Assembly: GCF_016616425.1 (NCBI RefSeq)
Contig: NZ_CP067101.1
Coordinates: 3,472,001-3,536,000, forward strand
Source: Bradyrhizobium diazoefficiens
Lineage (GTDB): Bacteria > Pseudomonadota > Alphaproteobacteria > Rhizobiales > Xanthobacteraceae
Length of the DNA stretch: 64,000 nucleotides
Direction: 5' to 3'
Made by a program: the position numbers and the translations under genes. Within the stretch, counting starts at the first letter, position 1, and every line of letters starts with the position of its first letter. Shown here one piece after another: positions 1-64,000 of the stretch. The notes beneath the pieces are model-generated. The model was given only the letters and a program-made list of their open reading frames with translations. It was not told where the DNA came from and ran no database searches.

Positions 1-9
1 AGAACGGTC

Positions 10-1233
10 ATGGAGCTCTCATCCCAGCAGCTGGCCTTGAAGGAGAGGGCTGCGGCCCTCTCGAACGGGACGATACGCCGACGTGCCGCTGATATCGATC
101 AGTCGCGCGACTATCCGTGGGACGTCGTCGAGGCGCTGAAGGCCGAGCGCTTCATGGGGATGACCATTCCGCCGGAATATGGCGGCGAGGGCCGGAGCTT
201 CCTCGACACGGTGTTGGTCATCGAGGAAATCGCCCGCTCATGTACCGTCTCCGCGCGCATCGTGGTCGAGGCCAACATGGGTGCGATCTCGACCGTCATG
301 GCCTATGGCACCGACGCGCAGAAGAAACGCGCTGCCGATCTCGTTCTCGGCGGCGACAAGCCGGCCATTTGCATCACGGAGCCCGATGCGGGGAGCGATG
401 CGAGCGGAATGACCACGCGGGCCGACAAACGCGGCAACCGCTACGTGCTCAATGGCAGGAAGCATTGGATCACCGGCGCCGGGGTGTCCCGCCTCCACCT
501 GATCTTTGCCCGCGTGTTCGAGGAGAGTGGAGAGGAGCTGGGCGTCGGCGGCTTCCTGGCCATCCGCGGCGAGGCCCAGGGGCTCCGCGTCGGCAAGCGC
601 GAAACGACGATGGGGCTGTGCGGCATGCCCGAGGGCGAGCTCGTCTTCGAGGACCTCGAGATCACGCCGGACATGGTGCTGCTGCCCCCGTCGGGCTTCA
701 AGCGCGGTTTTGCCGACCTCATCAATGCATACAACAGTCAGCGTGTCGGTGCCGGCACGGTCGCCATGGGCATTGCGGTCGGCGCGCTGGAGCACGCCAT
801 TGCGTGGGCGAAGACGCGCCAGCAGTTCGGCCGGCCGATCGGCGAATTTCAAGGTCTGCATTGGATGCTCGCCGATATGCAGACGCAATTGACCGCGTCG
901 CGCCTGATGCTGCACGCTGCGGCTGCTTCACGCGGGCCCGGCGGCAGCGCATTTCCCGAGCCGATGCTTGCGGCTCAGGCGAAGATCTTCGCCTCGGAAG
1001 CCGCAATCAAGATCGTCAACGATGCCCTCCAGGTGTTCGGAGCCCGCGGCTACTCGCGCGACTTTCCGCTCGAACGCATGGCGCGCGATGTCCGCATGTT
1101 CACGATCGGTGGTGGCACGGCCCAGGTGCTGCGCAATCTGGTCGCAAGCAAGGTCCTCGGCTGGAAGCTGCCGCAGACGCGCGACGGCTACGTGTCGTCG
1201 AGGGACGTTAGGGACGTTGCGGAAAAGGACTAG
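10..1233 (+). CDS. Acyl-CoA dehydrogenase family flavoprotein, catalytic Glu not evident
   Basis: A 407-residue protein with the usual acyl-CoA dehydrogenase order: helical N-terminus, beta domain with CITEPDAGSDASG near residue 120 (flavin/substrate contact), and a C-terminal helical domain with KTRQQFGRPIGEFQ. Members oxidise acyl-CoA to 2-enoyl-CoA with FAD and pass electrons to ETF. The C-terminal motif that normally reads EGT and supplies the catalytic glutamate reads GGGT here (residues 367-370). The alternative position used by isovaleryl-CoA dehydrogenase also seems to lack Glu (NSQRVGAG). The substrate is unknown, and the reaction may not be a classical dehydrogenation. The gene lies 84 bp upstream of a CoA-transferase pair on the same strand, so it probably acts in the same catabolic route. 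The start is only 9 bp from the window edge, so upstream signals cannot be judged. Confidence 0.85.
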   Translation: MELSSQQLALKERAAALSNGTIRRRAADIDQSRDYPWDVVEALKAERFMGMTIPPEYGGEGRSFLDTVLVIEEIARSCTVSARIVVEANMGAISTVMAYGTDAQKKRAADLVLGGDKPAICITEPDAGSDASGMTTRADKRGNRYVLNGRKHWITGAGVSRLHLIFARVFEESGEELGVGGFLAIRGEAQGLRVGKRETTMGLCGMPEGELVFEDLEITPDMVLLPPSGFKRGFADLINAYNSQRVGAGTVAMGIAVGALEHAIAWAKTRQQFGRPIGEFQGLHWMLADMQTQLTASRLMLHAAAASRGPGGSAFPEPMLAAQAKIFASEAAIKIVNDALQVFGARGYSRDFPLERMARDVRMFTIGGGTAQVLRNLVASKVLGWKLPQTRDGYVSSRDVRDVAEKD

Positions 1234-1317
1234 GTCCGTTGCGAGCGGCCGGCGAATCCGGGAGCCGATCATGGTTCGATCGGCATCCTGATTGGGACGC
1301 GAGGGAGAGGTGAAGAG

Positions 1318-2124
1318 ATGACAGACTTCGTAACGCCTCAGGCGATCACGGAAATGATACCGTCTGGGTGCAAGCTTGGTTTGGCGCCGGACGACTACGG
1401 CGCATCGCCCGGATTGGTTCGGATGCTGATCGACCGGGGCATTCGCAATCTCCATGTGGTCTGTGCGCCGATTGGCGGCATGCAGGTCGATATGCTCATC
1501 GGCGCCGGCGCCGTGGCAACGCTGGAGACCAGCGCCGTCAGTCTCGGCGAAGCGGGCGGCGCGCCCTGTTTCAGCCGCGCCGTTCGCGACGGATCCATTC
1601 GGCTCCGCGACGCGACTTGTCCCGCGGTATTCGCCGGCCTGACGGCTGCGGAGAAGGGCGTTCCGTTCGTGCCGATCCGCGGCATCATCGGCAGTGACGT
1701 CCTGGAGAAGCGAGATGACTGGAAGGTGACGTCCAACCCGTTCGACGACGGTGAGAAGATCGTCGTGGTCTCGGCGATCCAGCCCGACATCGCCCTGTTT
1801 CATGCGCCTGAAGCGGATCGGTTCGGCAACGTTCGGCTGGGGCGTCGGCGCGAAGTGATGTTGCTTGCCCATGCGTCGAAGAAGGCCTTCGTGACCGTCG
1901 AGCGCATATCCGAAGGATCGCTGCTCGACGACGAGAGGTTGGCGGCAGGCGTCCTGCCTGCGATCTATGTGAGTGCGGTGGCGCAGTTTGAGAACGGCGG
2001 GTGGCCCACGGGGCTTTACGCCGAATATCCCAGGGATGCGCAGGAAGTCGAGAAGTACGCGCGAGCGGCGCGCTCGCCGGAAGGGTTTTTGGCTTACGTC
2101 CGGGGTTCGGGGAGCGCCGCATGA
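1318..2124 (+). CDS. CoA-transferase family protein, subunit A (first copy)
   Basis: A 268-residue alpha subunit of the class I CoA-transferase fold, of the glutaconate CoA-transferase GctA / IpdA type. Such heterodimers move CoA between acids; the IpdAB branch instead hydrolyses a ring CoA-thioester in steroid degradation. Seen in the sequence: the glycine-rich segment GGMQVDMLIGAGAV near residue 53 and HAPEADRFGNVRLGRRREV near residue 162, both typical of the family. AGAGGTGAAGAG immediately precedes the ATG. Its stop overlaps the start of subunit B (ATGA), so the two are translationally coupled. A paralogue at 56,083-56,889 is the same length and about 78% identical by manual alignment. 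The substrate cannot be read from the sequence. Confidence 0.85.
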   Translation: MTDFVTPQAITEMIPSGCKLGLAPDDYGASPGLVRMLIDRGIRNLHVVCAPIGGMQVDMLIGAGAVATLETSAVSLGEAGGAPCFSRAVRDGSIRLRDATCPAVFAGLTAAEKGVPFVPIRGIIGSDVLEKRDDWKVTSNPFDDGEKIVVVSAIQPDIALFHAPEADRFGNVRLGRRREVMLLAHASKKAFVTVERISEGSLLDDERLAAGVLPAIYVSAVAQFENGGWPTGLYAEYPRDAQEVEKYARAARSPEGFLAYVRGSGSAA

Positions 2125-2867
2125 GTGAGGCGTGCACCAGCCGCGAGTTGATGATCTACACGATTTCGCGGCTGCTGAAGGGCGTGCGGCATGTTGCAGT
2201 CGGCCAATCGTCGCCGATGCCGGCGGCGGGAGCCATGCTGTTGCGTGCGCTCAACGAGCGTGACGGACTGGAGCACGTGCAGGTCTCGATCCTCGGGTCG
2301 GTCAAGCACAATTCCTTCACCGGCGGTGCCGAGGAATTGTTCGATTGCGCGGCGCAAGGGCGTCTCGACGCCTTCTTTCTCGGCGGGGGCCAGATCGACG
2401 GGCAGGGCAACGTCAATCTCGTCGGCACCGGCGACTATCCGAACAATCCGGTGAGGTGGCCCGGCTCGTTCGGCTCGGCCTACCTGTACTTTCTCGTTCC
2501 ACGGGTCATTCTGTTCCGTGAGGAGCACAGCTTGCGATCCCTGGTGCAACGCGTGGACTTCGTGTCCGCGCCTGGCGTCACCGACGAGACGGTCTATCGG
2601 CGAGGCGGCCCTCATGCCCTGCTCACCAATGCAGCGTTGTTTTCCTTCGAACGAGAGGCGGGACGCTTTCGCCTTGAGAGCATCCATCCGGGATACGATT
2701 GGCGCGACATTCGCGGCACGACAGGCTTCGCCTACGACAACGAGCAATGTGAGGCCACGACGCCGTCGCCGGACGACGCCACAATGTCCTTGATCCGGGG
2801 ACGAATTCGCGCGGAACTGCGCGAATGTTATCCGCAGTTCGCAGGCAGTATGCCGGGTCCGGGCTGA
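2121..2867 (+). CDS. CoA-transferase family protein, subunit B (first copy)
   Basis: A 248-residue beta subunit partner of the preceding gene. The ATG at 2121 overlaps the subunit A stop by four bases. A longer in-frame reading exists upstream, but it lies inside subunit A and is unlikely to be used. Family landmarks are SSPMPAAGAMLLRALN near residue 30, ILGSVKHNSFTGGAEELFDCA, and FFLGGGQIDGQGNVNLVG. The protein resembles GctB/IpdB-type subunits. I do not recognise the standard catalytic Glu motif of acetate/glutaconate CoA-transferases with certainty, so an IpdAB-like hydrolase is also possible. The paralogue is at 56,886-57,632. The gene ends the putative operon that starts with the acyl-CoA dehydrogenase; the next 900 bp hold no supportable intact gene. 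Confidence 0.83.
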   Translation: MSEACTSRELMIYTISRLLKGVRHVAVGQSSPMPAAGAMLLRALNERDGLEHVQVSILGSVKHNSFTGGAEELFDCAAQGRLDAFFLGGGQIDGQGNVNLVGTGDYPNNPVRWPGSFGSAYLYFLVPRVILFREEHSLRSLVQRVDFVSAPGVTDETVYRRGGPHALLTNAALFSFEREAGRFRLESIHPGYDWRDIRGTTGFAYDNEQCEATTPSPDDATMSLIRGRIRAELRECYPQFAGSMPGPG

Positions 2868-3112
2868 GGCGGCTGGGGGCAGAGCGTCCGTCGCTGCAAC
2901 TCCGGGTCATGGCAACATGCCGGTGTTTACCCGACGAGTCGAACGACCTAAGGTCCGCGCTAAGCCATTGATCCCTCATGCCTCGGCTACTGTGCATGGG
3001 GTTGTTCTCGCTTTTTTGCTTGAGCGCCTCGACGGAAAGCTCCTTCGCGCTCTCCGTCACCCCTTCGCCAAACCCAGCTCAAAAAATTCGCTTTACAAGA
3101 ATTCGGATTTAT

Positions 3113-3690
3113 CGTAGGTATCGTCCATCCCGCCCGCCGCAAGGGGCGTTTCGCGACCGTCACGAGACGCGGGCAGGGAGGCGGTGGCCGCGACGGCGTC
3201 GGCGCGCTGGGCAAGCTGCAGGGCGGGAATTTTCCGTGAGCAGCGGTTCGCGCGAGACGACACGGCGCTGACAGCGTCCTCGTTCGGCCGCGATGGCGAG
3301 CGCACGCCAGCCATCGCGGGCAGGGGCTGAGGATGCGCGCGGACGGCGAAATCGTGTGGTCCTGACGCCCGGGGTCTGTGCGTCAAGTGTTGCGGTGATT
3401 GCAGCGGCCCAACCGGGTCCGCGTATCAGCTATCCGCAAGGCGACGGGGGCAATAGTGCATCGCTCCCCGAGGAGAGCGCGACATAAGCCGTAAAACCAT
3501 CCGCGCAGGGAAGGCCGGGATGTTCCGGCGTCACCTGTTGTCCGCCCCGTGCGCGTCTTGTTCGCACACGGGACTGCGGGTGCCAGCCGGCATCCGGCCT
3601 TCCCTGCGCCCTTTCGTAACAAAGGGCGCAACGAGGAGAGCAAAGCTCGGGCGAAGTGAGCCGCGAGAACGCGAAGATGCGTCTGCGCGC
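3113..3690. repeat. Long dispersed non-coding element typical of Bradyrhizobium (approximate ends)
   Basis: The stretch from about TCGTAGGTATCGTCCATCCC to the CTCGGGCGAAGTGAGCCGCG block matches my memory of a several-hundred-base sequence found in many copies between genes in Bradyrhizobium and relatives. Recurrent parts include CGCAAGGGGCGTTTCGCGA, GTGTGGTCCTGACGCC, AGCCGTAAAACCATC, GCGCAGGGAAGGCCGGGATG and CCTTCCCTGCGCCCT. The last two blocks are partly complementary and could pair. No reading frame here has family character. The ends are estimates. The remainder of the gap (2868-3112 and 3691-3766) shows nothing I can name. Confidence 0.55.
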
Positions 3691-3766
3691 CGGACTGAGA
3701 ATTGGGTGATCGCGACGATCTGTCAAACTGCGTCATTGCGACACCGGCTCGACCAGAAGAACACCG

Positions 3767-3886
3767 ATGGCCTTTCGCCCGCCTTTCCGCCCCTCCGGCG
3801 GCATCCCGAATCCGAACGATCCGACCGGCGTGTCGCCGATCGGCGATGCCGCCGTGTTCGGCGTCACCACCACGATCAGGTATTAG
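3767..3886 (+). pseudogene. Possible C-terminal remnant of an outer-membrane protein
   Basis: A 39-codon frame ending AVFGVTTTIRY. The alternating pattern with a terminal aromatic residue is what the last beta strand of an outer-membrane barrel looks like, so this could be the tail of a lost TonB-dependent receptor or porin. It has no convincing ribosome binding site and overlaps the MFS stop codon by four bases on the other strand. It could equally be a chance frame. Confidence 0.25.
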
Positions 3887-5178
3887 GCCATTGCTGGTTT
3901 CGGCTGCGGCTTCGGTTGCCGCGACAGTGACAGCACGATCAGCGATGCGAACACGCAGAGCGCACCGGCGATGAAGAACGCGGGCAGGTAGCTCTGGAGC
4001 AGCGTCCGCGACAGGCCGGCGCCGAATGCGGCGGTGCCGGCGCCGAGCTGGTGACCGGCAAAGATCCAGCCGAACACCAGATTGGCGCGCTCGGGCCCGA
4101 ATTTCTGCGCGGTGAGACGCACCGTCGGCGGCACCGTGGCGATCCAGTCGAGGCCGTAGAACATCGCGAAGATCGACAGGCCGTAGAACGAGAAGTCGCT
4201 GAACGGCAGGAAGATCAGCGAGAGGCCGCGCAGGCCGTAGTACCAGAACAGCAGGTAGCGATTGTCGTAGCGGTCCGACAGCCAGCCCGACATGATGGTG
4301 CCGAAGAAGTCGAAGATGCCCATCGCCGCGAGCAGGCTCGCGGCCTGCACCTGCGGGATGCCGAAATCGAGGCACATCGGGATCAGGTGGACCTGGACGA
4401 GGCCGTTGGTGGAGGCGCCGCAGACGAAGAAGGTCGCGAACAGAATCCAGAATGCAGATGATTTCGAGGCATCGCGCAGCGTGCCGAGCGCTACCGCCGT
4501 GATCGAGCCATGGCTTGCGGGCGGAGTGGGCAGCGGCTCGGTGCCTTCATCGCCGAACGGACGCAGGCCGACATCGCTCGGCCGGTCGCGCATTGCGAGC
4601 AAGACGGCCAGCGCGGAGACACCGAGCATGATGCAGATGAAACCGAGCGCGCGGCGCCAACCGTAGCGTTCGGTGAGGCTGGCCAGCAGCGGCAGGAACA
4701 CGAGCTGGCCGGTGGCGACGCTCGCAGTCATGATGCCGATGACGAGACCGCGCCGCGCCGCGAACCAGCGCGTGGCGATGGTCGCGCCTAGCACCAGCGC
4801 GGTCATGCCGGTGCCGATGCCGATCACCACGCCCCACAGGGCAACGAGCTGCCAGACCTCGGTCATGCCGAGCGAGAGCACGAGCGCCGAGACGACGATC
4901 AGCTGCGCGGCCAGCGTGACGTTGCGCAGGCCATAGCGGTTGAGCAGGGCGGCCGCGAACGGCGCCATCAGTCCGAACAGGATGAAGCGGATCGACAGCG
5001 CGGCGGAGATCTCCGCGGTGCTCCAGCCGAACTCCTTCTGAAGCGGATCGATGAATACGCCGGGCGCGCCGACCGTGCCGGCGCTGATCAGCGCGGCGAG
5101 GAAGGTGACGCCGACCATCACCCAGCCGTAATGAATGTTGCGGCGATTGAGGGTTGCCGCCAGCCAGTTCGAGATCAT
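3883..5178 (-). CDS. MFS transporter, monocarboxylate/oxalate-formate type
   Basis: A 431-residue membrane protein with about 12 hydrophobic segments. It starts NRRNIHYGWVMVGVTFLAAL, a beginning common to the oxalate:formate antiporter/monocarboxylate branch of the major facilitator superfamily. The cytoplasmic loop after helix 2 contains LLNRYGLRNV, the region of the conserved MFS motif. A long central loop (about residues 205-225, DRPSDVGLRPFGDE) separates the two halves. Substrates of the branch are small organic acids, which fits the neighbouring thiolase and enoyl-CoA hydratase genes on the same strand. The actual substrate is not known. Confidence 0.8.
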   Translation of the reverse strand: MISNWLAATLNRRNIHYGWVMVGVTFLAALISAGTVGAPGVFIDPLQKEFGWSTAEISAALSIRFILFGLMAPFAAALLNRYGLRNVTLAAQLIVVSALVLSLGMTEVWQLVALWGVVIGIGTGMTALVLGATIATRWFAARRGLVIGIMTASVATGQLVFLPLLASLTERYGWRRALGFICIMLGVSALAVLLAMRDRPSDVGLRPFGDEGTEPLPTPPASHGSITAVALGTLRDASKSSAFWILFATFFVCGASTNGLVQVHLIPMCLDFGIPQVQAASLLAAMGIFDFFGTIMSGWLSDRYDNRYLLFWYYGLRGLSLIFLPFSDFSFYGLSIFAMFYGLDWIATVPPTVRLTAQKFGPERANLVFGWIFAGHQLGAGTAAFGAGLSRTLLQSYLPAFFIAGALCVFASLIVLSLSRQPKPQPKPAMA

Positions 5179-5326
5179 CGGATTTCCTTGGAGACCGAAA
5201 GGGTCATTACTTACAGCGTGCTTGCTGCCAACGCTCTGTCAGTAGCGGCCTCGCCGAGCCTGCCAATCTGGCATAAGTAGGGGAAGTCGAAAATGTCAGA
5301 CTTCCCTCAATTTCGGACATCGACGC

Positions 5327-6523
5327 TCAGCGGGCCGGCCGCTCGACGGCGATGGCCGTGGCTTCGCCGCCGCCGATGCACAGCGCTGCGATACCGCGCT
5401 TGAGGTTCTGCGCCTCGAGCGCATGCAGGAGCGTCACGATCAACCGTGCGCCGGTCGCGCCGATGGGATGGCCGAGCGCGCAGGCACCGCCATTGATGTT
5501 GAGCTTGTCGCGGCGAATGCCGAGATCGCGCTGCGCCGCCATCACCACCACGGCAAAAGCCTCGTTGATCTCGAACAGGTCGACATCGGAGGCAGCCCAG
5601 CCGACCCTGTCGAGCAGCTTGCGGATGGCTGGGATCGGCGCCGTGGTGAACCATTGCGGCTCCTGGCTGTGGGTGGCGTGGCCCTTGATCTCCGCGAGAA
5701 CAGGCAGACCGTCCCGATCGGCAAGCGACCGTTTCGTCAGCACGAGCGCAGCGGCGCCGTCGGCATTGGCGGAGGAAGCCGCGGGCGTGATCGTGCCGTT
5801 GGCGCGGAATGCCGGCTTCAGGCCCGGGATCTTCGCCGGATCGACCTTCAGCGGATGCTCGTCATTGGCGATGATGCGAGGTCCCGCCTTCTCGGTCAGC
5901 GTGATCGGTGCAATCTCGGCCTTGAACGCGCCGCCTTCGACCGCCTTGCGCGCGCGGCTCAGCGTCTCCATGGCGTAGGCGTCCTGGTCCTTGCGGGTGA
6001 ACTGGTACGCCTCCGCGGTGGCCTCGCCGAAATCGCCCATGGAACGGCCGGTCTCGTAGGCATCCTCCAGCCCGTCCATCATCATGTGGTCGATGATGCG
6101 GTCATGGCCAACGCGATAGCCGCCGCGTGCCTTGGCCAGGAGATACGGCGCATTACTCATGCTCTCCATGCCGCCGGAGACGACGATAGCGGCCGAGCCG
6201 GCGCGAATGATGTCGTGCGCCAGCATGGTCGCCTTCATGCCGGAGCCGCAAACCTTGTTGACGGTGGTGGCGCCGGTGGCATCGGGAAGACCGGCCGCGC
6301 GCGCGGCCTGACGCGTCGGGGCCTGGCCCTGGCCGGCCGGCAGCACGCATCCCATGAAGACCTCGTCGATTTTCTCGGGGGCGAGCCTGGCGCGCCCGAG
6401 CGCCGCGCCGATCACGTGGGATCCGAGCTTGTGCGCGGGGAGCGGCGACAATTCACCTATGAAGCGGCCGAGCGGGGTGCGGACGGCTGAAACGATGACG
6501 ACGGGATCGGCGGCTTCGGCCAT
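5327..6523 (-). CDS. Acetyl-CoA acetyltransferase (thiolase)
   Basis: A 398-residue thiolase that cleaves 3-ketoacyl-CoA with CoA or condenses two acyl-CoAs. All catalytic signatures are present: nucleophile Cys in NKVCGSGMKA (about residue 88), the NEAFAVV motif, the His motif GGACALGHPIGATGAR, and the second Cys in CIGGGEATAI near the C-terminus. The start chosen is MAEAADPVVIVSAVRTPLG; an in-frame extension of 62 codons upstream has no family similarity. The gene lies 148 bp downstream-convergent with nothing between it and the MFS gene, and may share a transcript with it. The length fits biosynthetic or degradative thiolases of about 390-400 residues. Confidence 0.92.
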   Translation of the reverse strand: MAEAADPVVIVSAVRTPLGRFIGELSPLPAHKLGSHVIGAALGRARLAPEKIDEVFMGCVLPAGQGQAPTRQAARAAGLPDATGATTVNKVCGSGMKATMLAHDIIRAGSAAIVVSGGMESMSNAPYLLAKARGGYRVGHDRIIDHMMMDGLEDAYETGRSMGDFGEATAEAYQFTRKDQDAYAMETLSRARKAVEGGAFKAEIAPITLTEKAGPRIIANDEHPLKVDPAKIPGLKPAFRANGTITPAASSANADGAAALVLTKRSLADRDGLPVLAEIKGHATHSQEPQWFTTAPIPAIRKLLDRVGWAASDVDLFEINEAFAVVVMAAQRDLGIRRDKLNINGGACALGHPIGATGARLIVTLLHALEAQNLKRGIAALCIGGGEATAIAVERPAR

Positions 6524-6703
6524 GATGGGGGCTCCCTGGCGATAATGCGTAAGATTATAACCATCATATGATGCGGCGCAAAAAATGCAACCGCACGAGG
6601 GATGAGAAAATCTCGTCGTTCGGATGAGATTTAGTCGTTCGAACATAGGAGTGGTGCTGATCTGGCGCTTCAGTATATGCGCGGCCATCGCCTTACACGC
6701 CGC

Positions 6704-6816
6704 TGTCATTGCCCGCGAAAGCGGCCAATCCAGTATTCCAGAGGCTTGCGTTGACGGCCTCGCTCTTGCAACTGGCGCCGCGGCGTACTGGATGCCCCGC
6801 CTTCGCGGGGCATGAC
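6704..6816. repeat. Hyphenated palindromic intergenic element (GTCATTGCCCGCGAAAGCGG type)
   Basis: The ends GTCATTGCCCGCGAAAGCGG and CCGCCTTCGCGGGGCATGAC are near-complementary and could fold a long hairpin. The internal CCAATCCAGTATTCCAG and CGTACTGGATGCCCCGCC also pair. It is one of about a dozen such elements between genes in the left part of the window. The remainder of the 300 bp gap (6524-6703) contains nothing else that I can identify. Confidence 0.75.
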
Positions 6817-6829
6817 ACTGCCCTTGGAG

Positions 6830-7600
6830 CTACCGCTTCCTGTTCACAAACGCCTGCATCAGCCGTATCGGCTCGTCGGTCAGGAACGACTCGCCGAACA
6901 CCTTGACGCTCAAATTGACCGACTCGGTCAGCGGCAGTTCCTCCCACTGCCGCAGCAGCGCCTTCTGCGACCGCAGCGCTTCGGGGCCGCATGCGAGCAG
7001 TGCCTGCACAAGGTGCTCGACCTCGGCATCGAGCCCGCCTTGGGGCGCGACCTTGTCGATCAGTCCCCAGGCGAGCGCCGTCGGCGCGTCGATGTTTTCC
7101 GCGGTCATCACCAGCCAGCGGGCGCGCGCCCAGCCTATGAGGCGCGGCAGCAGCGCGGCGTGGATCACCGATGGGATGCCGACGCGCACCTCTGGCATGC
7201 CGAAATGTGCATCATGCGCTGCGATGCGGAAATCGCAGGCCGCAGCGACCTCGAGGCCGCCGCCGAGGCACCAACCGGGCATGCGCGCGATCACAGGAGC
7301 CGGGAACGCACGCACGGCCTCGCAGAGGTCGCGGAGCCGGCTGATGAAGGCCTCCGCCGACCTCTGGTCGAGCTTCGCCATCTCCTTGATGTCGGCGCCG
7401 CCGATCATGCTCTTCTCGCTCTGGCCGCGCAGCACCACGACGCGGATGCTGCGATCGGATGCAAGCTGCTGCAGGCCTTCGCGCACCGCGTCGGTCACCG
7501 GCGAGCCGAGGATGTTGAGCGCGCCGGCGTTGCAGATCGCGACATGAACGACGCCGCGCGCATCGCGGGTTACGCCGCAGTGGTTGTTGAGCATTTCCAT
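6830..7600 (-). CDS. Enoyl-CoA hydratase/isomerase family protein
   Basis: A 256-residue crotonase-fold protein. The oxyanion-hole segments are visible as KSMIGGADIKEM (about residue 63) and PGWCLGGGLEVAAACD (about residue 108). The downstream MPEVRVGIPSVIHAALLPRLIG corresponds to the second catalytic region, where hydratases carry Glu. The substrate is not predictable; hydration of 2-enoyl-CoA is the family default, but isomerase or hydrolase activity is possible. It shares its strand with the thiolase and the MFS gene and is transcribed divergently from the TetR regulator at 7852, which is a candidate regulator. Confidence 0.85.
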   Translation of the reverse strand: MEMLNNHCGVTRDARGVVHVAICNAGALNILGSPVTDAVREGLQQLASDRSIRVVVLRGQSEKSMIGGADIKEMAKLDQRSAEAFISRLRDLCEAVRAFPAPVIARMPGWCLGGGLEVAAACDFRIAAHDAHFGMPEVRVGIPSVIHAALLPRLIGWARARWLVMTAENIDAPTALAWGLIDKVAPQGGLDAEVEHLVQALLACGPEALRSQKALLRQWEELPLTESVNLSVKVFGESFLTDEPIRLMQAFVNRKR

Positions 7601-7851
7601 CGTGGCATCTCGAAGGTTTCGTGGACCCGCGCGAGGCGCACTGGTCGGGGATCACTTCCGGGCCGAAACGCGCGGCTTGTCAAGCGGCGGGAGGGGCGGA
7701 GTTGCCAGCGCGGAGTCCGTGACGGCAAGGGGCCCTGGCGGTCCATGCAACTGCAAGTTTTTCCATGATCGGCACAACTTAACATGAATTAATGCACCGA
7801 TTTCGGCATTTGCGTGTTATGAGATGACTCCCGACATCCAATGAGATCCGC

Positions 7852-8469
7852 ATGCGCTATTCCCGGGAACACAAGCAGGAAACCCACGATCGCATCGTGA
7901 AAAAAGCGTCGGTGCGGCTGCGCGAAAAGGGTGCTCACGGCATCGGTGTCGCCGATCTCATGAAGGAGGCGGGCCTGACCCATGGCGGCTTCTATGCGCA
8001 TTTCGATTCACGCGAGGCGCTGGTGATCGAGGCGTTCGGCTATGCGATGGACCGCTCGATGGAGCATTGGCGCAAGATCACCGACGAGGCCACGCCGGAA
8101 AAGCGACTGGCGCTGATCTCAGAGGCCTACCTCTCGGCTCTGCATCGCGACAATCCCGGCCATGGCTGCTCGATTCCCGCCTTGGGCGCCGAGATCGCCC
8201 GCGAGAGCCCGAAGGCGCGAAAGGCCTTTGCCGGCAAGCTCGACGAGATGATCGAGCTGCTGGCGGACTACATCCCGAACATGCCGCGCAAGGCCGCCCG
8301 CAAGCAGGCGATCGCGACATTGGCGACCATGGCCGGCACCATGCTGCTCGCCCGCATCGCCGGGTCGAGCGAGCTCTCGGACGAGGTGTTGAAGGCGGGC
8401 AGGGACAGCGCGCTCGATGGCCCGCGGCGCGAGCCGAAGGTGACGACAGCGAAGAAGGCGAAGAATTAG
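7852..8469 (+). CDS. TetR/AcrR family transcriptional regulator
   Basis: A 205-residue repressor with an N-terminal helix-turn-helix: HDRIVKKASVRLREKGAHGI followed by VADLMKEAGLTHGGFYAHFDSREALVIEAF (residues 12-60), the classic TetR pattern. The C-terminal ligand domain includes NPGHGCSIPALGAEIARESP, seen in a TetR branch that often controls efflux or fatty-acid genes. The last 15 residues are Lys-rich (KVTTAKKAKN). It lies 251 bp from the divergent enoyl-CoA hydratase gene, so it may regulate that gene and itself. I found no clear palindromic operator in the gap. Confidence 0.85.
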   Translation: MRYSREHKQETHDRIVKKASVRLREKGAHGIGVADLMKEAGLTHGGFYAHFDSREALVIEAFGYAMDRSMEHWRKITDEATPEKRLALISEAYLSALHRDNPGHGCSIPALGAEIARESPKARKAFAGKLDEMIELLADYIPNMPRKAARKQAIATLATMAGTMLLARIAGSSELSDEVLKAGRDSALDGPRREPKVTTAKKAKN

Positions 8470-8479
8470 GCGAGGTGCC

Positions 8480-8591
8480 GTAGGGTGGGCAAAGGCGCAA
8501 AGCGCCGTGCCCATCATCGCTCCGTGCGGCTGACATGGTGGGCACGCCACGAGCCGCGCCTTGCGCGTCTCGTCGCTTTGCCCACCCTACG
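8480..8591. repeat. Palindromic intergenic element (GTAGGGTGGGCAAAG type)
   Basis: Terminal arms GTAGGGTGGGCAAAG and CTTTGCCCACCCTAC are exact complements. Inner segments GCGCAAAGCGCCGTGCCCA and TGGGCACGCCACGAGCCGCG also partly pair. The element separates convergent genes (TetR and LysR), where it could serve as a bidirectional transcription stop. Confidence 0.85.
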
Positions 8592-8609
8592 AAAGCTACG
8601 AAAGTGCCG

Positions 8610-9518
8610 TCATTCTCCGGCAAACAGCGCCCGCTCGCGCTCGACGATCTCGCCGATGTAATCCGCCACGGCTCTGATCCGCGCGAGGTCCTTGCTGTCG
8701 GCGTGCATCAGCATCCAGAACGTCCGCGTGATCGAGATCTCATCGGGCAGCACTGGAACGAGCTGCGGATAGTCGCTTGCCATGAAGTGGGGCAGCACCG
8801 CGATGCCGAAGCCTGAGAGCGTGGCATTGAGCTGCGCGATCAGGTTGGCGCTGCGGAAGCGCGCGGAGATCCGCGGCGACACTTGCGGCAGGTAATCGAG
8901 CTCGGGCGTGAACAGCAGTTCCTCGATGTAGCCGACGAAGCGGTGCTGCGTCAGGTCCTGCCGCGAGGTGATCTCGGGGAAGCGGCCGAGATAGCCGGGT
9001 GCGGCATAGAGGCCGAGCCTGTAATCGAGCAGCTTGCGGCCGACGATGCGGCCTTCCTTCGGCATGGTCAGGCTGATGGCGATATCGGCCTCGCGCTTGG
9101 AGAGACTGAACAGCCGCGCGGTTGCCACGAGTTGCAGATCGAGATCGGGATACCGGTCGACGAAGGGCGCCAGCCGCGGCGCCAGGAAAGCGGTGCCGAA
9201 CCCGTCGGGCGCGCCGATCCGGACCGTGCCGGTCAGCCGCGCCACGGAGCCGCCGACCTGCTCCTGGTTGGCGACGATGGTCGATTCCATGGCTTCCGCG
9301 CTGTCGGCGACGCGCTGGCCGGCCTCGGTGAGGAGATAGCCGGTCTTGCGCCGGTCGAACAATTTTGCCGAGAGGTGCTTTTCCAGCCGGTCGACGCGGC
9401 GGATCACGGTCGCATGATCGACCCCGAGCTGTTTTGCCGCAGCCGAAACCGAGCCGCCCCGCACGATGGCCAGCACGAAGCGAAAGTCGTCCCAATCAAT
9501 AGCGCCTTGATCCAGCAT
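8610..9518 (-). CDS. LysR-type transcriptional regulator, probable activator of mmsA operon
   Basis: A 302-residue LysR protein starting MLDQGAIDWDDFRFVLAI; the upstream in-frame extension has no family character. The winged helix-turn-helix spans about residues 8-65 (GGSVSAAAKQLGVDHATVIRRVDRLEKHL). The rest is a periplasmic-binding-protein-like effector domain (TGTVRIGAPDGFGTAFLAPRL onward). It is transcribed divergently from mmsA across a 104 bp gap that holds an 8 bp inverted repeat, the usual arrangement in which a LysR protein controls its neighbour. Its job is therefore inferred to be control of methylmalonate-semialdehyde dehydrogenase and the valine operon. Confidence 0.85.
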   Translation of the reverse strand: MLDQGAIDWDDFRFVLAIVRGGSVSAAAKQLGVDHATVIRRVDRLEKHLSAKLFDRRKTGYLLTEAGQRVADSAEAMESTIVANQEQVGGSVARLTGTVRIGAPDGFGTAFLAPRLAPFVDRYPDLDLQLVATARLFSLSKREADIAISLTMPKEGRIVGRKLLDYRLGLYAAPGYLGRFPEITSRQDLTQHRFVGYIEELLFTPELDYLPQVSPRISARFRSANLIAQLNATLSGFGIAVLPHFMASDYPQLVPVLPDEISITRTFWMLMHADSKDLARIRAVADYIGEIVERERALFAGE

Positions 9519-9552
9519 TTTCGCACATCTATGGTGCATTATCTCGGACTTG

Positions 9553-9581
9553 AATCCTATAAAATGCAGGTCAATAGGATT
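9553..9581. promoter_or_regulatory. Inverted repeat, candidate LysR operator in the regulator/mmsA gap
   Basis: AATCCTAT and ATAGGATT are perfect 8 bp complements separated by 13 bp in the only gap between the divergent LysR and mmsA genes. This is the expected place for a LysR-type binding site. The spacing is longer than the common T-N11-A box, so the assignment rests on symmetry and position. Confidence 0.55.
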
Positions 9582-9622
9582 TGTCAAAGCGTTCAGGCTC
9601 GGCTTTCCAAGGAGATCATTCC

Positions 9623-11119
9623 ATGCGTTCAATCGGACATTTCATCGGTGGCAAGGAGGTCAAGGGTACCTCGGGCCGCACCGCCGACGTTTTCGAGCCG
9701 ATGACCGGTGACGTCCAGGCCAAGGTCGCGCTGGCGTCCAAGGCCGAGGTCCGCGCCGCCGTCGAGAACGCGCGCGCCGCGCAGCCGGAATGGGCCGCGA
9801 CCAATCCGCAGCGCCGCGCGCGGGTGATGACGAAATTCGTCGAGCTGGTTCAGCGCGACTACGACAAGCTCGCCGAGCTGCTCGCGCGCGAGCACGGCAA
9901 GACCGTTCCCGACGCCAGGGGTGACATCCAGCGCGGCCTCGAAGTCGCGGAATTTGCCTGCGGCATTCCGCACCTGATGAAGGGCGAGTACACCGAAGGC
10001 GCCGGCCCCGGCATCGACATCTATTCGCTGCGCCAGCCGCTGGGCGTCGTCGCCGGCATCACGCCGTTCAATTTCCCGGCGATGATCCCGATGTGGAAGT
10101 TCGCCCCGGCTATCGCCTGCGGCAACGCGTTCATCCTCAAGCCATCCGAGCGCGATCCTGGCGTGCCGATGAAGCTTGCCGAGCTGATGATCGAGGCGGG
10201 CCTGCCGGCCGGCATCCTCAACGTCGTCAACGGCGACAAGGAAGCGGTCGACGCCATCCTCGACGATCCCGATATCAAGGCCATCGGTTTCGTCGGCTCC
10301 ACGCCGATCGCGCAGTATATCTACGAGCGCGCAGCCCAGACCGGCAAGCGCTGCCAATGCTTCGGCGGTGCCAAGAACCACGCCATCATCATGCCCGACG
10401 CTGACATGGACCAGGCCGTCGACGCGCTGATCGGCGCGGGCTACGGCTCGGCGGGCGAGCGCTGCATGGCGGTCTCGGTCGCCGTTCCCGTCGGCAAGAC
10501 CACCGCCGACCGGCTGATGGACAAGCTGATTCCGCGCGTCGAGTCGCTCAAGATCGGCACCTCGATCGATCCGTCCGCCGACTACGGTCCGCTGGTGACC
10601 CGCGAGGCGGTCGAGAAGGTCAAGAGCTACATCGACATCGGCATCAAGGAGGGCGCAACGCTCGCCGTGGACGGCCGCGGATTCAAGATGCAGGGCTACG
10701 AGAAGGGCTTCTACCTCGGCGGTTCGCTGTTCGACAACGTCACCAAGGACATGCGGATCTACAAGGAAGAGATTTTCGGCCCCGTGCTCTCGGTCGTGCG
10801 CGCGCATGACTACAAGGAAGCGCTGGCGCTGCCGTCCGATCACGACTACGGCAACGGCGTTGCCATTTTCACCCGCGATGGCGATGCCGCGCGCGACTTC
10901 GCGGCCAAGGTCAATGTCGGCATGGTCGGCATCAACGTGCCGATCCCGGTGCCGATTGCCTATTACACCTTCGGCGGCTGGAAGAAGTCAGGCTTCGGCG
11001 ATCTCAACCAGCACGGCCCCGACTCGATCCGCTTCTACACCAAGACCAAGACGGTGACCTCGCGTTGGCCGTCCGGCGTCAAGGAAGGCGCGGAGTTCTC
11101 GATCCCGCTGATGAAGTAG
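9623..11119 (+). CDS. mmsA: Methylmalonate-semialdehyde dehydrogenase (CoA-acylating)
   Basis: A 498-residue aldehyde dehydrogenase that converts methylmalonate semialdehyde to propionyl-CoA (malonate semialdehyde to acetyl-CoA) with NAD and CoA, the last step of valine degradation. The start MRSIGHFIGGKEVKG follows AAGGAG by nine bases. Landmarks are PLGVVAGITPFNFPAMIPMW, the MmsA-type GAKNHAIIMPDAD, the nucleophile Cys281 in GYGSAGERCMAVS, and EIFGPVLSVV. Length and motifs match the MmsA family. It heads a co-oriented set with an acyl-CoA dehydrogenase, a 3-hydroxyisobutyryl-CoA hydrolase and mmsB, which together make the isobutyryl-CoA to propionyl-CoA route. The divergent LysR gene is the likely regulator. 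Confidence 0.95.
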   Translation: MRSIGHFIGGKEVKGTSGRTADVFEPMTGDVQAKVALASKAEVRAAVENARAAQPEWAATNPQRRARVMTKFVELVQRDYDKLAELLAREHGKTVPDARGDIQRGLEVAEFACGIPHLMKGEYTEGAGPGIDIYSLRQPLGVVAGITPFNFPAMIPMWKFAPAIACGNAFILKPSERDPGVPMKLAELMIEAGLPAGILNVVNGDKEAVDAILDDPDIKAIGFVGSTPIAQYIYERAAQTGKRCQCFGGAKNHAIIMPDADMDQAVDALIGAGYGSAGERCMAVSVAVPVGKTTADRLMDKLIPRVESLKIGTSIDPSADYGPLVTREAVEKVKSYIDIGIKEGATLAVDGRGFKMQGYEKGFYLGGSLFDNVTKDMRIYKEEIFGPVLSVVRAHDYKEALALPSDHDYGNGVAIFTRDGDAARDFAAKVNVGMVGINVPIPVPIAYYTFGGWKKSGFGDLNQHGPDSIRFYTKTKTVTSRWPSGVKEGAEFSIPLMK

Positions 11120-11153
11120 TGCGATTGATGTGAGCTCCAGCGGCATCAGGAAA

Positions 11154-11278
11154 TCACCTCTCCCTTCGGGAGAGGTCGGCGCAAAGCGCCGGGTGAGGGG
11201 TTACGGTCTCTCGTCGGAGCAGCGCCCCCTCGCCCGATTTGCTGCGCAAATCGACCTCTCCCCGCAGGGGAGAGGTGA
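11154..11278. repeat. Palindromic element inside the mms operon (TCACCTCTCCC type)
   Basis: The ends TCACCTCTCCC and GGGAGAGGTGA are exact complements. Inner pieces such as TTCGGGAGAGGTCGGCGC and GATTTGCTGCGCAAATCGACC allow further folding. The element sits between mmsA and the acyl-CoA dehydrogenase, so a transcript covering the operon would carry it. It might stabilise or attenuate RNA there. Confidence 0.8.
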
Positions 11279-11301
11279 CCCAAGCCGGCGGGGGCATTGA
11301 G

Positions 11302-12447
11302 ATGCAGTTCGCTCTGAATGAGGATCAGATCGCAGTTCGCGACATGGCGTTGGCGTTTGCGGCGGAAAAGATCGCGCCGCACGCGCTGCGCTGGGACGAG
11401 GAGAAGCATTTTCCCGTCGAGGTGATGCGCGAGGCCGCCACGCTCGGCATGGGCGGCATCTACATCCGCGAGGATGTCGGCGGTTCCGCGATGACGCGGT
11501 TCGACGCGGCGCTGATCTTCGAGGCGCTGGCGACGGGCTGCCCGACCACGTCGGCCTTCATCTCCATCCACAACATGGCGTCCTGGATGATCGATGCCTT
11601 CGGCAGCGACACCCAGCGCCAGAAGTGGCTGCCAAAGCTCTGCAGCATGGAGCTGATCGCGAGCTATTGCCTGACCGAGCCGGGCGCCGGCTCGGACGCG
11701 GCAGCGCTGCGCACCCGGGCGGTGCGCGACGGCGATCATTACGTTCTCAACGGCCAGAAGCAGTTCATCTCCGGCGCCGGCGGCACCGATCTGCTGGTCG
11801 CGATGGTCAGGACCGGCGGTGACGGCCCCGGCGGCATCTCGACGCTGGTCATCGACGGCGAAACTCCGGGCGTCTCCTTCGGTGCCAACGAGCGCAAGAT
11901 GGGCTGGAACGCGCAGCCAACCCGCGCGGTGATGTTCGAGAATGCCCGCGTGCCGGTCGCCAATCGGTTGAGCGAGGAGGGCGTCGGCTTCAAGATCGCG
12001 ATGGCCGGCCTCGACGGCGGCCGCCTCAACATCACCGCGTGTTCGCTCGGCGGCGCCCAGACCGCGCTCGACAAGGCGCGCGCCTACATGAAGGAGCGCA
12101 AGGCGTTTGGAAAACGCCTTGACGAGTTCCAGGTGCTGCAATTTCGCCTGGCCGACATGGCGATCGAACTCGAAGCCGCGCGCACCTTCCTGTGGCGCGC
12201 TGCCGCGGCGCTCGACCGCAAGGATCCGGACGCCACCATGCTCTGTGCGATGGCCAAGCGGTTCGGCACCGATGTCGGTTTCGAGGTCGCCAACCATGCG
12301 CTTCAGCTCCACGGCGGCTACGGCTATCTCAGCGAATACGGCATCGAGAAGATCGTGCGCGATCTGCGCGTGCACCAGATCCTCGAAGGCACCAATGAAA
12401 TCATGCGGCTCATTGTGGCGCGCAAACTGATCGAGGGCGCGCGATGA
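11302..12447 (+). CDS. Acyl-CoA dehydrogenase, probable isobutyryl-CoA dehydrogenase
   Basis: A 381-residue acyl-CoA dehydrogenase with intact catalytic apparatus: SYCLTEPGAGSDAAALRT, KQFISGAGGTDLLV, and the C-terminal HQILEGTNEIMR carrying the catalytic Glu. Start at MQFALNEDQ; upstream in-frame codons come from the repeat element. In this context (mmsA before, 3-hydroxyisobutyryl-CoA hydrolase overlapping after, mmsB beyond) the substrate is most likely isobutyryl-CoA, giving methacrylyl-CoA. FAD-bound, cytoplasmic, electrons to ETF. Its stop overlaps the next start by four bases (ATGA). Confidence 0.9.
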   Translation: MQFALNEDQIAVRDMALAFAAEKIAPHALRWDEEKHFPVEVMREAATLGMGGIYIREDVGGSAMTRFDAALIFEALATGCPTTSAFISIHNMASWMIDAFGSDTQRQKWLPKLCSMELIASYCLTEPGAGSDAAALRTRAVRDGDHYVLNGQKQFISGAGGTDLLVAMVRTGGDGPGGISTLVIDGETPGVSFGANERKMGWNAQPTRAVMFENARVPVANRLSEEGVGFKIAMAGLDGGRLNITACSLGGAQTALDKARAYMKERKAFGKRLDEFQVLQFRLADMAIELEAARTFLWRAAAALDRKDPDATMLCAMAKRFGTDVGFEVANHALQLHGGYGYLSEYGIEKIVRDLRVHQILEGTNEIMRLIVARKLIEGAR

Positions 12448-13511
12448 ATGCAATGGAAGAGGGCGATCTGGTCGCGCGCGTCGAAGGCACGGCCGGCGTT
12501 ATCAGGCTCAATCGCCCCAAGGCCATCAACGCCGTCACGCTGGAGATGTTTCGCGACATCGACAAGGCGCTCGACCGCTTCGAGGCGGATCCCGCCGTTG
12601 CCGTGATCGTGCTGGAAGGTGCCGGCGAGCGCGGCCTCTGCGCCGGAGGCGACATCCGCACGCTCTGGGAAAGCTCGAAGGCTGGTGGCGACCTCGGCAA
12701 GATCCTCTGGCGGGAGGAATACATCCTCAACGCCCGCATCAAGAAATTCCCGAAACCCTACATCGCGTTCATGGACGGCATCGTGATGGGCGGCGGCGTC
12801 GGGCTCTCCGCGCATGCCAGCCATCGCGTCGTCACCGATCGCACCAAGCTCGCAATGCCTGAGGTCGGGCTCGGCTTCTTCCCCGATGTTGGCGGCACCT
12901 TTCTGCTGTCGCGCTCGCCCGGCGAGATCGGCACTTACTTTGGCCTGACCGGTCAGACCATGAACGGGCCCGACGCGATCCACGCGAAATTCGCCGATGC
13001 CGTGGTGCCGGCGGCCAAATGGCCGGAGCTGCGCGAGGCGCTGACCAAGGTTCGCCCCGGTGCGGGCGCGGCCGATGTCAGCAAGCTCATCGACGGCTTT
13101 GCGACCGGTGAAAATGCGGGGCCGGTCGCCGCCAGGGAGCCGATCATCGATGCATTGTTCGGCTTCGACCGCATGGAAGACATCTTCGCTGCGCTCAAGC
13201 GCGATGGCTCGGAGTTCGCGCTGGCCACGCTCAAGACGCTGAACGAGAAGTCGCCGCGCGGCATGGTGGTGACGCTGAAACTGTTGCGACTGGCGCGCAC
13301 CGGATCGAGCCTGGAAGAGTGCCTGGTGCGCGAATACCGCGCCGCTCTGGAGGTGTTCCGGAGCGACGATTTTCGCGAGGGCGTGCGCGCGGCCGTGATC
13401 GACAAGGACCGCAACCCGATCTGGTCGCCGCCGCGGATCGAAGACGTGACGCCGCAGATGCTTGCACCGTATTTCGCCGAGATCGGCGCCGACGAGCTGA
13501 AGTTCAACTGA
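12444..13511 (+). CDS. 3-hydroxyisobutyryl-CoA hydrolase (crotonase fold)
   Basis: A 355-residue crotonase-superfamily enzyme of the HIBCH type, which releases CoA from 3-hydroxyisobutyryl-CoA in valine breakdown. Typical for this group are the long C-terminal extension (about 100 residues beyond simple hydratases), GAGERGLCAGGDIRTLWESSKAG with its paired glycines, IAFMDGIVMGGGVGLSAHASHRV, and AMPEVGLGFFPDVGGTFLLSR. The ATG overlaps the dehydrogenase stop, indicating coupled translation. No separate methacrylyl-CoA hydratase lies in the operon; a generic enoyl-CoA hydratase elsewhere would supply that step. Confidence 0.9.
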   Translation: MNAMEEGDLVARVEGTAGVIRLNRPKAINAVTLEMFRDIDKALDRFEADPAVAVIVLEGAGERGLCAGGDIRTLWESSKAGGDLGKILWREEYILNARIKKFPKPYIAFMDGIVMGGGVGLSAHASHRVVTDRTKLAMPEVGLGFFPDVGGTFLLSRSPGEIGTYFGLTGQTMNGPDAIHAKFADAVVPAAKWPELREALTKVRPGAGAADVSKLIDGFATGENAGPVAAREPIIDALFGFDRMEDIFAALKRDGSEFALATLKTLNEKSPRGMVVTLKLLRLARTGSSLEECLVREYRAALEVFRSDDFREGVRAAVIDKDRNPIWSPPRIEDVTPQMLAPYFAEIGADELKFN

Positions 13512-13536
13512 CAACACGACAGCGGAGGAAACAACA

Positions 13537-14424
13537 ATGGCCACGATCGCATTCATCGGTCTCGGCAACATGGGTGGCCCGATGGCGGCCAATCTGGTCA
13601 AGGCCGGCCACAAGGTGGTGGCGTTCGATCTCCTCGAAGCCTCCCGCAACCAGGCCAAGGCCGACGGTGCCGGCATCGCCGACAGTGCGGCGGGCGCGGT
13701 GAAAGGCGCCGACGTCGTTGTCACAATGCTGCCGGCCGGCAAACATGTGCTCGGCGTCTGGAACGAGGTCGTGCCCGCCATGGCCAAGGGTGCGCTGATC
13801 ATCGATAGCTCCACCATCGACGTCGAGAGCGCGCGGCAGGCGCATGCGCTCGCCGCCAGGAACGGCGTGCTGTCGGTCGATGCGCCGGTTTCCGGTGGCA
13901 CCGGCGGCGCCAAGGGCGGGACACTGACCTTCATGTGTGGCGGCGAGGAGAAGGCATTCGCCGCCGCCAAGCCGGTGCTCGAAAACATGGGCAAGAAGAT
14001 CGTGCATTGCGGCGGCGCCGGCGCAGGCCAGGCAGCCAAGATCTGCAACAACATGATCCTCGGCATCTCCATGATCGCGGTCAGCGAGGCCTTTGCGCTC
14101 GGCGAGAAGCTCGGACTTTCGCATCAGGCGCTGTTCGATGTCGCCTCGACCTCGTCGGGCCAGTGCTGGTCGCTGACGACCTATTGTCCGGTGCCGGGGC
14201 CGGTGCCGACCTCGCCGGCCAACAACGACTACAAGCCGGGCTTTGCCTCGGCGCTGATGGTGAAGGATTTGACGTTGGCGCAGGACGCCGCGAAGGCTGC
14301 CGGTGCAGCCACGCCGCTCGGCAAGCATGCGCAGGAGATCTATCAGTCTTTCGACGCAGCCGGCCAGGGCGGGGTAGATTTTTCCGGAATTATCAAGCAC
14401 GTTAGGGCACTGGCCGGAAAATAG
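13537..14424 (+). CDS. mmsB: 3-hydroxyisobutyrate dehydrogenase
   Basis: A 295-residue beta-hydroxyacid dehydrogenase that oxidises 3-hydroxyisobutyrate to methylmalonate semialdehyde with NAD. Visible motifs are the N-terminal dinucleotide fold GLGNMGGPMAANLVKAGH, the substrate-binding DAPVSGGTGGAKGGTLTFM, and the catalytic Lys segment GAGQAAKICNNMILGI. AGCGGAGGAAACAAC precedes the ATG. The gene ends the operon, and its product feeds MmsA, encoded by the first gene, so the operon is complete for the lower valine route. A perfect 29 bp-arm hairpin follows within 15 bp and could end the transcript. Confidence 0.94.
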   Translation: MATIAFIGLGNMGGPMAANLVKAGHKVVAFDLLEASRNQAKADGAGIADSAAGAVKGADVVVTMLPAGKHVLGVWNEVVPAMAKGALIIDSSTIDVESARQAHALAARNGVLSVDAPVSGGTGGAKGGTLTFMCGGEEKAFAAAKPVLENMGKKIVHCGGAGAGQAAKICNNMILGISMIAVSEAFALGEKLGLSHQALFDVASTSSGQCWSLTTYCPVPGPVPTSPANNDYKPGFASALMVKDLTLAQDAAKAAGAATPLGKHAQEIYQSFDAAGQGGVDFSGIIKHVRALAGK

Positions 14425-14436
14425 CCTTCGCTTGGT

Positions 14437-14520
14437 GCCCGGATGAAGCGAAGCGCAATCCGGGACAGCTCTTTACAAATGGCGCAACCCGTCCCGGATT
14501 GCGCTTCGCTTCATCCGGGC
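14437..14520. repeat. Palindromic element with perfect 29 bp arms after mmsB
   Basis: The arms start GCCCGGATGAAGCGAAGCGC and end GCGCTTCGCTTCATCCGGGC and are exact complements over 29 bases around a 26 bp loop. This is an operon-end position, so the element may act as a terminator or 3' RNA stabiliser, though no T-run follows. Confidence 0.9.
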
Positions 14521-14554
14521 TACGCTCGAAAGCTCATTTCGACGGGCCCGAACC

Positions 14555-16288
14555 ATGACGACATTCCAGGAAGCGCGCGCTTTTCTGCTTGATCACCGCA
14601 CGGATTACGAGACGGCGGTCAAAGGATTCCGCTGGCCGGATCCGGTTCCCTTCAATTGGGCGCTCGACTGGTTCGATGCCGAGCTGGCGGCGAATGCTGA
14701 CAGCAGGGACCGGCCCGCGCTCTGGATCGTCGACGCCGCGCAGGACAACCAAGTCAAGCTGTCCTTTGCGGCGCTCTCGAAGCGCTCGAACCAGGTCGCA
14801 AACTTCCTCCGCGCGCAGGGCTTGAAGCGCGGCGATCATCTCCTTTTGCTGCTCGGAAATGTGGTGCCGCTGTGGGAGACGATGCTGGCGGCGATGAAGC
14901 TCGGCGTCGTCGTGATCCCCGCGACCACGTTGCTTACCGCGGACGAGCTCCGCGATCGCCTCGATCGCGGCAGGGCGAGGGCGGTGGTGGCCGCCGAGGA
15001 CCAGCTCGCGAAATTCGCGAGCCTTGAATTCACAAGCCTTGGCGCGGAGAACATCGTTCGCATTGCGGTCGGCACCGCCTCCGATGGATGGCTTTCATAT
15101 GATGATGCCGCAAAGGCGTCGGAGAGTTTTAGCGCCGACGGTCCGACCAACGCCGACGACCCGATGCTGCTTTATTTCACCTCGGGCACCACGGCGAAGC
15201 CAAAGCTGGTGCGGCATAGCCAGCGCAGCTATCCGGTCGGCCATCTGTCGACCATGTACTGGATCGGGCTGAAGCCCGGCGACGTCCATCTCAACATCTC
15301 CTCGCCCGGCTGGGCCAAGCACGCCTGGAGCTGCTTCTTCGCGCCGTGGAATGCGGGCGCGACCGTGTTCGTGGTCAACCAGCCACGCTTCGATGCCAAG
15401 GGCTTGCTCGCCATCATCAGCCGCTGCGGCGTCACCACGCTGTGCGCGCCGCCGACGGTGTGGCGGCTGTTCATCCAGGAGAACCTCGCATCCTTCAAGG
15501 TGGCCTTGCGCGAAGTCTGCGGTGCTGGTGAGCCGCTCAACCCTGAAGTGATCGACCAGGTGCAGGCGGCCTGGGGCTTGACCATCCGCGACGGCTACGG
15601 CCAGACCGAGACCACGGCGCTTGCCGGCAATTCCCCGGGGCAAAAAATCAAGGTCGGCTCGATGGGGCGCCTACTGCCGGGCTATCTCGTGCAGGTCAGC
15701 GATGCCGATGGCCATCCGGCGAAAGAGGGCGAAGTCTCGCTGCTGCTCGGCGCCGACCGCCCCGCCGGCCTGATGCAGGGTTATCAGGGCGATGACGGCA
15801 AACTATCCGGCGCGGAAGGCAGCCTCTATCGCAGTGGCGATGTCGTATTCGCGGACGACGACGGCTATCTCACCTTCGTCGGCCGTTCCGACGACGTGTT
15901 CAAATCATCCGATTACCGCATCAGCCCGTTCGAGCTGGAAAGCGTGCTGCTCGAGCACGATCTCGTCGCGGAAGCTGCGGTGGTGCCGAGCCCGGATCCG
16001 ATCCGGCTCGCCATCCCCAAGGCGTTTGTGCTGCTGACGTCTGGCGCGGAGCGGACGCCGGAAACGGCACTCTCCATCTTCAAGCACCTGCACACGCGCC
16101 TTGCGCCGTTCAAGCGCATCCGCCGCCTCGAGATCGTCACCGAGCTGCCGAAGACGATCTCTGGTAAGATCCGTCGCGTGCAGCTACGACGACTCGAACG
16201 CGACGGTGATCGCGACGATCCGCTGCGCGGCCGCGAATTCCGCGAGGAGGATTTTCCGGAGCTGGCGAAAACACGGAGTGAGACCTAA
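14555..16288 (+). CDS. AMP-forming acyl-CoA synthetase
   Basis: A 577-residue ANL-superfamily ligase that activates a carboxylic acid through an acyl-adenylate to acyl-CoA. Motifs: P-loop-like YFTSGTTAKPKLVRHSQRS (about residue 208), GWAKHAWSCFFAPW, the adenylate motif RDGYGQTETTALAGN, the hinge region FVGRSDDVFKSSDYRISPFELE, and the catalytic Lys segment PKTISGKIRR near the C-terminus. The sequence resembles the acetoacetyl/medium-chain (AcsM-like) branch; the substrate is not decidable. Its TAA is directly followed by the GTG of a MaoC gene, and an SDR follows, so an acid is probably activated and then processed through hydratase and dehydrogenase steps. Confidence 0.9.
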   Translation: MTTFQEARAFLLDHRTDYETAVKGFRWPDPVPFNWALDWFDAELAANADSRDRPALWIVDAAQDNQVKLSFAALSKRSNQVANFLRAQGLKRGDHLLLLLGNVVPLWETMLAAMKLGVVVIPATTLLTADELRDRLDRGRARAVVAAEDQLAKFASLEFTSLGAENIVRIAVGTASDGWLSYDDAAKASESFSADGPTNADDPMLLYFTSGTTAKPKLVRHSQRSYPVGHLSTMYWIGLKPGDVHLNISSPGWAKHAWSCFFAPWNAGATVFVVNQPRFDAKGLLAIISRCGVTTLCAPPTVWRLFIQENLASFKVALREVCGAGEPLNPEVIDQVQAAWGLTIRDGYGQTETTALAGNSPGQKIKVGSMGRLLPGYLVQVSDADGHPAKEGEVSLLLGADRPAGLMQGYQGDDGKLSGAEGSLYRSGDVVFADDDGYLTFVGRSDDVFKSSDYRISPFELESVLLEHDLVAEAAVVPSPDPIRLAIPKAFVLLTSGAERTPETALSIFKHLHTRLAPFKRIRRLEIVTELPKTISGKIRRVQLRRLERDGDRDDPLRGREFREEDFPELAKTRSET

Positions 16289-16768
16289 GTGAACGAAGTC
16301 TGGAAGAAGCCGCCGATCACGCTTCAGGCCTATCAGGCCATGGTCGGCAACGAGATCGGCGTGTCGTCCTGGCACCTGATCGATCAGCCCCGCATCGACA
16401 CCTATGCCGACGTGATCGAGGATCACCAGTTCATCCACGTCGACCCCGAAAGAGCCAAGAAGGAAACCGCCTTCGGCACCACTATCGCGCACGGCTTCCT
16501 GACGATGTCGTTGCTGTCGATCATGTCCTACGAGGTGATGCCCGTCATCGCCGGCACCACGATGGGCGTGAACTACGGCTTCGACAAGCTGCGCTTCATC
16601 TCGCCGGTCCGCTCGGGCAGGCGCGTCCGTGGCCGCTTCGTGCTGGCCGAAGCCAAGCTGCGCAAGCCGAACGAATTGCAGTCGCGTACCAACGTGACGG
16701 TGGAGATCGAAGGCGAGGACAAGCCTGCGCTGGTCGCGGAATGGCTGGGATTGATCTATTTCGCTTGA
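16289..16768 (+). CDS. MaoC family (R)-specific enoyl-CoA hydratase-like protein
   Basis: A 159-residue hotdog-fold protein with the MaoC hydratase signature: YADVIEDHQFIHVDPERAKKETAFGTTIAHGFLTMSLLS. This contains the catalytic Asp and His (DxxxxH) of R-hydratases. The family hydrates trans-2-enoyl-CoA to (3R)-hydroxyacyl-CoA. The start is GTG, directly adjoining the stop of the acyl-CoA synthetase (TAAGTG), so translation is probably coupled. The downstream SDR resembles the (3R)-hydroxyacyl-CoA dehydrogenase domain of peroxisomal multifunctional enzyme 2, the natural partner for an R-hydratase. Confidence 0.9.
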   Translation: MNEVWKKPPITLQAYQAMVGNEIGVSSWHLIDQPRIDTYADVIEDHQFIHVDPERAKKETAFGTTIAHGFLTMSLLSIMSYEVMPVIAGTTMGVNYGFDKLRFISPVRSGRRVRGRFVLAEAKLRKPNELQSRTNVTVEIEGEDKPALVAEWLGLIYFA

Positions 16769-16779
16769 CGCCGGACCTC

Positions 16780-16861
16780 GCTGCCGGGCTTGACCCGGCA
16801 ACCCATCGCTGCTCAAAAGCCTGTCAATTTGATGGATGGCCGGTCAAGCCCCGGCCATGAC
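16780..16861. repeat. Intergenic palindromic element (GCCGGGCTTGACCCGGC type)
   Basis: TGCCGGGCTTGACCCGGCAA forms its own small hairpin. The opposite end GGCCGGTCAAGCCCCGGCCATG pairs with the first. Shared core words (GGGCTTGACCCGG, CCATGACG) link it to the other elements of the left part of the window. Confidence 0.7.
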
Positions 16862-16887
16862 GAACTAGCATGTAGGAAACTGCACTC

Positions 16888-17805
16888 ATGGCAATCAGGT
16901 TTGACGGACGCGTCGCCATCGTCACCGGAGCGGGCAATGGTCTGGGGCGCGCGCATGCGCTGGGACTGGCCAGCCGCGGCGCCAGGGTCGTGGTCAATGA
17001 TTTTGGCGGCGCGCGTGACGGCACCGGCGGCTCGCTATCGCCGGCGGAAGCCGTGGTCGAGGAAATCCGCAAGGCCGGCGGCACCGCGATGGCCGACGGC
17101 GCCGACGTCTCCAATTTCGAGCAGGTCATCGCCATGGTGGAGCGCGCCACCAGGGAATGGGGCAGCGTCGATCTTCTGTGCGCCAATGCCGGCATCCTGC
17201 GCGACAAATCGTTCGGCAAGATGGAGGCCGCCGATTTCCAGAAGGTGCTCGACGTGCACCTGGTCGGCACCTTCTATTGCTGCAAGGCGGCCTGGGCCGG
17301 CATGCGCGATCGCAATTACGGCCGTATCGTATTGACGACATCGTCCTCCGGCCTCTACGGCAATTTCGGCCAGGCCAATTACGGCGCGGCGAAATCCGGC
17401 ATGGTCGGCCTGATGAACGTGCTGGCCGAAGAAGGCCGCAAGAACAACATTCGCGTCAACATCATCTCGCCGACGGCCGCAACCCGCATGACAGAAGAGC
17501 TGCTGCCGCCGCAGGCGCTGCAACTGATGAAGCCGAACGCGATCACGCCGGCGGTCGAGTACATGCTCAGCGAGGACGCGCCGACCCGCACCATCATGGG
17601 TGCCGGCGCAGGCTCCTTCGCCGTGATCAAGATCCTGGAAAGCGAAGGCGTGAACCTGCCGGAGTCCGAATGGACGCCGGACGCGGTCGCCGCGCATTTC
17701 GCTGAGATCAGCGACATGTCGAAGGCCAAGGCGCTCACGGGTGCGTTCGAGCAAACGCAGAAATACGTGGCGCAGGCCGCGGCACGGGCGGGGATCAAGC
17801 TCTGA
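16888..17805 (+). CDS. SDR family (3R)-hydroxyacyl-CoA dehydrogenase-like protein
   Basis: A 305-residue short-chain dehydrogenase. The N-terminal TGAGNGLGRAHALGLASRGARVVVND and the loop GGARDGTGGSLSPAEAVVEEI are hallmarks of the dehydrogenase domain of MFE-2/FabG-like acyl-CoA enzymes. The catalytic Tyr-Lys is in ANYGAAKSGMVGL, with the Ser in TTSSSGLYG upstream. The extra C-terminal stretch (residues 250-305) also fits that branch. The expected reaction is oxidation of (3R)-hydroxyacyl-CoA to 3-ketoacyl-CoA with NAD(P). It lies downstream of the synthetase and MaoC genes, separated by a palindromic element. Its TGA overlaps the presumed CTG start of the next gene. Confidence 0.88.
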   Translation: MAIRFDGRVAIVTGAGNGLGRAHALGLASRGARVVVNDFGGARDGTGGSLSPAEAVVEEIRKAGGTAMADGADVSNFEQVIAMVERATREWGSVDLLCANAGILRDKSFGKMEAADFQKVLDVHLVGTFYCCKAAWAGMRDRNYGRIVLTTSSSGLYGNFGQANYGAAKSGMVGLMNVLAEEGRKNNIRVNIISPTAATRMTEELLPPQALQLMKPNAITPAVEYMLSEDAPTRTIMGAGAGSFAVIKILESEGVNLPESEWTPDAVAAHFAEISDMSKAKALTGAFEQTQKYVAQAAARAGIKL

Positions 17806-19019
17806 CGGATGTCGCCGTCATCGGTGCCGGTCCCGCCGGGCTGATGGCGGCGGAGGTGCTGGCGCAGGGCGGCGCGGCCGTCACCGTCTACGATGCGATG
17901 CCGTCCGCAGGGCGCAAATTCCTGATGGCGGGCCGCGGCGGACTCAACCTCACCCACAGCGAGCCGCTGCCGCAGTTCATGGTGCGCTATCGCGAGGCGG
18001 CACCGAAGCTGCAAGCCGCGATTGAAGCCTTTTCGCCCGACGCGTTGCGTGCGTGGAGCGCAGCACTGGGCGAGCCGACCTTCGTCGGCACCAGCGGCCG
18101 GGTGTTTCCAAAAGCGTTCAAGGCCTCGCCCTTGCTGCGCGCCTGGCTCCGGCGCCTCGACGCTGGCGGCGTGCGGTTTGTCTTCCGTCATCGCTGGACG
18201 GGCTGGGACGGCGCGGGGCGGCTGCTGTTTCGAACGCCCAATGGCGTGGCGGCCGTCGCTGCCAGTGCGACGGTGCTGGCGCTCGGTGGTGCGAGCTGGC
18301 CACGGCTCGGCTCGGATGGCGGCTGGGCCGAACTCCTCGCGGCAAAAGGCGTTGCCATCGCGAAGCTCCGGCCCGCCAATTCCGGCTTCACGGTCGCCTG
18401 GTCCGAACTGTTCCGCGACCGCTTCGAGGGCCAGCCGCTCAAGGGCGTGGCGCTGACGGTCGGTGCCCACACGGTGCGCGGCGAGGCCATGATCACGCGC
18501 AACGGCATCGAAGGCGCCGCGGTCTACGCGCTGTCGGCGGAGTTGCGGGAGGCGGTACTGAGTCTCGGACAGGCGCGCTTGATGATCGCATTGCGGCCCG
18601 ACCTCGAGGCCGCCGCATTGACCACGCGGCTATCGGGCACCCGCGGCAAGCAGTCGCTCGCGAATTTCCTGCGCAAGGCGGCGCAATTGTCACCGGTCGG
18701 CATCGGCCTGATGCAGGAGGCCGCCATCGCATCGGGACGCCCGCTGGCCGCGTTCTCGCCGGCCGAGCTTGCGCGACTGATCAACGCTATCCCGGTTCAG
18801 CTCACCGGCGTTGCCCCGATCGATCGCGCGATCTCGACCGCGGGCGGGATTGCGTTCGACGAACTCGACGAGACCTTCATGCTGCGCAAGCTGCCGGGCG
18901 TGTTCGCCGCGGGCGAAATGCTGGACTGGGAGGCGCCGACCGGCGGCTACCTGCTGCAAGCGTCGTTTGCGACGGGGGCGGCCGCGGGCAGAGGTGTGTT
19001 GGAGTGGCTTGACGTGTAG
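17802..19019 (+). CDS. BaiN/YhiN-type NAD(P)/FAD-dependent oxidoreductase, likely CTG start
   Basis: A flavoprotein of the BaiN/RdsA (HI0933, TIGR03862-like) family. Visible are an N-terminal dinucleotide fold AVIGAGPAGLMAAEVL, the family motif AGRKFLMAGRGGLNLTHSE, and the C-terminal AGEMLDWEAPTGGYLLQASFATGAAAG. The first ATG (17844) falls after the GxGxxG motif and would destroy FAD binding. The frame is open back to the upstream gene but has no ATG, GTG or TTG there. A CTG at 17802, overlapping the SDR stop as CTGA, would give 405 residues starting with T-D-V-A-V-I-G-A-G. I therefore place the start there. Function in the cell is unclear; some members reduce bile-acid or steroid double bonds. 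Confidence 0.75.
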   Translation: MTDVAVIGAGPAGLMAAEVLAQGGAAVTVYDAMPSAGRKFLMAGRGGLNLTHSEPLPQFMVRYREAAPKLQAAIEAFSPDALRAWSAALGEPTFVGTSGRVFPKAFKASPLLRAWLRRLDAGGVRFVFRHRWTGWDGAGRLLFRTPNGVAAVAASATVLALGGASWPRLGSDGGWAELLAAKGVAIAKLRPANSGFTVAWSELFRDRFEGQPLKGVALTVGAHTVRGEAMITRNGIEGAAVYALSAELREAVLSLGQARLMIALRPDLEAAALTTRLSGTRGKQSLANFLRKAAQLSPVGIGLMQEAAIASGRPLAAFSPAELARLINAIPVQLTGVAPIDRAISTAGGIAFDELDETFMLRKLPGVFAAGEMLDWEAPTGGYLLQASFATGAAAGRGVLEWLDV

Positions 19020-19099
19020 GATGGGTAGAGCGCAGCGAAACCCATCATTTCAATCCAGCGCAAATAGCGATGGGTTTCGCTGCGCTCTACCCATCCTAC
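19016..19099. repeat. Palindromic element overlapping the flavoprotein stop codon
   Basis: Near-perfect arms start GTAGGATGGGTAGAGCGCAG and end GCGCTCTACCCATCCTAC, with GGTAGAGCGCAGCGAAACCC matched by GGGTTTCGCTGCGCTCTACC. The TAG stop of the BaiN-like gene is the second to fourth base of the element, so the element supplies the end of the gene. It lies between convergent genes. Confidence 0.88.
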
Positions 19100-19106
19100 C
19101 AGGCCC

Positions 19107-20186
19107 CTACCGCAGCTTTCCCCGTGCCGCGACCGGCAGTGTTCCGATGATCTCCTCGCCGCGCACCATTACCACTTCGTCCATCATGTTCACGACGACG
19201 CAGACATGGTTCGGCACGATGCGAACGATATCGCCGACATTCGGCCGCGTGTTGCTGCGCGACAGGTCGAGGAAGCCGTGCTCCTCGGCGAAGCGCGCGA
19301 TTCTTGCTTCGGGGTGCTCCAGGATCAGGCCGTGACCGTCGAGGCCGCCAGTGTCCGACGTCAGCGTCTTGGAGCCGGCGTCCAGGATGCCGCGCTCGGG
19401 CGCGGCGCGGCTTACCACCGTCGAATAGATGTGCAGCGCGCAGTCGTCCCAGCTGGCGACGCCGGCTGCGACCTGCATGCGGTCGTTGTAGATGTAGGTG
19501 CCGAAGCGGTGCTCGGTGCCGCCCTTGAGCTTGCCGAGATTCTTCAGGTTCGGCGTGCCGCCGGTCGAGACGATCTTTGCGTCGAGCCCGTGCGCACGCA
19601 CGCCGGCCAACGCCTCGTCGTAGAATTTCTGCGCATCGGCCCAGCCAGTTTCGGTCGGATACATGAGAAAGCCGGCAAACTGCAGTCCCTTCGAGCCGGC
19701 GATCTCGCGCGCCAGCGCAATGGCCTCGGCCGGTGTCTCGACGCCGGCGCGCTTGCGGCCGGTGTCGCATTCGACCACGACCGATAGCGGGCGGCCCGAC
19801 GCCGCGGCTGCCTTGGGGAGGCCCGCTACGACGGTCGAATTGTCAGCGGCGACCGTCATGTTGGCCTTGGCCTGGAGTGCGCCGAGGCGCGCCATCTTCT
19901 CCTCGCCGAGCAGGTTGTAGCTGATCAAGATGTCGTCGATGCCGGCATTGGCCATGATCTCGGCTTCGCCGAGCTTCTGACAGGTGATGCCCTTGGCGCC
20001 GGCTGCGACCTGCATCTTCGCGATCGTCGGGTTCTTGTGCGTCTTGATGTGGGGGCGGTTGGCGAGTCCGGCGTCGTCGCAGGCTTTCTGGATCCGGGCG
20101 ATATTGCGCTCGACCCGGTCCATGTCGATGACGGCACAGGGCGTGCCGTATTCGCGTGCGATCTTGGCGGCGAGGGGAGTGGTCAT
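19107..20186 (-). CDS. DSD1-family PLP-dependent amino-acid lyase (D-threonine aldolase/D-serine dehydratase type)
   Basis: A 359-residue fold-III PLP enzyme with an alanine-racemase N-terminal barrel. The PLP lysine lies in RPHIKTHKNPTIAKMQ (about residue 45). YNLLGEEKMARL and SVVVECDTGRKRAGV follow, and the metal-binding His/Cys region is near the C-terminus (RPNVGDIVRIVPNHVCVVVNMMDEV), as in D-threonine aldolase and D-serine dehydratase. The start MTTPLAAK is preceded by AAAGGAC; a 12-codon longer frame exists but overlaps a repeat. Likely a cytoplasmic metal-dependent D-3-hydroxy-amino-acid aldolase or dehydratase. It stands alone between a repeat and the ABC-F gene. Confidence 0.82.
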   Translation of the reverse strand: MTTPLAAKIAREYGTPCAVIDMDRVERNIARIQKACDDAGLANRPHIKTHKNPTIAKMQVAAGAKGITCQKLGEAEIMANAGIDDILISYNLLGEEKMARLGALQAKANMTVAADNSTVVAGLPKAAAASGRPLSVVVECDTGRKRAGVETPAEAIALAREIAGSKGLQFAGFLMYPTETGWADAQKFYDEALAGVRAHGLDAKIVSTGGTPNLKNLGKLKGGTEHRFGTYIYNDRMQVAAGVASWDDCALHIYSTVVSRAAPERGILDAGSKTLTSDTGGLDGHGLILEHPEARIARFAEEHGFLDLSRSNTRPNVGDIVRIVPNHVCVVVNMMDEVVMVRGEEIIGTLPVAARGKLR

Positions 20187-20204
20187 GGAAGTCCTTTTAG
20201 TTGG

Positions 20205-20251
20205 CGCGTATTCCGATCGCAAAACCGGTGCCCACTTTTGCGGAATACGCG
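20205..20251. repeat. Short palindrome with the AAAACCGGTGCCCACTTTTG core
   Basis: Arms CGCGTATTCCG and CGGAATACGCG are exact 11 bp complements around a 25 bp centre containing CAAAACCGGTGCCCACTTTTG. I recall this core as a very common intergenic motif in Rhizobiales. It fills the gap between the DSD1-type gene and the ABC-F gene and ends one base before the ABC-F stop codon. Confidence 0.8.
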
Positions 20252-22066
20252 CTATGCCTGTTCAATCTCTTCGCGGAGCATTTCGAGTTCGAGCCAGCGC
20301 TCTTCGGCGGCGGACAGTTCCCCATGTGCCTTGGCGATGGCGGCCGAGGCGTCGTCGAATGTCTTGCGATCCCTGGCGTAGAGGTTGGGATCGTCGAGCA
20401 CGCGCTGCAGCCTGGCGATGTCGGCCTGCAGAGTTTCCATCTTCTTCGGCAGCGTTTCCAGCGCGTGCTTCTCGTTGAAGCTCAGCTTCCGCTTCGGCGC
20501 GGACGCAACCGCAGCAGCGGAGCGCTGCTCTTTCTTCTCTGCCGGGGCTTGTGCTTTCGCCGTCTCGCGCTTCAGGTCCGCCCCGCGCTGCGCCAGCATG
20601 TCGCTGTAGCCGCCGGCATATTCGATCCACCTGCCGTCGCCCTCGGGCGCGATCACCGAGGTGACGACGCGGTCGAGGAAGTCGCGGTCGTGGCTGATCA
20701 GGATGACCGTGCCCTCGTAATCGCCGAGCATGTCCTCGAGCACGTCGAGCGTTTCGAGGTCGAGATCATTGGTCGGTTCGTCCAGCACCAAGAGGTTGGA
20801 TGGCTTTGCCAGCGCGCGGGCCAGCATCAACCGGCCACGCTCGCCGCCCGAGAGCACTTCGACCGGCGTGCCGCGCTGCTCCTGCGCGAACAGAAAGTCC
20901 TTCATGTAGCCGACGACATGCTTCGGCTTTCCGCCGACCATGATCTGGTCGCCGCGGCCGCCGGTGAGCGCTTCGGCCAGCGTTGATTTGGGATCGAGGC
21001 TTTCGCGATGCTGATCGAGGGTCGCGATCTCCAGGTTGGCCCCGAGCCGTATCGTGCCGGAATCAGGCTGCATGCCGCCGGTGAGCAGATTGACCAGCGT
21101 GGTCTTGCCGGCGCCATTCGGACCGATGATGCCGAGCCGGTCCCCGCGCTGGATGCGGGTGGAGAAATTCTCGACGATCTTGCGCTCGCCATAGGCCTTG
21201 GTGACGTTCTTCGCCTCGATCACCAGCTTGCCCGACTGCTCGGCTTCGGCCGCCGCGAGACTAGCGGTGCCGGCCGTGCCGCGATAGGTGCGGCGCTGGT
21301 CGCGCAGCGTGTGCAGATTGGCGAGGCGCTTGACGTTGCGCTTGCGGCGGCCGGAGACGCCGTGACGCAGCCAGTGCTCCTCGTCGACGATCTTGCGGTC
21401 GAGCTTGTGCTGGTCGCGCTCTTCCTCGGCCAGCACCTCGTCGCGCCAGGTCTCGAACGAGGCAAAGCCGCGGTCGATCTGCTTGATCTTGCCGCGGTCG
21501 AGCCAGGCGGTCGAACGCGACAGATTGGTCAGGAAGCGGCGGTCGTGGCTGATGATCACCAGCGCGCTGCGTCGGCCGTCAAGCTCCTTTTCCAGCCATT
21601 CGATGGTGGAGAGATCGAGGTGGTTGGTCGGCTCATCCAGCAGCAGGATGTCGGGCGAGGGCGCCAGCACATATGCCAGCGCCGCGCGGCGGGCCTCGCC
21701 GCCGGAGAGATTATGCGGATTCTCGTCCCCGGTCAGCCCGAGCTGCTGCAGCAGATAGCGCGCCTGGTGCTGGTCGTCGCCGGGGGCGAGGCCGGACTCG
21801 ACATAGGCGAGCGTAGTCTTGTGCGCGCCGAACTCCGGCTCCTGCGGCAGGTAGCGTACGGTCGCGCCGGGCTGCACGAAGCGCGTGCCGCCGTCGGGCT
21901 CGACGAGGCCGGCCGCGATCTTGAGCAGCGTCGATTTGCCGGATCCGTTGCGTCCGATCAGGCAGACGCGTTCGGATGGCGCGACATTGAGCTCGACACC
22001 GCTGAGAAGCGGCGTGCCGCCAAAGGTCAGCCTGATGTCTTTCAACTGGATCAGCGGCGGCGCCAT
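20252..22066 (-). CDS. ABC-F family ATP-binding protein (Uup-like)
   Basis: A 604-residue soluble protein with two ATPase domains: Walker A GRNGSGKST (about residue 38) and GPNGAGKTT (about residue 320), signatures LSGGEARRAALAYVL and LSGGERGRLMLARAL, and Walker B LLDEPTNHLD and VLDEPTNDLD. No membrane segments, so not a transporter. ABC-F proteins bind the ribosomal E site and relieve stalled translation or protect from antibiotics. The C-terminal 70 residues (ETLPKKMETLQADIARLQ) form a charged coiled coil like the Uup C-terminal domain. The next gene upstream on the same strand ends only two bases before the start. Confidence 0.93.
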   Translation of the reverse strand: MAPPLIQLKDIRLTFGGTPLLSGVELNVAPSERVCLIGRNGSGKSTLLKIAAGLVEPDGGTRFVQPGATVRYLPQEPEFGAHKTTLAYVESGLAPGDDQHQARYLLQQLGLTGDENPHNLSGGEARRAALAYVLAPSPDILLLDEPTNHLDLSTIEWLEKELDGRRSALVIISHDRRFLTNLSRSTAWLDRGKIKQIDRGFASFETWRDEVLAEEERDQHKLDRKIVDEEHWLRHGVSGRRKRNVKRLANLHTLRDQRRTYRGTAGTASLAAAEAEQSGKLVIEAKNVTKAYGERKIVENFSTRIQRGDRLGIIGPNGAGKTTLVNLLTGGMQPDSGTIRLGANLEIATLDQHRESLDPKSTLAEALTGGRGDQIMVGGKPKHVVGYMKDFLFAQEQRGTPVEVLSGGERGRLMLARALAKPSNLLVLDEPTNDLDLETLDVLEDMLGDYEGTVILISHDRDFLDRVVTSVIAPEGDGRWIEYAGGYSDMLAQRGADLKRETAKAQAPAEKKEQRSAAAVASAPKRKLSFNEKHALETLPKKMETLQADIARLQRVLDDPNLYARDRKTFDDASAAIAKAHGELSAAEERWLELEMLREEIEQA

Positions 22067-22068
22067 GA

Positions 22069-22560
22069 TCAGCTCTGACTCGTTGCGGCCGCGTCAGTGC
22101 GGCGGCGCTGGATCCGGCGCAGCGTCTGGTCGAGCGCCGAGAGAAATGTGGAACGGTCGCGCGGCGCGAACGAGCGCGGGCCGCCGGTCACTTCGCCGGC
22201 CGAGCGCAGATCCGTCATGAGGTTGCGCACCGCCAGCGTCATCCCGATCGACTCTTCCGTGAACGGCTTTCCGTTCGGCGCGATCACGTCGGCGCCCGCC
22301 TTCACGCACCGGCTGGCGAGCGGGATGTCGGAGGTCACCACGACGTCGCCGGACCTGGCGCGCTCGGCGATCCAGTCGTCGGCGGCGTCCATGCCGCTAC
22401 CTGCCGCGACGCGCTCGATCAGAGGATCGTGGGGCACGCGAATGAAATTTCCGGCGACCACGCTCACGGGCACCCCGTGTCGGAGCGCCACGCGGTAAAT
22501 CTCGTCCTTCACGGGACAGGCGTCAGCATCGACATAGATGCGGGTGGGAGTGTCAGTCAT
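22069..22560 (-). CDS. YaiI/YqxD family protein (DUF188)
   Basis: A 163-residue protein of the conserved DUF188 family. It begins [20 protein letters not shown], with an acidic D-A-D-A-C-P motif like PIN-domain nucleases, and also contains [31 protein letters not shown]. The biochemical role of the family is not established; a nuclease-like fold is suggested. The start is [14 protein letters not shown]; a much longer in-frame extension runs antisense through the next gene and is not believable. The gene probably shares a transcript with the ABC-F gene, since they are two bases apart. Confidence 0.9.
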
Positions 22561-22665
22561 TGGCCGCGTGGTACCCCATTCGGGCTGCAAAGGCGAGGGG
22601 ATTGACCCCGGTTCCTCAGGGCCTACGATCGTCCCTGAAACAACAAGAATGGGGAAGGCCAAGCC

Positions 22666-23466
22666 ATGCCGAACCGGCTCGAAACCTATCGCGTCGAGGC
22701 CTACAACACCGCAAAACAATCCGAAAACAAGATGCATGACGACACGGTGGCGCGCCGCTTCGGATTTGAAGGCGGGCTGGTCCCTGGCGTCGATGTGTTC
22801 GCCTACATGATGCACGTGCCTCTGGCACGCTGGGGCCGGGACTTCCTGTCGCGCGGGCTGGTCGAGGCGCGCTTCATCAAGCCGGTCTATGACGGCGAGA
22901 CTGCGGATGTCGATGCCACCGAGCACAACGGCCTGCTCACGATCGAGGTGTTCAGCCGCACGGAGCTCTGCGCCACGGGCACGGCGTCTTTGCCGTCGGC
23001 CGCTCCTGCGGTTGCGCTGAGCGACTATGTCGCGGCCCCCGCCGTTGCCGAGCGCACGCCTGTCAGCCCGGAAACCTTCGAGACCGGGAAATGGCTGGGC
23101 ACGATGCCGCGCCGCTGGACCGGGCAGGACGGGGCGGACTATCTCGCCGACATCAGGGAGACCGATCCGATCTTCGCGCGCGAGGGCCTTGGCCATCCCG
23201 GCCTCATCCAGCGCGTCATGAACCGCGTGCTGGTCGACAACACCATTCTGGGTCCGTGGATCCACGTCGGCAGTCGCATGCAACTGCTCTCAGCCGCGCG
23301 CGCCGGCGACGAGATCACGGCGCGGGCCAGGGTCGCCGCGAACTACGAGAAGAAAGGCCATCGCTTCGTCGAACTCGATGCGCTGGTCGTTGCCAACGGC
23401 ACGACGCCGATCGCGCACTGCCTGCATACGGCAATCTACCAGCCGCGCGAGCAGGCGGCGGCGTAG
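22666..23466 (+). CDS. Hotdog-fold protein, MaoC-like double domain
   Basis: A 266-residue protein that I read as two hotdog domains. The first contains [25 protein letters not shown] (about residues 27-51), resembling the catalytic helix of MaoC hydratases, though the motif is not the strict DxxxxH form. The second carries [47 protein letters not shown]. Related proteins are annotated only as hotdog-fold or MaoC-like. It may act on an acyl-CoA. Start ATG follows a purine-rich GGGGAAGGCCAAGCC. It stands alone, divergent from yaiI. Confidence 0.7.
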
Positions 23467-23482
23467 AGGGAGGAGGCAAGCC

Positions 23483-23603
23483 CGTCATTCCAGAAGCGGT
23501 GTCATGCTCCGCGGAGGCGGGGCATCCAGTACGCTGCGGCTTCTCGATTCCAGCCGCGCCGTCTCTGGAATACTGGATCGCCCGATCAAGTCGGGCGATG
23601 ACG
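23483..23603. repeat. Compound palindromic intergenic element
   Basis: Contains CCCGTCATTCCAGAAGCGG, two nested CCAGTA and TACTGG words, and the 3' hairpin GCCCGATCAAGTCGGGC followed by GATGACGG. It belongs to the same mosaic family as the elements at 6.7 and 28.0 kb (shared GTCATTCC and GATGAC ends) and lies between convergent genes. Confidence 0.75.
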
Positions 23604-23630
23604 GCTTTGTTGTGGATGCGGAAGGGTCTC

Positions 23631-26003
23631 CTACGCCGCCTTTGCCTTCGCGTCCTGGATTGCACGCCACACCCGCTCCGGGGTCAGCGGCATGTCGATG
23701 TGCTTGATGCCGTAGTCTGACAGCGCATCGAGCACCGCGTTCACCACGGTCGACAGACTGCCGGCGCAGCCGGCTTCGCCGCAGCCCTTGCTGCCGAGCG
23801 GATTGGTCGTGGCCGGCACCGGGTGATCGCCGACCGTCATGTTGGGAACGTCCTCCGCGCGGGGCAGGGCGTAGTCCATCAGCGAACCCGTGATCGGCTG
23901 GCCGCTTTCGTCGTAGCGGATGTGCTCCATCAGCGCTTGTCCGATGCCCTGGACGACGCCGCCATGAAGCTGGCCTGCGACCAGCATCGGGTTGATCACC
24001 GTGCCGAAATCGTTGACCGCGCTGTAGCGCACGATCTGCACCACGCCGGTCTCCGGATCGATCTCGACCTCGGCGACGTGACAGCCGTTCGGGAAGGCCG
24101 AGGGCACCGGCTCGCTGGTGTGGTCGACGTCGAGGCTGTCAGGGACGCCCTCCGGCGTCTTGCCGTCATGCAAGCGCTTGGCGAGCTCCATGATGTCGAT
24201 GCTGCGATCGGTGCCGGCGATGGTGAAGCGGCCATTGGCGAACTCGATGTCGGCTTCGGACGCCTCCAGCATGTGCGCAGCGGCGCGCTTGCCTTTCTCA
24301 ATCACGAGCTTGGCGGCGCCCACGATCGCCATGCCGCTCGCGGTGATCGAGCGCGAGCCGCCGGTGCCGCTGCCGGTGTGGACGACGTCGCTGTCGCCCT
24401 GCACCAGCTTGACGCTCTCGAAGGGAATGCCGAGCTGCGCACACAGCACCTGTGCGAACGGCGTGGCATGGCCCTGGCCATAGTCGAGCGTGCCGGTGAT
24501 CAGCTGCACCGTACCGTCGGGGTCGAACAGGATCTTGCCGAGCTCGACGCTGGGCGGCGCGGTGACCTCGAGATAGGAGCCGACCGCGATGCCGCGCAGC
24601 TTGCCGGCCTTCTTGCTCTCCTTCTTGCGCTTGGCGAAATTCTCGTGGTCGGAGATTTCGAGCGCCTTGTTGAAGACGGCCTGGAAGTCGCCGCTGTCAT
24701 AGGTGACGCCGGAGGAGGCCGGGAATGGCATCTGGTTCGGCTTGATGAAATTGCGCTTACGCAAGGTCAGCCGATTGATGCCCATCTCGTCGGCGGCGCG
24801 GTCGATCAGCCGCTCCATGTAGTAGTTCGCCTCCGGCCGGCCGGCGCCGCGATAGGCGCCCATCAGCGTGGTGTTGGTCAGCACCACCTTGATGTCGACG
24901 GCCATCAAGGGCGTGCGGTAGACGCTCGAAAAATTCTTGCCGGTGTTGAGCGAGAGCGGCCCCGGCGCAACGCCGGTGATGTAGGCACCGAGATTGCCGT
25001 AGCCGGACAGCTTGGCTGCGAGGAAATGCCCCTCGGCGTCGAGCGCGAGTTCTGCGTGGATCTTCTGCGCGCGGCCGTGGCTGTCCGAGAGGAAGCTGGT
25101 CGAACGCTCGTCGAGCCACTTCACGGGACGGCCCAGCACTTTCGCCGCGTAGAGGATGCACATGTATTCGGGATAGTTGATGTTCTTCATGCCGAAGGAG
25201 CCGCCGACATTGGCGGTGAGGATGCGCACCTTCTCGTTCGGCACCTTCAGGTTCTTGGCGAGGTTGGCGCGGTTGCCGGCGACGCCTTGCGTCGGCACCT
25301 GCAGCGTGTATCGCTCGGTCTTCTTGTCGTAGGAGGCAAGGCCCACGCGCGGCTCCATCGAGACTACGGCGACGCGCGTGTTCTCGATGTCGATCTTCGT
25401 CACATGGGCGGCGCCGGCGAAGGCGGCGTTCACCTTGTCCATGTCGCCATAATGGTAGTCGAGCGCAACGTTGTTCGGAATATGGTCATAGAGCTGCGGC
25501 GCGCCGGGCTTCGCCGCTTCGTCGGGATCGGTCACTGCCGGCAGCGGCTCGATATCGAGCTCGACAGCTTCGGCCGCATCGCGGGCCTGCGCCAGCGTCT
25601 CTGCCACGACGAAGGCGACGGGATCGCCGACGAAGCGGACCTTGTCGGTCGCCAGCGGCTGGCGGTTGGTCTGGAGCAGGGGCGAGCCGTCGCGGCTCTT
25701 CAGCGGCAGTCCACAGGTGAAGGGGCCGTAGCCGGCGGCGTCGAGGTCGGTGCCGGTCCAAACCCCCAGCACGCCCGGCATGGCCTTGGCTGCATCGATC
25801 CCGATGCCGCGGATGATGCCATGGGCGTGAGTGGAACGGACCACCACGGCATAGGCCTGGCCGGGCAGGTTGAAATCGTCGGTGTAGCGGCCCTTGCCGC
25901 GCACCAGCGTGTCGTCCTCCTTGCGGCGGACCGGTTGCCCGACGCCATATTTTTGCAGTGCAATAGCGTTGTCGAGCGTGGAGGATTTGGTGTGTTCTTG
26001 CAT
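23631..26003 (-). CDS. Xanthine dehydrogenase-family molybdopterin subunit (CoxL-like, form II)
   Basis: A 790-residue large subunit of the molybdenum hydroxylase family. N-terminal VGQPVRRKEDDTLVRGKGRYTDDF, then repeated cofactor-binding segments (GGSFGMKNINYPE, GYGQGHATPFAQV, GTGGSRSITASGMA) and a C-terminal KGCGEAGCAGSLSTVVNAVLDAL containing the catalytic Glu. The active-site loop reads AYRGAGRPE (about residue 385), not the AYRCSFR of true CO dehydrogenase, so it is a form II enzyme, probably an aldehyde or heterocycle oxidase. The iron-sulfur and FAD subunits normally encoded beside it are absent from both flanks, so partners must lie elsewhere or the protein is orphaned. Start MQEHTKSSTLD; eight upstream codons are possible. 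Confidence 0.88.
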   Translation of the reverse strand: MQEHTKSSTLDNAIALQKYGVGQPVRRKEDDTLVRGKGRYTDDFNLPGQAYAVVVRSTHAHGIIRGIGIDAAKAMPGVLGVWTGTDLDAAGYGPFTCGLPLKSRDGSPLLQTNRQPLATDKVRFVGDPVAFVVAETLAQARDAAEAVELDIEPLPAVTDPDEAAKPGAPQLYDHIPNNVALDYHYGDMDKVNAAFAGAAHVTKIDIENTRVAVVSMEPRVGLASYDKKTERYTLQVPTQGVAGNRANLAKNLKVPNEKVRILTANVGGSFGMKNINYPEYMCILYAAKVLGRPVKWLDERSTSFLSDSHGRAQKIHAELALDAEGHFLAAKLSGYGNLGAYITGVAPGPLSLNTGKNFSSVYRTPLMAVDIKVVLTNTTLMGAYRGAGRPEANYYMERLIDRAADEMGINRLTLRKRNFIKPNQMPFPASSGVTYDSGDFQAVFNKALEISDHENFAKRKKESKKAGKLRGIAVGSYLEVTAPPSVELGKILFDPDGTVQLITGTLDYGQGHATPFAQVLCAQLGIPFESVKLVQGDSDVVHTGSGTGGSRSITASGMAIVGAAKLVIEKGKRAAAHMLEASEADIEFANGRFTIAGTDRSIDIMELAKRLHDGKTPEGVPDSLDVDHTSEPVPSAFPNGCHVAEVEIDPETGVVQIVRYSAVNDFGTVINPMLVAGQLHGGVVQGIGQALMEHIRYDESGQPITGSLMDYALPRAEDVPNMTVGDHPVPATTNPLGSKGCGEAGCAGSLSTVVNAVLDALSDYGIKHIDMPLTPERVWRAIQDAKAKAA

Positions 26004-26211
26004 GGAATTGACCTGAAAAGCCGGCATTTGCGCATTTTCGCGGCAGCGGGGGACCGGACTTCCTCAGATAACCCACCACCCCGTTCACGACAACGCACGA
26101 ATGGACATGGTCCCATGTGATGCGTTGTTGCGCAGGCCTGCCGCGCTGCTAATGTTTCAGGCGAAAAAGCAATTCCAGATCGGCCCTTTGGGCCGCGGAA
26201 AGACAGTCTGT

Positions 26212-27285
26212 ATGAATGACCACACGCGGCTCCGCGACGGCCATGCGCCGCACGGTGAGCTGGAGGGGTCGATGGCGGCGGTGGCATTGGCCACCGAACC
26301 GGCCGTCGGCGCGCCGATGCCGGGAACCGGCGTCTATGCGGCGCTGGACCTCGGCACCAACAATTGCAGGCTGCTGATCGCCTGTCCGACCCAGGACGGC
26401 TTTCGCGTGGTCGATTCGTTCTCGCGCATCATCCGGCTCGGCGAAGGCGTCTCGGCGACCGGCTGCATCAGCGAGGCCGCGATCGAGCGCGCCGTCGCCG
26501 CGCTCAGCATCTGCCGCGACAAGATCAATTTGCGGAAAGCGCGGCGCCTGCGCCTGATCGCGACCGAAGCCTGCCGCGCGGCTTCGAACGCGGAGGGTTT
26601 CCGCAGCCGCGTCGCTGCCGAGACCGGCATCGAGCTCGAGGTGATCGATCGCGAGACCGAGGCTGCGCTCGCGGTGCTCGGCTGCTCGCCGCTGGTCGAT
26701 CCGCGGGGACGCGGCGCGATCCTGTTCGACATCGGCGGCGGCTCGACCGAGCTGGTCCGGATCGAGCGCGACCCGGAAAATCCGCGGCCGCGCATCAAGG
26801 CCTGGATGTCGATCCCGTATGGTGTGGTCACGCTCGCCGAGCAGTTCGGCGGCCGCGACGTGACGCCGGAGATCTATGCCGCGATGGAGCAGGAGGTCGC
26901 ACACCACGTGGCGCCGTTCGCAGCAGAGCATGGCGGCGATCTCGCCGGCATGCACCTGCTCGGCACGTCAGGCACGGTGACGACGCTTGCCGGCATCCAT
27001 CTCAACCTCGCGCGCTACGACCGCCGCCGCATCGACAGCATCTGGATGAACGATTCGGACATCACCGCGACCATCAACAAGCTGCTCGGCATGAGCTACG
27101 AGCAGCGCGCCGGCAACACTTGCATCAGCGTCGAGCGCGCCGATCTCGTGCTCGCCGGCTGCGCCATTCTCGACGCGATCCGCAGCGCCTTTCCGCTGCC
27201 GCGCCTGCGCGTCGCCGATCGCGGCCTGCGCGAAGGCATGCTGGTCGAGATGATGCGCGAGGACGGTGCGCTCAGGAGCTGGTGA
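26212..27285 (+). CDS. Ppx/GppA family exopolyphosphatase
   Basis: A protein of about 357 residues with the actin-like ATPase fold of the Ppx/GppA family, which degrades polyphosphate or pppGpp. Motifs: [16 protein letters not shown] (phosphate 1), [14 protein letters not shown], the phosphate 2 motif [13 protein letters not shown], and [18 protein letters not shown]. At this length it lacks the extra C-terminal HD domain of long Ppx proteins. The chosen start [10 protein letters not shown] is uncertain; in-frame ATGs also occur at 26101 and 26152. The rlmE gene begins two bases after its stop, so the two form a transcription unit, as in many alphaproteobacteria. Confidence 0.88.
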
Positions 27286-27286
27286 G

Positions 27287-27985
27287 ATGGCCAAGGACAC
27301 CACCGGCCGCTTGCATGTCCAGGTCAAGACCAAGGTCAAGACCGGCGGCAAGCGCAAGCTGTCGTCGAAGCTGTGGCTGGAGCGGCAGCTCAACGACCCC
27401 TATGTCGCCAAGGCCAAGGCGGCGGGCTATCGCTCGCGCGCTGCGTTCAAGCTGCTCGAGATCGATGACAAATTTCGGCTGCTGAAGCCCGGCATGGCCG
27501 TGGTCGATCTCGGCGCCGCCCCCGGCGGCTGGAGCCAGATCGCCGCCAAGCGCGTCGGCTCCACGGAAGGCAAGGGCAAGGTCGTCGCGATCGATCTGTT
27601 GGAAATGCCGGAGATTCCCGGCGTCGATTTCGCACAGCTCGATTTCATGGACAACGATGCGCCTTCAAGGCTCGACGAGATGCTCGGCGGCGGCGCCGAC
27701 GTCGTGATGTCCGACATGGCCGCCAACACCACCGGTCATCGCAAGACCGACCAGCTCCGCATCGTCGGCCTGGTCGAGACGGCCGCGGCCTTTGCCTGCG
27801 ACGTGCTCAAGCCCGGCGGCGCGTTCCTGGCCAAAACGTTCCAGAGCGGCGCCGACGCCGAGCTGCTGGCGCAGCTCAAGCGGGACTTCGCGACCGTACG
27901 CCATGTCAAGCCGGCCGCGAGCCGGCAGGATTCCTCGGAGCGCTATGTGCTCGCGACGGGATTTCGGGGCGGGGCTCAGGCGTAG
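27287..27985 (+). CDS. rlmE: 23S rRNA (uridine-2'-O)-methyltransferase
   Basis: A 232-residue FtsJ/RrmJ-type enzyme that methylates U2552 of 23S rRNA on the large subunit. The SAM site [15 protein letters not shown] is clear. The catalytic K-D-K-E set can be placed: Lys in [12 protein letters not shown], Asp in [14 protein letters not shown], Lys in [10 protein letters not shown], Glu in [12 protein letters not shown] basic N-terminal arm ([15 protein letters not shown]) precedes the fold, as in alphaproteobacterial members. The ATG lies two bases after the ppx stop (TGAGATGG). A palindromic element follows its stop. Confidence 0.94.
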
Positions 27986-27997
27986 CTTTAAAACCCT

Positions 27998-28102
27998 GTC
28001 ATTCCGGGCGCCTCGAAGAGGCGAGCCCGGAATCCATTTCTCCAAGCATTCCTGCGGTGCGATGGATTCCGGGTTCGATGCTGCGCATCGGCCCGGAATG
28101 AC
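27998..28102. repeat. Palindromic intergenic element (GTCATTCCGGGC type)
   Basis: GTCATTCCGGGC at the left matches GCCCGGAATGAC at the right. Inner GAGCCCGGAATCC and GGATTCCGGGTTCG also pair, and small hairpins GCCTCGAAGAGGC and GATGCTGCGCATC are at the tips. Very similar organisation recurs at 29.7 and 36.2 kb. Lies between convergent rlmE and the MFS gene. Confidence 0.88.
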
Positions 28103-28114
28103 TAAGAGAGGTAT

Positions 28115-29605
28115 TCAGCCCAGCCGTTGATCCCGCACGTCCTGCGTATCCTCGGTCGCCGCCTTGACGGCGGCCTGCGCCGCGCCCTTGCCCGCGCCCT
28201 TGCGGCTCGCGATCTCCACTGCCTTGCGGCCGGAGATCTCGTGGCCGGCGTCAGTGGGCATCTGCCAGAAGAACCAGCTCGATGCCGCCGAGGTCAGTGC
28301 GACCACGACGAAGGCCGGCGCGAACACGGTGGCGTCGATCTCGTTGACATGGCTGAACCACATGGTCGTCTCGACGCAAGCCGCGCCGACGGCGACCCCG
28401 GCGGAGACCGCGAGCTGCTGGTTGACGCTGACGAGCGTGGTGGCGCGGCTCATCTGCGCGGTCTCGACGTCGGCATAGGCCACCGTGTTGATCGCGGTGA
28501 ATTCGAGCGAGCGGAAGAAGCCGCCGACCACCAGGATGACCATGATGATGAGCAGCGGCGTCGTCACCGTGAACAGCGCGCAGACGCCGAGGAAGAACGC
28601 GCTGACGATCGCGTTCACCGTCATCAGATTGCGGAAGCCGAAGGCGCGGATGAGGCGTGCCGCCAGAGTCTTCATGCCCATCGCGCCGAGCGAGGAGGCA
28701 AAGGTGACGAGGCCGGAATGGAACGGTGACAGCCCGAAGCCGATCTGCATCAGCAGCGGAAGCAGGAACGGCAGCGCCCCGATGCCGAGCCGGAACATGA
28801 AGCCGCCGAAGATCGACGCGCGCAGCGTCGGCAGCTTCAGGAGCGAGAAATCGAGCACTGGCGAGCCGGTGCGCCGGGCGTGCAGGACGTACAGGGTCAT
28901 CGAGATCGCACCGCCCACGACCAGGGCGGCGACTGTGCTCCACGGCAGAAGGTTCAGTCCGGCAACGGACAGGCCGAATGCGATGCCGGCAAGGCCGATG
29001 CCCGCCAGCACCATGCCATAGAGGTCGAACGGCTCCTGCGTCTCGCTCTTGATGGGATCGATGAAACGCAGCGCCATGAAGATACCGAGCAGCCCGATCG
29101 GGATGTTGATCAGGAAGATCCAGTGCCAGGACGCGTAGGTCGTGATGAAGCCGCCGAGCGGCGGGCCGATGACCGGGCCGATCAGGGCAGGGACCGTCAC
29201 CCACGCCATGGCATTGACCAGCGCGCTCTTGTCGACCGACCGCAGCAGCACGAGACGCCCGACTGGCGTCATCATCGCCCCGCCCATGCCCTGCAGGATG
29301 CGTGCGAACACGAAATCGGTGACCGAGCTCGAGACGGCGCAGCCGACCGAACCGACCATGAACACCCCGACCGCGATCGCGAACACCATCCGCGCACCGA
29401 ACCTGTCGGCGGTCCAGCCGCTCGCCGGGATGAAGACCGCGAGCGACAGCAGATAGGAGGTGATCGCGAGCTTGAGCGTCAGCGGGCTGGTGCCGATGTC
29501 GGCGGCGATCGCCGGCAGCGAAGTGGCGATCACCGTCGAATCCATGTTTTCCATGAACAAGGCGGTGGCCACGATCAGCGGGATGACGCGTTGCTTGTCG
29601 ACCAT
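28115..29605 (-). CDS. MFS drug:H+ antiporter, DHA2 (EmrB-like) family
   Basis: A 496-residue protein with about 14 hydrophobic segments. It starts VIPLIVATALFMENMDSTVIATSLPAIAADIG, the helix-1 motif of DHA2 exporters (D and T in the middle of the helix). GWTADRFGARMVF after helix 2 is the conserved MFS loop, and the antiporter motif GPVIGPPLGGFITTYASWHWIFLINIP lies in helix 5. The last 60 residues are a hydrophilic, Lys/Ala-rich tail (SRKGAGKGAAQAAVKAATED), unusual for the family. No HlyD-type adaptor is adjacent. Start MVDKQRVIP chosen; a longer frame from 29656 is possible. The substrate is unknown. Confidence 0.88.
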   Translation of the reverse strand: MVDKQRVIPLIVATALFMENMDSTVIATSLPAIAADIGTSPLTLKLAITSYLLSLAVFIPASGWTADRFGARMVFAIAVGVFMVGSVGCAVSSSVTDFVFARILQGMGGAMMTPVGRLVLLRSVDKSALVNAMAWVTVPALIGPVIGPPLGGFITTYASWHWIFLINIPIGLLGIFMALRFIDPIKSETQEPFDLYGMVLAGIGLAGIAFGLSVAGLNLLPWSTVAALVVGGAISMTLYVLHARRTGSPVLDFSLLKLPTLRASIFGGFMFRLGIGALPFLLPLLMQIGFGLSPFHSGLVTFASSLGAMGMKTLAARLIRAFGFRNLMTVNAIVSAFFLGVCALFTVTTPLLIIMVILVVGGFFRSLEFTAINTVAYADVETAQMSRATTLVSVNQQLAVSAGVAVGAACVETTMWFSHVNEIDATVFAPAFVVVALTSAASSWFFWQMPTDAGHEISGRKAVEIASRKGAGKGAAQAAVKAATEDTQDVRDQRLG

Positions 29606-29729
29606 GACGGTTTGGCAATGAAAATCGGAAGGAAGGACGGACTCGCGGCTTATCACCGCCGCCCGGCGGGGACCATTGCGGATCGACGCATAGCACCTAA
29701 GTCCCGCGTAAAAACCGTGCGTTCACCTC

Positions 29730-29835
29730 GTCGTTTCGGGGCGCGCCACTCGGCGCGAGCCCGGAATCTATTGGGTCCCGGGGACCGAGCAGGACGGATT
29801 CCGGGCTCGGGACGTCGTCGCGCCCCGGAATGACG
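29730..29835. repeat. Palindromic intergenic element upstream of guaB
   Basis: The left end TCGTTTCGGGGCGCG is nearly complementary to the right end CGCGCCCCGGAATGACGA. Inner GAGCCCGGAATC pairs with GGATTCCGGGCTC. It sits in the 450 bp gap between the divergent exporter and guaB. The rest of the gap (29,836-30,055) should hold the guaB promoter, but I see no unambiguous -35/-10 pair. Confidence 0.85.
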
Positions 29836-29977
29836 ACGGCTGAGTTTCGCCAGGCTATCCCGCCGAATTGGCCCAAAAAGTCTGTGCATGGCTGGCCAGC
29901 GGTCCGAATTGCTTTGATTCGTCGCGCGGCCGTGCTATCGACCCGCGTCAACCCCACCGATGGGCTCCGATTCTTAA

Positions 29978-31549
<1,572 letters not shown>

Positions 31550-31558
31550 TCGCGGTCT

Positions 31559-31699
31559 CGTGCCCCGGACGCAGCGCAGCGCTTCTTCAGCGGGGCGCTG
31601 CAGAGCCGGGGCCCATGTCTCTGCATTCTGCCGTGTTGCTTTCTGGGTCCCGGCTCTGCGCTACAACGCTACGCGTTGCAGCGCGTCCGGGACACGAGA
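31559..31699. repeat. Palindromic intergenic element after guaB
   Basis: GTGCCCCGGACGCAGCGCAGCG at the left and GCGCGTCCGGGACACGAG at the right pair imperfectly. The inner GCAGAGCCGGGGCCCAT pairs with GGGTCCCGGCTCTGC. Long (about 140 bp) and strongly folded. It separates guaB from the oxidoreductase gene. Confidence 0.82.
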
Positions 31700-31795
31700 G
31701 CTGTGCGCCTCAGCGTCTACCGCTCCGCCGCTTTTGTATTGACGCGCTTCGCTCCGTCCGCTTCCGTCCTTGTCGATAGACAATCGGAGGAAGCC

Positions 31796-32818
31796 ATGTC
31801 CCAAGCAAAGCGCATCGTTCTCGCCGCACGTCCCGTCGGCGAACCCAAACCGTCCGATTTTCGTCTGGAGGAATTCGCGATTCCCGCGCCCGGCGCAGGC
31901 GAGGTCCTGCTGCGCACGATCTGGCTGTCGCTCGATCCCTATATGCGCGGGCGCATGAGCGAGGGTCCGTCCTATGCAGCTCCAGTGCCGATCGGCGGCG
32001 TGATGGAAGGCGAGGCGGTCAGCGAGGTCGCGGCCTCCAACAACCCTGATTTCGCGGTCGGCGACATCGTCCGCATCCGCTCCGGTTGGCAGACGCACGC
32101 GATCTCGAGCGGCAAGGGCCTGATCAAGGTCGATCCCAAGCTCGGGCCGATCTCGACCTCGATCGGCGTGCTCGGCATGCCCGGCATGACGGCCTATACC
32201 GGCCTGCTCGACATCGGCAAGCCGCAAGCGGGTGAGACCGTCGTCGTCGCCGGCGCCTCCGGGGCGGTCGGCTCCGCCGTCGGCCAGATCGCGAAGATCA
32301 AGGGCGCGCGCGCAGTTGGAATCGCCGGCGGCAAGGACAAGTGCGACTACGTGGTCAAGGAGCTCGGCTTCGATGCCTGCATCGATCATCGCGATCCTGA
32401 TCTCGCCGCCAAGCTGAAGGATGCCTGTCCCAAGGGCATCGACGTCTATTTCGAGAATGTCGGCGGCGCCGTGTTCGAGGCGGTGTTCCCGCTGCTCAAC
32501 CCGTTTGCCCGCGTGCCGGTCTGCGGCCTGATCGCCCATTACAACGACACGGAGGCCAAGCCGCCGAAATGGGCCGGCGCGATGATGCGCAACATTCTCA
32601 CCAAGCGGCTGACCTTCCGCGGCTTCATCGTCTCCGACTTCGCCGCCCGCCATGGCGACTTCCTGCGCGACATGTCTACCTGGGTTCGCGACGGCAAGGT
32701 CAAATACAAGGAGTTCGTCACCGAGGGCCTGGAGAGCGCGCCCGGCGCCTTCATGGGCCTTCTGAAGGGCGCCAATTTCGGCAAGCAGCTGGTCCGGGTC
32801 GGGCCGGATAAGGCCTAA
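31796..32818 (+). CDS. NADP-dependent medium-chain oxidoreductase (CurA/prostaglandin reductase-like)
   Basis: A 340-residue member of the zinc-free MDR family (leukotriene B4 dehydrogenase / CurA type), which reduces the double bond of 2-alkenals or enones with NADPH. Landmarks: SLDPYMRGRMSEGPSYAAPVPIGGVMEG near residue 45, GMPGMTAYTGLLDIG, the Rossmann motif VVVAGASGAVGSAVGQIAKIKGARAVGIAGG, and FENVGGAVFEAVFPLLNPFARVPVCGLI. The start is well supported by CGGAGGAAGCC just before the ATG. No zinc ligands are present. The gene appears monocistronic. Confidence 0.92.
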   Translation: MSQAKRIVLAARPVGEPKPSDFRLEEFAIPAPGAGEVLLRTIWLSLDPYMRGRMSEGPSYAAPVPIGGVMEGEAVSEVAASNNPDFAVGDIVRIRSGWQTHAISSGKGLIKVDPKLGPISTSIGVLGMPGMTAYTGLLDIGKPQAGETVVVAGASGAVGSAVGQIAKIKGARAVGIAGGKDKCDYVVKELGFDACIDHRDPDLAAKLKDACPKGIDVYFENVGGAVFEAVFPLLNPFARVPVCGLIAHYNDTEAKPPKWAGAMMRNILTKRLTFRGFIVSDFAARHGDFLRDMSTWVRDGKVKYKEFVTEGLESAPGAFMGLLKGANFGKQLVRVGPDKA

Positions 32819-32973
32819 TCCACCGCCGCTTCCGCCTCCAAGGCGGGGTGGATATGGTTAACAAAGAGTGACCGATCGGCCACACCTGTTCCGCAAAAGC
32901 CGCAGGTGTGATCGCCGGTTCATTGACCCCAGGGCGAAGACGTCGAATCATCGCGCATATTTTAGGTGCTGCG

Positions 32974-33273
32974 ATGTTAGAGATTGGTTTTTTCTGCGTG
33001 ATCCTGCTGGCCGCCGGCTATTGGACCGCCATGTTCGTCATGGGCCGTCGCGATGACGTCATCCACGGCAAGTTCGTCCATCTCGACGAGGAGGGCGATT
33101 TTAGCCGCTCCGCGATGCCGGCACCGCCCTCGCCATTTCCGAAGCGCCCGGTCAAACCCGCACAGCCAGTCAGGCAGCCGCCTGCCAATGATCTCGCGGC
33201 CAAGCCGGTGAACAGCGAGGCGCTGCAATCCTTGCTCGCCGCGATCCAGCAGGACCTCGAGAACGTCGCCTGA
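32974..33273 (+). CDS. Small membrane-anchored hypothetical protein
   Basis: A 99-residue protein that I do not recognise. It has one N-terminal hydrophobic segment (LEIGFFCVILLAAGYWTAMFVMG, residues 2-24), then a charged stretch, a Pro-rich linker (APPSPFPKRPVKPAQPVRQPP, about residues 48-68) and a short amphipathic C-terminus (SEALQSLLAAIQQDLENVA). This looks like a single-span protein exposing a flexible cytoplasmic or periplasmic tail. The start at MLEIGFFC is my choice; an in-frame ATG at 32908 would add 22 basic residues. It is convergent with the phosphoesterase gene, 13 bp away. Confidence 0.6.
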   Translation: MLEIGFFCVILLAAGYWTAMFVMGRRDDVIHGKFVHLDEEGDFSRSAMPAPPSPFPKRPVKPAQPVRQPPANDLAAKPVNSEALQSLLAAIQQDLENVA

Positions 33274-33286
33274 GCGGCCAAGTGCG

Positions 33287-34129
33287 TCAGTGCTCGCCGC
33301 CCATCTGGGCGAGGAGCTCCTCGATGTCGATGTCGACCTGACCCGCGGCCCTGACGTGGCGGACCTCGAAACTGTCGGGTCGGAAACGGTACTCGACCAA
33401 GCCGACTTGCTTGATCGCGATCCGGTCCTGGCGCTGATCGTTGATGATGAAGCCCGCCGACGGCGCCCAGACATGGCGGGTGTGGCGCCAGGTGAAGTCG
33501 CGCCGCTGGTGGACGTGGCCGCTGGCGATGAGGCGCAGATCGATCGTCCCGAACATCTCGATCAGCCGTGCCCGTGCCGGCTGCGGCACGTAGCGGATCG
33601 AGGTCTCCGGCGTCTCGGGATCGTCGGGCAGGTTGAGGAAGAGCGGCTTGTGCAGGAACAGCGCGACCGGTGCGCCGTTCGTGCGCGCGATCTGCTGCGA
33701 CAGCCAGTCGAACTGCTCGGCCTCGAAGGCGAGCCCTGAATTCATGACCAGCGAATTGAGGCCGATGAAGCGCCAGCCTGCGGCTTCGAACATCCAATGG
33801 TCTTCGCCGATGATCTCGCAGAATTGCTGGCGGTGCGCCTCGCTGACCGGCGGCTTCGGTGCCGGCCCGATCGCGGTCGGATTATCGCCGATGTCGTGGT
33901 TGCCGGGGAGGTAGCGGCACGCGACGGGCAGGGCGTCGTGCAGGCTCTTGGCGAAGATGACATCGTCGCGGCTGGTCGGCCCGTCGAAGGCGACGTCGCC
34001 GCTGTTGACGACGAGATCGGGCCTGTCGGCGTCGATGTGCTCGCAAACGCGATGGAAGTTGGCGATCAGGCCGGGGAAGCGCCGGCCGAGATGGGTGTCG
34101 GAAATCTGCGTCAGGCGAAATTCGGACAT
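33287..34129 (-). CDS. Metallophosphoesterase (class III cyclic nucleotide phosphodiesterase-like)
   Basis: A 280-residue calcineurin-like phosphoesterase with all metal-binding blocks in order: QISDTHLG (residues 8-15), VVNSGDVAFDG, LPGNHDIGDN, LFLHKPLF, and IASGHVHQRRDF. These bind a two-metal centre that hydrolyses phosphodiesters or phosphomonoesters. The spacing resembles CpdA/Rv0805-type enzymes, but the substrate is not fixed by motifs. No signal peptide, so cytoplasmic. The upstream 280 bp contain no other supported gene. Confidence 0.87.
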   Translation of the reverse strand: MSEFRLTQISDTHLGRRFPGLIANFHRVCEHIDADRPDLVVNSGDVAFDGPTSRDDVIFAKSLHDALPVACRYLPGNHDIGDNPTAIGPAPKPPVSEAHRQQFCEIIGEDHWMFEAAGWRFIGLNSLVMNSGLAFEAEQFDWLSQQIARTNGAPVALFLHKPLFLNLPDDPETPETSIRYVPQPARARLIEMFGTIDLRLIASGHVHQRRDFTWRHTRHVWAPSAGFIINDQRQDRIAIKQVGLVEYRFRPDSFEVRHVRAAGQVDIDIEELLAQMGGEH

Positions 34130-34408
34130 GCGACCAACCTACCGCATGATGCGCGTCGGAACGATGACGGCGCGGCCATGGATCGCATCGAACAAAGTTT
34201 AAAGCACGCGGCAGCGGATCGTGCAGGCGTGCTGCGGGGCGACCATGCCCGTCCTCGGGGAGGCGAAGAGCCTGGACAGAGTGGTCATGGCGTCATCTCG
34301 CCTTGGGCCCTGGAAAGGGGCCAAAACCGCTTTAACTACCGGTGGCTGGTCGCAAGATCGGGAACGCCGGTTCAACTCGTTGATTGTCAGGAGGAGGAGC
34401 GACGGCTA

Positions 34409-34870
34409 ATGGACGGTCCGGCGGTCCCCGCCGGATGGGAAGCTCCGATGTCCGTTCAAATGGTCTTGCTGCCGGTCTTCGTCCAGATCGGGCTCACCTT
34501 CGCGCTTCTGATTGGCATGGTGTTCGCGCGCCGCAAGACGCTGGTCTCCGGCGAGACCAAAATCCGCGACATTGCGCTGGGCGAGCCGAACTGGCCGAAG
34601 AGCGCCACACAAATCGCCAATTGCTACCGCAACCAGTTCGAACTGCCGGTCCTGTTCTACGTCCTGATCGCACTGGCATTGCCCTTGCGCCGCGCCGATC
34701 TTTTCATCGTGCTGATGTCCTGGGTCTTCGTGGTGACGCGCTTTGCCCATGCCGGGGTCTTCGTCTCCTCGAACGATTTCGGCCGGCGCTCCACGGTCTG
34801 GCTCGCCGGCGTGCTGGTGCTGCTGGCGATGTGGATCTACTTCGCCCTGAGGCTCTTGTTGCTGATCTAG
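34409..34870 (+). CDS. MAPEG family membrane protein
   Basis: A 153-residue (or 140 if started at the second Met, 34448) integral membrane protein with four hydrophobic segments. The sequence MVLLPVFVQIGLTFALLIGM, then NQFELPVLFYVLIALALPLRRADLF, then WVFVVTRFAHAGVFVSSN follows the MAPEG pattern (FELP motif after helix 1). Mammalian MAPEG proteins are glutathione-dependent transferases or peroxidases; bacterial roles are mostly undefined. A purine-rich AGGAGGAGGAG precedes the first ATG. Much longer open frame upstream runs antisense to the phosphoesterase and is rejected. An rRNA methyltransferase gene follows 36 bp later. Confidence 0.82.
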   Translation: MDGPAVPAGWEAPMSVQMVLLPVFVQIGLTFALLIGMVFARRKTLVSGETKIRDIALGEPNWPKSATQIANCYRNQFELPVLFYVLIALALPLRRADLFIVLMSWVFVVTRFAHAGVFVSSNDFGRRSTVWLAGVLVLLAMWIYFALRLLLLI

Positions 34871-34906
34871 GCGCTCGCCCACCAATGCTGATCTGAAAGA
34901 TCCCGA

Positions 34907-36208
34907 ATGACCCCCGCTGCCCGGCTGTCCGCAGCCATCGAGCTGATCGACACCATCGAGAAGGACCGCGTGCCTGCGGCGAAAGCGTTGAAGGAGTGGG
35001 GAACTGCGCACCGCTTTGCCGGTTCCGGTGACCGCGCCGCTATCGCCGGCCTCGTCTGGGACGTGCTGCGCCGCTACGCCTCGAGCGCGTTCCTGATGGA
35101 TTCCGACACCGCGCGGGCGCGGCTGATCGGCATGCTCCGCCTTGAGCGCAACATGGACACAGCGACGATGGGCGCGTTGTTCGACGGCAGCCGGTTTGCG
35201 CCGCCGCCACTGACGGAGGCCGAGGAGGCCGCGCTCGCCTCGCGTTCCCTCCAGAACGCGCCGGCAGCGATCGCCGGCGACTATCCCGAATGGCTGGATC
35301 CGCACCTTGCAAAAGTCTTCGGCGAGGACCGTGCGGCGGAGGCGGCCGCGATGGCCAGCCGGGCGCCGCTCGACCTGCGCGTCAACACACTAAAATCCAA
35401 TCGCGACAAGGCGCTGCAGTCGCTTGCTCATCTTCATGCGAAACCGACGCCATGGTCGGCGACGGGGTTGCGCATCGAGCTTTCGGCCGATGCCCGCAAT
35501 CCCGGGATCGCCGCGGAAGAGGATTTCATCAAGGGCGCCATTGAAGTGCAGGATGAGGGATCGCAGCTTGCGGCCCAATTCACCGCGGCAAAACCCGGCG
35601 AGCAGGTGATCGACCTCTGTGCGGGCGCGGGCGGCAAGACGCTGGCGCTCGCCGCCCTGATGCAGGGCAAGGGCCGGCTGATCGCGACCGATCGCGACAA
35701 GCGCCAGCTTGTGCCGATCCACGAACGGCTGTCGCGTGCCGGCGTCCACAACGCCGATGTCCGCACGCCCAAGGGCGAGGCCGATCCGCTGGCTGACATC
35801 CACGCCTCGGCCGACCTCGTCGTGATCGACGCACCCTGCACGGGAACTGGAACCTGGCGCCGCAATCCCGATGCCAAATGGCGCATGCGCCCCGGCGCGC
35901 TGGAGATCCGGCTGCGCGACCAGGCCGAAGTGCTGGAGCGCGCGGTGCCGCTGGTGAAGCAAGGCGGCCGCATCGCCTACATCACCTGTTCGGTGCTTTC
36001 AGAGGAGAACGGTGAGCAGGTAAGGGCGTTCGTCGCTCGCCATCCCGAGTTCGCGGCCGTCCCGCCCGAGCAGACCGCGAGCGTGCTCTGGGACAAGGCG
36101 GAGGCCTTTGGCGAGGCCGCGCTGCAGTTGCCGGAGGGCTGGCTGATGACGCCGCGGCGGACCGGGACGGATGGGTTCTTCGTGTCGGTGTTGAAGAAGG
36201 CGGCTTGA
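34907..36208 (+). CDS. RsmB/NOP family rRNA (cytosine-C5) methyltransferase
   Basis: A 433-residue SAM-dependent m5C methyltransferase of the RsmB/NSUN class. The N-terminal 140 residues resemble the NusB-like RNA-binding part. The catalytic domain shows QVIDLCAGAGGKTLALAALM (SAM), DAPCTGTGTWRRNPDAKWR (motif IV Cys) and YITCSVLSEENGEQV (motif VI nucleophile Cys). The likely target is 16S rRNA C967, but paralogues with other targets exist. It may share a transcript with the MAPEG gene 36 bp upstream. Confidence 0.9.
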   Translation: MTPAARLSAAIELIDTIEKDRVPAAKALKEWGTAHRFAGSGDRAAIAGLVWDVLRRYASSAFLMDSDTARARLIGMLRLERNMDTATMGALFDGSRFAPPPLTEAEEAALASRSLQNAPAAIAGDYPEWLDPHLAKVFGEDRAAEAAAMASRAPLDLRVNTLKSNRDKALQSLAHLHAKPTPWSATGLRIELSADARNPGIAAEEDFIKGAIEVQDEGSQLAAQFTAAKPGEQVIDLCAGAGGKTLALAALMQGKGRLIATDRDKRQLVPIHERLSRAGVHNADVRTPKGEADPLADIHASADLVVIDAPCTGTGTWRRNPDAKWRMRPGALEIRLRDQAEVLERAVPLVKQGGRIAYITCSVLSEENGEQVRAFVARHPEFAAVPPEQTASVLWDKAEAFGEAALQLPEGWLMTPRRTGTDGFFVSVLKKAA

Positions 36209-36212
36209 TCTC

Positions 36213-36316
36213 ACCGCCATTCCGGGCCTCGCGCAGCGAGAGCCCGCAATCCATTGTGCCGCAGAGACGGCCGACCGATGGATTCCGGGTTCGCCCTGCG
36301 GGCGCCCCGGAATGAC
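36213..36316. repeat. Palindromic intergenic element (CCATTCCGGGCC type)
   Basis: GCCATTCCGGGCCTCGCGC and GCGGGCGCCCCGGAATGACC are complementary at their ends. GAGCCCGCAATCCATT pairs with TGGATTCCGGGTTC. Same architecture as the elements at 28.0 and 29.7 kb. It lies between convergent rsmB-like and csp genes. Confidence 0.85.
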
Positions 36317-36320
36317 CGGC

Positions 36321-36360
36321 CAAAACAAAAGCCCCGCGCACCGAATCCCGGTCGCGGGGC
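36321..36360 (-). terminator. Rho-independent terminator of the cold-shock gene
   Basis: Reading the minus strand, GGCCCCGCG and CGCGGGGC form a GC-rich stem around a 14-base loop, followed at once by TTTTGTTTTG. It lies about 58 bp after the csp stop codon. Confidence 0.85.
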
Positions 36361-36417
36361 CTTCTAGCTCTAGCGTTCTGCCGGTACGTCCGTGGTCAGA
36401 ACGCCGGTGCGCGGGCG

Positions 36418-36627
36418 TTAGCCGACGCGGAGATTGTCAGCGGAGGACTTGCCGCTGCGACGATCGGCGACGATGTCGAACGAGACCTTCTGACCCTCGT
36501 TGAGGGAGGAGAGGCCGGCGCGCTCGACGGCGCTGATGTGCACGAACACGTCCTTCTGGCCGTCGTCCGGCTGGATGAAACCATAACCCTTTTGGGTGTT
36601 GAACCACTTCACGGTGCCCATAGCCAT
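36418..36627 (-). CDS. Cold-shock protein (CspA family)
   Basis: A 69-residue single cold-shock domain, an RNA/ssDNA chaperone. RNP1 is KGYGFIQ and RNP2 is DVFVHIS, preceded by [12 protein letters not shown]. Length and motifs are exact for the family. AAAGGAAATTCCC precedes the ATG. A clear terminator follows, and the upstream 250 bp are free of other genes, leaving room for the long 5' leader common to csp genes, although I cannot fold it here. Confidence 0.95.
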
Positions 36628-36886
36628 GGGAATTTCCTTTAGTTAGTTAGATTGAGTACGCACGTGGACCGGTGCGCGGCATTGCGCCCATAGCCCTGTT
36701 CAGTCGATGTTTGGAGAAGTCATCTGAAGCGTGCGCGCCCGTCAGCAACGGAGCGAAGCGGCCCAGTCGTTCGGCCAAGATCGATGATCACAATATAGCG
36801 AGAATTTGGGGCCAGTTCAAGGCATCACCCGTGGCCCGGAACGTCGCGCGACTTTTCTATTTTGCGGTGCAAATAAACCGCCCAGG

Positions 36887-37219
36887 TCAGTCCACGATGA
36901 AGAGCGTAGCCCCGGTCGCGGTCGACGACCGGTGCGCGGCGTCGCCGAAGTCCGAGACGTGGTAGCTCATCCCCGCCGTGAGCTTGAACGTGCGCCCGTC
37001 ACGCAGCTCAGAATGGAGCTCGCCCGTCAGCACGTAGAGCACGTGGCCGCGATCGCACCAATGGTCGGCCAGGTAGCCCGGCGAATACTCCACCATCCGG
37101 ACCCGGAGCTCGCCGATATCGAGCGTGCGCCACAAGGCTTGGCCGGCCTCGCCCGGATGTACCGTTGGTTCAATCTTGCTCCAGTCGGTGACGGTAAAGG
37201 GGGAGGTGGGGAGTTTCAT
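36887..37219 (-). CDS. DHCW-type cupin protein
   Basis: A 110-residue single-domain cupin. The core is VEYSPGYLADHWCDRGHVLYVLTGELHSELRDGRTFKLTAGMSYHVSD; the ADHWCDRGH segment holds the likely metal-binding His/Cys residues and resembles the small family named for a DHCW motif. No known reaction. Length is full for that family, with an N-terminal lead KLPTSPFTVTDWSKIEPT. Upstream on the same strand, 220 bp away, is an NTF2-like protein gene. Confidence 0.8.
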   Translation of the reverse strand: MKLPTSPFTVTDWSKIEPTVHPGEAGQALWRTLDIGELRVRMVEYSPGYLADHWCDRGHVLYVLTGELHSELRDGRTFKLTAGMSYHVSDFGDAAHRSSTATGATLFIVD

Positions 37220-37332
37220 GGCGGGTCCTGTGTCAGTGTTGGCAGTGCTATTGTTAGCGCTTCATTCTGCAGTCTTCGTCATTACTTCGCTGCGCGCGCA
37301 ATGTTGCGGCAGGCTCGCGCCTCACTCTCGGC

Positions 37333-37390
37333 GTCATGGCCCGGCTTTGACCGGGCGATCCAGTTCGCCGACGCCCGTGGTTCAGCGAGA
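37333..37390. repeat. Half-length palindromic intergenic element
   Basis: GTCATGGCCCGGCTTTGACCGGGCGATCCAGT matches in style the left halves of the elements at 6.7 and 16.8 kb (CCCGG-CTTTGA-CCGGG hairpin). The complementary right end is missing, so this appears to be a truncated copy. It is the last such element I find going right. Confidence 0.6.
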
Positions 37391-37439
37391 AGCCGCGTCG
37401 TACCGCCTGCGCGCGGAATGTCAGCAGCGAGTGGGGCTC

Positions 37440-37811
37440 CTATTGCACCAAATGGTTCGCCGAGCCCTGCACGATCAGCCCCGCCTCATTCACCCGCAGA
37501 TATTCGCAGATCCGCTTGCCCCGCTCGTTCTCGTAGAACACCACGACGCTATCCGGACTGACGAACAAGTCGATCAGCGCAAAATGCAGATCCGGCAACA
37601 GGGCGAGCGCCTTGCCCCAATAGGCCCGCAACGCGTCCTTGCCGCGCACTGTGCCGCTGGCGTCGAACCCCATGGCCGGGATGCGGTCCGAGGTCATTAT
37701 GGCCGCCTCGTCATAGAGCTTGAGCACGCGTTCGAGATCGCGCGCGTTCCAGGCCTCGATCCAGGTCCGGCCGAGCGCGGCAAGCGATGATGGTTGATGG
37801 TGCTGTGGCAT
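37440..37811 (-). CDS. NTF2-like (SnoaL/limonene-epoxide hydrolase fold) protein
   Basis: A 123-residue protein of the nuclear transport factor 2 superfamily. It begins with a helix containing WIEAWNARDLERVLKLYDEAAIMTSD, the standard start, continues with GTVRGKDALRAYWGKALALLPDLHF, and ends in strands (VVVFYENERGKRICEYLRVNEAGLIVQGSANH). Such proteins can be small enzymes (isomerases, hydrolases) or binding modules. No catalytic dyad can be assigned. ATG follows AGGGAGGATCGTC on the minus strand, a good ribosome site. Confidence 0.82.
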   Translation of the reverse strand: MPQHHQPSSLAALGRTWIEAWNARDLERVLKLYDEAAIMTSDRIPAMGFDASGTVRGKDALRAYWGKALALLPDLHFALIDLFVSPDSVVVFYENERGKRICEYLRVNEAGLIVQGSANHLVQ

Positions 37812-37963
37812 GACGATCCTCCCTAATCGGGCCCCTGTCTGAGAAGCAAAGGCAAATTAGGTCAATGATACTTACCTATAGCGATTTGTCCACGCCCAAA
37901 GAAGCATGTGGGCGCGCTGCCACCGCGGTTGCGGCCCGCCCGCGGCCAGCGTATTGGCTGGCC

Positions 37964-39562
37964 ATGACAGCAGCACAGCACGACCGCTCCGCGTCGACGC
38001 CCTCGGTGGCCTCGGCGCACGACAAGATTCTCATCGTCGACTTCGGCAGCCAGGTGACGCAGCTGATCGCGCGTCGCGTGCGCGAGGATGGCGTCTATTG
38101 CGAGATCGTCCCGTTCAGCAAGGCCGAAGCCGCCTTCAACGAGATGAAGCCGAAAGCAGTGATCCTCTCCGGTGGGCCTGAGTCGGTGCATGAGGCTGGC
38201 TCGCCCCGTGCCCCGCAGACGATCTTCGATTCCGGGGTGCCCGTGATGGGCATCTGCTACGGCCAGATGACCATGGCCGCCCAACTCGGCGGCGAGGTCG
38301 AGGGCGGCCATCACCGCGAATTCGGCCGCGCCGATGTCGAGGTCAAGGCGCCGAGCCGGCTGTTCGAGGACGTCTGGTCGCTTGGCGGCAAGAACCAGGT
38401 CTGGATGAGCCATGGCGACCGCATCACAAAAATGCCGCCGGGCTTCTCCGTTGCCGGCACCTCGCCGAACGCGCCGTTCGCGATCATCCAGGACGAGACG
38501 CGCAAATATTACGGCCTGATGTTCCACCCCGAAGTGGTGCACACGCCCGACGGCGCGAAACTGATCCGCAACTTCGTCCGCAAGATCGCCGGCCTTTCCG
38601 GCGACTGGACCATGCGCGCCTTCCGCGAGGAGGAGATCGCAAAAATCCGCCAGCAGGTCGGCAAGGGCAAGGTGATCTGCGGCCTGTCCGGCGGCGTCGA
38701 TTCAGCCGTCGCGGCCGTGCTGATCCACGAGGCGATCGGCGACCAGCTGACTTGTGTCTTCGTCGACCACGGCCTGCTCCGCCTCGACGAAGCCAGGACC
38801 GTGGTCGACCTGTTCCGCCACCATTACAATATCCCGCTCGTGCACGTGGACGCCTCGAAGCAGTTTCTGGGCGAGCTCGAAGGCGTCACCGATCCCGAAA
38901 CCAAGCGCAAGACCATCGGGCGCCTCTTCATCGAGGTGTTCGAGCAGGAGGCCAAGAAGATCGGCGGCGCCGACTTCCTCGCGCAAGGCACGCTCTACCC
39001 AGACGTGATCGAGAGCGTCTCCTTCACCGGCGGACCTTCAGTCACCATCAAGTCGCACCACAATGTCGGCGGTCTCCCTGCGCGCATGAACATGAAGCTC
39101 GTCGAGCCGCTGCGCGAGCTGTTCAAGGATGAGGTGCGCAAGCTCGGCCGCGAGCTCGGCCTGCCCGAAATTTTCGTCGGCCGCCACCCGTTCCCGGGCC
39201 CGGGCCTCGCCATCCGCTGCCCCGGCGACATCACCCGCGACAAGCTCGACATCTTGCGGAAAGCGGATGCCGTCTACATCGACCAGATTCGCAAGCACGG
39301 CCTCTATGACGAGATCTGGCAGGCCTTTGCCGTGCTGCTCCCGGTGAAGACGGTGGGCGTCATGGGCGATGGCCGTACCTATGACTATGTCGTCGGCCTG
39401 CGCGCCGTCACCTCCACCGACGGCATGACCGCGGACTTCTACCAGTTCGACATGAAGTTTTTGAGCGAGACCGCCACGCGCATCATCAACGAGGTGAAGG
39501 GCGTGAATAGGGTGGTGTACGACGTGACCAGCAAGCCGCCGGGGACGATCGAGTGGGAGTGA
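37964..39562 (+). CDS. guaA: GMP synthase (glutamine-hydrolysing)
   Basis: A 532-residue enzyme that aminates XMP to GMP. The N-terminal class I glutamine amidotransferase shows [19 protein letters not shown] (Cys nucleophile) and [13 protein letters not shown] (His, Glu). The ATP-pyrophosphatase domain shows [21 protein letters not shown], and the C-terminal dimerisation domain ends KPPGTIEWE. The start at MTAAQHDRS fits best; an in-frame ATG at 37865 adds 33 codons of low similarity. The last codons of guaA are a known integration site for genomic islands, and copies of them recur at 43.1 and 46.2 kb. Confidence 0.96.
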
Positions 39563-39566
39563 GGGA
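39545..39566 (+). other. Candidate attachment core at the guaA 3' end (att-1)
   Basis: The final guaA codons plus a few bases (ACGATCGAGTGGGAGTGAGG). About 19-20 of 25 aligned positions are repeated at 43,098 and 46,215, in the same orientation. Because the gene end is intact, this copy would be the site retained by guaA after insertion. Confidence 0.6.
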
Positions 39567-39689
39567 TCGCAGAAAAGGGTGGGTCTGGGATAATCAGGGA
39601 TAGGGCCGCGAGGTGAGCTTTATCCATCGTCTTCGATAATCCTCGATAGGTGCGAGACGACCGGATCATGCAATCGCGCACGGCCGGAA

Positions 39690-39924
39690 TCCTTAGTCGA
39701 GAGCAGTGACCTCCGCCTCGGAATGCGTCGGGCAAAACAATGAGCTCAGCAGCCATATGTGTCTGGCTATTTTTCGGACCTCGTCGTCGGAGCTCGTTTG
39801 TGCGCCGTTGAACGAAGCGCATGAAGGAGGGCCGGGGGCGCGCAAGACAGCGGACGATCTTCGCAGGCTCCGTATGACGGAAAGTAGGGATACGACTGAT
39901 GCGCCGATCTAGCCACTGCATTAC
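39690..39924 (-). pseudogene. Rearranged C-terminal remnant of a second ECF sigma factor
   Basis: On the minus strand, MQWLDRRISRIPTFRHTEPA (about 39,850-39,924) aligns with LQWVGRQISRIRDFRHARYA in the C-terminal tail of the sigma factor at 40,528-41,439. A second fragment near 39,690-39,723 reads EAEVTALD followed by a stop, matching the last residues PAEVTALD. About 130 bp of unrelated sequence lies between them. This is best read as the broken tail of a duplicate sigma gene next to the intact one. The rest of the gap (39,567-39,689) shows nothing I can name. Confidence 0.6.
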
Positions 39925-40379
39925 CCTTGCGCCCTCTTCTTCTGCATCTGCACCGCCGCCTCCATGCCCTCGATGACCATAGGATTCTCGTATGCCATCA
40001 GGTCGTCCAGAGCAGCCTGTTCGAGCGGGACCTCGGTAAAGAATGAGAGAACCCATGTCGTGGTGATCTTCTTCCCGCTGGGGAGAGGGACATCGACGCG
40101 CGGCAGGTTGCATGCGGAGCTGATGGCGTCCCTGACCCGCTTGACGAGCCGGCCTTTTCCCTCGCCATGGAGTCCCGGTGGGACTACGAATGTGCAAATG
40201 GGCCGTAGGCCGCCGACCTCACCGTCGATGCTCGTCTGATCGGGGGACCACTCGCGGAGGAATACCCGGGTGTCCCCTATTGCGTAGGCATCGTGGATGG
40301 AATCCGCGACCTCTTTCACGAGCCGCTTCTTGGTATCCATGTTGAGGTTGGAGGGTATATCGACGTATGCGACGGGCAT
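39921..40379 (-). CDS. Tautomerase-superfamily protein
   Basis: A 152-residue protein starting MPVAYVDIP, so removal of Met exposes Pro1, the catalytic base of 4-oxalocrotonate tautomerases. Two beta-alpha-beta halves can be seen: PVAYVDIPSNLNMDTKKRLVKEVADSI and RPICTFVVPPGLHGEGKGRLVKRVRDAI, like fused or long 4-OT members. The last 40 residues (LEQAALDDLMAYENPMVIEGMEAAV) are an extra helix. Start supported by CAGGAGAAATCAG. An ECF-type promoter identical in layout to those of the neighbouring sigma operon lies 74 bp upstream. The natural substrate is unknown. Confidence 0.8.
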   Translation of the reverse strand: MPVAYVDIPSNLNMDTKKRLVKEVADSIHDAYAIGDTRVFLREWSPDQTSIDGEVGGLRPICTFVVPPGLHGEGKGRLVKRVRDAISSACNLPRVDVPLPSGKKITTTWVLSFFTEVPLEQAALDDLMAYENPMVIEGMEAAVQMQKKRAQG

Positions 40380-40452
40380 CTGATTTCTCCTGTCTGTGTT
40401 CCTGCTGTTGCGCGAGCGTTCTGGGGGATCGTCTTCGCGGCTCACACCTGAC

Positions 40453-40481
40453 AAGACGTTCCGCTACCGGCGAAGGATTCC
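40453..40481 (-). promoter_or_regulatory. ECF sigma promoter of the tautomerase gene
   Basis: On the minus strand GGAATCC, a 16-base spacer and CGTCTT. The bases around the boxes (GGAATCCTT-GCCG) are shared with both promoters at 41,781-41,866. Spacing and box type fit an ECF sigma promoter; the sigma gene beside it is the obvious candidate reader. Confidence 0.7.
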
Positions 40482-40527
40482 GCGTGCGCAAGAAATATTT
40501 GGATTGGCTGCCGCACCACGTTGATCC

Positions 40528-41439
40528 TTAATCGAGAGCCGTGACCTCCGCAGGCTCCATCGCATACCGCGCATGACGGAAATCACGGATACGGCTGATT
40601 TGCCTACCTACCCACTGCAGCAGAATGAAATAGTCAGGCTTATCTGGCGGATCGTGGGGATGACGAACGATGAGCGCCGGCCGCCGGTCAACAAAGCCCA
40701 AGTCGAGGCGCCAGTCGTGGATACTGGCGTAATTGCCAAAATACCGCTCGACTTCGGAACGCCCTCTCATGTGGGATTTGCTGACAAGCTCGAGTTGTAC
40801 GTCTTCCGCCAGCATGTCGCGCACAGCGTCGAAATCGCGATCATTGAAGTGGGCCACATAAGCCGCCAGCCGGTCACGTTCGGCCTCACTGAGAACTGGC
40901 GGAGTGAGATCGTCGGGCTCGAGCGCGACGAGACGCAGTTGCTCGCGACCGCTATGTAGTGCGGCCTTCACGGCTGGAATGCTTTTGCCGGAGACGTCGC
41001 CGATCTCCTCAAGCGAATACCCGAGCACGTCCTTCAGGACCACGCTGCTGCGCTGCACCACCGGGAGCCGCATGAATGTATGCAGGGCGGCTGCGGCGGC
41101 CTGTCGCTGAAAAACCTCGTCGACCGGATCGGCCTTCATATCCACATCTTCGTCGGTCTCAAATACCTTTCGCCGTTCGCGCTGGCGTAAGAAATCCAGC
41201 GCCGCATTGTGAGCGATGCGAAATAGCCAAGCCTCTGGATTCTCGATTGCTCTCACACGCGGAAGAGCTTCGACGGCCTTGGTCAATGCTTCCTGTACAA
41301 CATCCTCGGCCTCGACCACGGAACCGACCATACGCGCGCAGTACCGATGCAGCTTGGGTCGTAGGCCGATAACGATGCGTTCCAGCTTTTCCGCCTCTAC
41401 GGGTTTGGGCGCTGTCGTAACTTTGATGCCATCTTCCAT
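40528..41439 (-). CDS. ECF RNA polymerase sigma factor with SnoaL-like C-terminal domain
   Basis: A 303-residue group 4 sigma factor. Region 2 is LHRYCARMVGSVVEAEDVVQEALTKAVEAL plus NPEAWLFRIAHNAALDFLRQRE (residues 30-95). Region 4 is LPVVQRSSVVLKDVLGYSLEEIGDVSGKSIPAVKAALHSGREQLR (residues 125-170). The last 120 residues form an NTF2/SnoaL-like domain (SEAERDRLAAYVAHFNDRDFDAVRDMLAEDV) ending DFRHARYAMEPAEVTALD. ECFs with such tails usually lack a separate anti-sigma and are controlled by the tail. It is cotranscribed with the small gene 13 bp upstream from a GGAATCC-N16-CGTCTT promoter, suggesting autoregulation. A decayed second tail lies at 39.7-39.9 kb. Confidence 0.9.
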   Translation of the reverse strand: MEDGIKVTTAPKPVEAEKLERIVIGLRPKLHRYCARMVGSVVEAEDVVQEALTKAVEALPRVRAIENPEAWLFRIAHNAALDFLRQRERRKVFETDEDVDMKADPVDEVFQRQAAAAALHTFMRLPVVQRSSVVLKDVLGYSLEEIGDVSGKSIPAVKAALHSGREQLRLVALEPDDLTPPVLSEAERDRLAAYVAHFNDRDFDAVRDMLAEDVQLELVSKSHMRGRSEVERYFGNYASIHDWRLDLGFVDRRPALIVRHPHDPPDKPDYFILLQWVGRQISRIRDFRHARYAMEPAEVTALD

Positions 41440-41452
41440 TCTCGATGGACCT

Positions 41453-41749
41453 TCAGATTTCAGTAAGCATACGATAGTTGCCGACGATCGATGCTTCCAG
41501 TTGTTGCGGCTCATCCAGGCGTCGCTCTTCTCCACCCCGACGAAACGCGGCGAAGGCGTCGAGGCTCGCGACCGTCTTTGAGGCGTCCTCGACCAGGTGG
41601 CAGAATGTCCCGTCGCTGAGCTTGAGCACCAGGTATCGGACGTGTTCCGGCCCTTTCGCATGCAGTTCGCGGAAGACGTCGCGGATTAAGTTCTCATTTT
41701 CCTCAATTTTCTCCGGTTTGGCCCGATAGCGCACGAGCATGCGGGGCAT
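41453..41749 (-). CDS. Small dimeric alpha-beta barrel (monooxygenase-like) protein
   Basis: A 98-residue protein, MPRMLVRYRAKPEKIEENENLIRDVF, with a strand-helix-strand pattern like antibiotic-biosynthesis-monooxygenase and related ferredoxin-like dimers. YLVLKLSDGTFCHLVE forms the middle strands. No catalytic residue can be named. AAAAGGAGCGATCT gives an excellent ribosome site. First gene of the sigma operon: 13 bp before the sigma start and downstream of the left promoter of the mirrored pair. It may be the effector or sensor partner of the sigma system, but this is inference. Confidence 0.65.
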   Translation of the reverse strand: MPRMLVRYRAKPEKIEENENLIRDVFRELHAKGPEHVRYLVLKLSDGTFCHLVEDASKTVASLDAFAAFRRGGEERRLDEPQQLEASIVGNYRMLTEI

Positions 41750-41780
41750 AGATCGCTCCTTTTCGATTGTCACACTGACT

Positions 41781-41866
41781 AAGACGAACCGGGCACGGCA
41801 AAGGATTCCGTGTCTCGGAAAAATTTCAACTTCGTACCGAATCCTTTGCCGTGCCCGGTTCGTCTT
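41781..41866. promoter_or_regulatory. Mirrored divergent ECF promoters forming a perfect 28 bp inverted repeat
   Basis: 41,781-41,808 and 41,839-41,866 are exact complements around a 30 bp centre. Each arm, read outward, contains GAATCC (GGAATCC on the minus side), a 16-base spacer and CGTCTT; the outer boxes end 31-32 bp before the start codons of the minus-strand sigma operon and the plus-strand NmrA-type gene. The tautomerase promoter has the same boxes and spacing. This is best explained as two identical promoters for one ECF sigma factor, back to back. Confidence 0.75.
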
Positions 41867-41898
41867 GGCGACAGGATACCATTGCGGAGGAGGATTGC

Positions 41899-42777
41899 AT
41901 GATCTTGGTAACCGGCGCTGCGGGCCTTAACGGTTCGGCGGTCATACGTGAATTTTCTCGCAACGGGGTACCGGTGCGTGCGCTTGTGCGCGGTCGGTCG
42001 AAGGCTGGAGCGTTGGCGGAATTGCCATATGTCGAACTGGTCGAAGGAGATATGGCGCGCCCCGAAACGCTGGATCGCGTACTGGACGGTATCGATCGCG
42101 CTCTGATGATATCTAGCTCTAACCCGCAGATGCTTGAGACGCAGTGTCGGTTTATTGATACTTGCAAGGCCGCCGGGGTAGCTCACGTAGTCAAGTTTTC
42201 AGGCAAGGAATCCGGCATCGGCTTCGACGCGAAGAATTTCCGCTTCACGCGAATGCATGAAGAAATCGAGCGGTATCTGGAGGGTTCGGGGCTCGGCTGG
42301 ACACATTTGCGTCCGAGCCAGTTTATGCAGGTCTACCTGCGGGAAGCACCAGTTGTTGCCGGCAAAGGCCTACTGCTGCTGCCGCTCGACGGCGTGAGGC
42401 TCTCGCCGGTTGACGTCGAGGATATCGCCAAGATTGCGTTCGCCCTTCTCACCCAAGGCGGCCATCAAGGTCGCGCGTTGGATATCACGGGGCCGCAGTC
42501 TTTAAGCATGGCTGAGATCGCAGCAGCCCTCAGTGAGGCGATCGGAAAACCGGTCAAATATCAAAGCATAAGTCCCGAGGAGCGCCGGCGCGGCATGCAA
42601 GCGGCCGGCCTGCCGCCATTCATGATCGATGCGCTTCACGAACAGGCGCTGGAGCGGCTTCGCCATCCTCAGTCGAGCGTCGAACTTGGAGCGCACGAGC
42701 TGTTTGGCGTGGAGCCAACAAGCTTTGTAGATTTTGCTAGACGCCACGCCGCAGTCTTTGGGAACAACATCAACTGA
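41899..42777 (+). CDS. NmrA-family NAD(P)-binding oxidoreductase
   Basis: A 292-residue atypical short-chain dehydrogenase: MILVTGAAGLNGSAVIREFSRNGVPVRALVRG (dinucleotide site), GDMARPETLDRVLDGIDRALMISSSNP, and VVKFSGKESGIGF, in which the usual Tyr-x-x-x-Lys is not evident. This fits NmrA/QOR2-type quinone reductases or redox-sensor proteins. AGGAGGATTGC precedes the ATG. It is driven by the right arm of the mirrored ECF promoter pair, so it is probably co-regulated with the sigma operon. A related truncated tail lies at 43.8-44.06 kb. Confidence 0.85.
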   Translation: MILVTGAAGLNGSAVIREFSRNGVPVRALVRGRSKAGALAELPYVELVEGDMARPETLDRVLDGIDRALMISSSNPQMLETQCRFIDTCKAAGVAHVVKFSGKESGIGFDAKNFRFTRMHEEIERYLEGSGLGWTHLRPSQFMQVYLREAPVVAGKGLLLLPLDGVRLSPVDVEDIAKIAFALLTQGGHQGRALDITGPQSLSMAEIAAALSEAIGKPVKYQSISPEERRRGMQAAGLPPFMIDALHEQALERLRHPQSSVELGAHELFGVEPTSFVDFARRHAAVFGNNIN

Positions 42778-42933
42778 ATAACCCGGTCATGGCTCGTGCA
42801 CGACTTGCCAGCTATCGGGACAGGAACCGAGAATAACGACGATCCCGATGGTGCCGTTGATGTCCACATCCATCGCCGCTGACGGTCTTTTTCGGCCGAA
42901 CCGGCAAAGCCGCTGTCGACGTCGATCTTGAAA

Positions 42934-43119
42934 ATCGACCGATCGATGCCGATAGTCGTTAAAACCGAGGGGATTTCAAATCGTCGAAATTCTGCTTCGA
43001 AATCAAGAGCGCCAATTTCTGACGGATCGCAGAGACGGTTCTTTATCGCGGGTACAAAAAATTGCGTCGTTATATCAAGGCATTACAATCAATCAAAACA
43101 ATCGAGTGGGAATAGGGGA
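42934..43119 (+). repeat. Island-end repeat copy A with guaA-like core (att-2)
   Basis: About 187 bp that align with 46,052-46,236: GATGCCGATAGTCGTTAAAACC vs GATGCCGATCGTCGCTGAAACC, then AATCGTCGAAATT, GAAATCA-GAGCGC-AATTT and TGACGGATCGCAGAGACGG. Both copies end in a guaA 3'-end look-alike; here ACAATCGAGTGGGAATAGG (43,098-43,116). In frame, this end reads TIEWE-stop, just like GuaA. The DNA is visibly AT-richer than its surroundings. Best read as the right end of a former element inserted at guaA. No gene is supportable in 42,778-43,136. Confidence 0.6.
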
Positions 43120-43136
43120 GCACGGCCGTTCCAGCC

Positions 43137-43493
43137 ATGACCTATAAGGAATACAACGCCTTCTGCCGTAAGCTTCCCGCTACGACCTATGTAGTGCAGT
43201 GGGGCGGGTCGCATGTCTGGAAGGTGGGCGGCAAGGTGTTCGCGATCGGCGGCTGGCATGACGATGAACCGGCCTACACCTTCAAGGTGAACGATATCGC
43301 TTATGAGTTGCTGAAGGAGCAGCCGGGCTTACGTCCCGCGCCTTATCTTGCGTCGCGCGGCATGAAGTGGATCCAGCACTACAGGAAGCCCGGTCTCTCC
43401 GACAACGAGCTGCGCGACTATATCAGCCAGTCGCACGCCATCGTCGCGCAGGGTCTTTCGAAGAAGAAGCGGATCGAGATCGGGCTGGGGTGA
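43137..43493 (+). CDS. MmcQ/YjbR family protein
   Basis: A 118-residue protein of the YjbR (CyaY-like fold) family: MTYKEYNAFCRKLPATTYVVQWGGSHVWKVGGKVFAIGGW, then FKVNDIAYELLKEQPGLRPAPYLASRGMKWIQ, ending in a helix (SDNELRDYISQSHAIVAQGLSKKKR). All family landmarks are in place and length is normal. A double-wing DNA-binding fold was proposed for the family, but the function is not established. It is the first gene after repeat copy A and seems to be alone on its transcript. Confidence 0.88.
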   Translation: MTYKEYNAFCRKLPATTYVVQWGGSHVWKVGGKVFAIGGWHDDEPAYTFKVNDIAYELLKEQPGLRPAPYLASRGMKWIQHYRKPGLSDNELRDYISQSHAIVAQGLSKKKRIEIGLG

Positions 43494-43573
43494 GCGGGAT
43501 GCAAGCGGCGGAGATAGCGTAGCTTGGCGATGATTTTTGCCGCAGCTTAAGTATCGCTCCGCTCGGGAGCGCT

Positions 43574-43735
43574 TCATGCCTTGTCGCCCACAGTGCCTCT
43601 CCCTCGGCCGAAGAAAACGATGACCTCACGAATGCGGCTGCCGTCGCTCAGGAAAAACTCGACGTCGCGGAAACTCTCACCGGCAATCGGATTAAGCTCG
43701 CATTGTACGAAAGCCTCGTTGCCTTCTGGCCGCCT
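43574..43735 (-). pseudogene. C-terminal tail of an NTF2/SnoaL-like gene
   Basis: Minus strand NEAFVQCELNPIAGESFRDVEFFLSDGSRIREVIVFFG followed by a short tail and stop. The strand pattern ending G-R-I-x-E-V-x-V-F-F-G is typical of the end of NTF2/SnoaL-like proteins. The N-terminal two thirds are absent; the frame upstream belongs to another gene remnant. Non-functional. Confidence 0.5.
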
Positions 43736-43800
43736 CGATCGAGTTCGTTCCAGTAAAAGAGCTTGGGGTATATGCGTTGGGCCCAGCTGCGCGGCGCACG
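43727..43800 (-). pseudogene. Fragment of an epoxide hydrolase (alpha/beta hydrolase)
   Basis: A different minus-strand frame reads RAPRSWAQRIYPKLFYWNELDRGG. This matches the segment before the catalytic His in epoxide hydrolases, where the next residues would be H-F-A-A-W-E. The sequence stops resembling that family right at this point and joins the NTF2-like tail, so this is a deletion junction. Confidence 0.5.
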
Positions 43801-43809
43801 GTAAATTTC

Positions 43810-44057
43810 CCTCGGATTGGAATCGCAAGCGCGCCGTCGGGCTCATGAGCGAAGTGCTGGGTCGCGAGATCAGGGAGCGGCGCGTCATGGATGTCCTCAG
43901 CGAAGTCCCTCAAGCCGAGAGAAGGATGTTCGATCACTACGATCAACATGATCTGCTCGGGAATCCGCTGACGATCCAGGCGATCCTCGATAGGGAGCCA
44001 CGTGCGCTCAGGGCGTATTTCGAGGAGCTCGCGAACGTGGCCAGCGCGGATTTCTAA
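43810..44057 (+). pseudogene. C-terminal remnant of an NmrA-type oxidoreductase
   Basis: Plus strand frame from about LMSEVLGREIRERR to RRMFDHYDQHDLLGNPLTIQAILDREPRALRAYFEEL, ending ANVASADF-stop. I recognise this as the tail of an NmrA-like NAD(P)-binding protein. The dinucleotide-binding N-terminus is missing, and the upstream part of this frame overlaps the minus-strand remnants, so the gene is truncated. Three gene tails thus meet within 500 bp. The remaining gap sequence (43,494-43,573, 44,058-44,127) shows nothing else. Confidence 0.55.
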
Positions 44058-44127
44058 GAAGGTTGCCGGAATCGTAGGTTGGCTGCGATTAAAACGATTA
44101 ATTCAAATCAGGGTGATTAATGCCAAG

Positions 44128-45270
44128 CTACGGGGCGCACAATTCTTCTAATCGCGAGACAGCCGTGGAGATGCCGGGCGATCTCAGAATCGCGTCTGCG
44201 AGCAAACGAGCATTCGCCGCATAGGATGGAGCCAATATCAGTCGATCAATTGCCTGTCCTATCTCGGACGACGTTGCCGTGTCGCCTTCGAGCGATAAAC
44301 CGCATCCGAGATTTTGGACTTGGGCTGCCAAGATCGGTTGATCGCCAGCGGGATTTGGCAGGCAGAGCAGGGGCACCCCGTGCTTCAGCGAGGCCGTAAC
44401 CGTGCCGTGCCCGGCATGAGTAATGGTCACAGCAACATGTGGGAGAATCTCATCGTGAGGAATGCGCCGAACGACTGTCGCATTGTCGGGCACAATTGCT
44501 GGATCGAGTTCAATTGAGCCTGCGGTCACGAGCGCCCGGCAATCGCGATCGCGTACCGCGTCAAGCGTTCTTAAAATGCGCGAGGTTTGATCCCAGTATG
44601 GCCCCGTCGAAAAGCTGACCAATACGAGTGGGCGAGGGTCATTTGCCTGCCAAGGCGGTTGCCAACCGGACGGCGGAAGGTCTTCGATGATCGGTCCAAG
44701 ATAGGTGAAGGCCGCCGGAGCTTGCGCGGCCAATGGGTCCAGTTGGCGGATACTGTTTGACAGTGACGGAAAGCGTGCCCAGCTCTCCCATAGGCTTCCG
44801 ACACGCTGCAATCCGGCCCCGGCTCTCAGCTCGTTGACCGGCCCCAGAACTTGAGATTCAAATCGGCCTTTGGGCGGCATCAGGGCGCCTGGCGCACTGT
44901 GGATCAGCGTCGCGACTGGCACATGAGTGCTCTCGGCTGCCGCCAAGGCTCCGAACATGAGGCAATCGATGACAACCGCGTCGTACAACTCCTCGGAAAT
45001 CAAGCGTGGCAGGTCAAACAAATGGTCTGGCGTTGCCCAGACAGCCCGCAACTTGACGGCAAACATGTGCTCAGGCGCCGCATCGCGCCAGGCCGCCGAG
45101 GAGCGTCCGAGCAATACGAAGCGAAGGCCGCGCTCGGTGAAGTAGCTGCATTGGTTTGCGTAACCGGCGAACGTTATCTCGTGACCGCGCCTTCTCAGCG
45201 CCTGCGCTGTGGCAACTGCCGGCGGCTGGTTGCCGGCGCCGTTCCAGGTCAGGAACAGAAAGCGCGGCAT
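44128..45270 (-). CDS. Glycosyltransferase family 1 (MGT/UDP-sugar type)
   Basis: A 380-residue GT-B glycosyltransferase of the macrolide/UGT type. It starts MPRFLFLTWNGAGNQPPAVATAQALRRRGHEITFAG, the N-terminal acceptor domain. The C-terminal donor motif is ITHAGHGTVTASLKHGVPLLCLPNPAGDQPILAAQV, with the H and the D-Q pair that contact the nucleotide sugar. Such enzymes glycosylate small hydrophobic compounds, often to detoxify antibiotics or finish natural products. The ATG is one base past the TetR stop region, so the pair is one operon under the palindromic operator at 45,847. It probably glycosylates the ligand sensed by the TetR protein (inference). Confidence 0.88.
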   Translation of the reverse strand: MPRFLFLTWNGAGNQPPAVATAQALRRRGHEITFAGYANQCSYFTERGLRFVLLGRSSAAWRDAAPEHMFAVKLRAVWATPDHLFDLPRLISEELYDAVVIDCLMFGALAAAESTHVPVATLIHSAPGALMPPKGRFESQVLGPVNELRAGAGLQRVGSLWESWARFPSLSNSIRQLDPLAAQAPAAFTYLGPIIEDLPPSGWQPPWQANDPRPLVLVSFSTGPYWDQTSRILRTLDAVRDRDCRALVTAGSIELDPAIVPDNATVVRRIPHDEILPHVAVTITHAGHGTVTASLKHGVPLLCLPNPAGDQPILAAQVQNLGCGLSLEGDTATSSEIGQAIDRLILAPSYAANARLLADAILRSPGISTAVSRLEELCAP

Positions 45271-45271
45271 C

Positions 45272-45850
45272 TCACATCGCCCCCACGATCGCATTGACCA
45301 ACGACAAGATCGTCTTTTCCGTCTCCGGTCTGGATCGGCCCATATCACGTCGCAGCAGCGCCCACGTATACACGTCGCAGACGCATACCAACTCGTCTGT
45401 CAGCGACCGACGGCGCGTCGGATCCACTTGCGCGATTTGCGTTTCGAATTGCCGTTGCACCCATTGACGGTGACCGGCCCTCCCGACAGCAATAAGTTCC
45501 GGGTCCGCCCGCTCCGCGAGATTTCGGATCACGAGATCGCCAAACTGCTCGTAGTGGTCAAGGAGTGCCCCGACAGCGCCTTTGAGGTCCCCCGGTTCGG
45601 CTCGGAGCCGTTGCTCCCTTATTTCCTGGAGCAGGGTCGCAAATGCCGTATCGAGCAGCTCCGACCGGCTGCCGAACACGTTGATGATTGTTTGGACCGT
45701 CACCTGCGCGCCCTCGGCAATGTCTTCAAGCCGGATCTCGGACCGAAACCGGCTTGTTAGCAGGGTGACAACGGCTTCGAGAATCCGCCGCCGTGTAGCC
45801 TCCGCTGCGGCTGCTCTCGCACGCATCGTATATGAGCGAGCCATTTTCAT
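45272..45850 (-). CDS. TetR family transcriptional regulator
   Basis: A 192-residue regulator. The helix-turn-helix spans EATRRRILEAVVTLLTSRFRSEIRLEDIAEGAQVTVQTIINVFGSRSELLDTAF (residues 17-70). The C-terminal domain is all helical with no recognised ligand motif. Starts at MKMARSYTMRARAAAA; the third residue (45,844) is an alternative. There is no good Shine-Dalgarno site, as the start lies inside the operator. It is followed by the glycosyltransferase gene with a one-base gap. Likely a self-repressing switch that opens when a toxic compound binds. Confidence 0.88.
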   Translation of the reverse strand: MKMARSYTMRARAAAAEATRRRILEAVVTLLTSRFRSEIRLEDIAEGAQVTVQTIINVFGSRSELLDTAFATLLQEIREQRLRAEPGDLKGAVGALLDHYEQFGDLVIRNLAERADPELIAVGRAGHRQWVQRQFETQIAQVDPTRRRSLTDELVCVCDVYTWALLRRDMGRSRPETEKTILSLVNAIVGAM

Positions 45851-45870
45851 TTTAATTGATGTTAAAATGA
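45847..45870. promoter_or_regulatory. Palindromic operator overlapping the TetR start codon
   Basis: TCATTTTAA and TTAAAATGA are perfect 9 bp complements around TTGATG. The left arm contains the regulator's ATG on the minus strand. Size and symmetry suit a TetR dimer site. Binding there would block initiation of the regulator/glycosyltransferase operon. Confidence 0.7.
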
Positions 45871-46051
45871 AAGTCGGGAGCTGTCAACCATCTCTCGGAT
45901 CGAGAACTGCCATGAGATCGTGCGACCGCAAACATCCCCGTCGGCGAAAGTTTCAAAACAGAGGTCAACGAGCGCCAGGGGCGCCGCCTGCCAGCGCCGA
46001 CGGTGTTTTCCAGCGATGCGTGGCTCCAGCCTGACCAATGAATTCCAGAAG

Positions 46052-46236
46052 ATCGAGCGATTGATGCCGATCGTCGCTGAAACCGGCAGATCGCGAATCG
46101 TCGAAATTCCCTTTGAAATCACGAGCGCGAATTTTTGACGGATCGGAGAGCCGGTCTTTCGCTGTACGCTGGACGTATCTGCGGCGGAAAATCAGCGCGT
46201 TACGATGAGGCAGAACAATTGAGTGGAAGTGAGGGG
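46052..46236 (+). repeat. Island-end repeat copy B with guaA-like core (att-3)
   Basis: Second copy of the segment at 42,934-43,119, about 185 bp, same orientation. It ends ACAATTGAGTGGAAGTGAGG (46,215-46,234), nearly the guaA 3' end, and encodes TIEWK-stop in frame. Differences from copy A are scattered, so the duplication is old. The bases on either side (45,871-46,051 and 46,237-46,334) contain no gene that I can support. Confidence 0.6.
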
Positions 46237-46334
46237 GCTGTGGAGTAGGACGGGATAGTGGGGCACACCAAGTGAATTACAGGCTGCCAACAGCAGTCGA
46301 ATGACATCGAGCGATCCGGCCCGAACCTCCCCGA

Positions 46335-47147
46335 TCAGGCAACGAAGCGGACCACGCCGCCGTCGACGCGCAGAGCCGCACCAGTGGTCGCGGAAGCCTG
46401 CTCCGAGCAGGCGTAGACGATCATGTTGGCCACCTCATCGGTGCTCGCAAAACGCTGAATGAGGGTGGTCGGACGCTTCGCCTTCAGGAAGCCTCGCTCG
46501 GCTTCCTCCTGCGTGATCCCGTTCGCCTCCGCCTGCTTTGCCATGAAGTGACCCAGGATCTCAGACCGAGTAGGGCCCGGCAGGACGGCGTTGACGGTGA
46601 CGCCCGTGCCCGCGGCCGCCTCGGCAAGCCCGCGCGAGACCGCGAGTTGCGCGGTCTTTGTCATGCCGTAGTCGAGCATCTCCTTGGGGATATTGACCGC
46701 GGACTCGCTGCTGACGAACACGATTCGGCCCCAGCCCTTTTTCGCCATGCGCGGCAGGTAGTGGCGCGTCATGCGCACGCCGCTCATGACGTTCAACTGG
46801 AACAGGCCAAGCCAGTCCTCGTCGGGGATATTCGCGATGTCCTCGATGCCGTTGTAGTCGCGGATGTGCGCCGTCCCCACGTTGTTCACGAGAATATCGG
46901 CGTCGGGCGCCTGCGCGAAGACGGCCTCGGCGCCCGCCGCAGTCGAGAGGTCGGCGGCTACGCCTGAGATGTCGCTATCGGGAAAGACTTGTCGCATCTG
47001 CCGCACCGCTTGATCGACGCGGGCGTTTCCGCGGCCGTTGATGACGACCGATGCGCCGGCACGCGCCAGTCCCTCCGCGGTGGCACGACCGATGCCAGCC
47101 GTTGAGCCCGTCACGATCGCCGTTCGACCCTTGAGTTCGATATTCAT
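46335..47147 (-). CDS. Short-chain dehydrogenase/reductase
   Basis: A 270-residue classical SDR: VTGSTAGIGRATAEGLARAGASVVINGRG (cofactor), NNVGTAHI, the catalytic Ser region FVSSESAVNIPKEMLDYGMTKTAQL with Tyr and Lys, and a C-terminal DEVANMIVYACSEQASATTGAALRVDGGVV. Start set at MNIELKG because GGAG lies nine bases upstream; the first ATG of the frame (47,156) directly abuts GGAG. Last gene of a minus-strand operon of four (48,352-49,086, 47,711, 47,204, this one), which is divergent from a LysR regulator. Substrate unknown. Confidence 0.87.
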   Translation of the reverse strand: MNIELKGRTAIVTGSTAGIGRATAEGLARAGASVVINGRGNARVDQAVRQMRQVFPDSDISGVAADLSTAAGAEAVFAQAPDADILVNNVGTAHIRDYNGIEDIANIPDEDWLGLFQLNVMSGVRMTRHYLPRMAKKGWGRIVFVSSESAVNIPKEMLDYGMTKTAQLAVSRGLAEAAAGTGVTVNAVLPGPTRSEILGHFMAKQAEANGITQEEAERGFLKAKRPTTLIQRFASTDEVANMIVYACSEQASATTGAALRVDGGVVRFVA

Positions 47148-47203
47148 GTCATTCATCTCCGATTGTATTTTGGGCGCGTAGCCCTGGCGTCAGAACAGGC
47201 GCG

Positions 47204-47707
47204 TCACCCTGCCTTCTGCGCGACTTCCGCCTCCGCCGCGCGAGCGAGGCTTTCGACCCATTGCTGGTGATAGCGATAGAGCCCACCGGGATGCTTGCGC
47301 CCGAGTTCGTCGAGGAACCACGAGCCCTGCTGCGTTTCCTCGGTCAGCACGTGGCAGCCATCGTCTGTGGGAGTAATGACCCAGCCATGGTACGCGCTCG
47401 AGCCGGTGTCATCACCATCGACAGTCGTTGCCCACGCAAGTCGGCGGAAGGGCTCGCACTCCGTAACAACCAGGCTCATCGGGAAACCGACGGTCACTCG
47501 GCTGTATTTGGTCCCGCGCGCCAATTCCCTTTCGCCGCTCAGGATTTTGACCTGGTCTTCAGGAGGAAAGTAGCTCGACCAGTTCTCAGCATCGACCAGC
47601 AGCTTCCATACCACTTCTGGGGGCGCTTTCACGTCGATGTCGTTGAGCGCATAGATCGCTGACGTTTTGGGGTCGTACTTCTCGGGCCAAAGCACACGGT
47701 CGTACAC
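47204..47707 (-). CDS. SRPBCC (START-like) domain protein
   Basis: A 167-residue protein of the polyketide cyclase/dehydratase-like START superfamily: IDVKAPPEVVWKLLVDAENWSSYFPPEDQVKIL, GTKYSRVTVGFPMSLVVTECEPFRRLAW, and a C-terminal helix HQQWVESLARAAEAEV. These proteins have a hydrophobic cavity for lipids or aromatic compounds. The function here is unknown. It begins three bases after the stop of the reductase-like gene, so it is co-translated or at least co-transcribed with it. Confidence 0.82.
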   Translation of the reverse strand: MYDRVLWPEKYDPKTSAIYALNDIDVKAPPEVVWKLLVDAENWSSYFPPEDQVKILSGERELARGTKYSRVTVGFPMSLVVTECEPFRRLAWATTVDGDDTGSSAYHGWVITPTDDGCHVLTEETQQGSWFLDELGRKHPGGLYRYHQQWVESLARAAEAEVAQKAG

Positions 47708-47710
47708 TGA

Positions 47711-48310
47711 TTACTGCTCCTTCTTGAACAAATCCTGGAAGATGAGCTGGCCCCATGTGCGGCCGCGGGCGTGCACCAGCGCGCCCCCTTCGTTGAGCTT
47801 TCCCAGCTTGACGGGTGCGAACCCGAGCTGTTTGGCCAAGGCCGCCACGGGAGCGATCGCGTCCTCGTCGTCGCTCGACAGAAAGACGACCCGGTGGCCG
47901 CCCTCGACGACCGGATCGGCAGCCAGAGTGGCTGCAATCAGGTGATTGAAGCCTTTCACCAGCTTGGCGCCGGTGAACGCTTTCGCGACGACGGCGGAGG
48001 CCGGGAGACCGTCCAGCTCTTCAGGGACTGGAAACGCGTTCGTCGCGTCGATAATCGTCTTGCCTTTCCAGCTCGGCAGGGCCTTCGCAACCTCGCGATG
48101 CTCCCCGAACGGGACCGCCAGGATGATCGTGTCGGCTTCGAGTGCGTCCCGCAGCGACTTGGCGACGACCGTGGGTCCAATCGCCCGCGCCTGCGGCGCC
48201 AACGCCTCGGGCGGCCGGCGGCTCGCGACGGTCACGTCGATGTGTTTACGGGCAAAGGCGTGGGCGAGGGCCTGGCCTATCTTGCCGAATCCTACAATCG
48301 CGTAGCTCAT
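47711..48310 (-). CDS. NAD(P)-binding F420 reductase-like protein
   Basis: A 199-residue single-domain protein related to F420-dependent NADP reductase (NPR). Rossmann motif SYAIVGFGKIGQALAHAFARKHIDVTVASRRPPE (residues 2-35), AVPFGEHREVAKALPSWKGKTIIDATNAFPVPEELDGL, and GAKLVKGFNHLIAATLAADPV. In proteobacteria, which mostly lack F420, related proteins are NAD(P)-linked enzymes or metalloreductase-like proteins of unknown role. The longer frame upstream (to 48,598) overlaps the next gene and is not used. Sits between two SDR genes in the LysR-linked operon. Confidence 0.82.
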   Translation of the reverse strand: MSYAIVGFGKIGQALAHAFARKHIDVTVASRRPPEALAPQARAIGPTVVAKSLRDALEADTIILAVPFGEHREVAKALPSWKGKTIIDATNAFPVPEELDGLPASAVVAKAFTGAKLVKGFNHLIAATLAADPVVEGGHRVVFLSSDDEDAIAPVAALAKQLGFAPVKLGKLNEGGALVHARGRTWGQLIFQDLFKKEQ

Positions 48311-48351
48311 AATGCTTCTCCAATCCGTGTTGATATTGATTTCCCCGCCTT

Positions 48352-49086
48352 TCAGATGGCCGAGAAGCCTCCGTCGACAGACAACTCCAGCCCATTCACG
48401 AAGCTCGAATCGTCTGAGGCCAGAAACAGCGCGGCTGCCGCAATTTCCTCGGGACGACCCATCTTTCCTCGCGGGATCAGGGATTCGAACATCTGCTTCG
48501 CCTCTTCGGTGAGAACCTGGTCCTGCATCGGCGTGGCGATCGGGCCCGGGTGCAGCACGTTCACCCGGATATTCCTGCCCTTCAGCTCGTTGAGCCAACC
48601 GCGTGCAAATGCGTGCAGCGTCGCCTTGCTCGCCGCATATACGCTGTAACCGGGAAAGCCTTTGAGCGACGCAACTGACCCGGTCATGAAGATCGATCCG
48701 CCATCGTTGAGCAGCGGCAACGCCTTCTGGACGGTAAACAGCGTACCGCGTGCGTTCAGGTCGAAGGTCGCGTCGAAATGCTGCTCGGTAATCTCGCCAA
48801 GTGCGAGGGCTTCGCCCGTGCCGGCGCTGGCATACAGGATGTCGATCCTGCCCTTTTCCCGCTTGACCGTATCGAACAGGCGGTCGAGGTCGTCGAGATC
48901 GGCCGCGTCGCCGCGCACGCCGGTCACGTTCCGGCCGATCAGCTTGACGGCCTCGTCGAGCGCCTCCTGCCTCCGGCCCGTGATGAAGACATAGGCGCCT
49001 TCTTCAACGAACCGCCTGGCGCTTGCCAGCGCCATGCCGCTCGATCCACCCGTGATGACGGCAACCTTACCTTCAAGCTTTCCCAT
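48352..49086 (-). CDS. Short-chain dehydrogenase/reductase
   Basis: A 244-residue classical SDR: MGKLEGKVAVITGGSSGMALASARRFVEEGAYVFITGRR, the NAD-motif region LYASAGTGEALAL, catalytic FMTGSVASLKGFPGYSVYAASKATLHAF (Ser, Tyr, Lys), and a C-terminal ASDDSSFVNGLELSVDGGFSAI. Its arginine after the second strand (GRR) favours NADP. First gene of the minus-strand operon, with AAAGGAGAAGTC just before the ATG. It is divergent from the LysR gene at 49,349, and the 262 bp gap should hold their shared control region, although I see no clear palindrome. Confidence 0.9.
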   Translation of the reverse strand: MGKLEGKVAVITGGSSGMALASARRFVEEGAYVFITGRRQEALDEAVKLIGRNVTGVRGDAADLDDLDRLFDTVKREKGRIDILYASAGTGEALALGEITEQHFDATFDLNARGTLFTVQKALPLLNDGGSIFMTGSVASLKGFPGYSVYAASKATLHAFARGWLNELKGRNIRVNVLHPGPIATPMQDQVLTEEAKQMFESLIPRGKMGRPEEIAAAALFLASDDSSFVNGLELSVDGGFSAI

Positions 49087-49348
49087 GACTTCTCCTTTCG
49101 TGGTGTCGGGACAGCATCTGCCTCCGAGAACCTCGAAATGGGTCCATCGGCATCAGTTGTTGAGTGCGGAAGCGCGCACATCGGTGGTGCGAAATCGATC
49201 CGGCTGGACGACTGACGCCAGCCGCGACGATCGGTGGTTCGGAACTGGGCCGTGCTCGTCGATGTGGGCCCAGATGATCGTCCGTATTGCTGTTCGACGT
49301 GTTAGATAGGAGCTTTGGAAGGCGCACCCCGCGGTGCGGGATTGCACC

Positions 49349-50245
49349 ATGATCGACTGGGACGAGGTTCGCTACTTTCTTGCCGTCGCGCGCGGGGGCT
49401 CGGTCCGAGCCGCCGCCGAGCGCCTCGGAGTGAATCACTCGACCGTGCTGCGGCGCATCGCTCAGCTTGAGGAACACCTCGGGGCGCAGATGTTCGAAAA
49501 GCTGCCCTCGGGCTACCGCCTGACGGCTTCGGGCGAGGAGGTACTCGAGTTCGCAGAGCAGATGGAAGCGTCGTCGAACCGGCTGGAGTCTCGCATCTTC
49601 GGGCGCGACCAGGGCGTGCGCGGGCTTCTGCGGGTGACGCTGGCGCCGCCCCTCGCGACACACCTGCTCATGCCGGACTTCGCCGATTTCGCGCGTCTGC
49701 ATCCGGACATCGAGATGGAAATCCTGTCGTCCGGCGAGCTGGCAAATCTGACCAACCGAGAGGCCGACGTCGCGATCCGCGTCGTCTATGACCGCAAGAC
49801 CCTACCGCTCAATCTTCACGGCCTGAAGGGGCCGGAGCTGTTCGGCGGCGTCTACATGTCCCGCGATCGACTAGCCGCGTGGCGTGGGGGCGCGCCTGAT
49901 CCCATCCGATGGATCGTCATCAGCATTCATGGGATTCCGGATTGGGCCGGCGAGGGTAAAGTTCGCACCGCGGAGGTCCCATTCAGGACCACGGACGCCG
50001 AGGCGCAGCTCGTTGCGGTACGGCAGGGGCTCGGGATCACGACACTGCCGTGCTTCGTCGGAGATGCCGACCCTCTATTGGTGAGGGTGCCAGGCACCGA
50101 TCTGCACATGTACGGAACGCTCTGGCTTCTCACGCAGGGAGAGACACGCAAGACGAAGCGCGTGCGGCTCTTCACTGAGTTCGTATCCCGCAGGCTCGCC
50201 GCCTACGCGCCGCTTCTCGCGGGATTGTCCGTATCGGGCGACTGA
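49349..50245 (+). CDS. LysR-type transcriptional regulator
   Basis: A 298-residue LysR protein. The helix-turn-helix covers MIDWDEVRYFLAVARGGSVRAAAERLGVNHSTVLRRIAQLEEHLG (residues 1-45); the effector domain follows from GLLRVTLAPPLATHLLMPDF. The start at MIDWDE is the family norm; five upstream codons are possible. It resembles the same LysR branch as the regulator at 8,610 (both begin with I-D-W-D and have G-V-x-H-x-T-V in the recognition helix). Divergent from the four-gene oxidoreductase operon, its likely target. Confidence 0.9.
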   Translation: MIDWDEVRYFLAVARGGSVRAAAERLGVNHSTVLRRIAQLEEHLGAQMFEKLPSGYRLTASGEEVLEFAEQMEASSNRLESRIFGRDQGVRGLLRVTLAPPLATHLLMPDFADFARLHPDIEMEILSSGELANLTNREADVAIRVVYDRKTLPLNLHGLKGPELFGGVYMSRDRLAAWRGGAPDPIRWIVISIHGIPDWAGEGKVRTAEVPFRTTDAEAQLVAVRQGLGITTLPCFVGDADPLLVRVPGTDLHMYGTLWLLTQGETRKTKRVRLFTEFVSRRLAAYAPLLAGLSVSGD

Positions 50246-50407
50246 CGCGTAGCAGGTCGATGGTGGTAGACAGCCTCGTGACGGTCTTTTTTGACAACTG
50301 CCGGTTCGAAGCAGGGCCAGGTCTGAGTTGACGTTCCCGGCACAGACCTATTGACGCGCTTTGGACCTTACCGATGGTCGGCTTCTTCCTCTGGGAAAGC
50401 CTGGTCT

Positions 50408-51196
50408 TCAATGGGCGCTGGTCGTCCTTCGCATGTAGGCGTGCGGGCTGGATCCCATTTCAGTCCGGAAGGCGAAGATGAATGCTGACGCGGAGCCATA
50501 GCCGAGTTGCAGGGCTGTCTCGGTTACTCCCGTTCCGCTCCTCAATAGCTCGATCGAACGGAGCAGCCGTACCTGTCGCCTCCATGATCGGAGGCTCATG
50601 CCCATCTCCGCCTCGAACCGCCGCGTGAGTGTTCGGGACGAGGTACCGAGCACCTTGGCCCAATCGTCCAAACCGCGTTCGTCGGCGGGATCCACGTAGA
50701 GAGCTTCGCAAAGACGCAGCAGGCGCGCGCTTTGCGGCCACGGCAATCCAGTAGTCAGCGCCGGGGCTCTGGCGAGTTGGTCCAGAATGAGCGCCGTGAC
50801 GCGGTCCGTGTATCCGTCCTTGTCCTTCCGCGCTTCGATGGCGGCGGCCTCGACGATCAACTGCTTCAAGAGAGGTGACACGGCCAGCACCGTCGGAGCC
50901 GTGGGCAGACTTCGTCCGGAAGCGACGGAAATCCAGAGGCTGCGGAATTCGGCACCCAGCAGTGAACCGACCCGGTGGCGGATGCCGCTCGGCAACCACA
51001 CGGCCTGTTCCGGCGAGATGACGAAGGATCGGCTCTCCGCGATCGCAATGAGCACCCCGTCGACGGCGTAGACGACCTGATGCCAGTCATGCGCGTGCTC
51101 CGGGAATTCGTGTCTGGGGGGAATGGATTGGGCCCGCATTGTGATCGGTTGCGGGGGAAGGGCGTCCGGTGGGGCCGATATCGCAGTCCAGGACAT
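50408..51196 (-). CDS. AraC family transcriptional regulator with cupin N-terminus
   Basis: A 262-residue regulator. The N-terminal cupin-type sensing domain has PRHEFPEHAHDWHQVVYAVDGVLIAIAESRSFVISPEQAVWLPSGIRHRV. Two helix-turn-helix motifs lie at the C-terminus (DDWAKVLGTSSRTLTRRFEAEMGMSLRSWRRQVRLLRSIELL and VTETALQLGYGSASAFIFAFRTEMGSSPHAY). A longer frame exists upstream; MSWTAISAP is chosen because the extra 58 residues are low-complexity. Divergent from the TPR protein/MFS pair, 129 bp away, which it may control. Confidence 0.87.
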   Translation of the reverse strand: MSWTAISAPPDALPPQPITMRAQSIPPRHEFPEHAHDWHQVVYAVDGVLIAIAESRSFVISPEQAVWLPSGIRHRVGSLLGAEFRSLWISVASGRSLPTAPTVLAVSPLLKQLIVEAAAIEARKDKDGYTDRVTALILDQLARAPALTTGLPWPQSARLLRLCEALYVDPADERGLDDWAKVLGTSSRTLTRRFEAEMGMSLRSWRRQVRLLRSIELLRSGTGVTETALQLGYGSASAFIFAFRTEMGSSPHAYMRRTTSAH

Positions 51197-51324
51197 GCCG
51201 TCTCCGTTTGGCGGATATTCTATACAAATTGGCAAAGCGTCGAAAGACAGCCTCTTTTCGCTCTGGTAGCGGTCGAAATCAAGGGGCGGCCAGAGCGGCG
51301 GCTCTTGCGCTGAAGGAGACGAGC

Positions 51325-52644
51325 ATGGCCGAGGTCGACAGTCGCGGCCTTCCGATTTCGACAAACTCACCCCAAGCGGCGGCAGGTTACCGCACGGGCG
51401 TCGACCTTCTCTTGTCCGCTTGGCCGGGCGCGGAAGAGGCGCTGCGGCAGGCCATCGATCACGATCCGGAGTTCGCTCTGGCGCACGCCGCTCTTGCGCG
51501 GCTGCAGGCGATCAAGGGCCAGGCGGCTGAGGCGCGCGCCAGCATCGCGAGAGCGCAGGAGATCGTCATTCGAAGCCGCTCACCGCGCGAGATCAGTCAC
51601 GTGTTGACCCTTTCGCTTGCGGTGAGCGGGCAATCGGCCAAGGCGCTGGAGAGCGCGCTCGCTCATATCGACCAATGGCCCCGCGATGTGCTGATCCTCT
51701 CGCTGCCGCTGGGCGCCTTCGGTCTGTTCGCCTTCTCAGGGATGGCTGATCACGACCAGGCGCGCGTCGATCTGTGCGAGAAGGTCGCAGACCGCTACGA
51801 TGTGGACGATTGGTGGTTTCTGACCTACCGCGGCTGGTCCCACGCCGAGAACGGCGCGGTCTCCAGGGGGCGGGAGCTCGCGCAACGCGGCCTCGAGCGA
51901 CGGCGTGCCAACGCCAATGCCGCCCATGCTGTCGCGCACGCCATGTTCGAGCAGGGCGCGGCGCAGGAAGCGGAGACGCTCATCGAAGGCTGGCTGCCGG
52001 AATACGACCGGGCGGGCATGCTGCACGGGCATCTGGCGTGGCATGCCGCCCTGTCCGCGCTCGAGCGCGACGATCCGCAAGCTGCGCTTGCGATCTATTC
52101 GAAGCATGTGCGCCCTTCGGTATCGCTGGGACTTCCGATCAATGTCGTGAGCGATGCGGTCTCGCTGCTGTGGCGGCTGAAGGCGTACGGCCATGAGGCG
52201 CCGTCCGGCCTGTGGGAAGAAGCCGAACAGTATGCGGGCTCGAAGTATTCGAACCCCGGGCTCGCCTTCGTCGAGGTCCACATGGGTCTGCTGTCGGCGG
52301 CAACCGGACGGCACGTCGCCGCGATCGATCGCATCGATGCGAACGCGCGGCGCGTCGCGGACGGTACGCTTCCAGCGGGGGCCGTCGTCCCGGCGATCGG
52401 CTCAGCCGCGCTCGCATTCGCGAACGCCGACTACGCCGAATGCACGCGGATTCTTGAACCGTTGACGAGGGACTTCGCTCGGGTCGGCGGCAGCGGCGCG
52501 CAGCGGGAAATCCTCGAAGACATGCTGCTGCTCGCAATGATGCGCAGCGGGCAATCGGCCAAGGCGCGCGACCTGCTCGATCGCCGTCTTCACCGCCGCC
52601 CTTCGCAGCGCGACACGCGCTGGAGCCGTCAAGTCGAGGTGTGA
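51325..52644 (+). CDS. TPR protein resembling tetratricopeptide-repeat protein 38
   Basis: A 439-residue helical protein made of TPR-like repeats (for example EEALRQAIDHDPEFALAHAALARLQAIKGQAAEARASIARA near the start, and AQEAETLIEGWLPEYDRAGMLHGHLAWHAALSALERDDPQAALAIY in the middle). The composition and the RGWSHAENGAVSRGRELAQRGLE block resemble the TTC38 family, which has no settled function. No signal peptide or membrane segment. GAAGGAGACGAGC precedes the ATG. The MFS gene starts directly after its stop codon, so the two are one unit: a soluble repeat protein paired with a transporter. Confidence 0.78.
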   Translation: MAEVDSRGLPISTNSPQAAAGYRTGVDLLLSAWPGAEEALRQAIDHDPEFALAHAALARLQAIKGQAAEARASIARAQEIVIRSRSPREISHVLTLSLAVSGQSAKALESALAHIDQWPRDVLILSLPLGAFGLFAFSGMADHDQARVDLCEKVADRYDVDDWWFLTYRGWSHAENGAVSRGRELAQRGLERRRANANAAHAVAHAMFEQGAAQEAETLIEGWLPEYDRAGMLHGHLAWHAALSALERDDPQAALAIYSKHVRPSVSLGLPINVVSDAVSLLWRLKAYGHEAPSGLWEEAEQYAGSKYSNPGLAFVEVHMGLLSAATGRHVAAIDRIDANARRVADGTLPAGAVVPAIGSAALAFANADYAECTRILEPLTRDFARVGGSGAQREILEDMLLLAMMRSGQSAKARDLLDRRLHRRPSQRDTRWSRQVEV

Positions 52645-53871
52645 ATGTCTCAAGTCGTGGTAGAAGACCTGGCAGACGTTGCTCTGCCATCCCGTTTCGA
52701 GCGCGCCAACGTGGTGAGGCTGGCGATCGGGCAGGCGCTCGCCGGCGCAAACTCGACCGTCATCTATGCCACCGGCGCTGTCATCGGAGACATGCTGGCG
52801 CCGACAAAAGCCCTCGCGACGCTTCCGATATCGATCTTCGTCGTCGGGATGGCGGCATGCACCTTACCCGCCGGCGTGATCGCGCAGCGTCACGGTCGTC
52901 GTGCCGCCTTCGTGATCGGTACCGGCTGCGGCGTCATGGGGGGCCTGATCGGAACGCTGGCGGTGCTGCGGGCCTCGTTCTGGCTGTTCTGCGTCGCGAC
53001 TTTCTTCGGCGGCGTCTACGCCGCCGTGGTGCTCTCTTTCCGCTTTGCCGCGGCCGACTGCGCCACACCCGAGCGGCGCCCGCGGGCGCTGTCGGCCGTG
53101 ATGGCGGGGGGCGTCTTCGCGGGCGTGATCGGGCCGCAACTCGTCACCTACACGATGGACCTTTGGCAGCCGTACCTGTTCGCTGCGACCTATCTCGGGC
53201 AAGCCGCCGTCGCGGCAATTTCACTAATCGTTCTCGCCGGCGTGCGTCTGCCGGCGCCGACCGCCGCGGACGTCGGCAAAGGGCGTCCTCTGGGCATCAT
53301 CGCGCGGCAGCCGCGTTTCATGGGCGCCGTCGTCTGCGGCGTCGTCTCCTATCTGTTGATGAACTTCCTGATGACGGCGGCGCCGCTCGCGATGAAGTTC
53401 TGCAACCTTCCGCAGCAATCCGCGAACCTTGGCCTGCAGTGGCATGTGATCGCGATGTATGGGCCGAGCTTCTGGACCGGAAGGCTGATCACCCGGTTCG
53501 GCGCATCGAAAGTGGTTGCGGCGGGTCTGCTGCTTACCGCTGCTGCGTCGACGGTCGGTCTTCTCGGCATCGAGGTCGCACACTTCTGGGCAACGTTGAT
53601 CCTCCTGGGCGTCGGCTGGAACTTCGGCTTCGTCGGCGCGTCCGCGATGGTTCTCGAGTGCCATAGGCCGGAGGAAAAGGCGCGGGTCCAGTCGCTCAAC
53701 GACTTCGTTGTCTTCGGCACCATGACTTTCGGTTCGTTCCTGTCGGGCGGACTGCTCTCGGCTTACGGCTGGGACACGGTGCTCTGGCTCTCGTTTCCGC
53801 CTCTCCTGTTTGCCGTAGCAGCGCTTTTCGTGGCGTCGCCGAGGCGGTCGAGAGGAGGCGCTGCGGCATGA
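52645..53871 (+). CDS. MFS transporter
   Basis: A 408-residue membrane protein with about 12 hydrophobic segments. The loop after helix 2 is VIAQRHGRRAAFVIGTG, the MFS conserved motif; GPQLVTYTMDLWQPYLF corresponds to helix 5. The N-terminus starts ANVVRLAIGQALAGANSTVIYATGAVIGDML, unlike the DHA2 pump at 28 kb. Substrate unknown. Its ATG directly follows the TPR gene's stop, and the soxC-like gene begins 143 bp later on the same strand. It could import a sulfur compound or export a product for that cluster, but this is inference. Confidence 0.85.
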   Translation: MSQVVVEDLADVALPSRFERANVVRLAIGQALAGANSTVIYATGAVIGDMLAPTKALATLPISIFVVGMAACTLPAGVIAQRHGRRAAFVIGTGCGVMGGLIGTLAVLRASFWLFCVATFFGGVYAAVVLSFRFAAADCATPERRPRALSAVMAGGVFAGVIGPQLVTYTMDLWQPYLFAATYLGQAAVAAISLIVLAGVRLPAPTAADVGKGRPLGIIARQPRFMGAVVCGVVSYLLMNFLMTAAPLAMKFCNLPQQSANLGLQWHVIAMYGPSFWTGRLITRFGASKVVAAGLLLTAAASTVGLLGIEVAHFWATLILLGVGWNFGFVGASAMVLECHRPEEKARVQSLNDFVVFGTMTFGSFLSGGLLSAYGWDTVLWLSFPPLLFAVAALFVASPRRSRGGAAA

Positions 53872-54014
53872 TGCCCGGCCGCAGTTCGAATGAAAGCTTC
53901 GGCGGCGGCACATCCGCCCCCCGGCCATCCCGAAATGAACAGGGGGCGCATCGGATCGACGGATCCGCTGCGGCAAGTTCGGACAATCCTGTGAAGCACG
54001 TTCAAGGAGGAAGC

Positions 54015-55304
54015 ATGAAGAGAGGATCGCGCGCTGAGACGGCGAAGTCGTCGACGCGAAGGCAATTCCTGGCCGCCGGATCGCTGGCGGTAGGAGGAGC
54101 GGCGGCGCTGGTCGCATCCGGCGAGGTCCTGGCAGCCAAGCCGGTTGCCGGTGCTGAAAATCTGCCGCCAAACGTTCCGGAGTGGATGAAAGCGCCCGGT
54201 GCCGACGTCGGCAGTGAGCCATACGGTCAGCCCTCCAAGTTCGAGAAGGCCATCGTCCGCAACATGCGGAAAGACGCGAAGCAATACACCTCATTCTGGA
54301 GCGGGTCGCCTCTCGAGGATCTGGAGGGGACGATCACTCCGAACGGCCTGTTCTACGAACGTCACCATGGCGGCATCCCTGAAATCGATCCCGCGCAGCA
54401 CCGGCTGATGGTGCACGGCCTCGTTGAGACGCCAATGGTGTTCACGATGGAGGATGTCAGGCGCTTTCCCGCGCAATCGCGTACCCATTTTATCGAGTGC
54501 GCCGGCAATCCGCCCTTTACGCGCATCTACGCGGACAAGGCATCGAGCCTCGTCGGCTTGGTCAGTTGCGCGGAGTGGGTCGGCGTGCCGCTGAAGACCG
54601 TGCTTGAACAAGTGAGCATCAAGCCGGGCGCGAAATGGGTGATAGCGGAGGGGGCGGATGCGGCCGCTTTGACCCGAAGCATTCCGATCGAGAAGTGCCT
54701 GGACGATGCCATGCTGGTCTACGGTCAGAACGGCGAGGCGCTGCGTCCCGCGCAAGGTTATCCTCTCCGCGTGCTGCTCCCCGGTTTCGAGGGCAACATG
54801 AACGTGAAATGGGTACGCCGTCTCCACGTGACGGCCGAACCCGCCTATTCCCGCGAGGAGACCTCAAAATACACGGACTCCATGCCCGACGGTACCGCGC
54901 GGAAATTCACCTTCGTCATGGAGTGCAAATCGATCATCACGCGGCCGTCCGGCACGCAGAAGATCAAGCAAGGCTTCAACGAAATTTCCGGGCTCGCCTG
55001 GACAGGACGCGGCAAGATCGTGAAGGTCGATGTGTCGACGGATGGCGGCAAGAGCTGGCAGGAGGCGAAGCTTCAGGAGCCGGTGCTCACGCGGGCACTG
55101 ACCCGCTTCAGGTTGCCCTGGACGTGGGATGGTACGCCGACGACGATCGTCAGCCGCGCGACGGATGAGACCGGATACGTGCAGCCGAGCTTCGAGGAGC
55201 TCAAGGCGGTCCGCGGCGTTAACGGCGTTTACCACAACAACGCGATGCAACCCTGGAAGATTGCCGAGAGCGGAGAGGTGTCCAATGCACACGTCAAGGC
55301 TTAG
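54015..55304 (+). CDS. soxC: SoxC-like sulfite dehydrogenase molybdenum subunit
   Basis: A 429-residue molybdopterin oxidoreductase of the sulfite oxidase family. Tat signal: STRRQFLAAGSLAVGGAAALVASGEVLA (residues 13-41), so exported folded to the periplasm. Domain landmarks: HHGGIPEIDPAQHRLMVHGLVETPMVF, the Mo-ligand Cys in THFIECAGNPPFTR (most SoxC have C-S-G-N here), PIEKCLDDAMLVYGQNGEALRPAQGYPLRVLLPG, and a C-terminal Mo-co dimerisation domain (GRGKIVKVDVSTDGGKSWQEAKL). TTCAAGGAGGAAGC precedes the ATG. The cytochrome gene overlaps its end. No soxA, B, X, Y or Z in the window, so it is not part of a full thiosulfate oxidation system here. Confidence 0.9.
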   Translation: MKRGSRAETAKSSTRRQFLAAGSLAVGGAAALVASGEVLAAKPVAGAENLPPNVPEWMKAPGADVGSEPYGQPSKFEKAIVRNMRKDAKQYTSFWSGSPLEDLEGTITPNGLFYERHHGGIPEIDPAQHRLMVHGLVETPMVFTMEDVRRFPAQSRTHFIECAGNPPFTRIYADKASSLVGLVSCAEWVGVPLKTVLEQVSIKPGAKWVIAEGADAAALTRSIPIEKCLDDAMLVYGQNGEALRPAQGYPLRVLLPGFEGNMNVKWVRRLHVTAEPAYSREETSKYTDSMPDGTARKFTFVMECKSIITRPSGTQKIKQGFNEISGLAWTGRGKIVKVDVSTDGGKSWQEAKLQEPVLTRALTRFRLPWTWDGTPTTIVSRATDETGYVQPSFEELKAVRGVNGVYHNNAMQPWKIAESGEVSNAHVKA

Positions 55305-55824
55305 TACGCTCGCTCTCGCCATCGGAACGCTCTGTCTCGTCTCGGGCGCGTTTGCTCAGACCAAATATGGCCTCGGTCGGAAAGCCACGGATCAGGAGAT
55401 TGCTGGCTGGAATATCGATGTGGACCGGGACGGCAAGTCGCTGCCGGCCGGGCAAGGTTCGGTCAAGCAGGGCGCGGAGCTTTTTGCCAACCAATGTGCC
55501 GCGTGCCATGGCGACAAGGGAGAGGGGGGCATCGGCGATCGTCTCGTCGGAGGTCAGGGAACGCTGGCCACGCCCAAGCCGATCAAAACGGTCGGAAGCT
55601 TCTGGCCCTATGCTCCGACGCTCTTCGACTACATCCGGCGCGCGATGCCTCTGAACGCCCCCGAGTCCCTGACGAACGACGAGGTGTACGCCTTATCCGG
55701 CTACATCTTGAACATGAACGGCATCGTACCCGCCGACGCGACCATGGACGCAAAGTCGCTGAGCGCGGTCAAGATGCCGAACCGCGACGGCTTCGTCGAA
55801 GATCCGAGGCCTGACGTGCCATGA
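55285..55824 (+). CDS. soxD: SoxD-like periplasmic cytochrome c
   Basis: A 179-residue c-type cytochrome with a cleavable signal peptide ([25 protein letters not shown]). A single heme site [12 protein letters not shown] lies near residue 71, and a probable axial Met is in [25 protein letters not shown]. The N-terminal [32 protein letters not shown] is characteristic of the SoxD N-terminal part. It is shorter than the diheme SoxD of Paracoccus. The gene overlaps the end of the soxC-like gene by 20 bases, giving a SoxCD-type pair that passes electrons from sulfite or sulfane sulfur to the respiratory chain. Confidence 0.87.
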
Positions 55825-55859
55825 TCATAGCGACCGAAGCGCGAGGCGACGCGGGCCGT

Positions 55860-56042
55860 CAGACCTGGCGATGCGGAGACCCTGATCCAGCACCAGCCAG
55901 CATGACCCATGCAACCTACGCGCCGGAAGAGAGAGCTGCGCACGGTTTCACCGACGGGCTGATCCGGATCTCGGTCGGCCTTGAGGACCACGACGATCTG
56001 CAGGACGATCTCCTGGGGTCGCTCGACCACTTGAATAACAAC
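55860..56042 (+). pseudogene. C-terminal fragment of a Cys/Met metabolism PLP enzyme
   Basis: One frame reads [40 protein letters not shown], the near-invariant end of cystathionine gamma-lyase / O-succinylhomoserine sulfhydrylase (metC, metZ type). In the neighbouring frame just upstream lies GDAETLIQH, the residues that should precede it; a one-base shift breaks the join. The PLP domain is missing. It lies between the soxD-like gene and the CoA-transferase pair and is clearly a fossil; the short frame 55,821-56,072 across it should not be annotated as an intact gene. Confidence 0.7.
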
Positions 56043-56082
56043 ACGTCCGACGCTCGATCGGGTCGGATATAGGAGGTGGAGC

Positions 56083-56889
56083 ATGACTGAATTCGTGTCG
56101 CCTGAGGCGATGGCCGCGATGATCCCGTCCGGCGTCAAAGTAGGCCTGGCTCCGGACGGCTCGGGATCCTGTCCTGCGATGATCCGGCTCCTGATCGAAC
56201 GCGGAATCCGCGACCTTCACGTTGTGTGTGCACCCATCGGTGGCATGCAGGTCGACATGCTGATCGGCGCCGGCGCGGTGTCCGTGCTTGAGACGAGCGC
56301 GGTCAGTCTGGGCGAAGCTGGCGGGGCGCCTTGCTTCGGACGCGCGATCCGGAACAGCGAGATCCGGATGCTCGATGCGACCTGCCCCGCAGTGTTCGCC
56401 GGTTTGAGTGCGGCGGAGAAAGGCGTACCATTCATGCCGATCCGCGGCATCATCGGCAGCGACGTCCTGAAAAACCATCCGAACTGGAAGGTCACGGCCA
56501 ACCCGTTTGACGAGAACGAGAAGATCGTCGTGGTCGCCGCGATCCAGCCGGACATCTCCCTCATTCATGCGCCGGAAGCCGACCGCTTCGGCAACGTCCG
56601 CCTTGGCCGGCGCCGAGAGGTCATGCTGCTCGCCCACGCGTCGAAGAAGACCTTCGTCACCGTCGAGCGTATCTCCGAGACGTCGTTGCTCGACGACGAG
56701 AAGCTCGCCGCCGGCGTCCTTCCGGCGATGTATGTCTCCGCCGTGGCCGAATACAAGAATGCAGCCTGGCCGACGGGTCTCTATGCTGAGTACGAACTCG
56801 ATGCCCGAGAGGTCGAAAGCTACGCCCGTGCGGCGCGCACGCCAGAGGGCTTCCAGGCCTATATGGCCGGCACAAGGAGCGCGGCGTGA
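56083..56889 (+). CDS. CoA-transferase family protein, subunit A (second copy)
   Basis: A 268-residue paralogue of the protein at 1,318-2,124. By manual alignment 209 of 268 residues agree, with no gaps. The same blocks are present (GGMQVDMLIGAGAV, CPAVFAGLSAAEKGVPFMPIRGIIGSDVL, HAPEADRFGNVRLGRRREV). TAGGAGGTGGAGC gives a strong ribosome site. The stop overlaps subunit B's GTG start (GTGA), the same arrangement as in the first copy. Neighbours differ: here SoxCD-like genes are upstream and an FAD oxidase and alcohol dehydrogenase downstream, so the two pairs probably serve different substrates. Confidence 0.85.
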   Translation: MTEFVSPEAMAAMIPSGVKVGLAPDGSGSCPAMIRLLIERGIRDLHVVCAPIGGMQVDMLIGAGAVSVLETSAVSLGEAGGAPCFGRAIRNSEIRMLDATCPAVFAGLSAAEKGVPFMPIRGIIGSDVLKNHPNWKVTANPFDENEKIVVVAAIQPDISLIHAPEADRFGNVRLGRRREVMLLAHASKKTFVTVERISETSLLDDEKLAAGVLPAMYVSAVAEYKNAAWPTGLYAEYELDAREVESYARAARTPEGFQAYMAGTRSAA

Positions 56890-57632
56890 CGACCGAATGC
56901 ACCAACCGCGAGTTGCTGATCTACACGATCTCCTGCCTTCTTGCTGGAGTGCAGCACGTTGCCGTCGGAATGTCGTCGCCGATGCCTGCGGCTGGCGCGA
57001 TGCTGTTGCGGGCGCTGAACAAGCGGCAGGGGCTCGGCGAGATACAGGTCTCGATCCTTGGCTCGGTCAAGCACAACTCCTTCACCAGCGGGGCCGAAGA
57101 ACTGTTCGATTGCGCGGCGCAGGGCCGCATCGGCGCGTTCTTCCTCGGCGGTGGACAGATCGACGGCAAGGGCAACGTGAACCTGGTCGGAGCCGGCGGA
57201 TATCCGAACTCGCCCGTCAGATGGCCAGGATCGTACGGTTCGGCCTATCTGTACTTTCTGGTGCCGCGCGTGATTCTTTTTCGCGAAGAGCACAGTCCCC
57301 GCGTACTGGTCGACCAGGTCGATTTCATCTCCGCGCCAGGCGCGACCGAAGACGGGGTCTACAGGCGAGGCGGTCCGCACGCCCTTCTGACGAATGCCGC
57401 ATTGTTCAGCTTCCAGCGGGACAGCGGTCGCTTCCGGCTCGAGAGCGTGCATCCGGGCCGCACCGCGGCCGACATCCGCGAGATGACCGGCTTCTCGTTC
57501 GACAACGACCGCTGCGAGGTCGAGACTCCCGGCCCGGACGCTGAGACCCTCACGCTGATGCGCAGCCAGATCAGGACCGAACTCGCCGAAACCTATCCGC
57601 AATTCGCCGCCTCCCTTCCCGAGGCGGCCTGA
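56886..57632 (+). CDS. CoA-transferase family protein, subunit B (second copy)
   Basis: A 248-residue partner of the preceding gene and a paralogue of 2,121-2,867. Shared segments include SSPMPAAGAMLLRALN, SILGSVKHNSFTSGAEELFDCAAQGR, FFLGGGQIDGKGNVNLVGAG, and YLYFLVPRVILFREEHS. GTG start at 56,886 inside the stop of subunit A. The C-terminus (RTELAETYPQFAASLPEAA) aligns with the first copy to the end, so both pairs are complete. The reaction is transfer or hydrolysis of a CoA thioester; the substrate is not known. Confidence 0.83.
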   Translation: MTTECTNRELLIYTISCLLAGVQHVAVGMSSPMPAAGAMLLRALNKRQGLGEIQVSILGSVKHNSFTSGAEELFDCAAQGRIGAFFLGGGQIDGKGNVNLVGAGGYPNSPVRWPGSYGSAYLYFLVPRVILFREEHSPRVLVDQVDFISAPGATEDGVYRRGGPHALLTNAALFSFQRDSGRFRLESVHPGRTAADIREMTGFSFDNDRCEVETPGPDAETLTLMRSQIRTELAETYPQFAASLPEAA

Positions 57633-57749
57633 AAGCATGCGTCGGGAGAGCACCAAAGGTTTTCCTTTGGGGTCGCCAAGGTCATCCCGTTTGAAGAAGC
57701 ACGCCTGTGCAAGCATCTACTCGGCCCGTCCACCTTTCGGGTTTCTATC

Positions 57750-58895
57750 GTGCCCATAACTGATCATCCCGTCGTCATCGTCGGAGGAGGCGTCGCCGGC
57801 CTCACCGCCGCGCTGCGGGTCCACCGTGCGGGTCTTGCTTTCCGTATGCTGGAAGCGCGGCCGCGCCTCGGCGGTCGTGTTCTGTCAATGGACGAGACCG
57901 GGCACGACTCTCGTGACGGATTCGATCTCGGTCCCTCCTGGTTCTGGCCCGACATGCAGCCGGCCTTCGGCCGACTGGTCGACGATCTCGGGCTTGCAAG
58001 CTTCGTTCAACATGATGACGGCGACGTCGTCCTTCAGCGCACGCGGCACGGATCGCCGCAGCGCTACGGTGGCTTGGCTCAGGCGCCGCAGTCCATGCGG
58101 CTCAGCGGGGGCACCGCCTCCATTGTAACCGCGCTCGCCGATGCGCTTCCGAAGAGAAGTGTCGAGCTCGGCGCCCGCGTGACGGGCGCAAGGCTCGGTG
58201 CTGAGGACGTCGAGCTCTCCTTCGTAGATGTCACGGGCTCGGTGCAGACTTGTCGTTCCGCCCTTGTCGTGTTCGCGATGCCGCCGTGTCTTCTTGAGGC
58301 GACTGTCTCGTTGGATCCTGCAATCGACGGCGCGTCAGCAAGCCGCTGGCGGGCGACGCCGACTTGGATGGCGCCCCATGCGAAGTTCTTCGCCGTCTAC
58401 GATCGGCCGTTCTGGCGCGAGCAGGGCCTCTCGGGCACGGCGCAGAGCTTGGTGGGACCGCTCGCCGAGATTCACGACGCCACGACCGCGAGCGGAAAGG
58501 CGGCTCTCTTCGGCTTTCTCGGCATTTCCGCGGAAGACCGCGCCGCAGCGGGGGACTCCGCGATCGTTGCCGCCTGTGTGCGGCAATTGGCCGACCTTTT
58601 CGGTCCCGAGGCAGCTAACCCGCGTGCGACGCTCTTCAAGGACTGGGCGGCTGACCCGTTGACGGCGACGGGCGCAGACAGGTTCGCAACCGCCCATCCG
58701 ACGGCCGATCGGCGCCCTTGGGTTGGCCCGGAATGGCAGGGTCGCATCGTATTGGCGGGCAGCGAAACGAGTTCGCGTGACCCCGGTTATCTCGCTGGCG
58801 CCGTCGACGCGGCGGAGCGTGCTGCGGCATTCGTGATCGGGCGTCTACAGAAGCCTGCACATGACAATTGGCCGTCGTCGGCAACGAACGGCTGA
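57750..58895 (+). CDS. FAD-dependent amine oxidase family protein
   Basis: A 381-residue flavin monooxygenase/amine oxidase: VVIVGGGVAGLTAALRVHRAGLAFRMLEARPRLGGRVLSMD (residues 8-48, FAD dinucleotide site plus the G-G motif), DGFDLGPSWFWPDMQPAF, a substrate domain in the middle, and a C-terminal FAD segment GRIVLAGSETSSRDPGYLAGAVDAAERAA. Length is slightly short for monoamine oxidases but complete. GTG start at MPITDHP. The upstream gap of 117 bp has no clear promoter. It could oxidise an amine or act as a desaturase; neighbours (alcohol dehydrogenase, CoA-transferase) suggest a degradative route. Confidence 0.82.
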   Translation: MPITDHPVVIVGGGVAGLTAALRVHRAGLAFRMLEARPRLGGRVLSMDETGHDSRDGFDLGPSWFWPDMQPAFGRLVDDLGLASFVQHDDGDVVLQRTRHGSPQRYGGLAQAPQSMRLSGGTASIVTALADALPKRSVELGARVTGARLGAEDVELSFVDVTGSVQTCRSALVVFAMPPCLLEATVSLDPAIDGASASRWRATPTWMAPHAKFFAVYDRPFWREQGLSGTAQSLVGPLAEIHDATTASGKAALFGFLGISAEDRAAAGDSAIVAACVRQLADLFGPEAANPRATLFKDWAADPLTATGADRFATAHPTADRRPWVGPEWQGRIVLAGSETSSRDPGYLAGAVDAAERAAAFVIGRLQKPAHDNWPSSATNG

Positions 58896-58921
58896 CGCCG
58901 CAAGTATCGGAGGTACTGGGA

Positions 58922-59962
58922 ATGAGGCGCTCCCATCGCGTCGCGCAAGTCTCGAAGCCGGGCACGCTCGAAATCGCCGAACGCGAGACGGCGTCTCCCC
59001 GTCCTGGCGAGGTGCTGATTTCTGTCGAAGCCTGCGGGATCTGCGGCGCCGACGCAGGCGACATCGACCGCGCCGATCCGGAGATGCGCCCCGCCCGGGT
59101 GCCCGGTCACGAAGTCGTCGGCCGCATCGCGGCCCTCGGCACCGGAACGCCCTCGATCTGGAAGATCGGTCAGAGGGTCGGCATCGGAAGGCTTGGCGGG
59201 CACTGCAACGAATGCGCTCAGTGTCGCCGCGGCGAATTTCAGCTCTGCATGAACCAGCCGTTCGTCGGATCGACATGTGACGGCGGCTATGCCGAGATGA
59301 TGATTGCCCGCGCCACCGGGCTGGTTTCGATACCTGACGAACTGAAGTCGGAGGAGGCGGCACCGCTGCTCTGCGCCGGCATCGCGACCTTCAACGCGCT
59401 GAAGAAGTGCGGTGCGGAAGCAGGCGACACGGTCGTCGTGCATGGCATCGGCGGACTTGGGCATCTCGCGCTGCAATACGCAAGGCGGATGGGCTTCCGG
59501 GTCGTTGCTGTTGGGCGCGGAGCCGACATTGCGGACGATGCCCTCGCTCTGGGAGCCCACTTCTACCTCGACTCGAGGAAGGAAGACCCCGTCGCGCGCC
59601 TGCAAAGCCTCGGCGGTGCCAAGGCGGTCATCACCACGATCGGCGATGTCCAGGCGGTCTCCACAATCGCAGGTGCCCTCGCGCCGCAGGGCAGGTTGGT
59701 GCTGCTCGGCGCCGGGAAAGATCCGCTGCCGGTATCGGCGGGTCACCTCGTCGTGGGCGAGCGCAGCATACTCGGATCGATCACCGGCACACCCTTCGAA
59801 AACGAGAAGACGCTGGACTTCAGCGTGCTGGCCGGCGTGCGACCTCGAATCGAGGTTATGCCGCTCGAGAAGGCGGGCGAAGCGGTCGCGCGGATGAGGT
59901 CCGGCCAGGCGAATTTCAGGATCGTGCTTACCATGACGGAGGCAAGCCATGCGCATCAATGA
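58922..59962 (+). CDS. Zinc-dependent alcohol dehydrogenase
   Basis: A 346-residue medium-chain dehydrogenase with both zinc sites. Catalytic Cys and His/Glu are in EACGICGADAGDIDRAD and VPGHEVVGRI; the four structural Cys are in GHCNECAQCRRGEFQLC. NAD-binding TVVVHGIGGLGHLALQYARRMGFRVVAVGRG is at about residue 168. Start at MRRSHRVAQ, which follows GGTACTGGGA; an earlier frame overlaps the oxidase end. The gene begins 26 bp after the FAD oxidase, and its 3' end overlaps the cupin gene by 14 bases, so the three are probably one operon. Confidence 0.9.
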   Translation: MRRSHRVAQVSKPGTLEIAERETASPRPGEVLISVEACGICGADAGDIDRADPEMRPARVPGHEVVGRIAALGTGTPSIWKIGQRVGIGRLGGHCNECAQCRRGEFQLCMNQPFVGSTCDGGYAEMMIARATGLVSIPDELKSEEAAPLLCAGIATFNALKKCGAEAGDTVVVHGIGGLGHLALQYARRMGFRVVAVGRGADIADDALALGAHFYLDSRKEDPVARLQSLGGAKAVITTIGDVQAVSTIAGALAPQGRLVLLGAGKDPLPVSAGHLVVGERSILGSITGTPFENEKTLDFSVLAGVRPRIEVMPLEKAGEAVARMRSGQANFRIVLTMTEASHAHQ

Positions 59963-60611
59963 CGATCTGACGATTCCCGTGATCATTCAAGCTTCGGAGC
60001 TTCCATGGGTGGCGAGCCCGGCAGCCGGTGTAGATCGACGCATGCTGTTTCGCGTCGGTGACGAGGTAGCGCGTGCCACGTCGATCGTGCGCTACGCCCC
60101 GCGCAGCGTATTCCCGCGGCACACGCACGGCGGCGGCGAGGAAATTGTCGTTCTCGAAGGTGTCTTCCAGGACGAGCACGGCGACTATCCGGCCGGCAGC
60201 TACTTCCGGAATCCGCCCGGTACGTCCCACGTGCCCGCATCAGCGGAAGGCTGCACGATCTTTGTCCGGCTGTGGCAATTCCGGGAAGGCGACGACCAGC
60301 AGATCGTTCGGCGTCCATCCCAGGCTGGATCCGAGCCAGGCGCAATCGAACTCTTCGACGACGGAGCCGAAAACGTGCGGATCGAAACTTTCGCGGCGGG
60401 TGCGGCGGTGACAATAGAGAATCGCCGTGGTCTTGAGGCGCTTGTTCTCGATGGTAATTTGATGATCGGGGACAGGACGCTCACAGCGCAGGGCTGGATC
60501 CGTTTGCCGGCGGGAGATACCCTGCGTGCGGTCGCTGGTCTGTCAGGAGCCGAGCTGTGGGTGAAGGACGCGCCGCTGATCCACCAGGATGTCCTTCAAA
60601 TGCCTGCCTGA
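59949..60611 (+). CDS. ChrR-like cupin protein
   Basis: A 220-residue protein with two beta-barrel halves. The first carries the cupin signature of ChrR anti-sigma factors: APRSVFPRHTHGGGEEIVVLEGVFQDEHGDYPAGSYFRNPPGTSHVP (His and Glu metal ligands). The second half (VTIENRRGLEALVLDGNLMIGDRTLTAQGWIRLPAG) looks like a degenerate repeat. It lacks the zinc-binding N-terminal anti-sigma domain of ChrR, and no sigma gene is adjacent, so it is likely an enzyme or a sensor rather than a sigma antagonist. Overlaps the alcohol dehydrogenase stop; end of the putative operon. Confidence 0.82.
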   Translation: MRINDDLTIPVIIQASELPWVASPAAGVDRRMLFRVGDEVARATSIVRYAPRSVFPRHTHGGGEEIVVLEGVFQDEHGDYPAGSYFRNPPGTSHVPASAEGCTIFVRLWQFREGDDQQIVRRPSQAGSEPGAIELFDDGAENVRIETFAAGAAVTIENRRGLEALVLDGNLMIGDRTLTAQGWIRLPAGDTLRAVAGLSGAELWVKDAPLIHQDVLQMPA

Positions 60612-60675
60612 CCTTCAAGCGATCTGTGCACACCAGATGAAGCGCATCCGGCCGAGCGCAGTGATTCAGTCCACC

Positions 60676-61030
60676 TCATGTCTCGGTCCCAAACCGAACT
60701 GACGGAGAGTGCGATTCTTGAATGCGGAGCTTACCTTGCAAAGCTGGCGCCCAACAATGGGGCGAGTGGCTCCGGGAGCAAAGGTGTCCTGCTGATCTCT
60801 GACGGTATCTGAAGCTCTGTGCCAGTTGCGAAACCAGATGGGTCGCGCCCGGCGGTTCAAAGAACGATTGCCCAGCCGCGAATGTTTCGAACGAGCCGCC
60901 CTTGAGCTGCGAACGGGGCTGGCCTTTGGTAGGGTAGGCCATGACCGAGCCACCATGGCGGTGCGGCGGAGTGAAGCCGCCGCTCACACGAAATACGGTT
61001 ACTCTCTTGCCGGGAAATTCATGAAGGCAT
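60676..61030 (-). pseudogene. Decayed cupin gene
   Basis: On the minus strand EFPGKRVTVFRVSGGFTPPH and RHGGSVMAYPTKGQPRSQLKG, then SFFEPPGATHLVSQ, are clear parts of a small cupin that binds metal through the HRH motif. The N-terminus (start, signal peptide) is missing, and after HLVSQ the resemblance passes to the neighbouring frame (ASDTVRDQQ). It is therefore truncated and frameshifted. The remaining gap sequence (60,612-60,675, 61,031-61,077) holds nothing recognisable. Confidence 0.6.
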
Positions 61031-61077
61031 GATTTGCCCGGCAGACTTCACGCTATTGACCTTGTAAGCAGGCTGCT

Positions 61078-62094
61078 ATGCAAAACAGGACCAAATCGCG
61101 GGCTGGAGGCGCACAGGGGGAGCGGACCTACTCGACGATCGCCGTTTCTGCCTCGAAGCTCGCCACCGCCGACCTCGACAACCTCATAAGGGCACTTGAG
61201 ATCGATGTCGTCGCGCTCACCGAGATGCTGATTCCATCGGGCTATCGCACCAAGATGGGAACGATCGACGCGCCCGCGATCCATTACACAATCAGTGGCA
61301 GGGGACGAATCTCGATCGGCGACGGGCCTTCGATGCCGCTCGAGCCCCACCTGCTCATCATCAAGCCTCCGAATACGCCATTCGCGATCGAGGTCGACGG
61401 AGCCAGCGGCCCGGCGAAGCTCATCTCCCGCGATTGCTGGAGGCGACATGACGGCGTGTTGCGCATCGGAATGCCGACCGAGCAGCCTGAGGTTATCCAG
61501 ATCTGCGGCTTCTTCAACGCATCCTTCGGACAATCCGTCGGGTTGTTTCGCGAATTGCGAGAGCCCGTGGTCGAAAAATTCGAACCGACGGACAGGATCG
61601 ACCTGAAGCTTCGCGAAGCGATCGAGGAGCTTTGCGCGCAGGAAATCGGCATGGGCGCCATGACGGCTTCCCTGCTAAAGCAGGTCATCGTGGCCCTGGT
61701 GAGGCGGTCGATGAAGTCCTCGCGGAGCTGGACTGATCGGTTTTCGATTCTCGCGGACCGGCAGATCACGCGTGCATTCGCTGACATGGTGGCGCGCCCG
61801 GGCGCCGCCCATACGGTTCAGAGCCTCGCGCAAAGCGCGGGTCTGAGCCGGTCGGGATTCATGGCGCGGTTCTCGAATATCTTCGGCCGTTCGCCGATGG
61901 CGATCCTTCGAGATCTCAGGATGCGGCAGGCGGCGCTCGATCTCACGACGACGTCAGCCCCGGTCGACGTTGTAGCCTACAACGCCGGATACGAAAGCCG
62001 GTCAAGCTTCGTGCGAGCATTCCGCAAAGCCTACAATGTTGACCCTAGCGAGTACCGGCAGAGCGCGAAGAACGGTGAGGCCGAGGGCGCTTGA
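61078..62094 (+). CDS. AraC family transcriptional regulator
   Basis: A 338-residue regulator. The N-terminal half is a cupin-like sensing domain (TISGRGRISIGDGPSMPLEPHLLIIKPPNTPFAIEV). The C-terminal DNA-binding domain has two helix-turn-helix units: HTVQSLAQSAGLSRSGFMARFSNIFGRSPMAILRDLRM and VVAYNAGYESRSSFVRAFRKAYNVDPSEYRQS. Different from the AraC protein at 50.4 kb in the sensing part. No gene is directly divergent; targets could be the oxidase-dehydrogenase-cupin set upstream or the genes downstream. Near the end of the cupin pseudogene. Confidence 0.87.
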   Translation: MQNRTKSRAGGAQGERTYSTIAVSASKLATADLDNLIRALEIDVVALTEMLIPSGYRTKMGTIDAPAIHYTISGRGRISIGDGPSMPLEPHLLIIKPPNTPFAIEVDGASGPAKLISRDCWRRHDGVLRIGMPTEQPEVIQICGFFNASFGQSVGLFRELREPVVEKFEPTDRIDLKLREAIEELCAQEIGMGAMTASLLKQVIVALVRRSMKSSRSWTDRFSILADRQITRAFADMVARPGAAHTVQSLAQSAGLSRSGFMARFSNIFGRSPMAILRDLRMRQAALDLTTTSAPVDVVAYNAGYESRSSFVRAFRKAYNVDPSEYRQSAKNGEAEGA

Positions 62095-62103
62095 GCTAAA
62101 CGC

Positions 62104-62240
62104 CGCGCTCCGAGGCATCTCTCCCGTCAGGCGCGCGATTTCAAAAGGCCGTGCGGCGGGCGACATCCGTTCACACCCCGATGCACTGATCGTCGGCGCT
62201 GATCAGCTCTCGATTCCAAAATGTGTGTCCGATCGTCCAG
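62104..62240 (+). pseudogene. Possible Maf-type nucleotide pyrophosphatase fragment
   Basis: The frame running through the AraC stop region reads RRAISKGRAAGDIRSHPDALIVGADQLSI. HPDALIVGADQ resembles the substrate-site segment of Maf/septum-formation proteins, but nothing before or after matches. If real, it is a short relic of a Maf gene; it could be chance. Confidence 0.35.
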
Positions 62241-62331
62241 GGATGCCCGACGCGGGTTTCACCGCGCCGCGCGCTGCGATAACGCCAAGACAACTTGGGA
62301 CGGATATCGCTGAAACTCGTGGAGAAAAAAC

Positions 62332-62571
62332 ATGCGTATTGCCCTACTGATCGCCGGAGCGGCTTTCAGCGCGGTTGCTATCACAGCAGTATTCGCCCAG
62401 TCCGAATCCAATGACGGCAGCGCACCGACCAGCAAGCGCTATCCCGGTTCATACGAGATCTACAAGAAGACAGGTGAGTTTCCGGAGGGGACAATCTTCT
62501 TCAAGGAATTGCAGCTGACGTTGCCTGCCGAGAACCCGGATGGATCGCGCACGGAGGGAGCAGTATCATGA
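62332..62571 (+). pseudogene. Shortened cytochrome P460-like gene
   Basis: A 79-codon frame with a signal peptide (MRIALLIAGAAFSAVAITAVFAQ) followed by YKKTGEFPEGTIFFKELQLTLPAENPDGSRTE, a segment characteristic of cytochrome P460 family proteins. The central part before it and the whole heme-binding C-terminus are absent, so it appears to have lost both. It ends in an ATGA overlap with the next frame. It could be a translated but inactive product. Confidence 0.55.
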
Positions 62572-63145
62572 GGATCGTCGGTGTCTTGGGTGTCGCCCTT
62601 GCAGGATTGTTTGTGATCGGCGTTGTCACTGCTTACGGGCAAATCAATACGAAGTCACAGTACGGCGGAACGACAGCGGTCGCCGTCGATGACAAGGGAA
62701 ATCTGCGCGTGCCTTCCGACTATCGGACCGCCTATCAGGTGCTGGGCAGCTGGGCAGTAGCCAAAGAAGACGGGCCGGGCTCGAAGCAGTTGCACGTGGT
62801 CTATGCATCGCCCGAACCATCGCCGCATATCGCAAGGGCGGGCACTTTCCCGACGGCACCGTTCTCGTGAAGGAAGTGTTCAATACGACGACCAAGGATA
62901 TGACGACCGGAACCGTAAGCAGTGCCGGCACTCTGGCTGGCTGGTTCGTCATGGTGAAAGACAGCGTCGGGCGATTTTCAGGAAACAAACTCTGGGGCGA
63001 CGGCTGGGGTTGGTCCTGGTTCGACGCAGCCAATTCCCAGAAGACCACATCCACCGACTACACGACGGACTGTCAATCCTGTCACGTGCCGGCGCAACAG
63101 TCGGACTGGATCTACACTCACGGCTATCCGGTCTTGACCCGATAG
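62568..63145 (+). pseudogene. Frameshifted cytochrome P460-like gene
   Basis: Two frames form one protein. 62,568-62,820 gives a signal peptide (LGVALAGLFVIGVVTAYGQ) and VPSDYRTAYQVLGSWAVAKEDGPGSKQLHVVYASPE. A one-base shift near 62,820 is needed to continue as AYRKGGHFPDGTVLVKEVFNTTTKDM and on to the heme site DCQSCHVPAQQSDWIYTHGYPVLTR. Without the shift there is an early stop at 62,868-62,870. Cytochrome P460 oxidises hydroxylamine-type compounds or acts as a stress cytochrome. Either a recent inactivation or a sequencing error; reads would decide. Confidence 0.7.
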
Positions 63146-63355
63146 GCGGGAGCATGGCCGCGATGATGCGTCAGTGGTCAAGCCGGTGCCCCCCACCCAG
63201 CAGTCCGGGAAGCGAGATCACGTCGGCACTTGGCAAGCGCTGTTCCACGTTCGCTTTTGGAATCTATCCATGGCTCCCCGCCCGAGATGTCGAACCGACT
63301 TTCCGACGCTGCAACATTTCCACCAAAGAGACAAATGACCGAGGAGAGAATGCCC

Positions 63356-64000
63356 ATGAAAGCGATCGTGGTGACGGACCAGGCCGCGGGAACGGCCGGG
63401 ATGAGGCAGGTCGAGCGGCCTGAGCCGCAGGCAGCGATAAACGACGTCGTCGTTCAGGTCCATGCGTCGGGATTCGTGCCGACCGAGCTGGCGTGGCCCT
63501 CGACCTGGACCGATCGCCGCGACCGTGACCGAACGCCCTCGATCCCCGGTCACGAACTGGCCGGAGTGGTTACCGCTCTTGGTTATGGCACAACGGGACT
63601 GTCGGTAGGACAGCGGGTGTTCGGCCTCGCCGACTGGTACCGCGACGGCACGCTGGCGGAGTATGTAGCCATCGAGGCGCGCAACCTCGCGCCGCTGCCG
63701 GGCGACGTCGACTTCACGGTGGGCGCGAGCCTGCCGATCTCGGGTCTCACCGCATGGCAGGGACTGTTTCAGCACGGCCGCCTTCAGGCGGGGCAGAGCG
63801 TCCTCGTGCACGGTGCGGCCGGCGCAGTCGGCTCGGTGGTCACGCAACTTGCACGAGATGCCGGCGCCCATGTCATCGGCAGCGGACGCGCCGCCGACCG
63901 CCAGACGGTGCTCGACTTCGGCGCGCGAGAGTTCGTCGACCTCGACAACGATGACCTGGAAGACGTCGGCGCAGTCGATCTGGTGTTCGATGTCATCGGC
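63356..64000 (+). CDS. NAD(P)-dependent medium-chain oxidoreductase (quinone reductase type), 3' end outside window
   Basis: The window ends after 215 codons of an open frame starting MKAIVVTDQAAGTAGMRQVE (an ATG two codons earlier is too close to the GAGGAG site). Features of zinc-free MDR proteins: IPGHELAGVVTALGYG, VFGLADWYRDGTLAEYVAIEARNLAPLPG, SLPISGLTAWQGLFQHGRL and the dinucleotide site VLVHGAAGAVGSVVTQLARDAGAHVIGSG. Reduces quinones or enones with NAD(P)H. The C-terminal quarter is missing only because the window stops. The 200 bp between it and the P460 pseudogene contain no other recognisable gene. Confidence 0.85.
   Translation, partial: MKAIVVTDQAAGTAGMRQVERPEPQAAINDVVVQVHASGFVPTELAWPSTWTDRRDRDRTPSIPGHELAGVVTALGYGTTGLSVGQRVFGLADWYRDGTLAEYVAIEARNLAPLPGDVDFTVGASLPISGLTAWQGLFQHGRLQAGQSVLVHGAAGAVGSVVTQLARDAGAHVIGSGRAADRQTVLDFGAREFVDLDNDDLEDVGAVDLVFDVIG

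Follow-up and report, generated by a model that had tools for sequence, protein, structure and literature searches.

In ECF41 sigma factors, a C-terminal tail regulates the sigma factor, and neighbouring genes are the only targets detected according to the available part of the description; the ECF41 promoter carries the −35 element TGTCACA (PMC3426412), and the linker and the tail are marked by the signatures YVGPWLPEP and NPDKL, respectively (PMC7730460). SigG1 (ECF56) of Streptomyces tsukubaensis is described as using the promoter CCG-N17-CCCTCC and controlling scattered developmental targets, and its antagonist, RsfG, is a small, soluble, dimerizing protein that is co-transcribed with it and has no Pfam domain (PMC7730460). 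ECF294 is a proteobacterial SnoaL-tailed group with a Herbaspirillum representative, to which the accessible part of the source assigns no regulatory role (PMC8999054).

Here we describe a module found in a 64,000-nucleotide stretch of the Bradyrhizobium diazoefficiens genome (the window). Judging by sequence comparison, a SnoaL-tailed ECF sigma factor encoded there quite probably forms a self-activating local regulon that comprises its own operon and the genes of an NmrA-type oxidoreductase and a tautomerase-like protein.

The sigma factor, its neighbours, and described classes

The sigma gene (positions 40528–41439, minus strand) encodes a 303-residue protein. Its Pfam matches to Sigma70_r2 (66.1 bits) and Sigma70_r4_2 (32.0 bits) were both over the cut-off, no sigma3 family was among the Pfam matches, and the C-terminal domain matched SnoaL_2 at 25.4 bits, just under the cut-off of 27. 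The protein is an ECF sigma factor, with sigma2 and sigma4 and without sigma3, that carries a SnoaL-like tail. An earlier reading of the DNA by a model that saw only the letters (the sequence-only reading) had proposed a minus-strand sigma operon. The operon is present, with the sigma gene in second place: the first gene, separated by a 13-nt gap, encodes a small protein of 98 residues with an ABM fold in the AlphaFold model (41453–41749, minus strand). Downstream of the sigma gene and also on the minus strand lies the gene of a tautomerase-like protein assigned to the 4-oxalocrotonate tautomerase superfamily (Pfam/NCBIfam; 39921–40379; 152 residues, with Pro directly after Met), while the gene of an NmrA-type NAD(P)-binding oxidoreductase (Pfam NmrA; 41899–42777, plus strand; 292 residues) diverges from the ABM gene. 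Downstream of the tautomerase gene, positions 39689–39921 (minus strand) hold a second, decayed copy of roughly the final 30 codons of the sigma gene, with 93% identity over 27 nt and 80% over 50 nt; it is a trace of an earlier duplication or recombination.

Sigma relatives (E ≤ 1e-30) were found in 45 of 149 related genomes, in 7 of a class sample of 385, and in 15 of a phylum sample of 398, the module's own genome being counted each time; viral contigs yielded no relatives, whereas metagenome contigs encode a 75%-identical sigma factor (P0002) and a 79%-identical tautomerase (P0122). The best PDB match of the sigma factor, both by sequence (E 3.8e-17) and by predicted model (pLDDT 77.3, pTM 0.66), was SigG1 (7qh5), followed, by model, by SigJ (5xe7); these were the only solved SnoaL-tailed factors among the matches. 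The SigG1 match holds domain by domain, because whole-length superposition was poor (TM 0.37, rmsd 15–17; TM 0.32 for SigJ). The modelled tail resembles ketosteroid isomerases, NTF2, and limonene epoxide hydrolase, and, going by Pfam and this model, is of the SnoaL/NTF2/ketosteroid-isomerase type.

The module resembles ECF41 systems in its SnoaL-kind C-terminal extension with no anti-sigma gene seen adjacent, in the neighbouring enzyme genes, NmrA/epimerase genes included, as putative local targets, and in the −10 element CGTC at a spacing of ~16 bp (PMC3426412). The neighbouring COE gene typical of ECF41 is represented by NmrA (PF05368, at 41899–42777; NmrA/epimerase genes count as such). The −35 element is different, GNATCCTT instead of the TGTCACA of ECF41, so the box type that the sequence-only reading had ascribed to known SnoaL-tailed ECF factors is not that of this class (PMC3426412). 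TGTCACA-N15–17-CGTC was found in neither promoter region of the module; a single plus-strand TGTCACA lacks a −10 element, and the −35 element reads GAATCC. Other differences from ECF41 are the ABM-fold partner gene, the back-to-back promoters, and the tautomerase, MFS, and DUF899 targets discussed below. YVGPWLPEP and NPDKL are absent from the module sigma factor, as is DGGGR, which we take to be a further ECF41 signature; the first two occurred in none of 104 sigma sequences at one mismatch or fewer. The module would appear to work like an ECF41 system, yet it has neither the −35 element nor the linker of one.

SigG1 differs from the module sigma factor in its promoter (CCG-N17-CCCTCC is absent from both module promoter regions), its scattered targets, the domainless RsfG, and the low TM given above (PMC7730460). 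With ECF294, compared by description only, the module shares its proteobacterial host and the SnoaL tail (PMC8999054). With RpoE8 (ECF29) of Sinorhizobium meliloti it shares the copying of the sigma factor's own promoter before a neighbouring gene, unlike it in the boxes, which for RpoE8 are GGGAAC at −35 and GCATCC in the −10 region, as read from the published sequences (PMC6180224). No paper describing the motif or the gene set was identified among the literature matches listed, and the accessible parts of Masloboeva et al. on Bradyrhizobium EcfQ/EcfF (PMC3420878) and of PMC4842269 contain nothing on this sigma factor; the main ECF classification may already define the group.

Promoter sites in the window, the genome, and relatives

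Re-reading of the sequence located all three GAATCC-N16-CGTCTT sites where the sequence-only reading had put them. GGAATCC-N16-CGTCTT precedes the tautomerase gene (40453–40481, minus strand) and the ABM–sigma operon (41781–41809, minus strand), and GAATCC-N16-CGTCTT precedes the NmrA gene (41839–41866, plus strand). The perfect 28-bp inverted repeat claimed for the divergent region was confirmed: its left and right arms, 41781–41808 and 41839–41866, are exact reverse complements (a repeat search gave the same inverted repeat as 31 nt at 97%). From the ends of the outer CGTCTT boxes to the genes there are 31 nt on the ABM-like side and 32 nt on the NmrA side, again as had been described.

Taken alone, the short pattern is weak evidence: the window has two matches where 0.51 would be expected by chance, and shuffling reached two 8 times in 100 (spacers 14–18). 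A genome search with it, which the sequence-only reading had suggested, gave 11 exact matches to GGAATCC-N16-CGTC, only two of them in the module. With one mismatch there were 275 genome matches compared to 55 in the control, and so the sigma factor may have weaker extra targets elsewhere in the genome. The promoters are significant because of the 28-bp repeat, the longer core GNATCCTT-N14-CGTC, and its conservation. This core occurs exactly 10 times in the 7.14-Mb genome, and 0 times when the pattern is read backwards. Three of the ten are the module sites, which lie outside mechanically called ORFs of at least 150 aa and have positive motif-model scores; the other seven are inside such ORFs and have negative scores, and therefore the strong-site regulon consists of the module only.

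The motif model was trained on 22 sites from the ABM upstream regions of 27 relatives, with the window excluded. In the 64 kb it ranked the module sites first to third, at 21.1 (tautomerase), 15.5 (NmrA), and 9.8 (ABM–sigma operon), the next site scoring 7.0; the test is strong but not blind, because the training sites were chosen with a loose pattern suggested by the window. At a score of at least 8, the model gave 92 matches in the 834,550 bases of 80 named loci from relatives, and one in the reversed sequences. Of the exact cores in these loci, 95 fall within 56,000 nt upstream of sigma (a 700-nt stretch for each of the 80 loci) and four within the other 778,550 nt, a ~330-fold enrichment; these four cores also precede genes. 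On the sense strand, the exact core is present in 65 of the 80 loci. In the 15 loci where it was absent within 700 nt, a one-base variant stood in its place 10 times, and one locus (L096) had a site with a spacer one base longer. The remaining four (L095, L130, L142, and L147) had no exact, one-base, or longer-spacer site within 700 nt; L095 has an exact site 1.75 kb upstream of sigma. Five more distant plasmid sigma relatives (L166–L168, L170, and L171) had no site with one mismatch or fewer. Thus the relatives' motif model, the genome cores, and the 80 loci lend comparative support to the earlier proposal that one sigma factor reads all three promoters, as predicted from sequence.

One of the distant relatives, L166 (NZ_CP084753.1, a record named Roseateles sp. 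XES5), has annotated ABM and EthD genes, then the sigma relative, and after it an encapsulin and DyP-peroxidase pair (3212–6686), with no motif there at one mismatch or fewer.

The relatives' promoters share a third element, a conserved A/T tract ~20 nt upstream of the −35 G. A usable site for scoring was present in 72 of the 80 loci, and single and paired promoters were sorted by hand. Against AAAWWTWTTTT, which we take to be the consensus for the UP-element core, the tract averaged 9.1 matches out of 11 over the 38 single promoters and 9.4 over the 34 back-to-back ones; shuffled versions of these stretches gave 5.7 and 6.1, respectively. In back-to-back pairs, one tract lies between both −35 boxes; in the window, this UP-element-like tract is at 41819–41829 (8 of 11 to the assumed consensus, assigned to neither strand). 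The tautomerase promoter has its own tract upstream of the −35 box (40490–40500, minus strand), the best of the module's three (10 of 11). The subfamily thereby gains a precise predicted promoter: A/T tract, GNATCCTT, N14, CGTC.

Back-to-back promoters and exchanged target genes

Of the 80 named loci, 32 have a strict back-to-back promoter pair, as do the window and a further locus (L059). The two −35 boxes are 23–30 nt apart in the named loci (most commonly 26), 20 nt in L059, and 31 nt in the window. With target families named by Pfam on representatives, the divergent gene in the 32 strict pairs encodes an MFS transporter in 26, a DUF899 protein in five, and NmrA in one. The five DUF899 loci carry the ABM gene on the divergent side, behind the other promoter. 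The single NmrA pair is from Bradyrhizobium sp. CSA207, whose NmrA is 68% identical to that of the window.

The perfect identity of the arms seen in the window turned out not to be a conserved feature. All 14 free spacer bases are identical between the arms here, compared to means of 5.03 for the remaining 33 strict pairs and 5.11 for arms taken from different loci; the palindrome is private to the window genome among the pairs compared. Between divergent genes, a perfect palindrome of 28 bp is what an operator usually looks like, and the −35 and −10 boxes would then be secondary to the binding site of a classical dimeric regulator. We consider this very improbable, since relatives keep the boxes and not the palindrome, the tautomerase site is single-copy, and single promoters were scored in 38 loci. 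Perfect repeats are known to arise when template switching corrects an imperfect palindrome, which may explain the repeat here. Concerted evolution of promoter arms was rejected as a general process: outside the window, sharing a locus does not make two arms more similar. The second −35 base agrees between arms in 29 of 34 pairs; arm covariation was discarded as proof of one sigma factor, since only two independent differing pairs exist on the tree, and they are unsupportive.

Outside the pairs counted above, the motif accompanies further genes near sigma relatives. In Rhizobium sp. AB2/73 it precedes an alpha/beta-hydrolase–ABM–sigma operon and, with one mismatch, a GFA-like gene; a 61%-identical NmrA lies ~7 kb from sigma with an exact motif on its own strand, and an insertion sequence, recognized from ORF sequences, stands between sigma and NmrA. 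A second site precedes GST–NmrA in a Nevskia MAG, and sites precede SDR genes in two Bradyrhizobium loci. Opposite ABM–sigma, both L059 and a Rhizobium lentis plasmid have a tautomerase relative (~29% identity); one arm of the plasmid pair has one mismatch. That sigma relatives elsewhere also have the motif in front of nearby genes, NmrA and tautomerase genes included, agrees with the single-regulator interpretation of the sequence-only reading. MFS, DUF899, GST, GFA, SDR, and alpha/beta hydrolase genes are of kinds common in xenobiotic handling. At 3140–5464 of locus L169, an insertion that looks IS21-type from its ORFs splits the ABM–sigma operon from its NmrA target, and the exact motif is kept.

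A search of 72,556 plasmid records gave 18 with a sigma match (E ≤ 1e-20). One of these also has the only tautomerase match among all the records (E ≤ 1e-5), the two genes lying ~0.6 kb apart across back-to-back promoters. It is improbable that the targets of the sigma factor are limited to its own operon and NmrA, with the tautomerase gene adjacent by chance and preceded by a similar site or a relic promoter. Such a reading would fit the failure to match the tautomerase at E ≤ 1e-10 in 295 other genomes of the family and its position next to the sigma-gene remnant, but among the three sites that of the tautomerase has the top model score and the best A/T tract, and the relatives in Rhizobium lentis and L059 face ABM–sigma across back-to-back promoters.

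In a sigma tree of 104 rows, at least nine changes of partner label were counted over the labelled rows, with NDH2 and ClC/MarR neighbours included as labels. The window and CSA207 form a pair in this tree (SH-aLRT 90), each on a long end branch. NDH2 (19 loci) and ClC/MarR (13 loci) adjoin the sigma operon (protein-similarity groups, one representative of each named), and are not counted as targets because strict back-to-back pairs are absent from all 32 loci. By these comparisons, the constant parts are the sigma factor, its predicted promoter, and usually ABM, and the putative targets change. Relatives thus keep a similar sigma factor and promoters, often with other enzymes or pumps under predicted control; back-to-back promoters with exchangeable targets would make a natural, compact, and possibly orthogonal expression switch, and illustrate how one sigma factor can have a regulon rebuilt around it.

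The two putative target enzymes were assigned with different clarity. The NmrA protein matched Pfam NmrA at 85.9 bits (cut-off 27), its nearest solved sequence being the ketoreductase SimC7 (E 1.6e-37). The tautomerase stayed under the cut-offs of Pfam PF01361 (E 3.6e-4, 20.8 bits, cut-off 22) and NCBIfam DmpI (E 2.6e-8); its Pro2 (also numbered Pro1) is conserved in all 14 rows of the alignment, one of which is the window's. The sequence-only reading had presented the four-gene combination as possibly undescribed. The exact set was indeed not found elsewhere in the genomes searched, but its kind and subsets recur, so the module belongs, as a variant, to a wider family and does not stand alone; that reading was largely right on regulation and overstated uniqueness. 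The set was ruled out as a conserved unit, with the window's NmrA in two and its tautomerase in none of the 80 named loci (tblastn, E ≤ 1e-5).

The ABM-like protein has no Pfam match of its own, and Pfam ABM was touched, weakly, by 3 of 22 of its relatives. Its AlphaFold model (pLDDT 91.7) has as best PDB matches the antibiotic biosynthesis monooxygenase 4hl9 and LsrG (3qmq), with TM 0.72. The gene precedes sigma in 28 of 29 relatives fetched, and in one of these 28 it is partial at a contig end. Tentatively, and compatibly with a local sigma regulon, the ABM-fold protein may be no enzyme but the cognate partner of sigma, a soluble anti-sigma factor or ligand sensor like RsfG, with the NTF2 tail serving solely as docking surface. 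It is the most widely kept partner, found in 69 of the 80 loci across differing target genes and, in the five DUF899 loci, on the divergent side; moreover, the nearest solved protein, SigG1, has a small co-transcribed dimerizing antagonist (PMC7730460). Against this, no ABM was found in 11 of the 80 loci (tblastn, E ≤ 1e-5), five of which are MFS-type Mesorhizobium loci with normal promoters, and the nearest solved folds include the enzymes LsrG and SnoaB. With a partner gene that is often present and a few local targets, alongside the predicted promoter, the signal and the mechanism of the subfamily become testable in ordinary rhizobia.

For the self-activating local regulon, we infer autoregulation, the signal, the direction of tail control, the substrate, and a detoxification role as follows. 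The SnoaL-tailed sigma factor, made from the ABM–sigma operon, would guide RNA polymerase to promoters of the form GNATCCTT-N14-CGTC that have an A/T tract upstream. Three units would be switched on together: its own operon (positive feedback), the divergent NmrA gene, and the tautomerase gene. As long as the signal is absent, sigma2/sigma4 would be kept inactive by the C-terminal NTF2-fold domain, possibly together with the ABM-fold partner. A small compound, probably aromatic or electrophilic, would free the sigma factor, and the NmrA enzyme and the tautomerase would reduce or isomerize the compound, and so end the signal.

The guaA repeats and the origin of the module

Direct repeats of the guaA 3′ end with GAGTGGGA bound the module at both ends, on the left at 39545–39566 and on the right at 43098–43119 (both plus strand). 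A third copy, GAGTGGAA, is at 46215–46236; with up to two mismatches, these are the only copies in the genome, and all three are in tandem within the window. GIsul2 integrates at GAGTGGGA of guaA, and, as far as the available part of its description goes, the module is like it in the insertion site and the repeated att sites (PMC9376610). Unlike GIsul2, the module interval has no integrase match (none of the genome's 19 matches to Phage_integrase, the family searched, is within it), and its cargo is the sigma module; it is perhaps a decayed or cargo-only element. The G+C content of the cassette interval is 57.4%, compared to 64.0% for the window. There is no tRNA in the 64-kb window that could serve as a tRNA-type integration site. 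The module was probably acquired as a cassette, because it sits between repeats of the guaA 3′ end, a known integration site.

A broader joint reading can be entertained as a possibility that we regard as rather unlikely: a SnoaL-tailed sigma factor, an ABM sensor or antagonist, and a promoter pair with a shared tract would form a plug-in switch with exchangeable targets, carried as a guaA-mobile cassette. Its exchanged detoxification genes, on the same doubtful footing, would be those of MFS, DUF899, GST, SDR, NmrA, and tautomerase proteins.

The three guaA 3′-end copies bound two small cassettes. The second contains a YjbR-family gene, an MGT-like glycosyltransferase, and a TetR-like regulator. 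The macrolide-type glycosyltransferase gene (44128–45273) adjoins the TetR-like regulator, possibly as an antibiotic-inactivation pair, and no sigma motif-model site with a score of at least 6 was found near it.

A stricter guaA 3′-end pattern matched in 12 of 60 relatives, two of which (G015 and G031) carry this end twice, 3–4 kb apart; perhaps the genus has a family of small guaA-site elements. In tandem repeats from two related genomes (L174/L184 and L182/L185), the sequence just before the distal repeat is shared.
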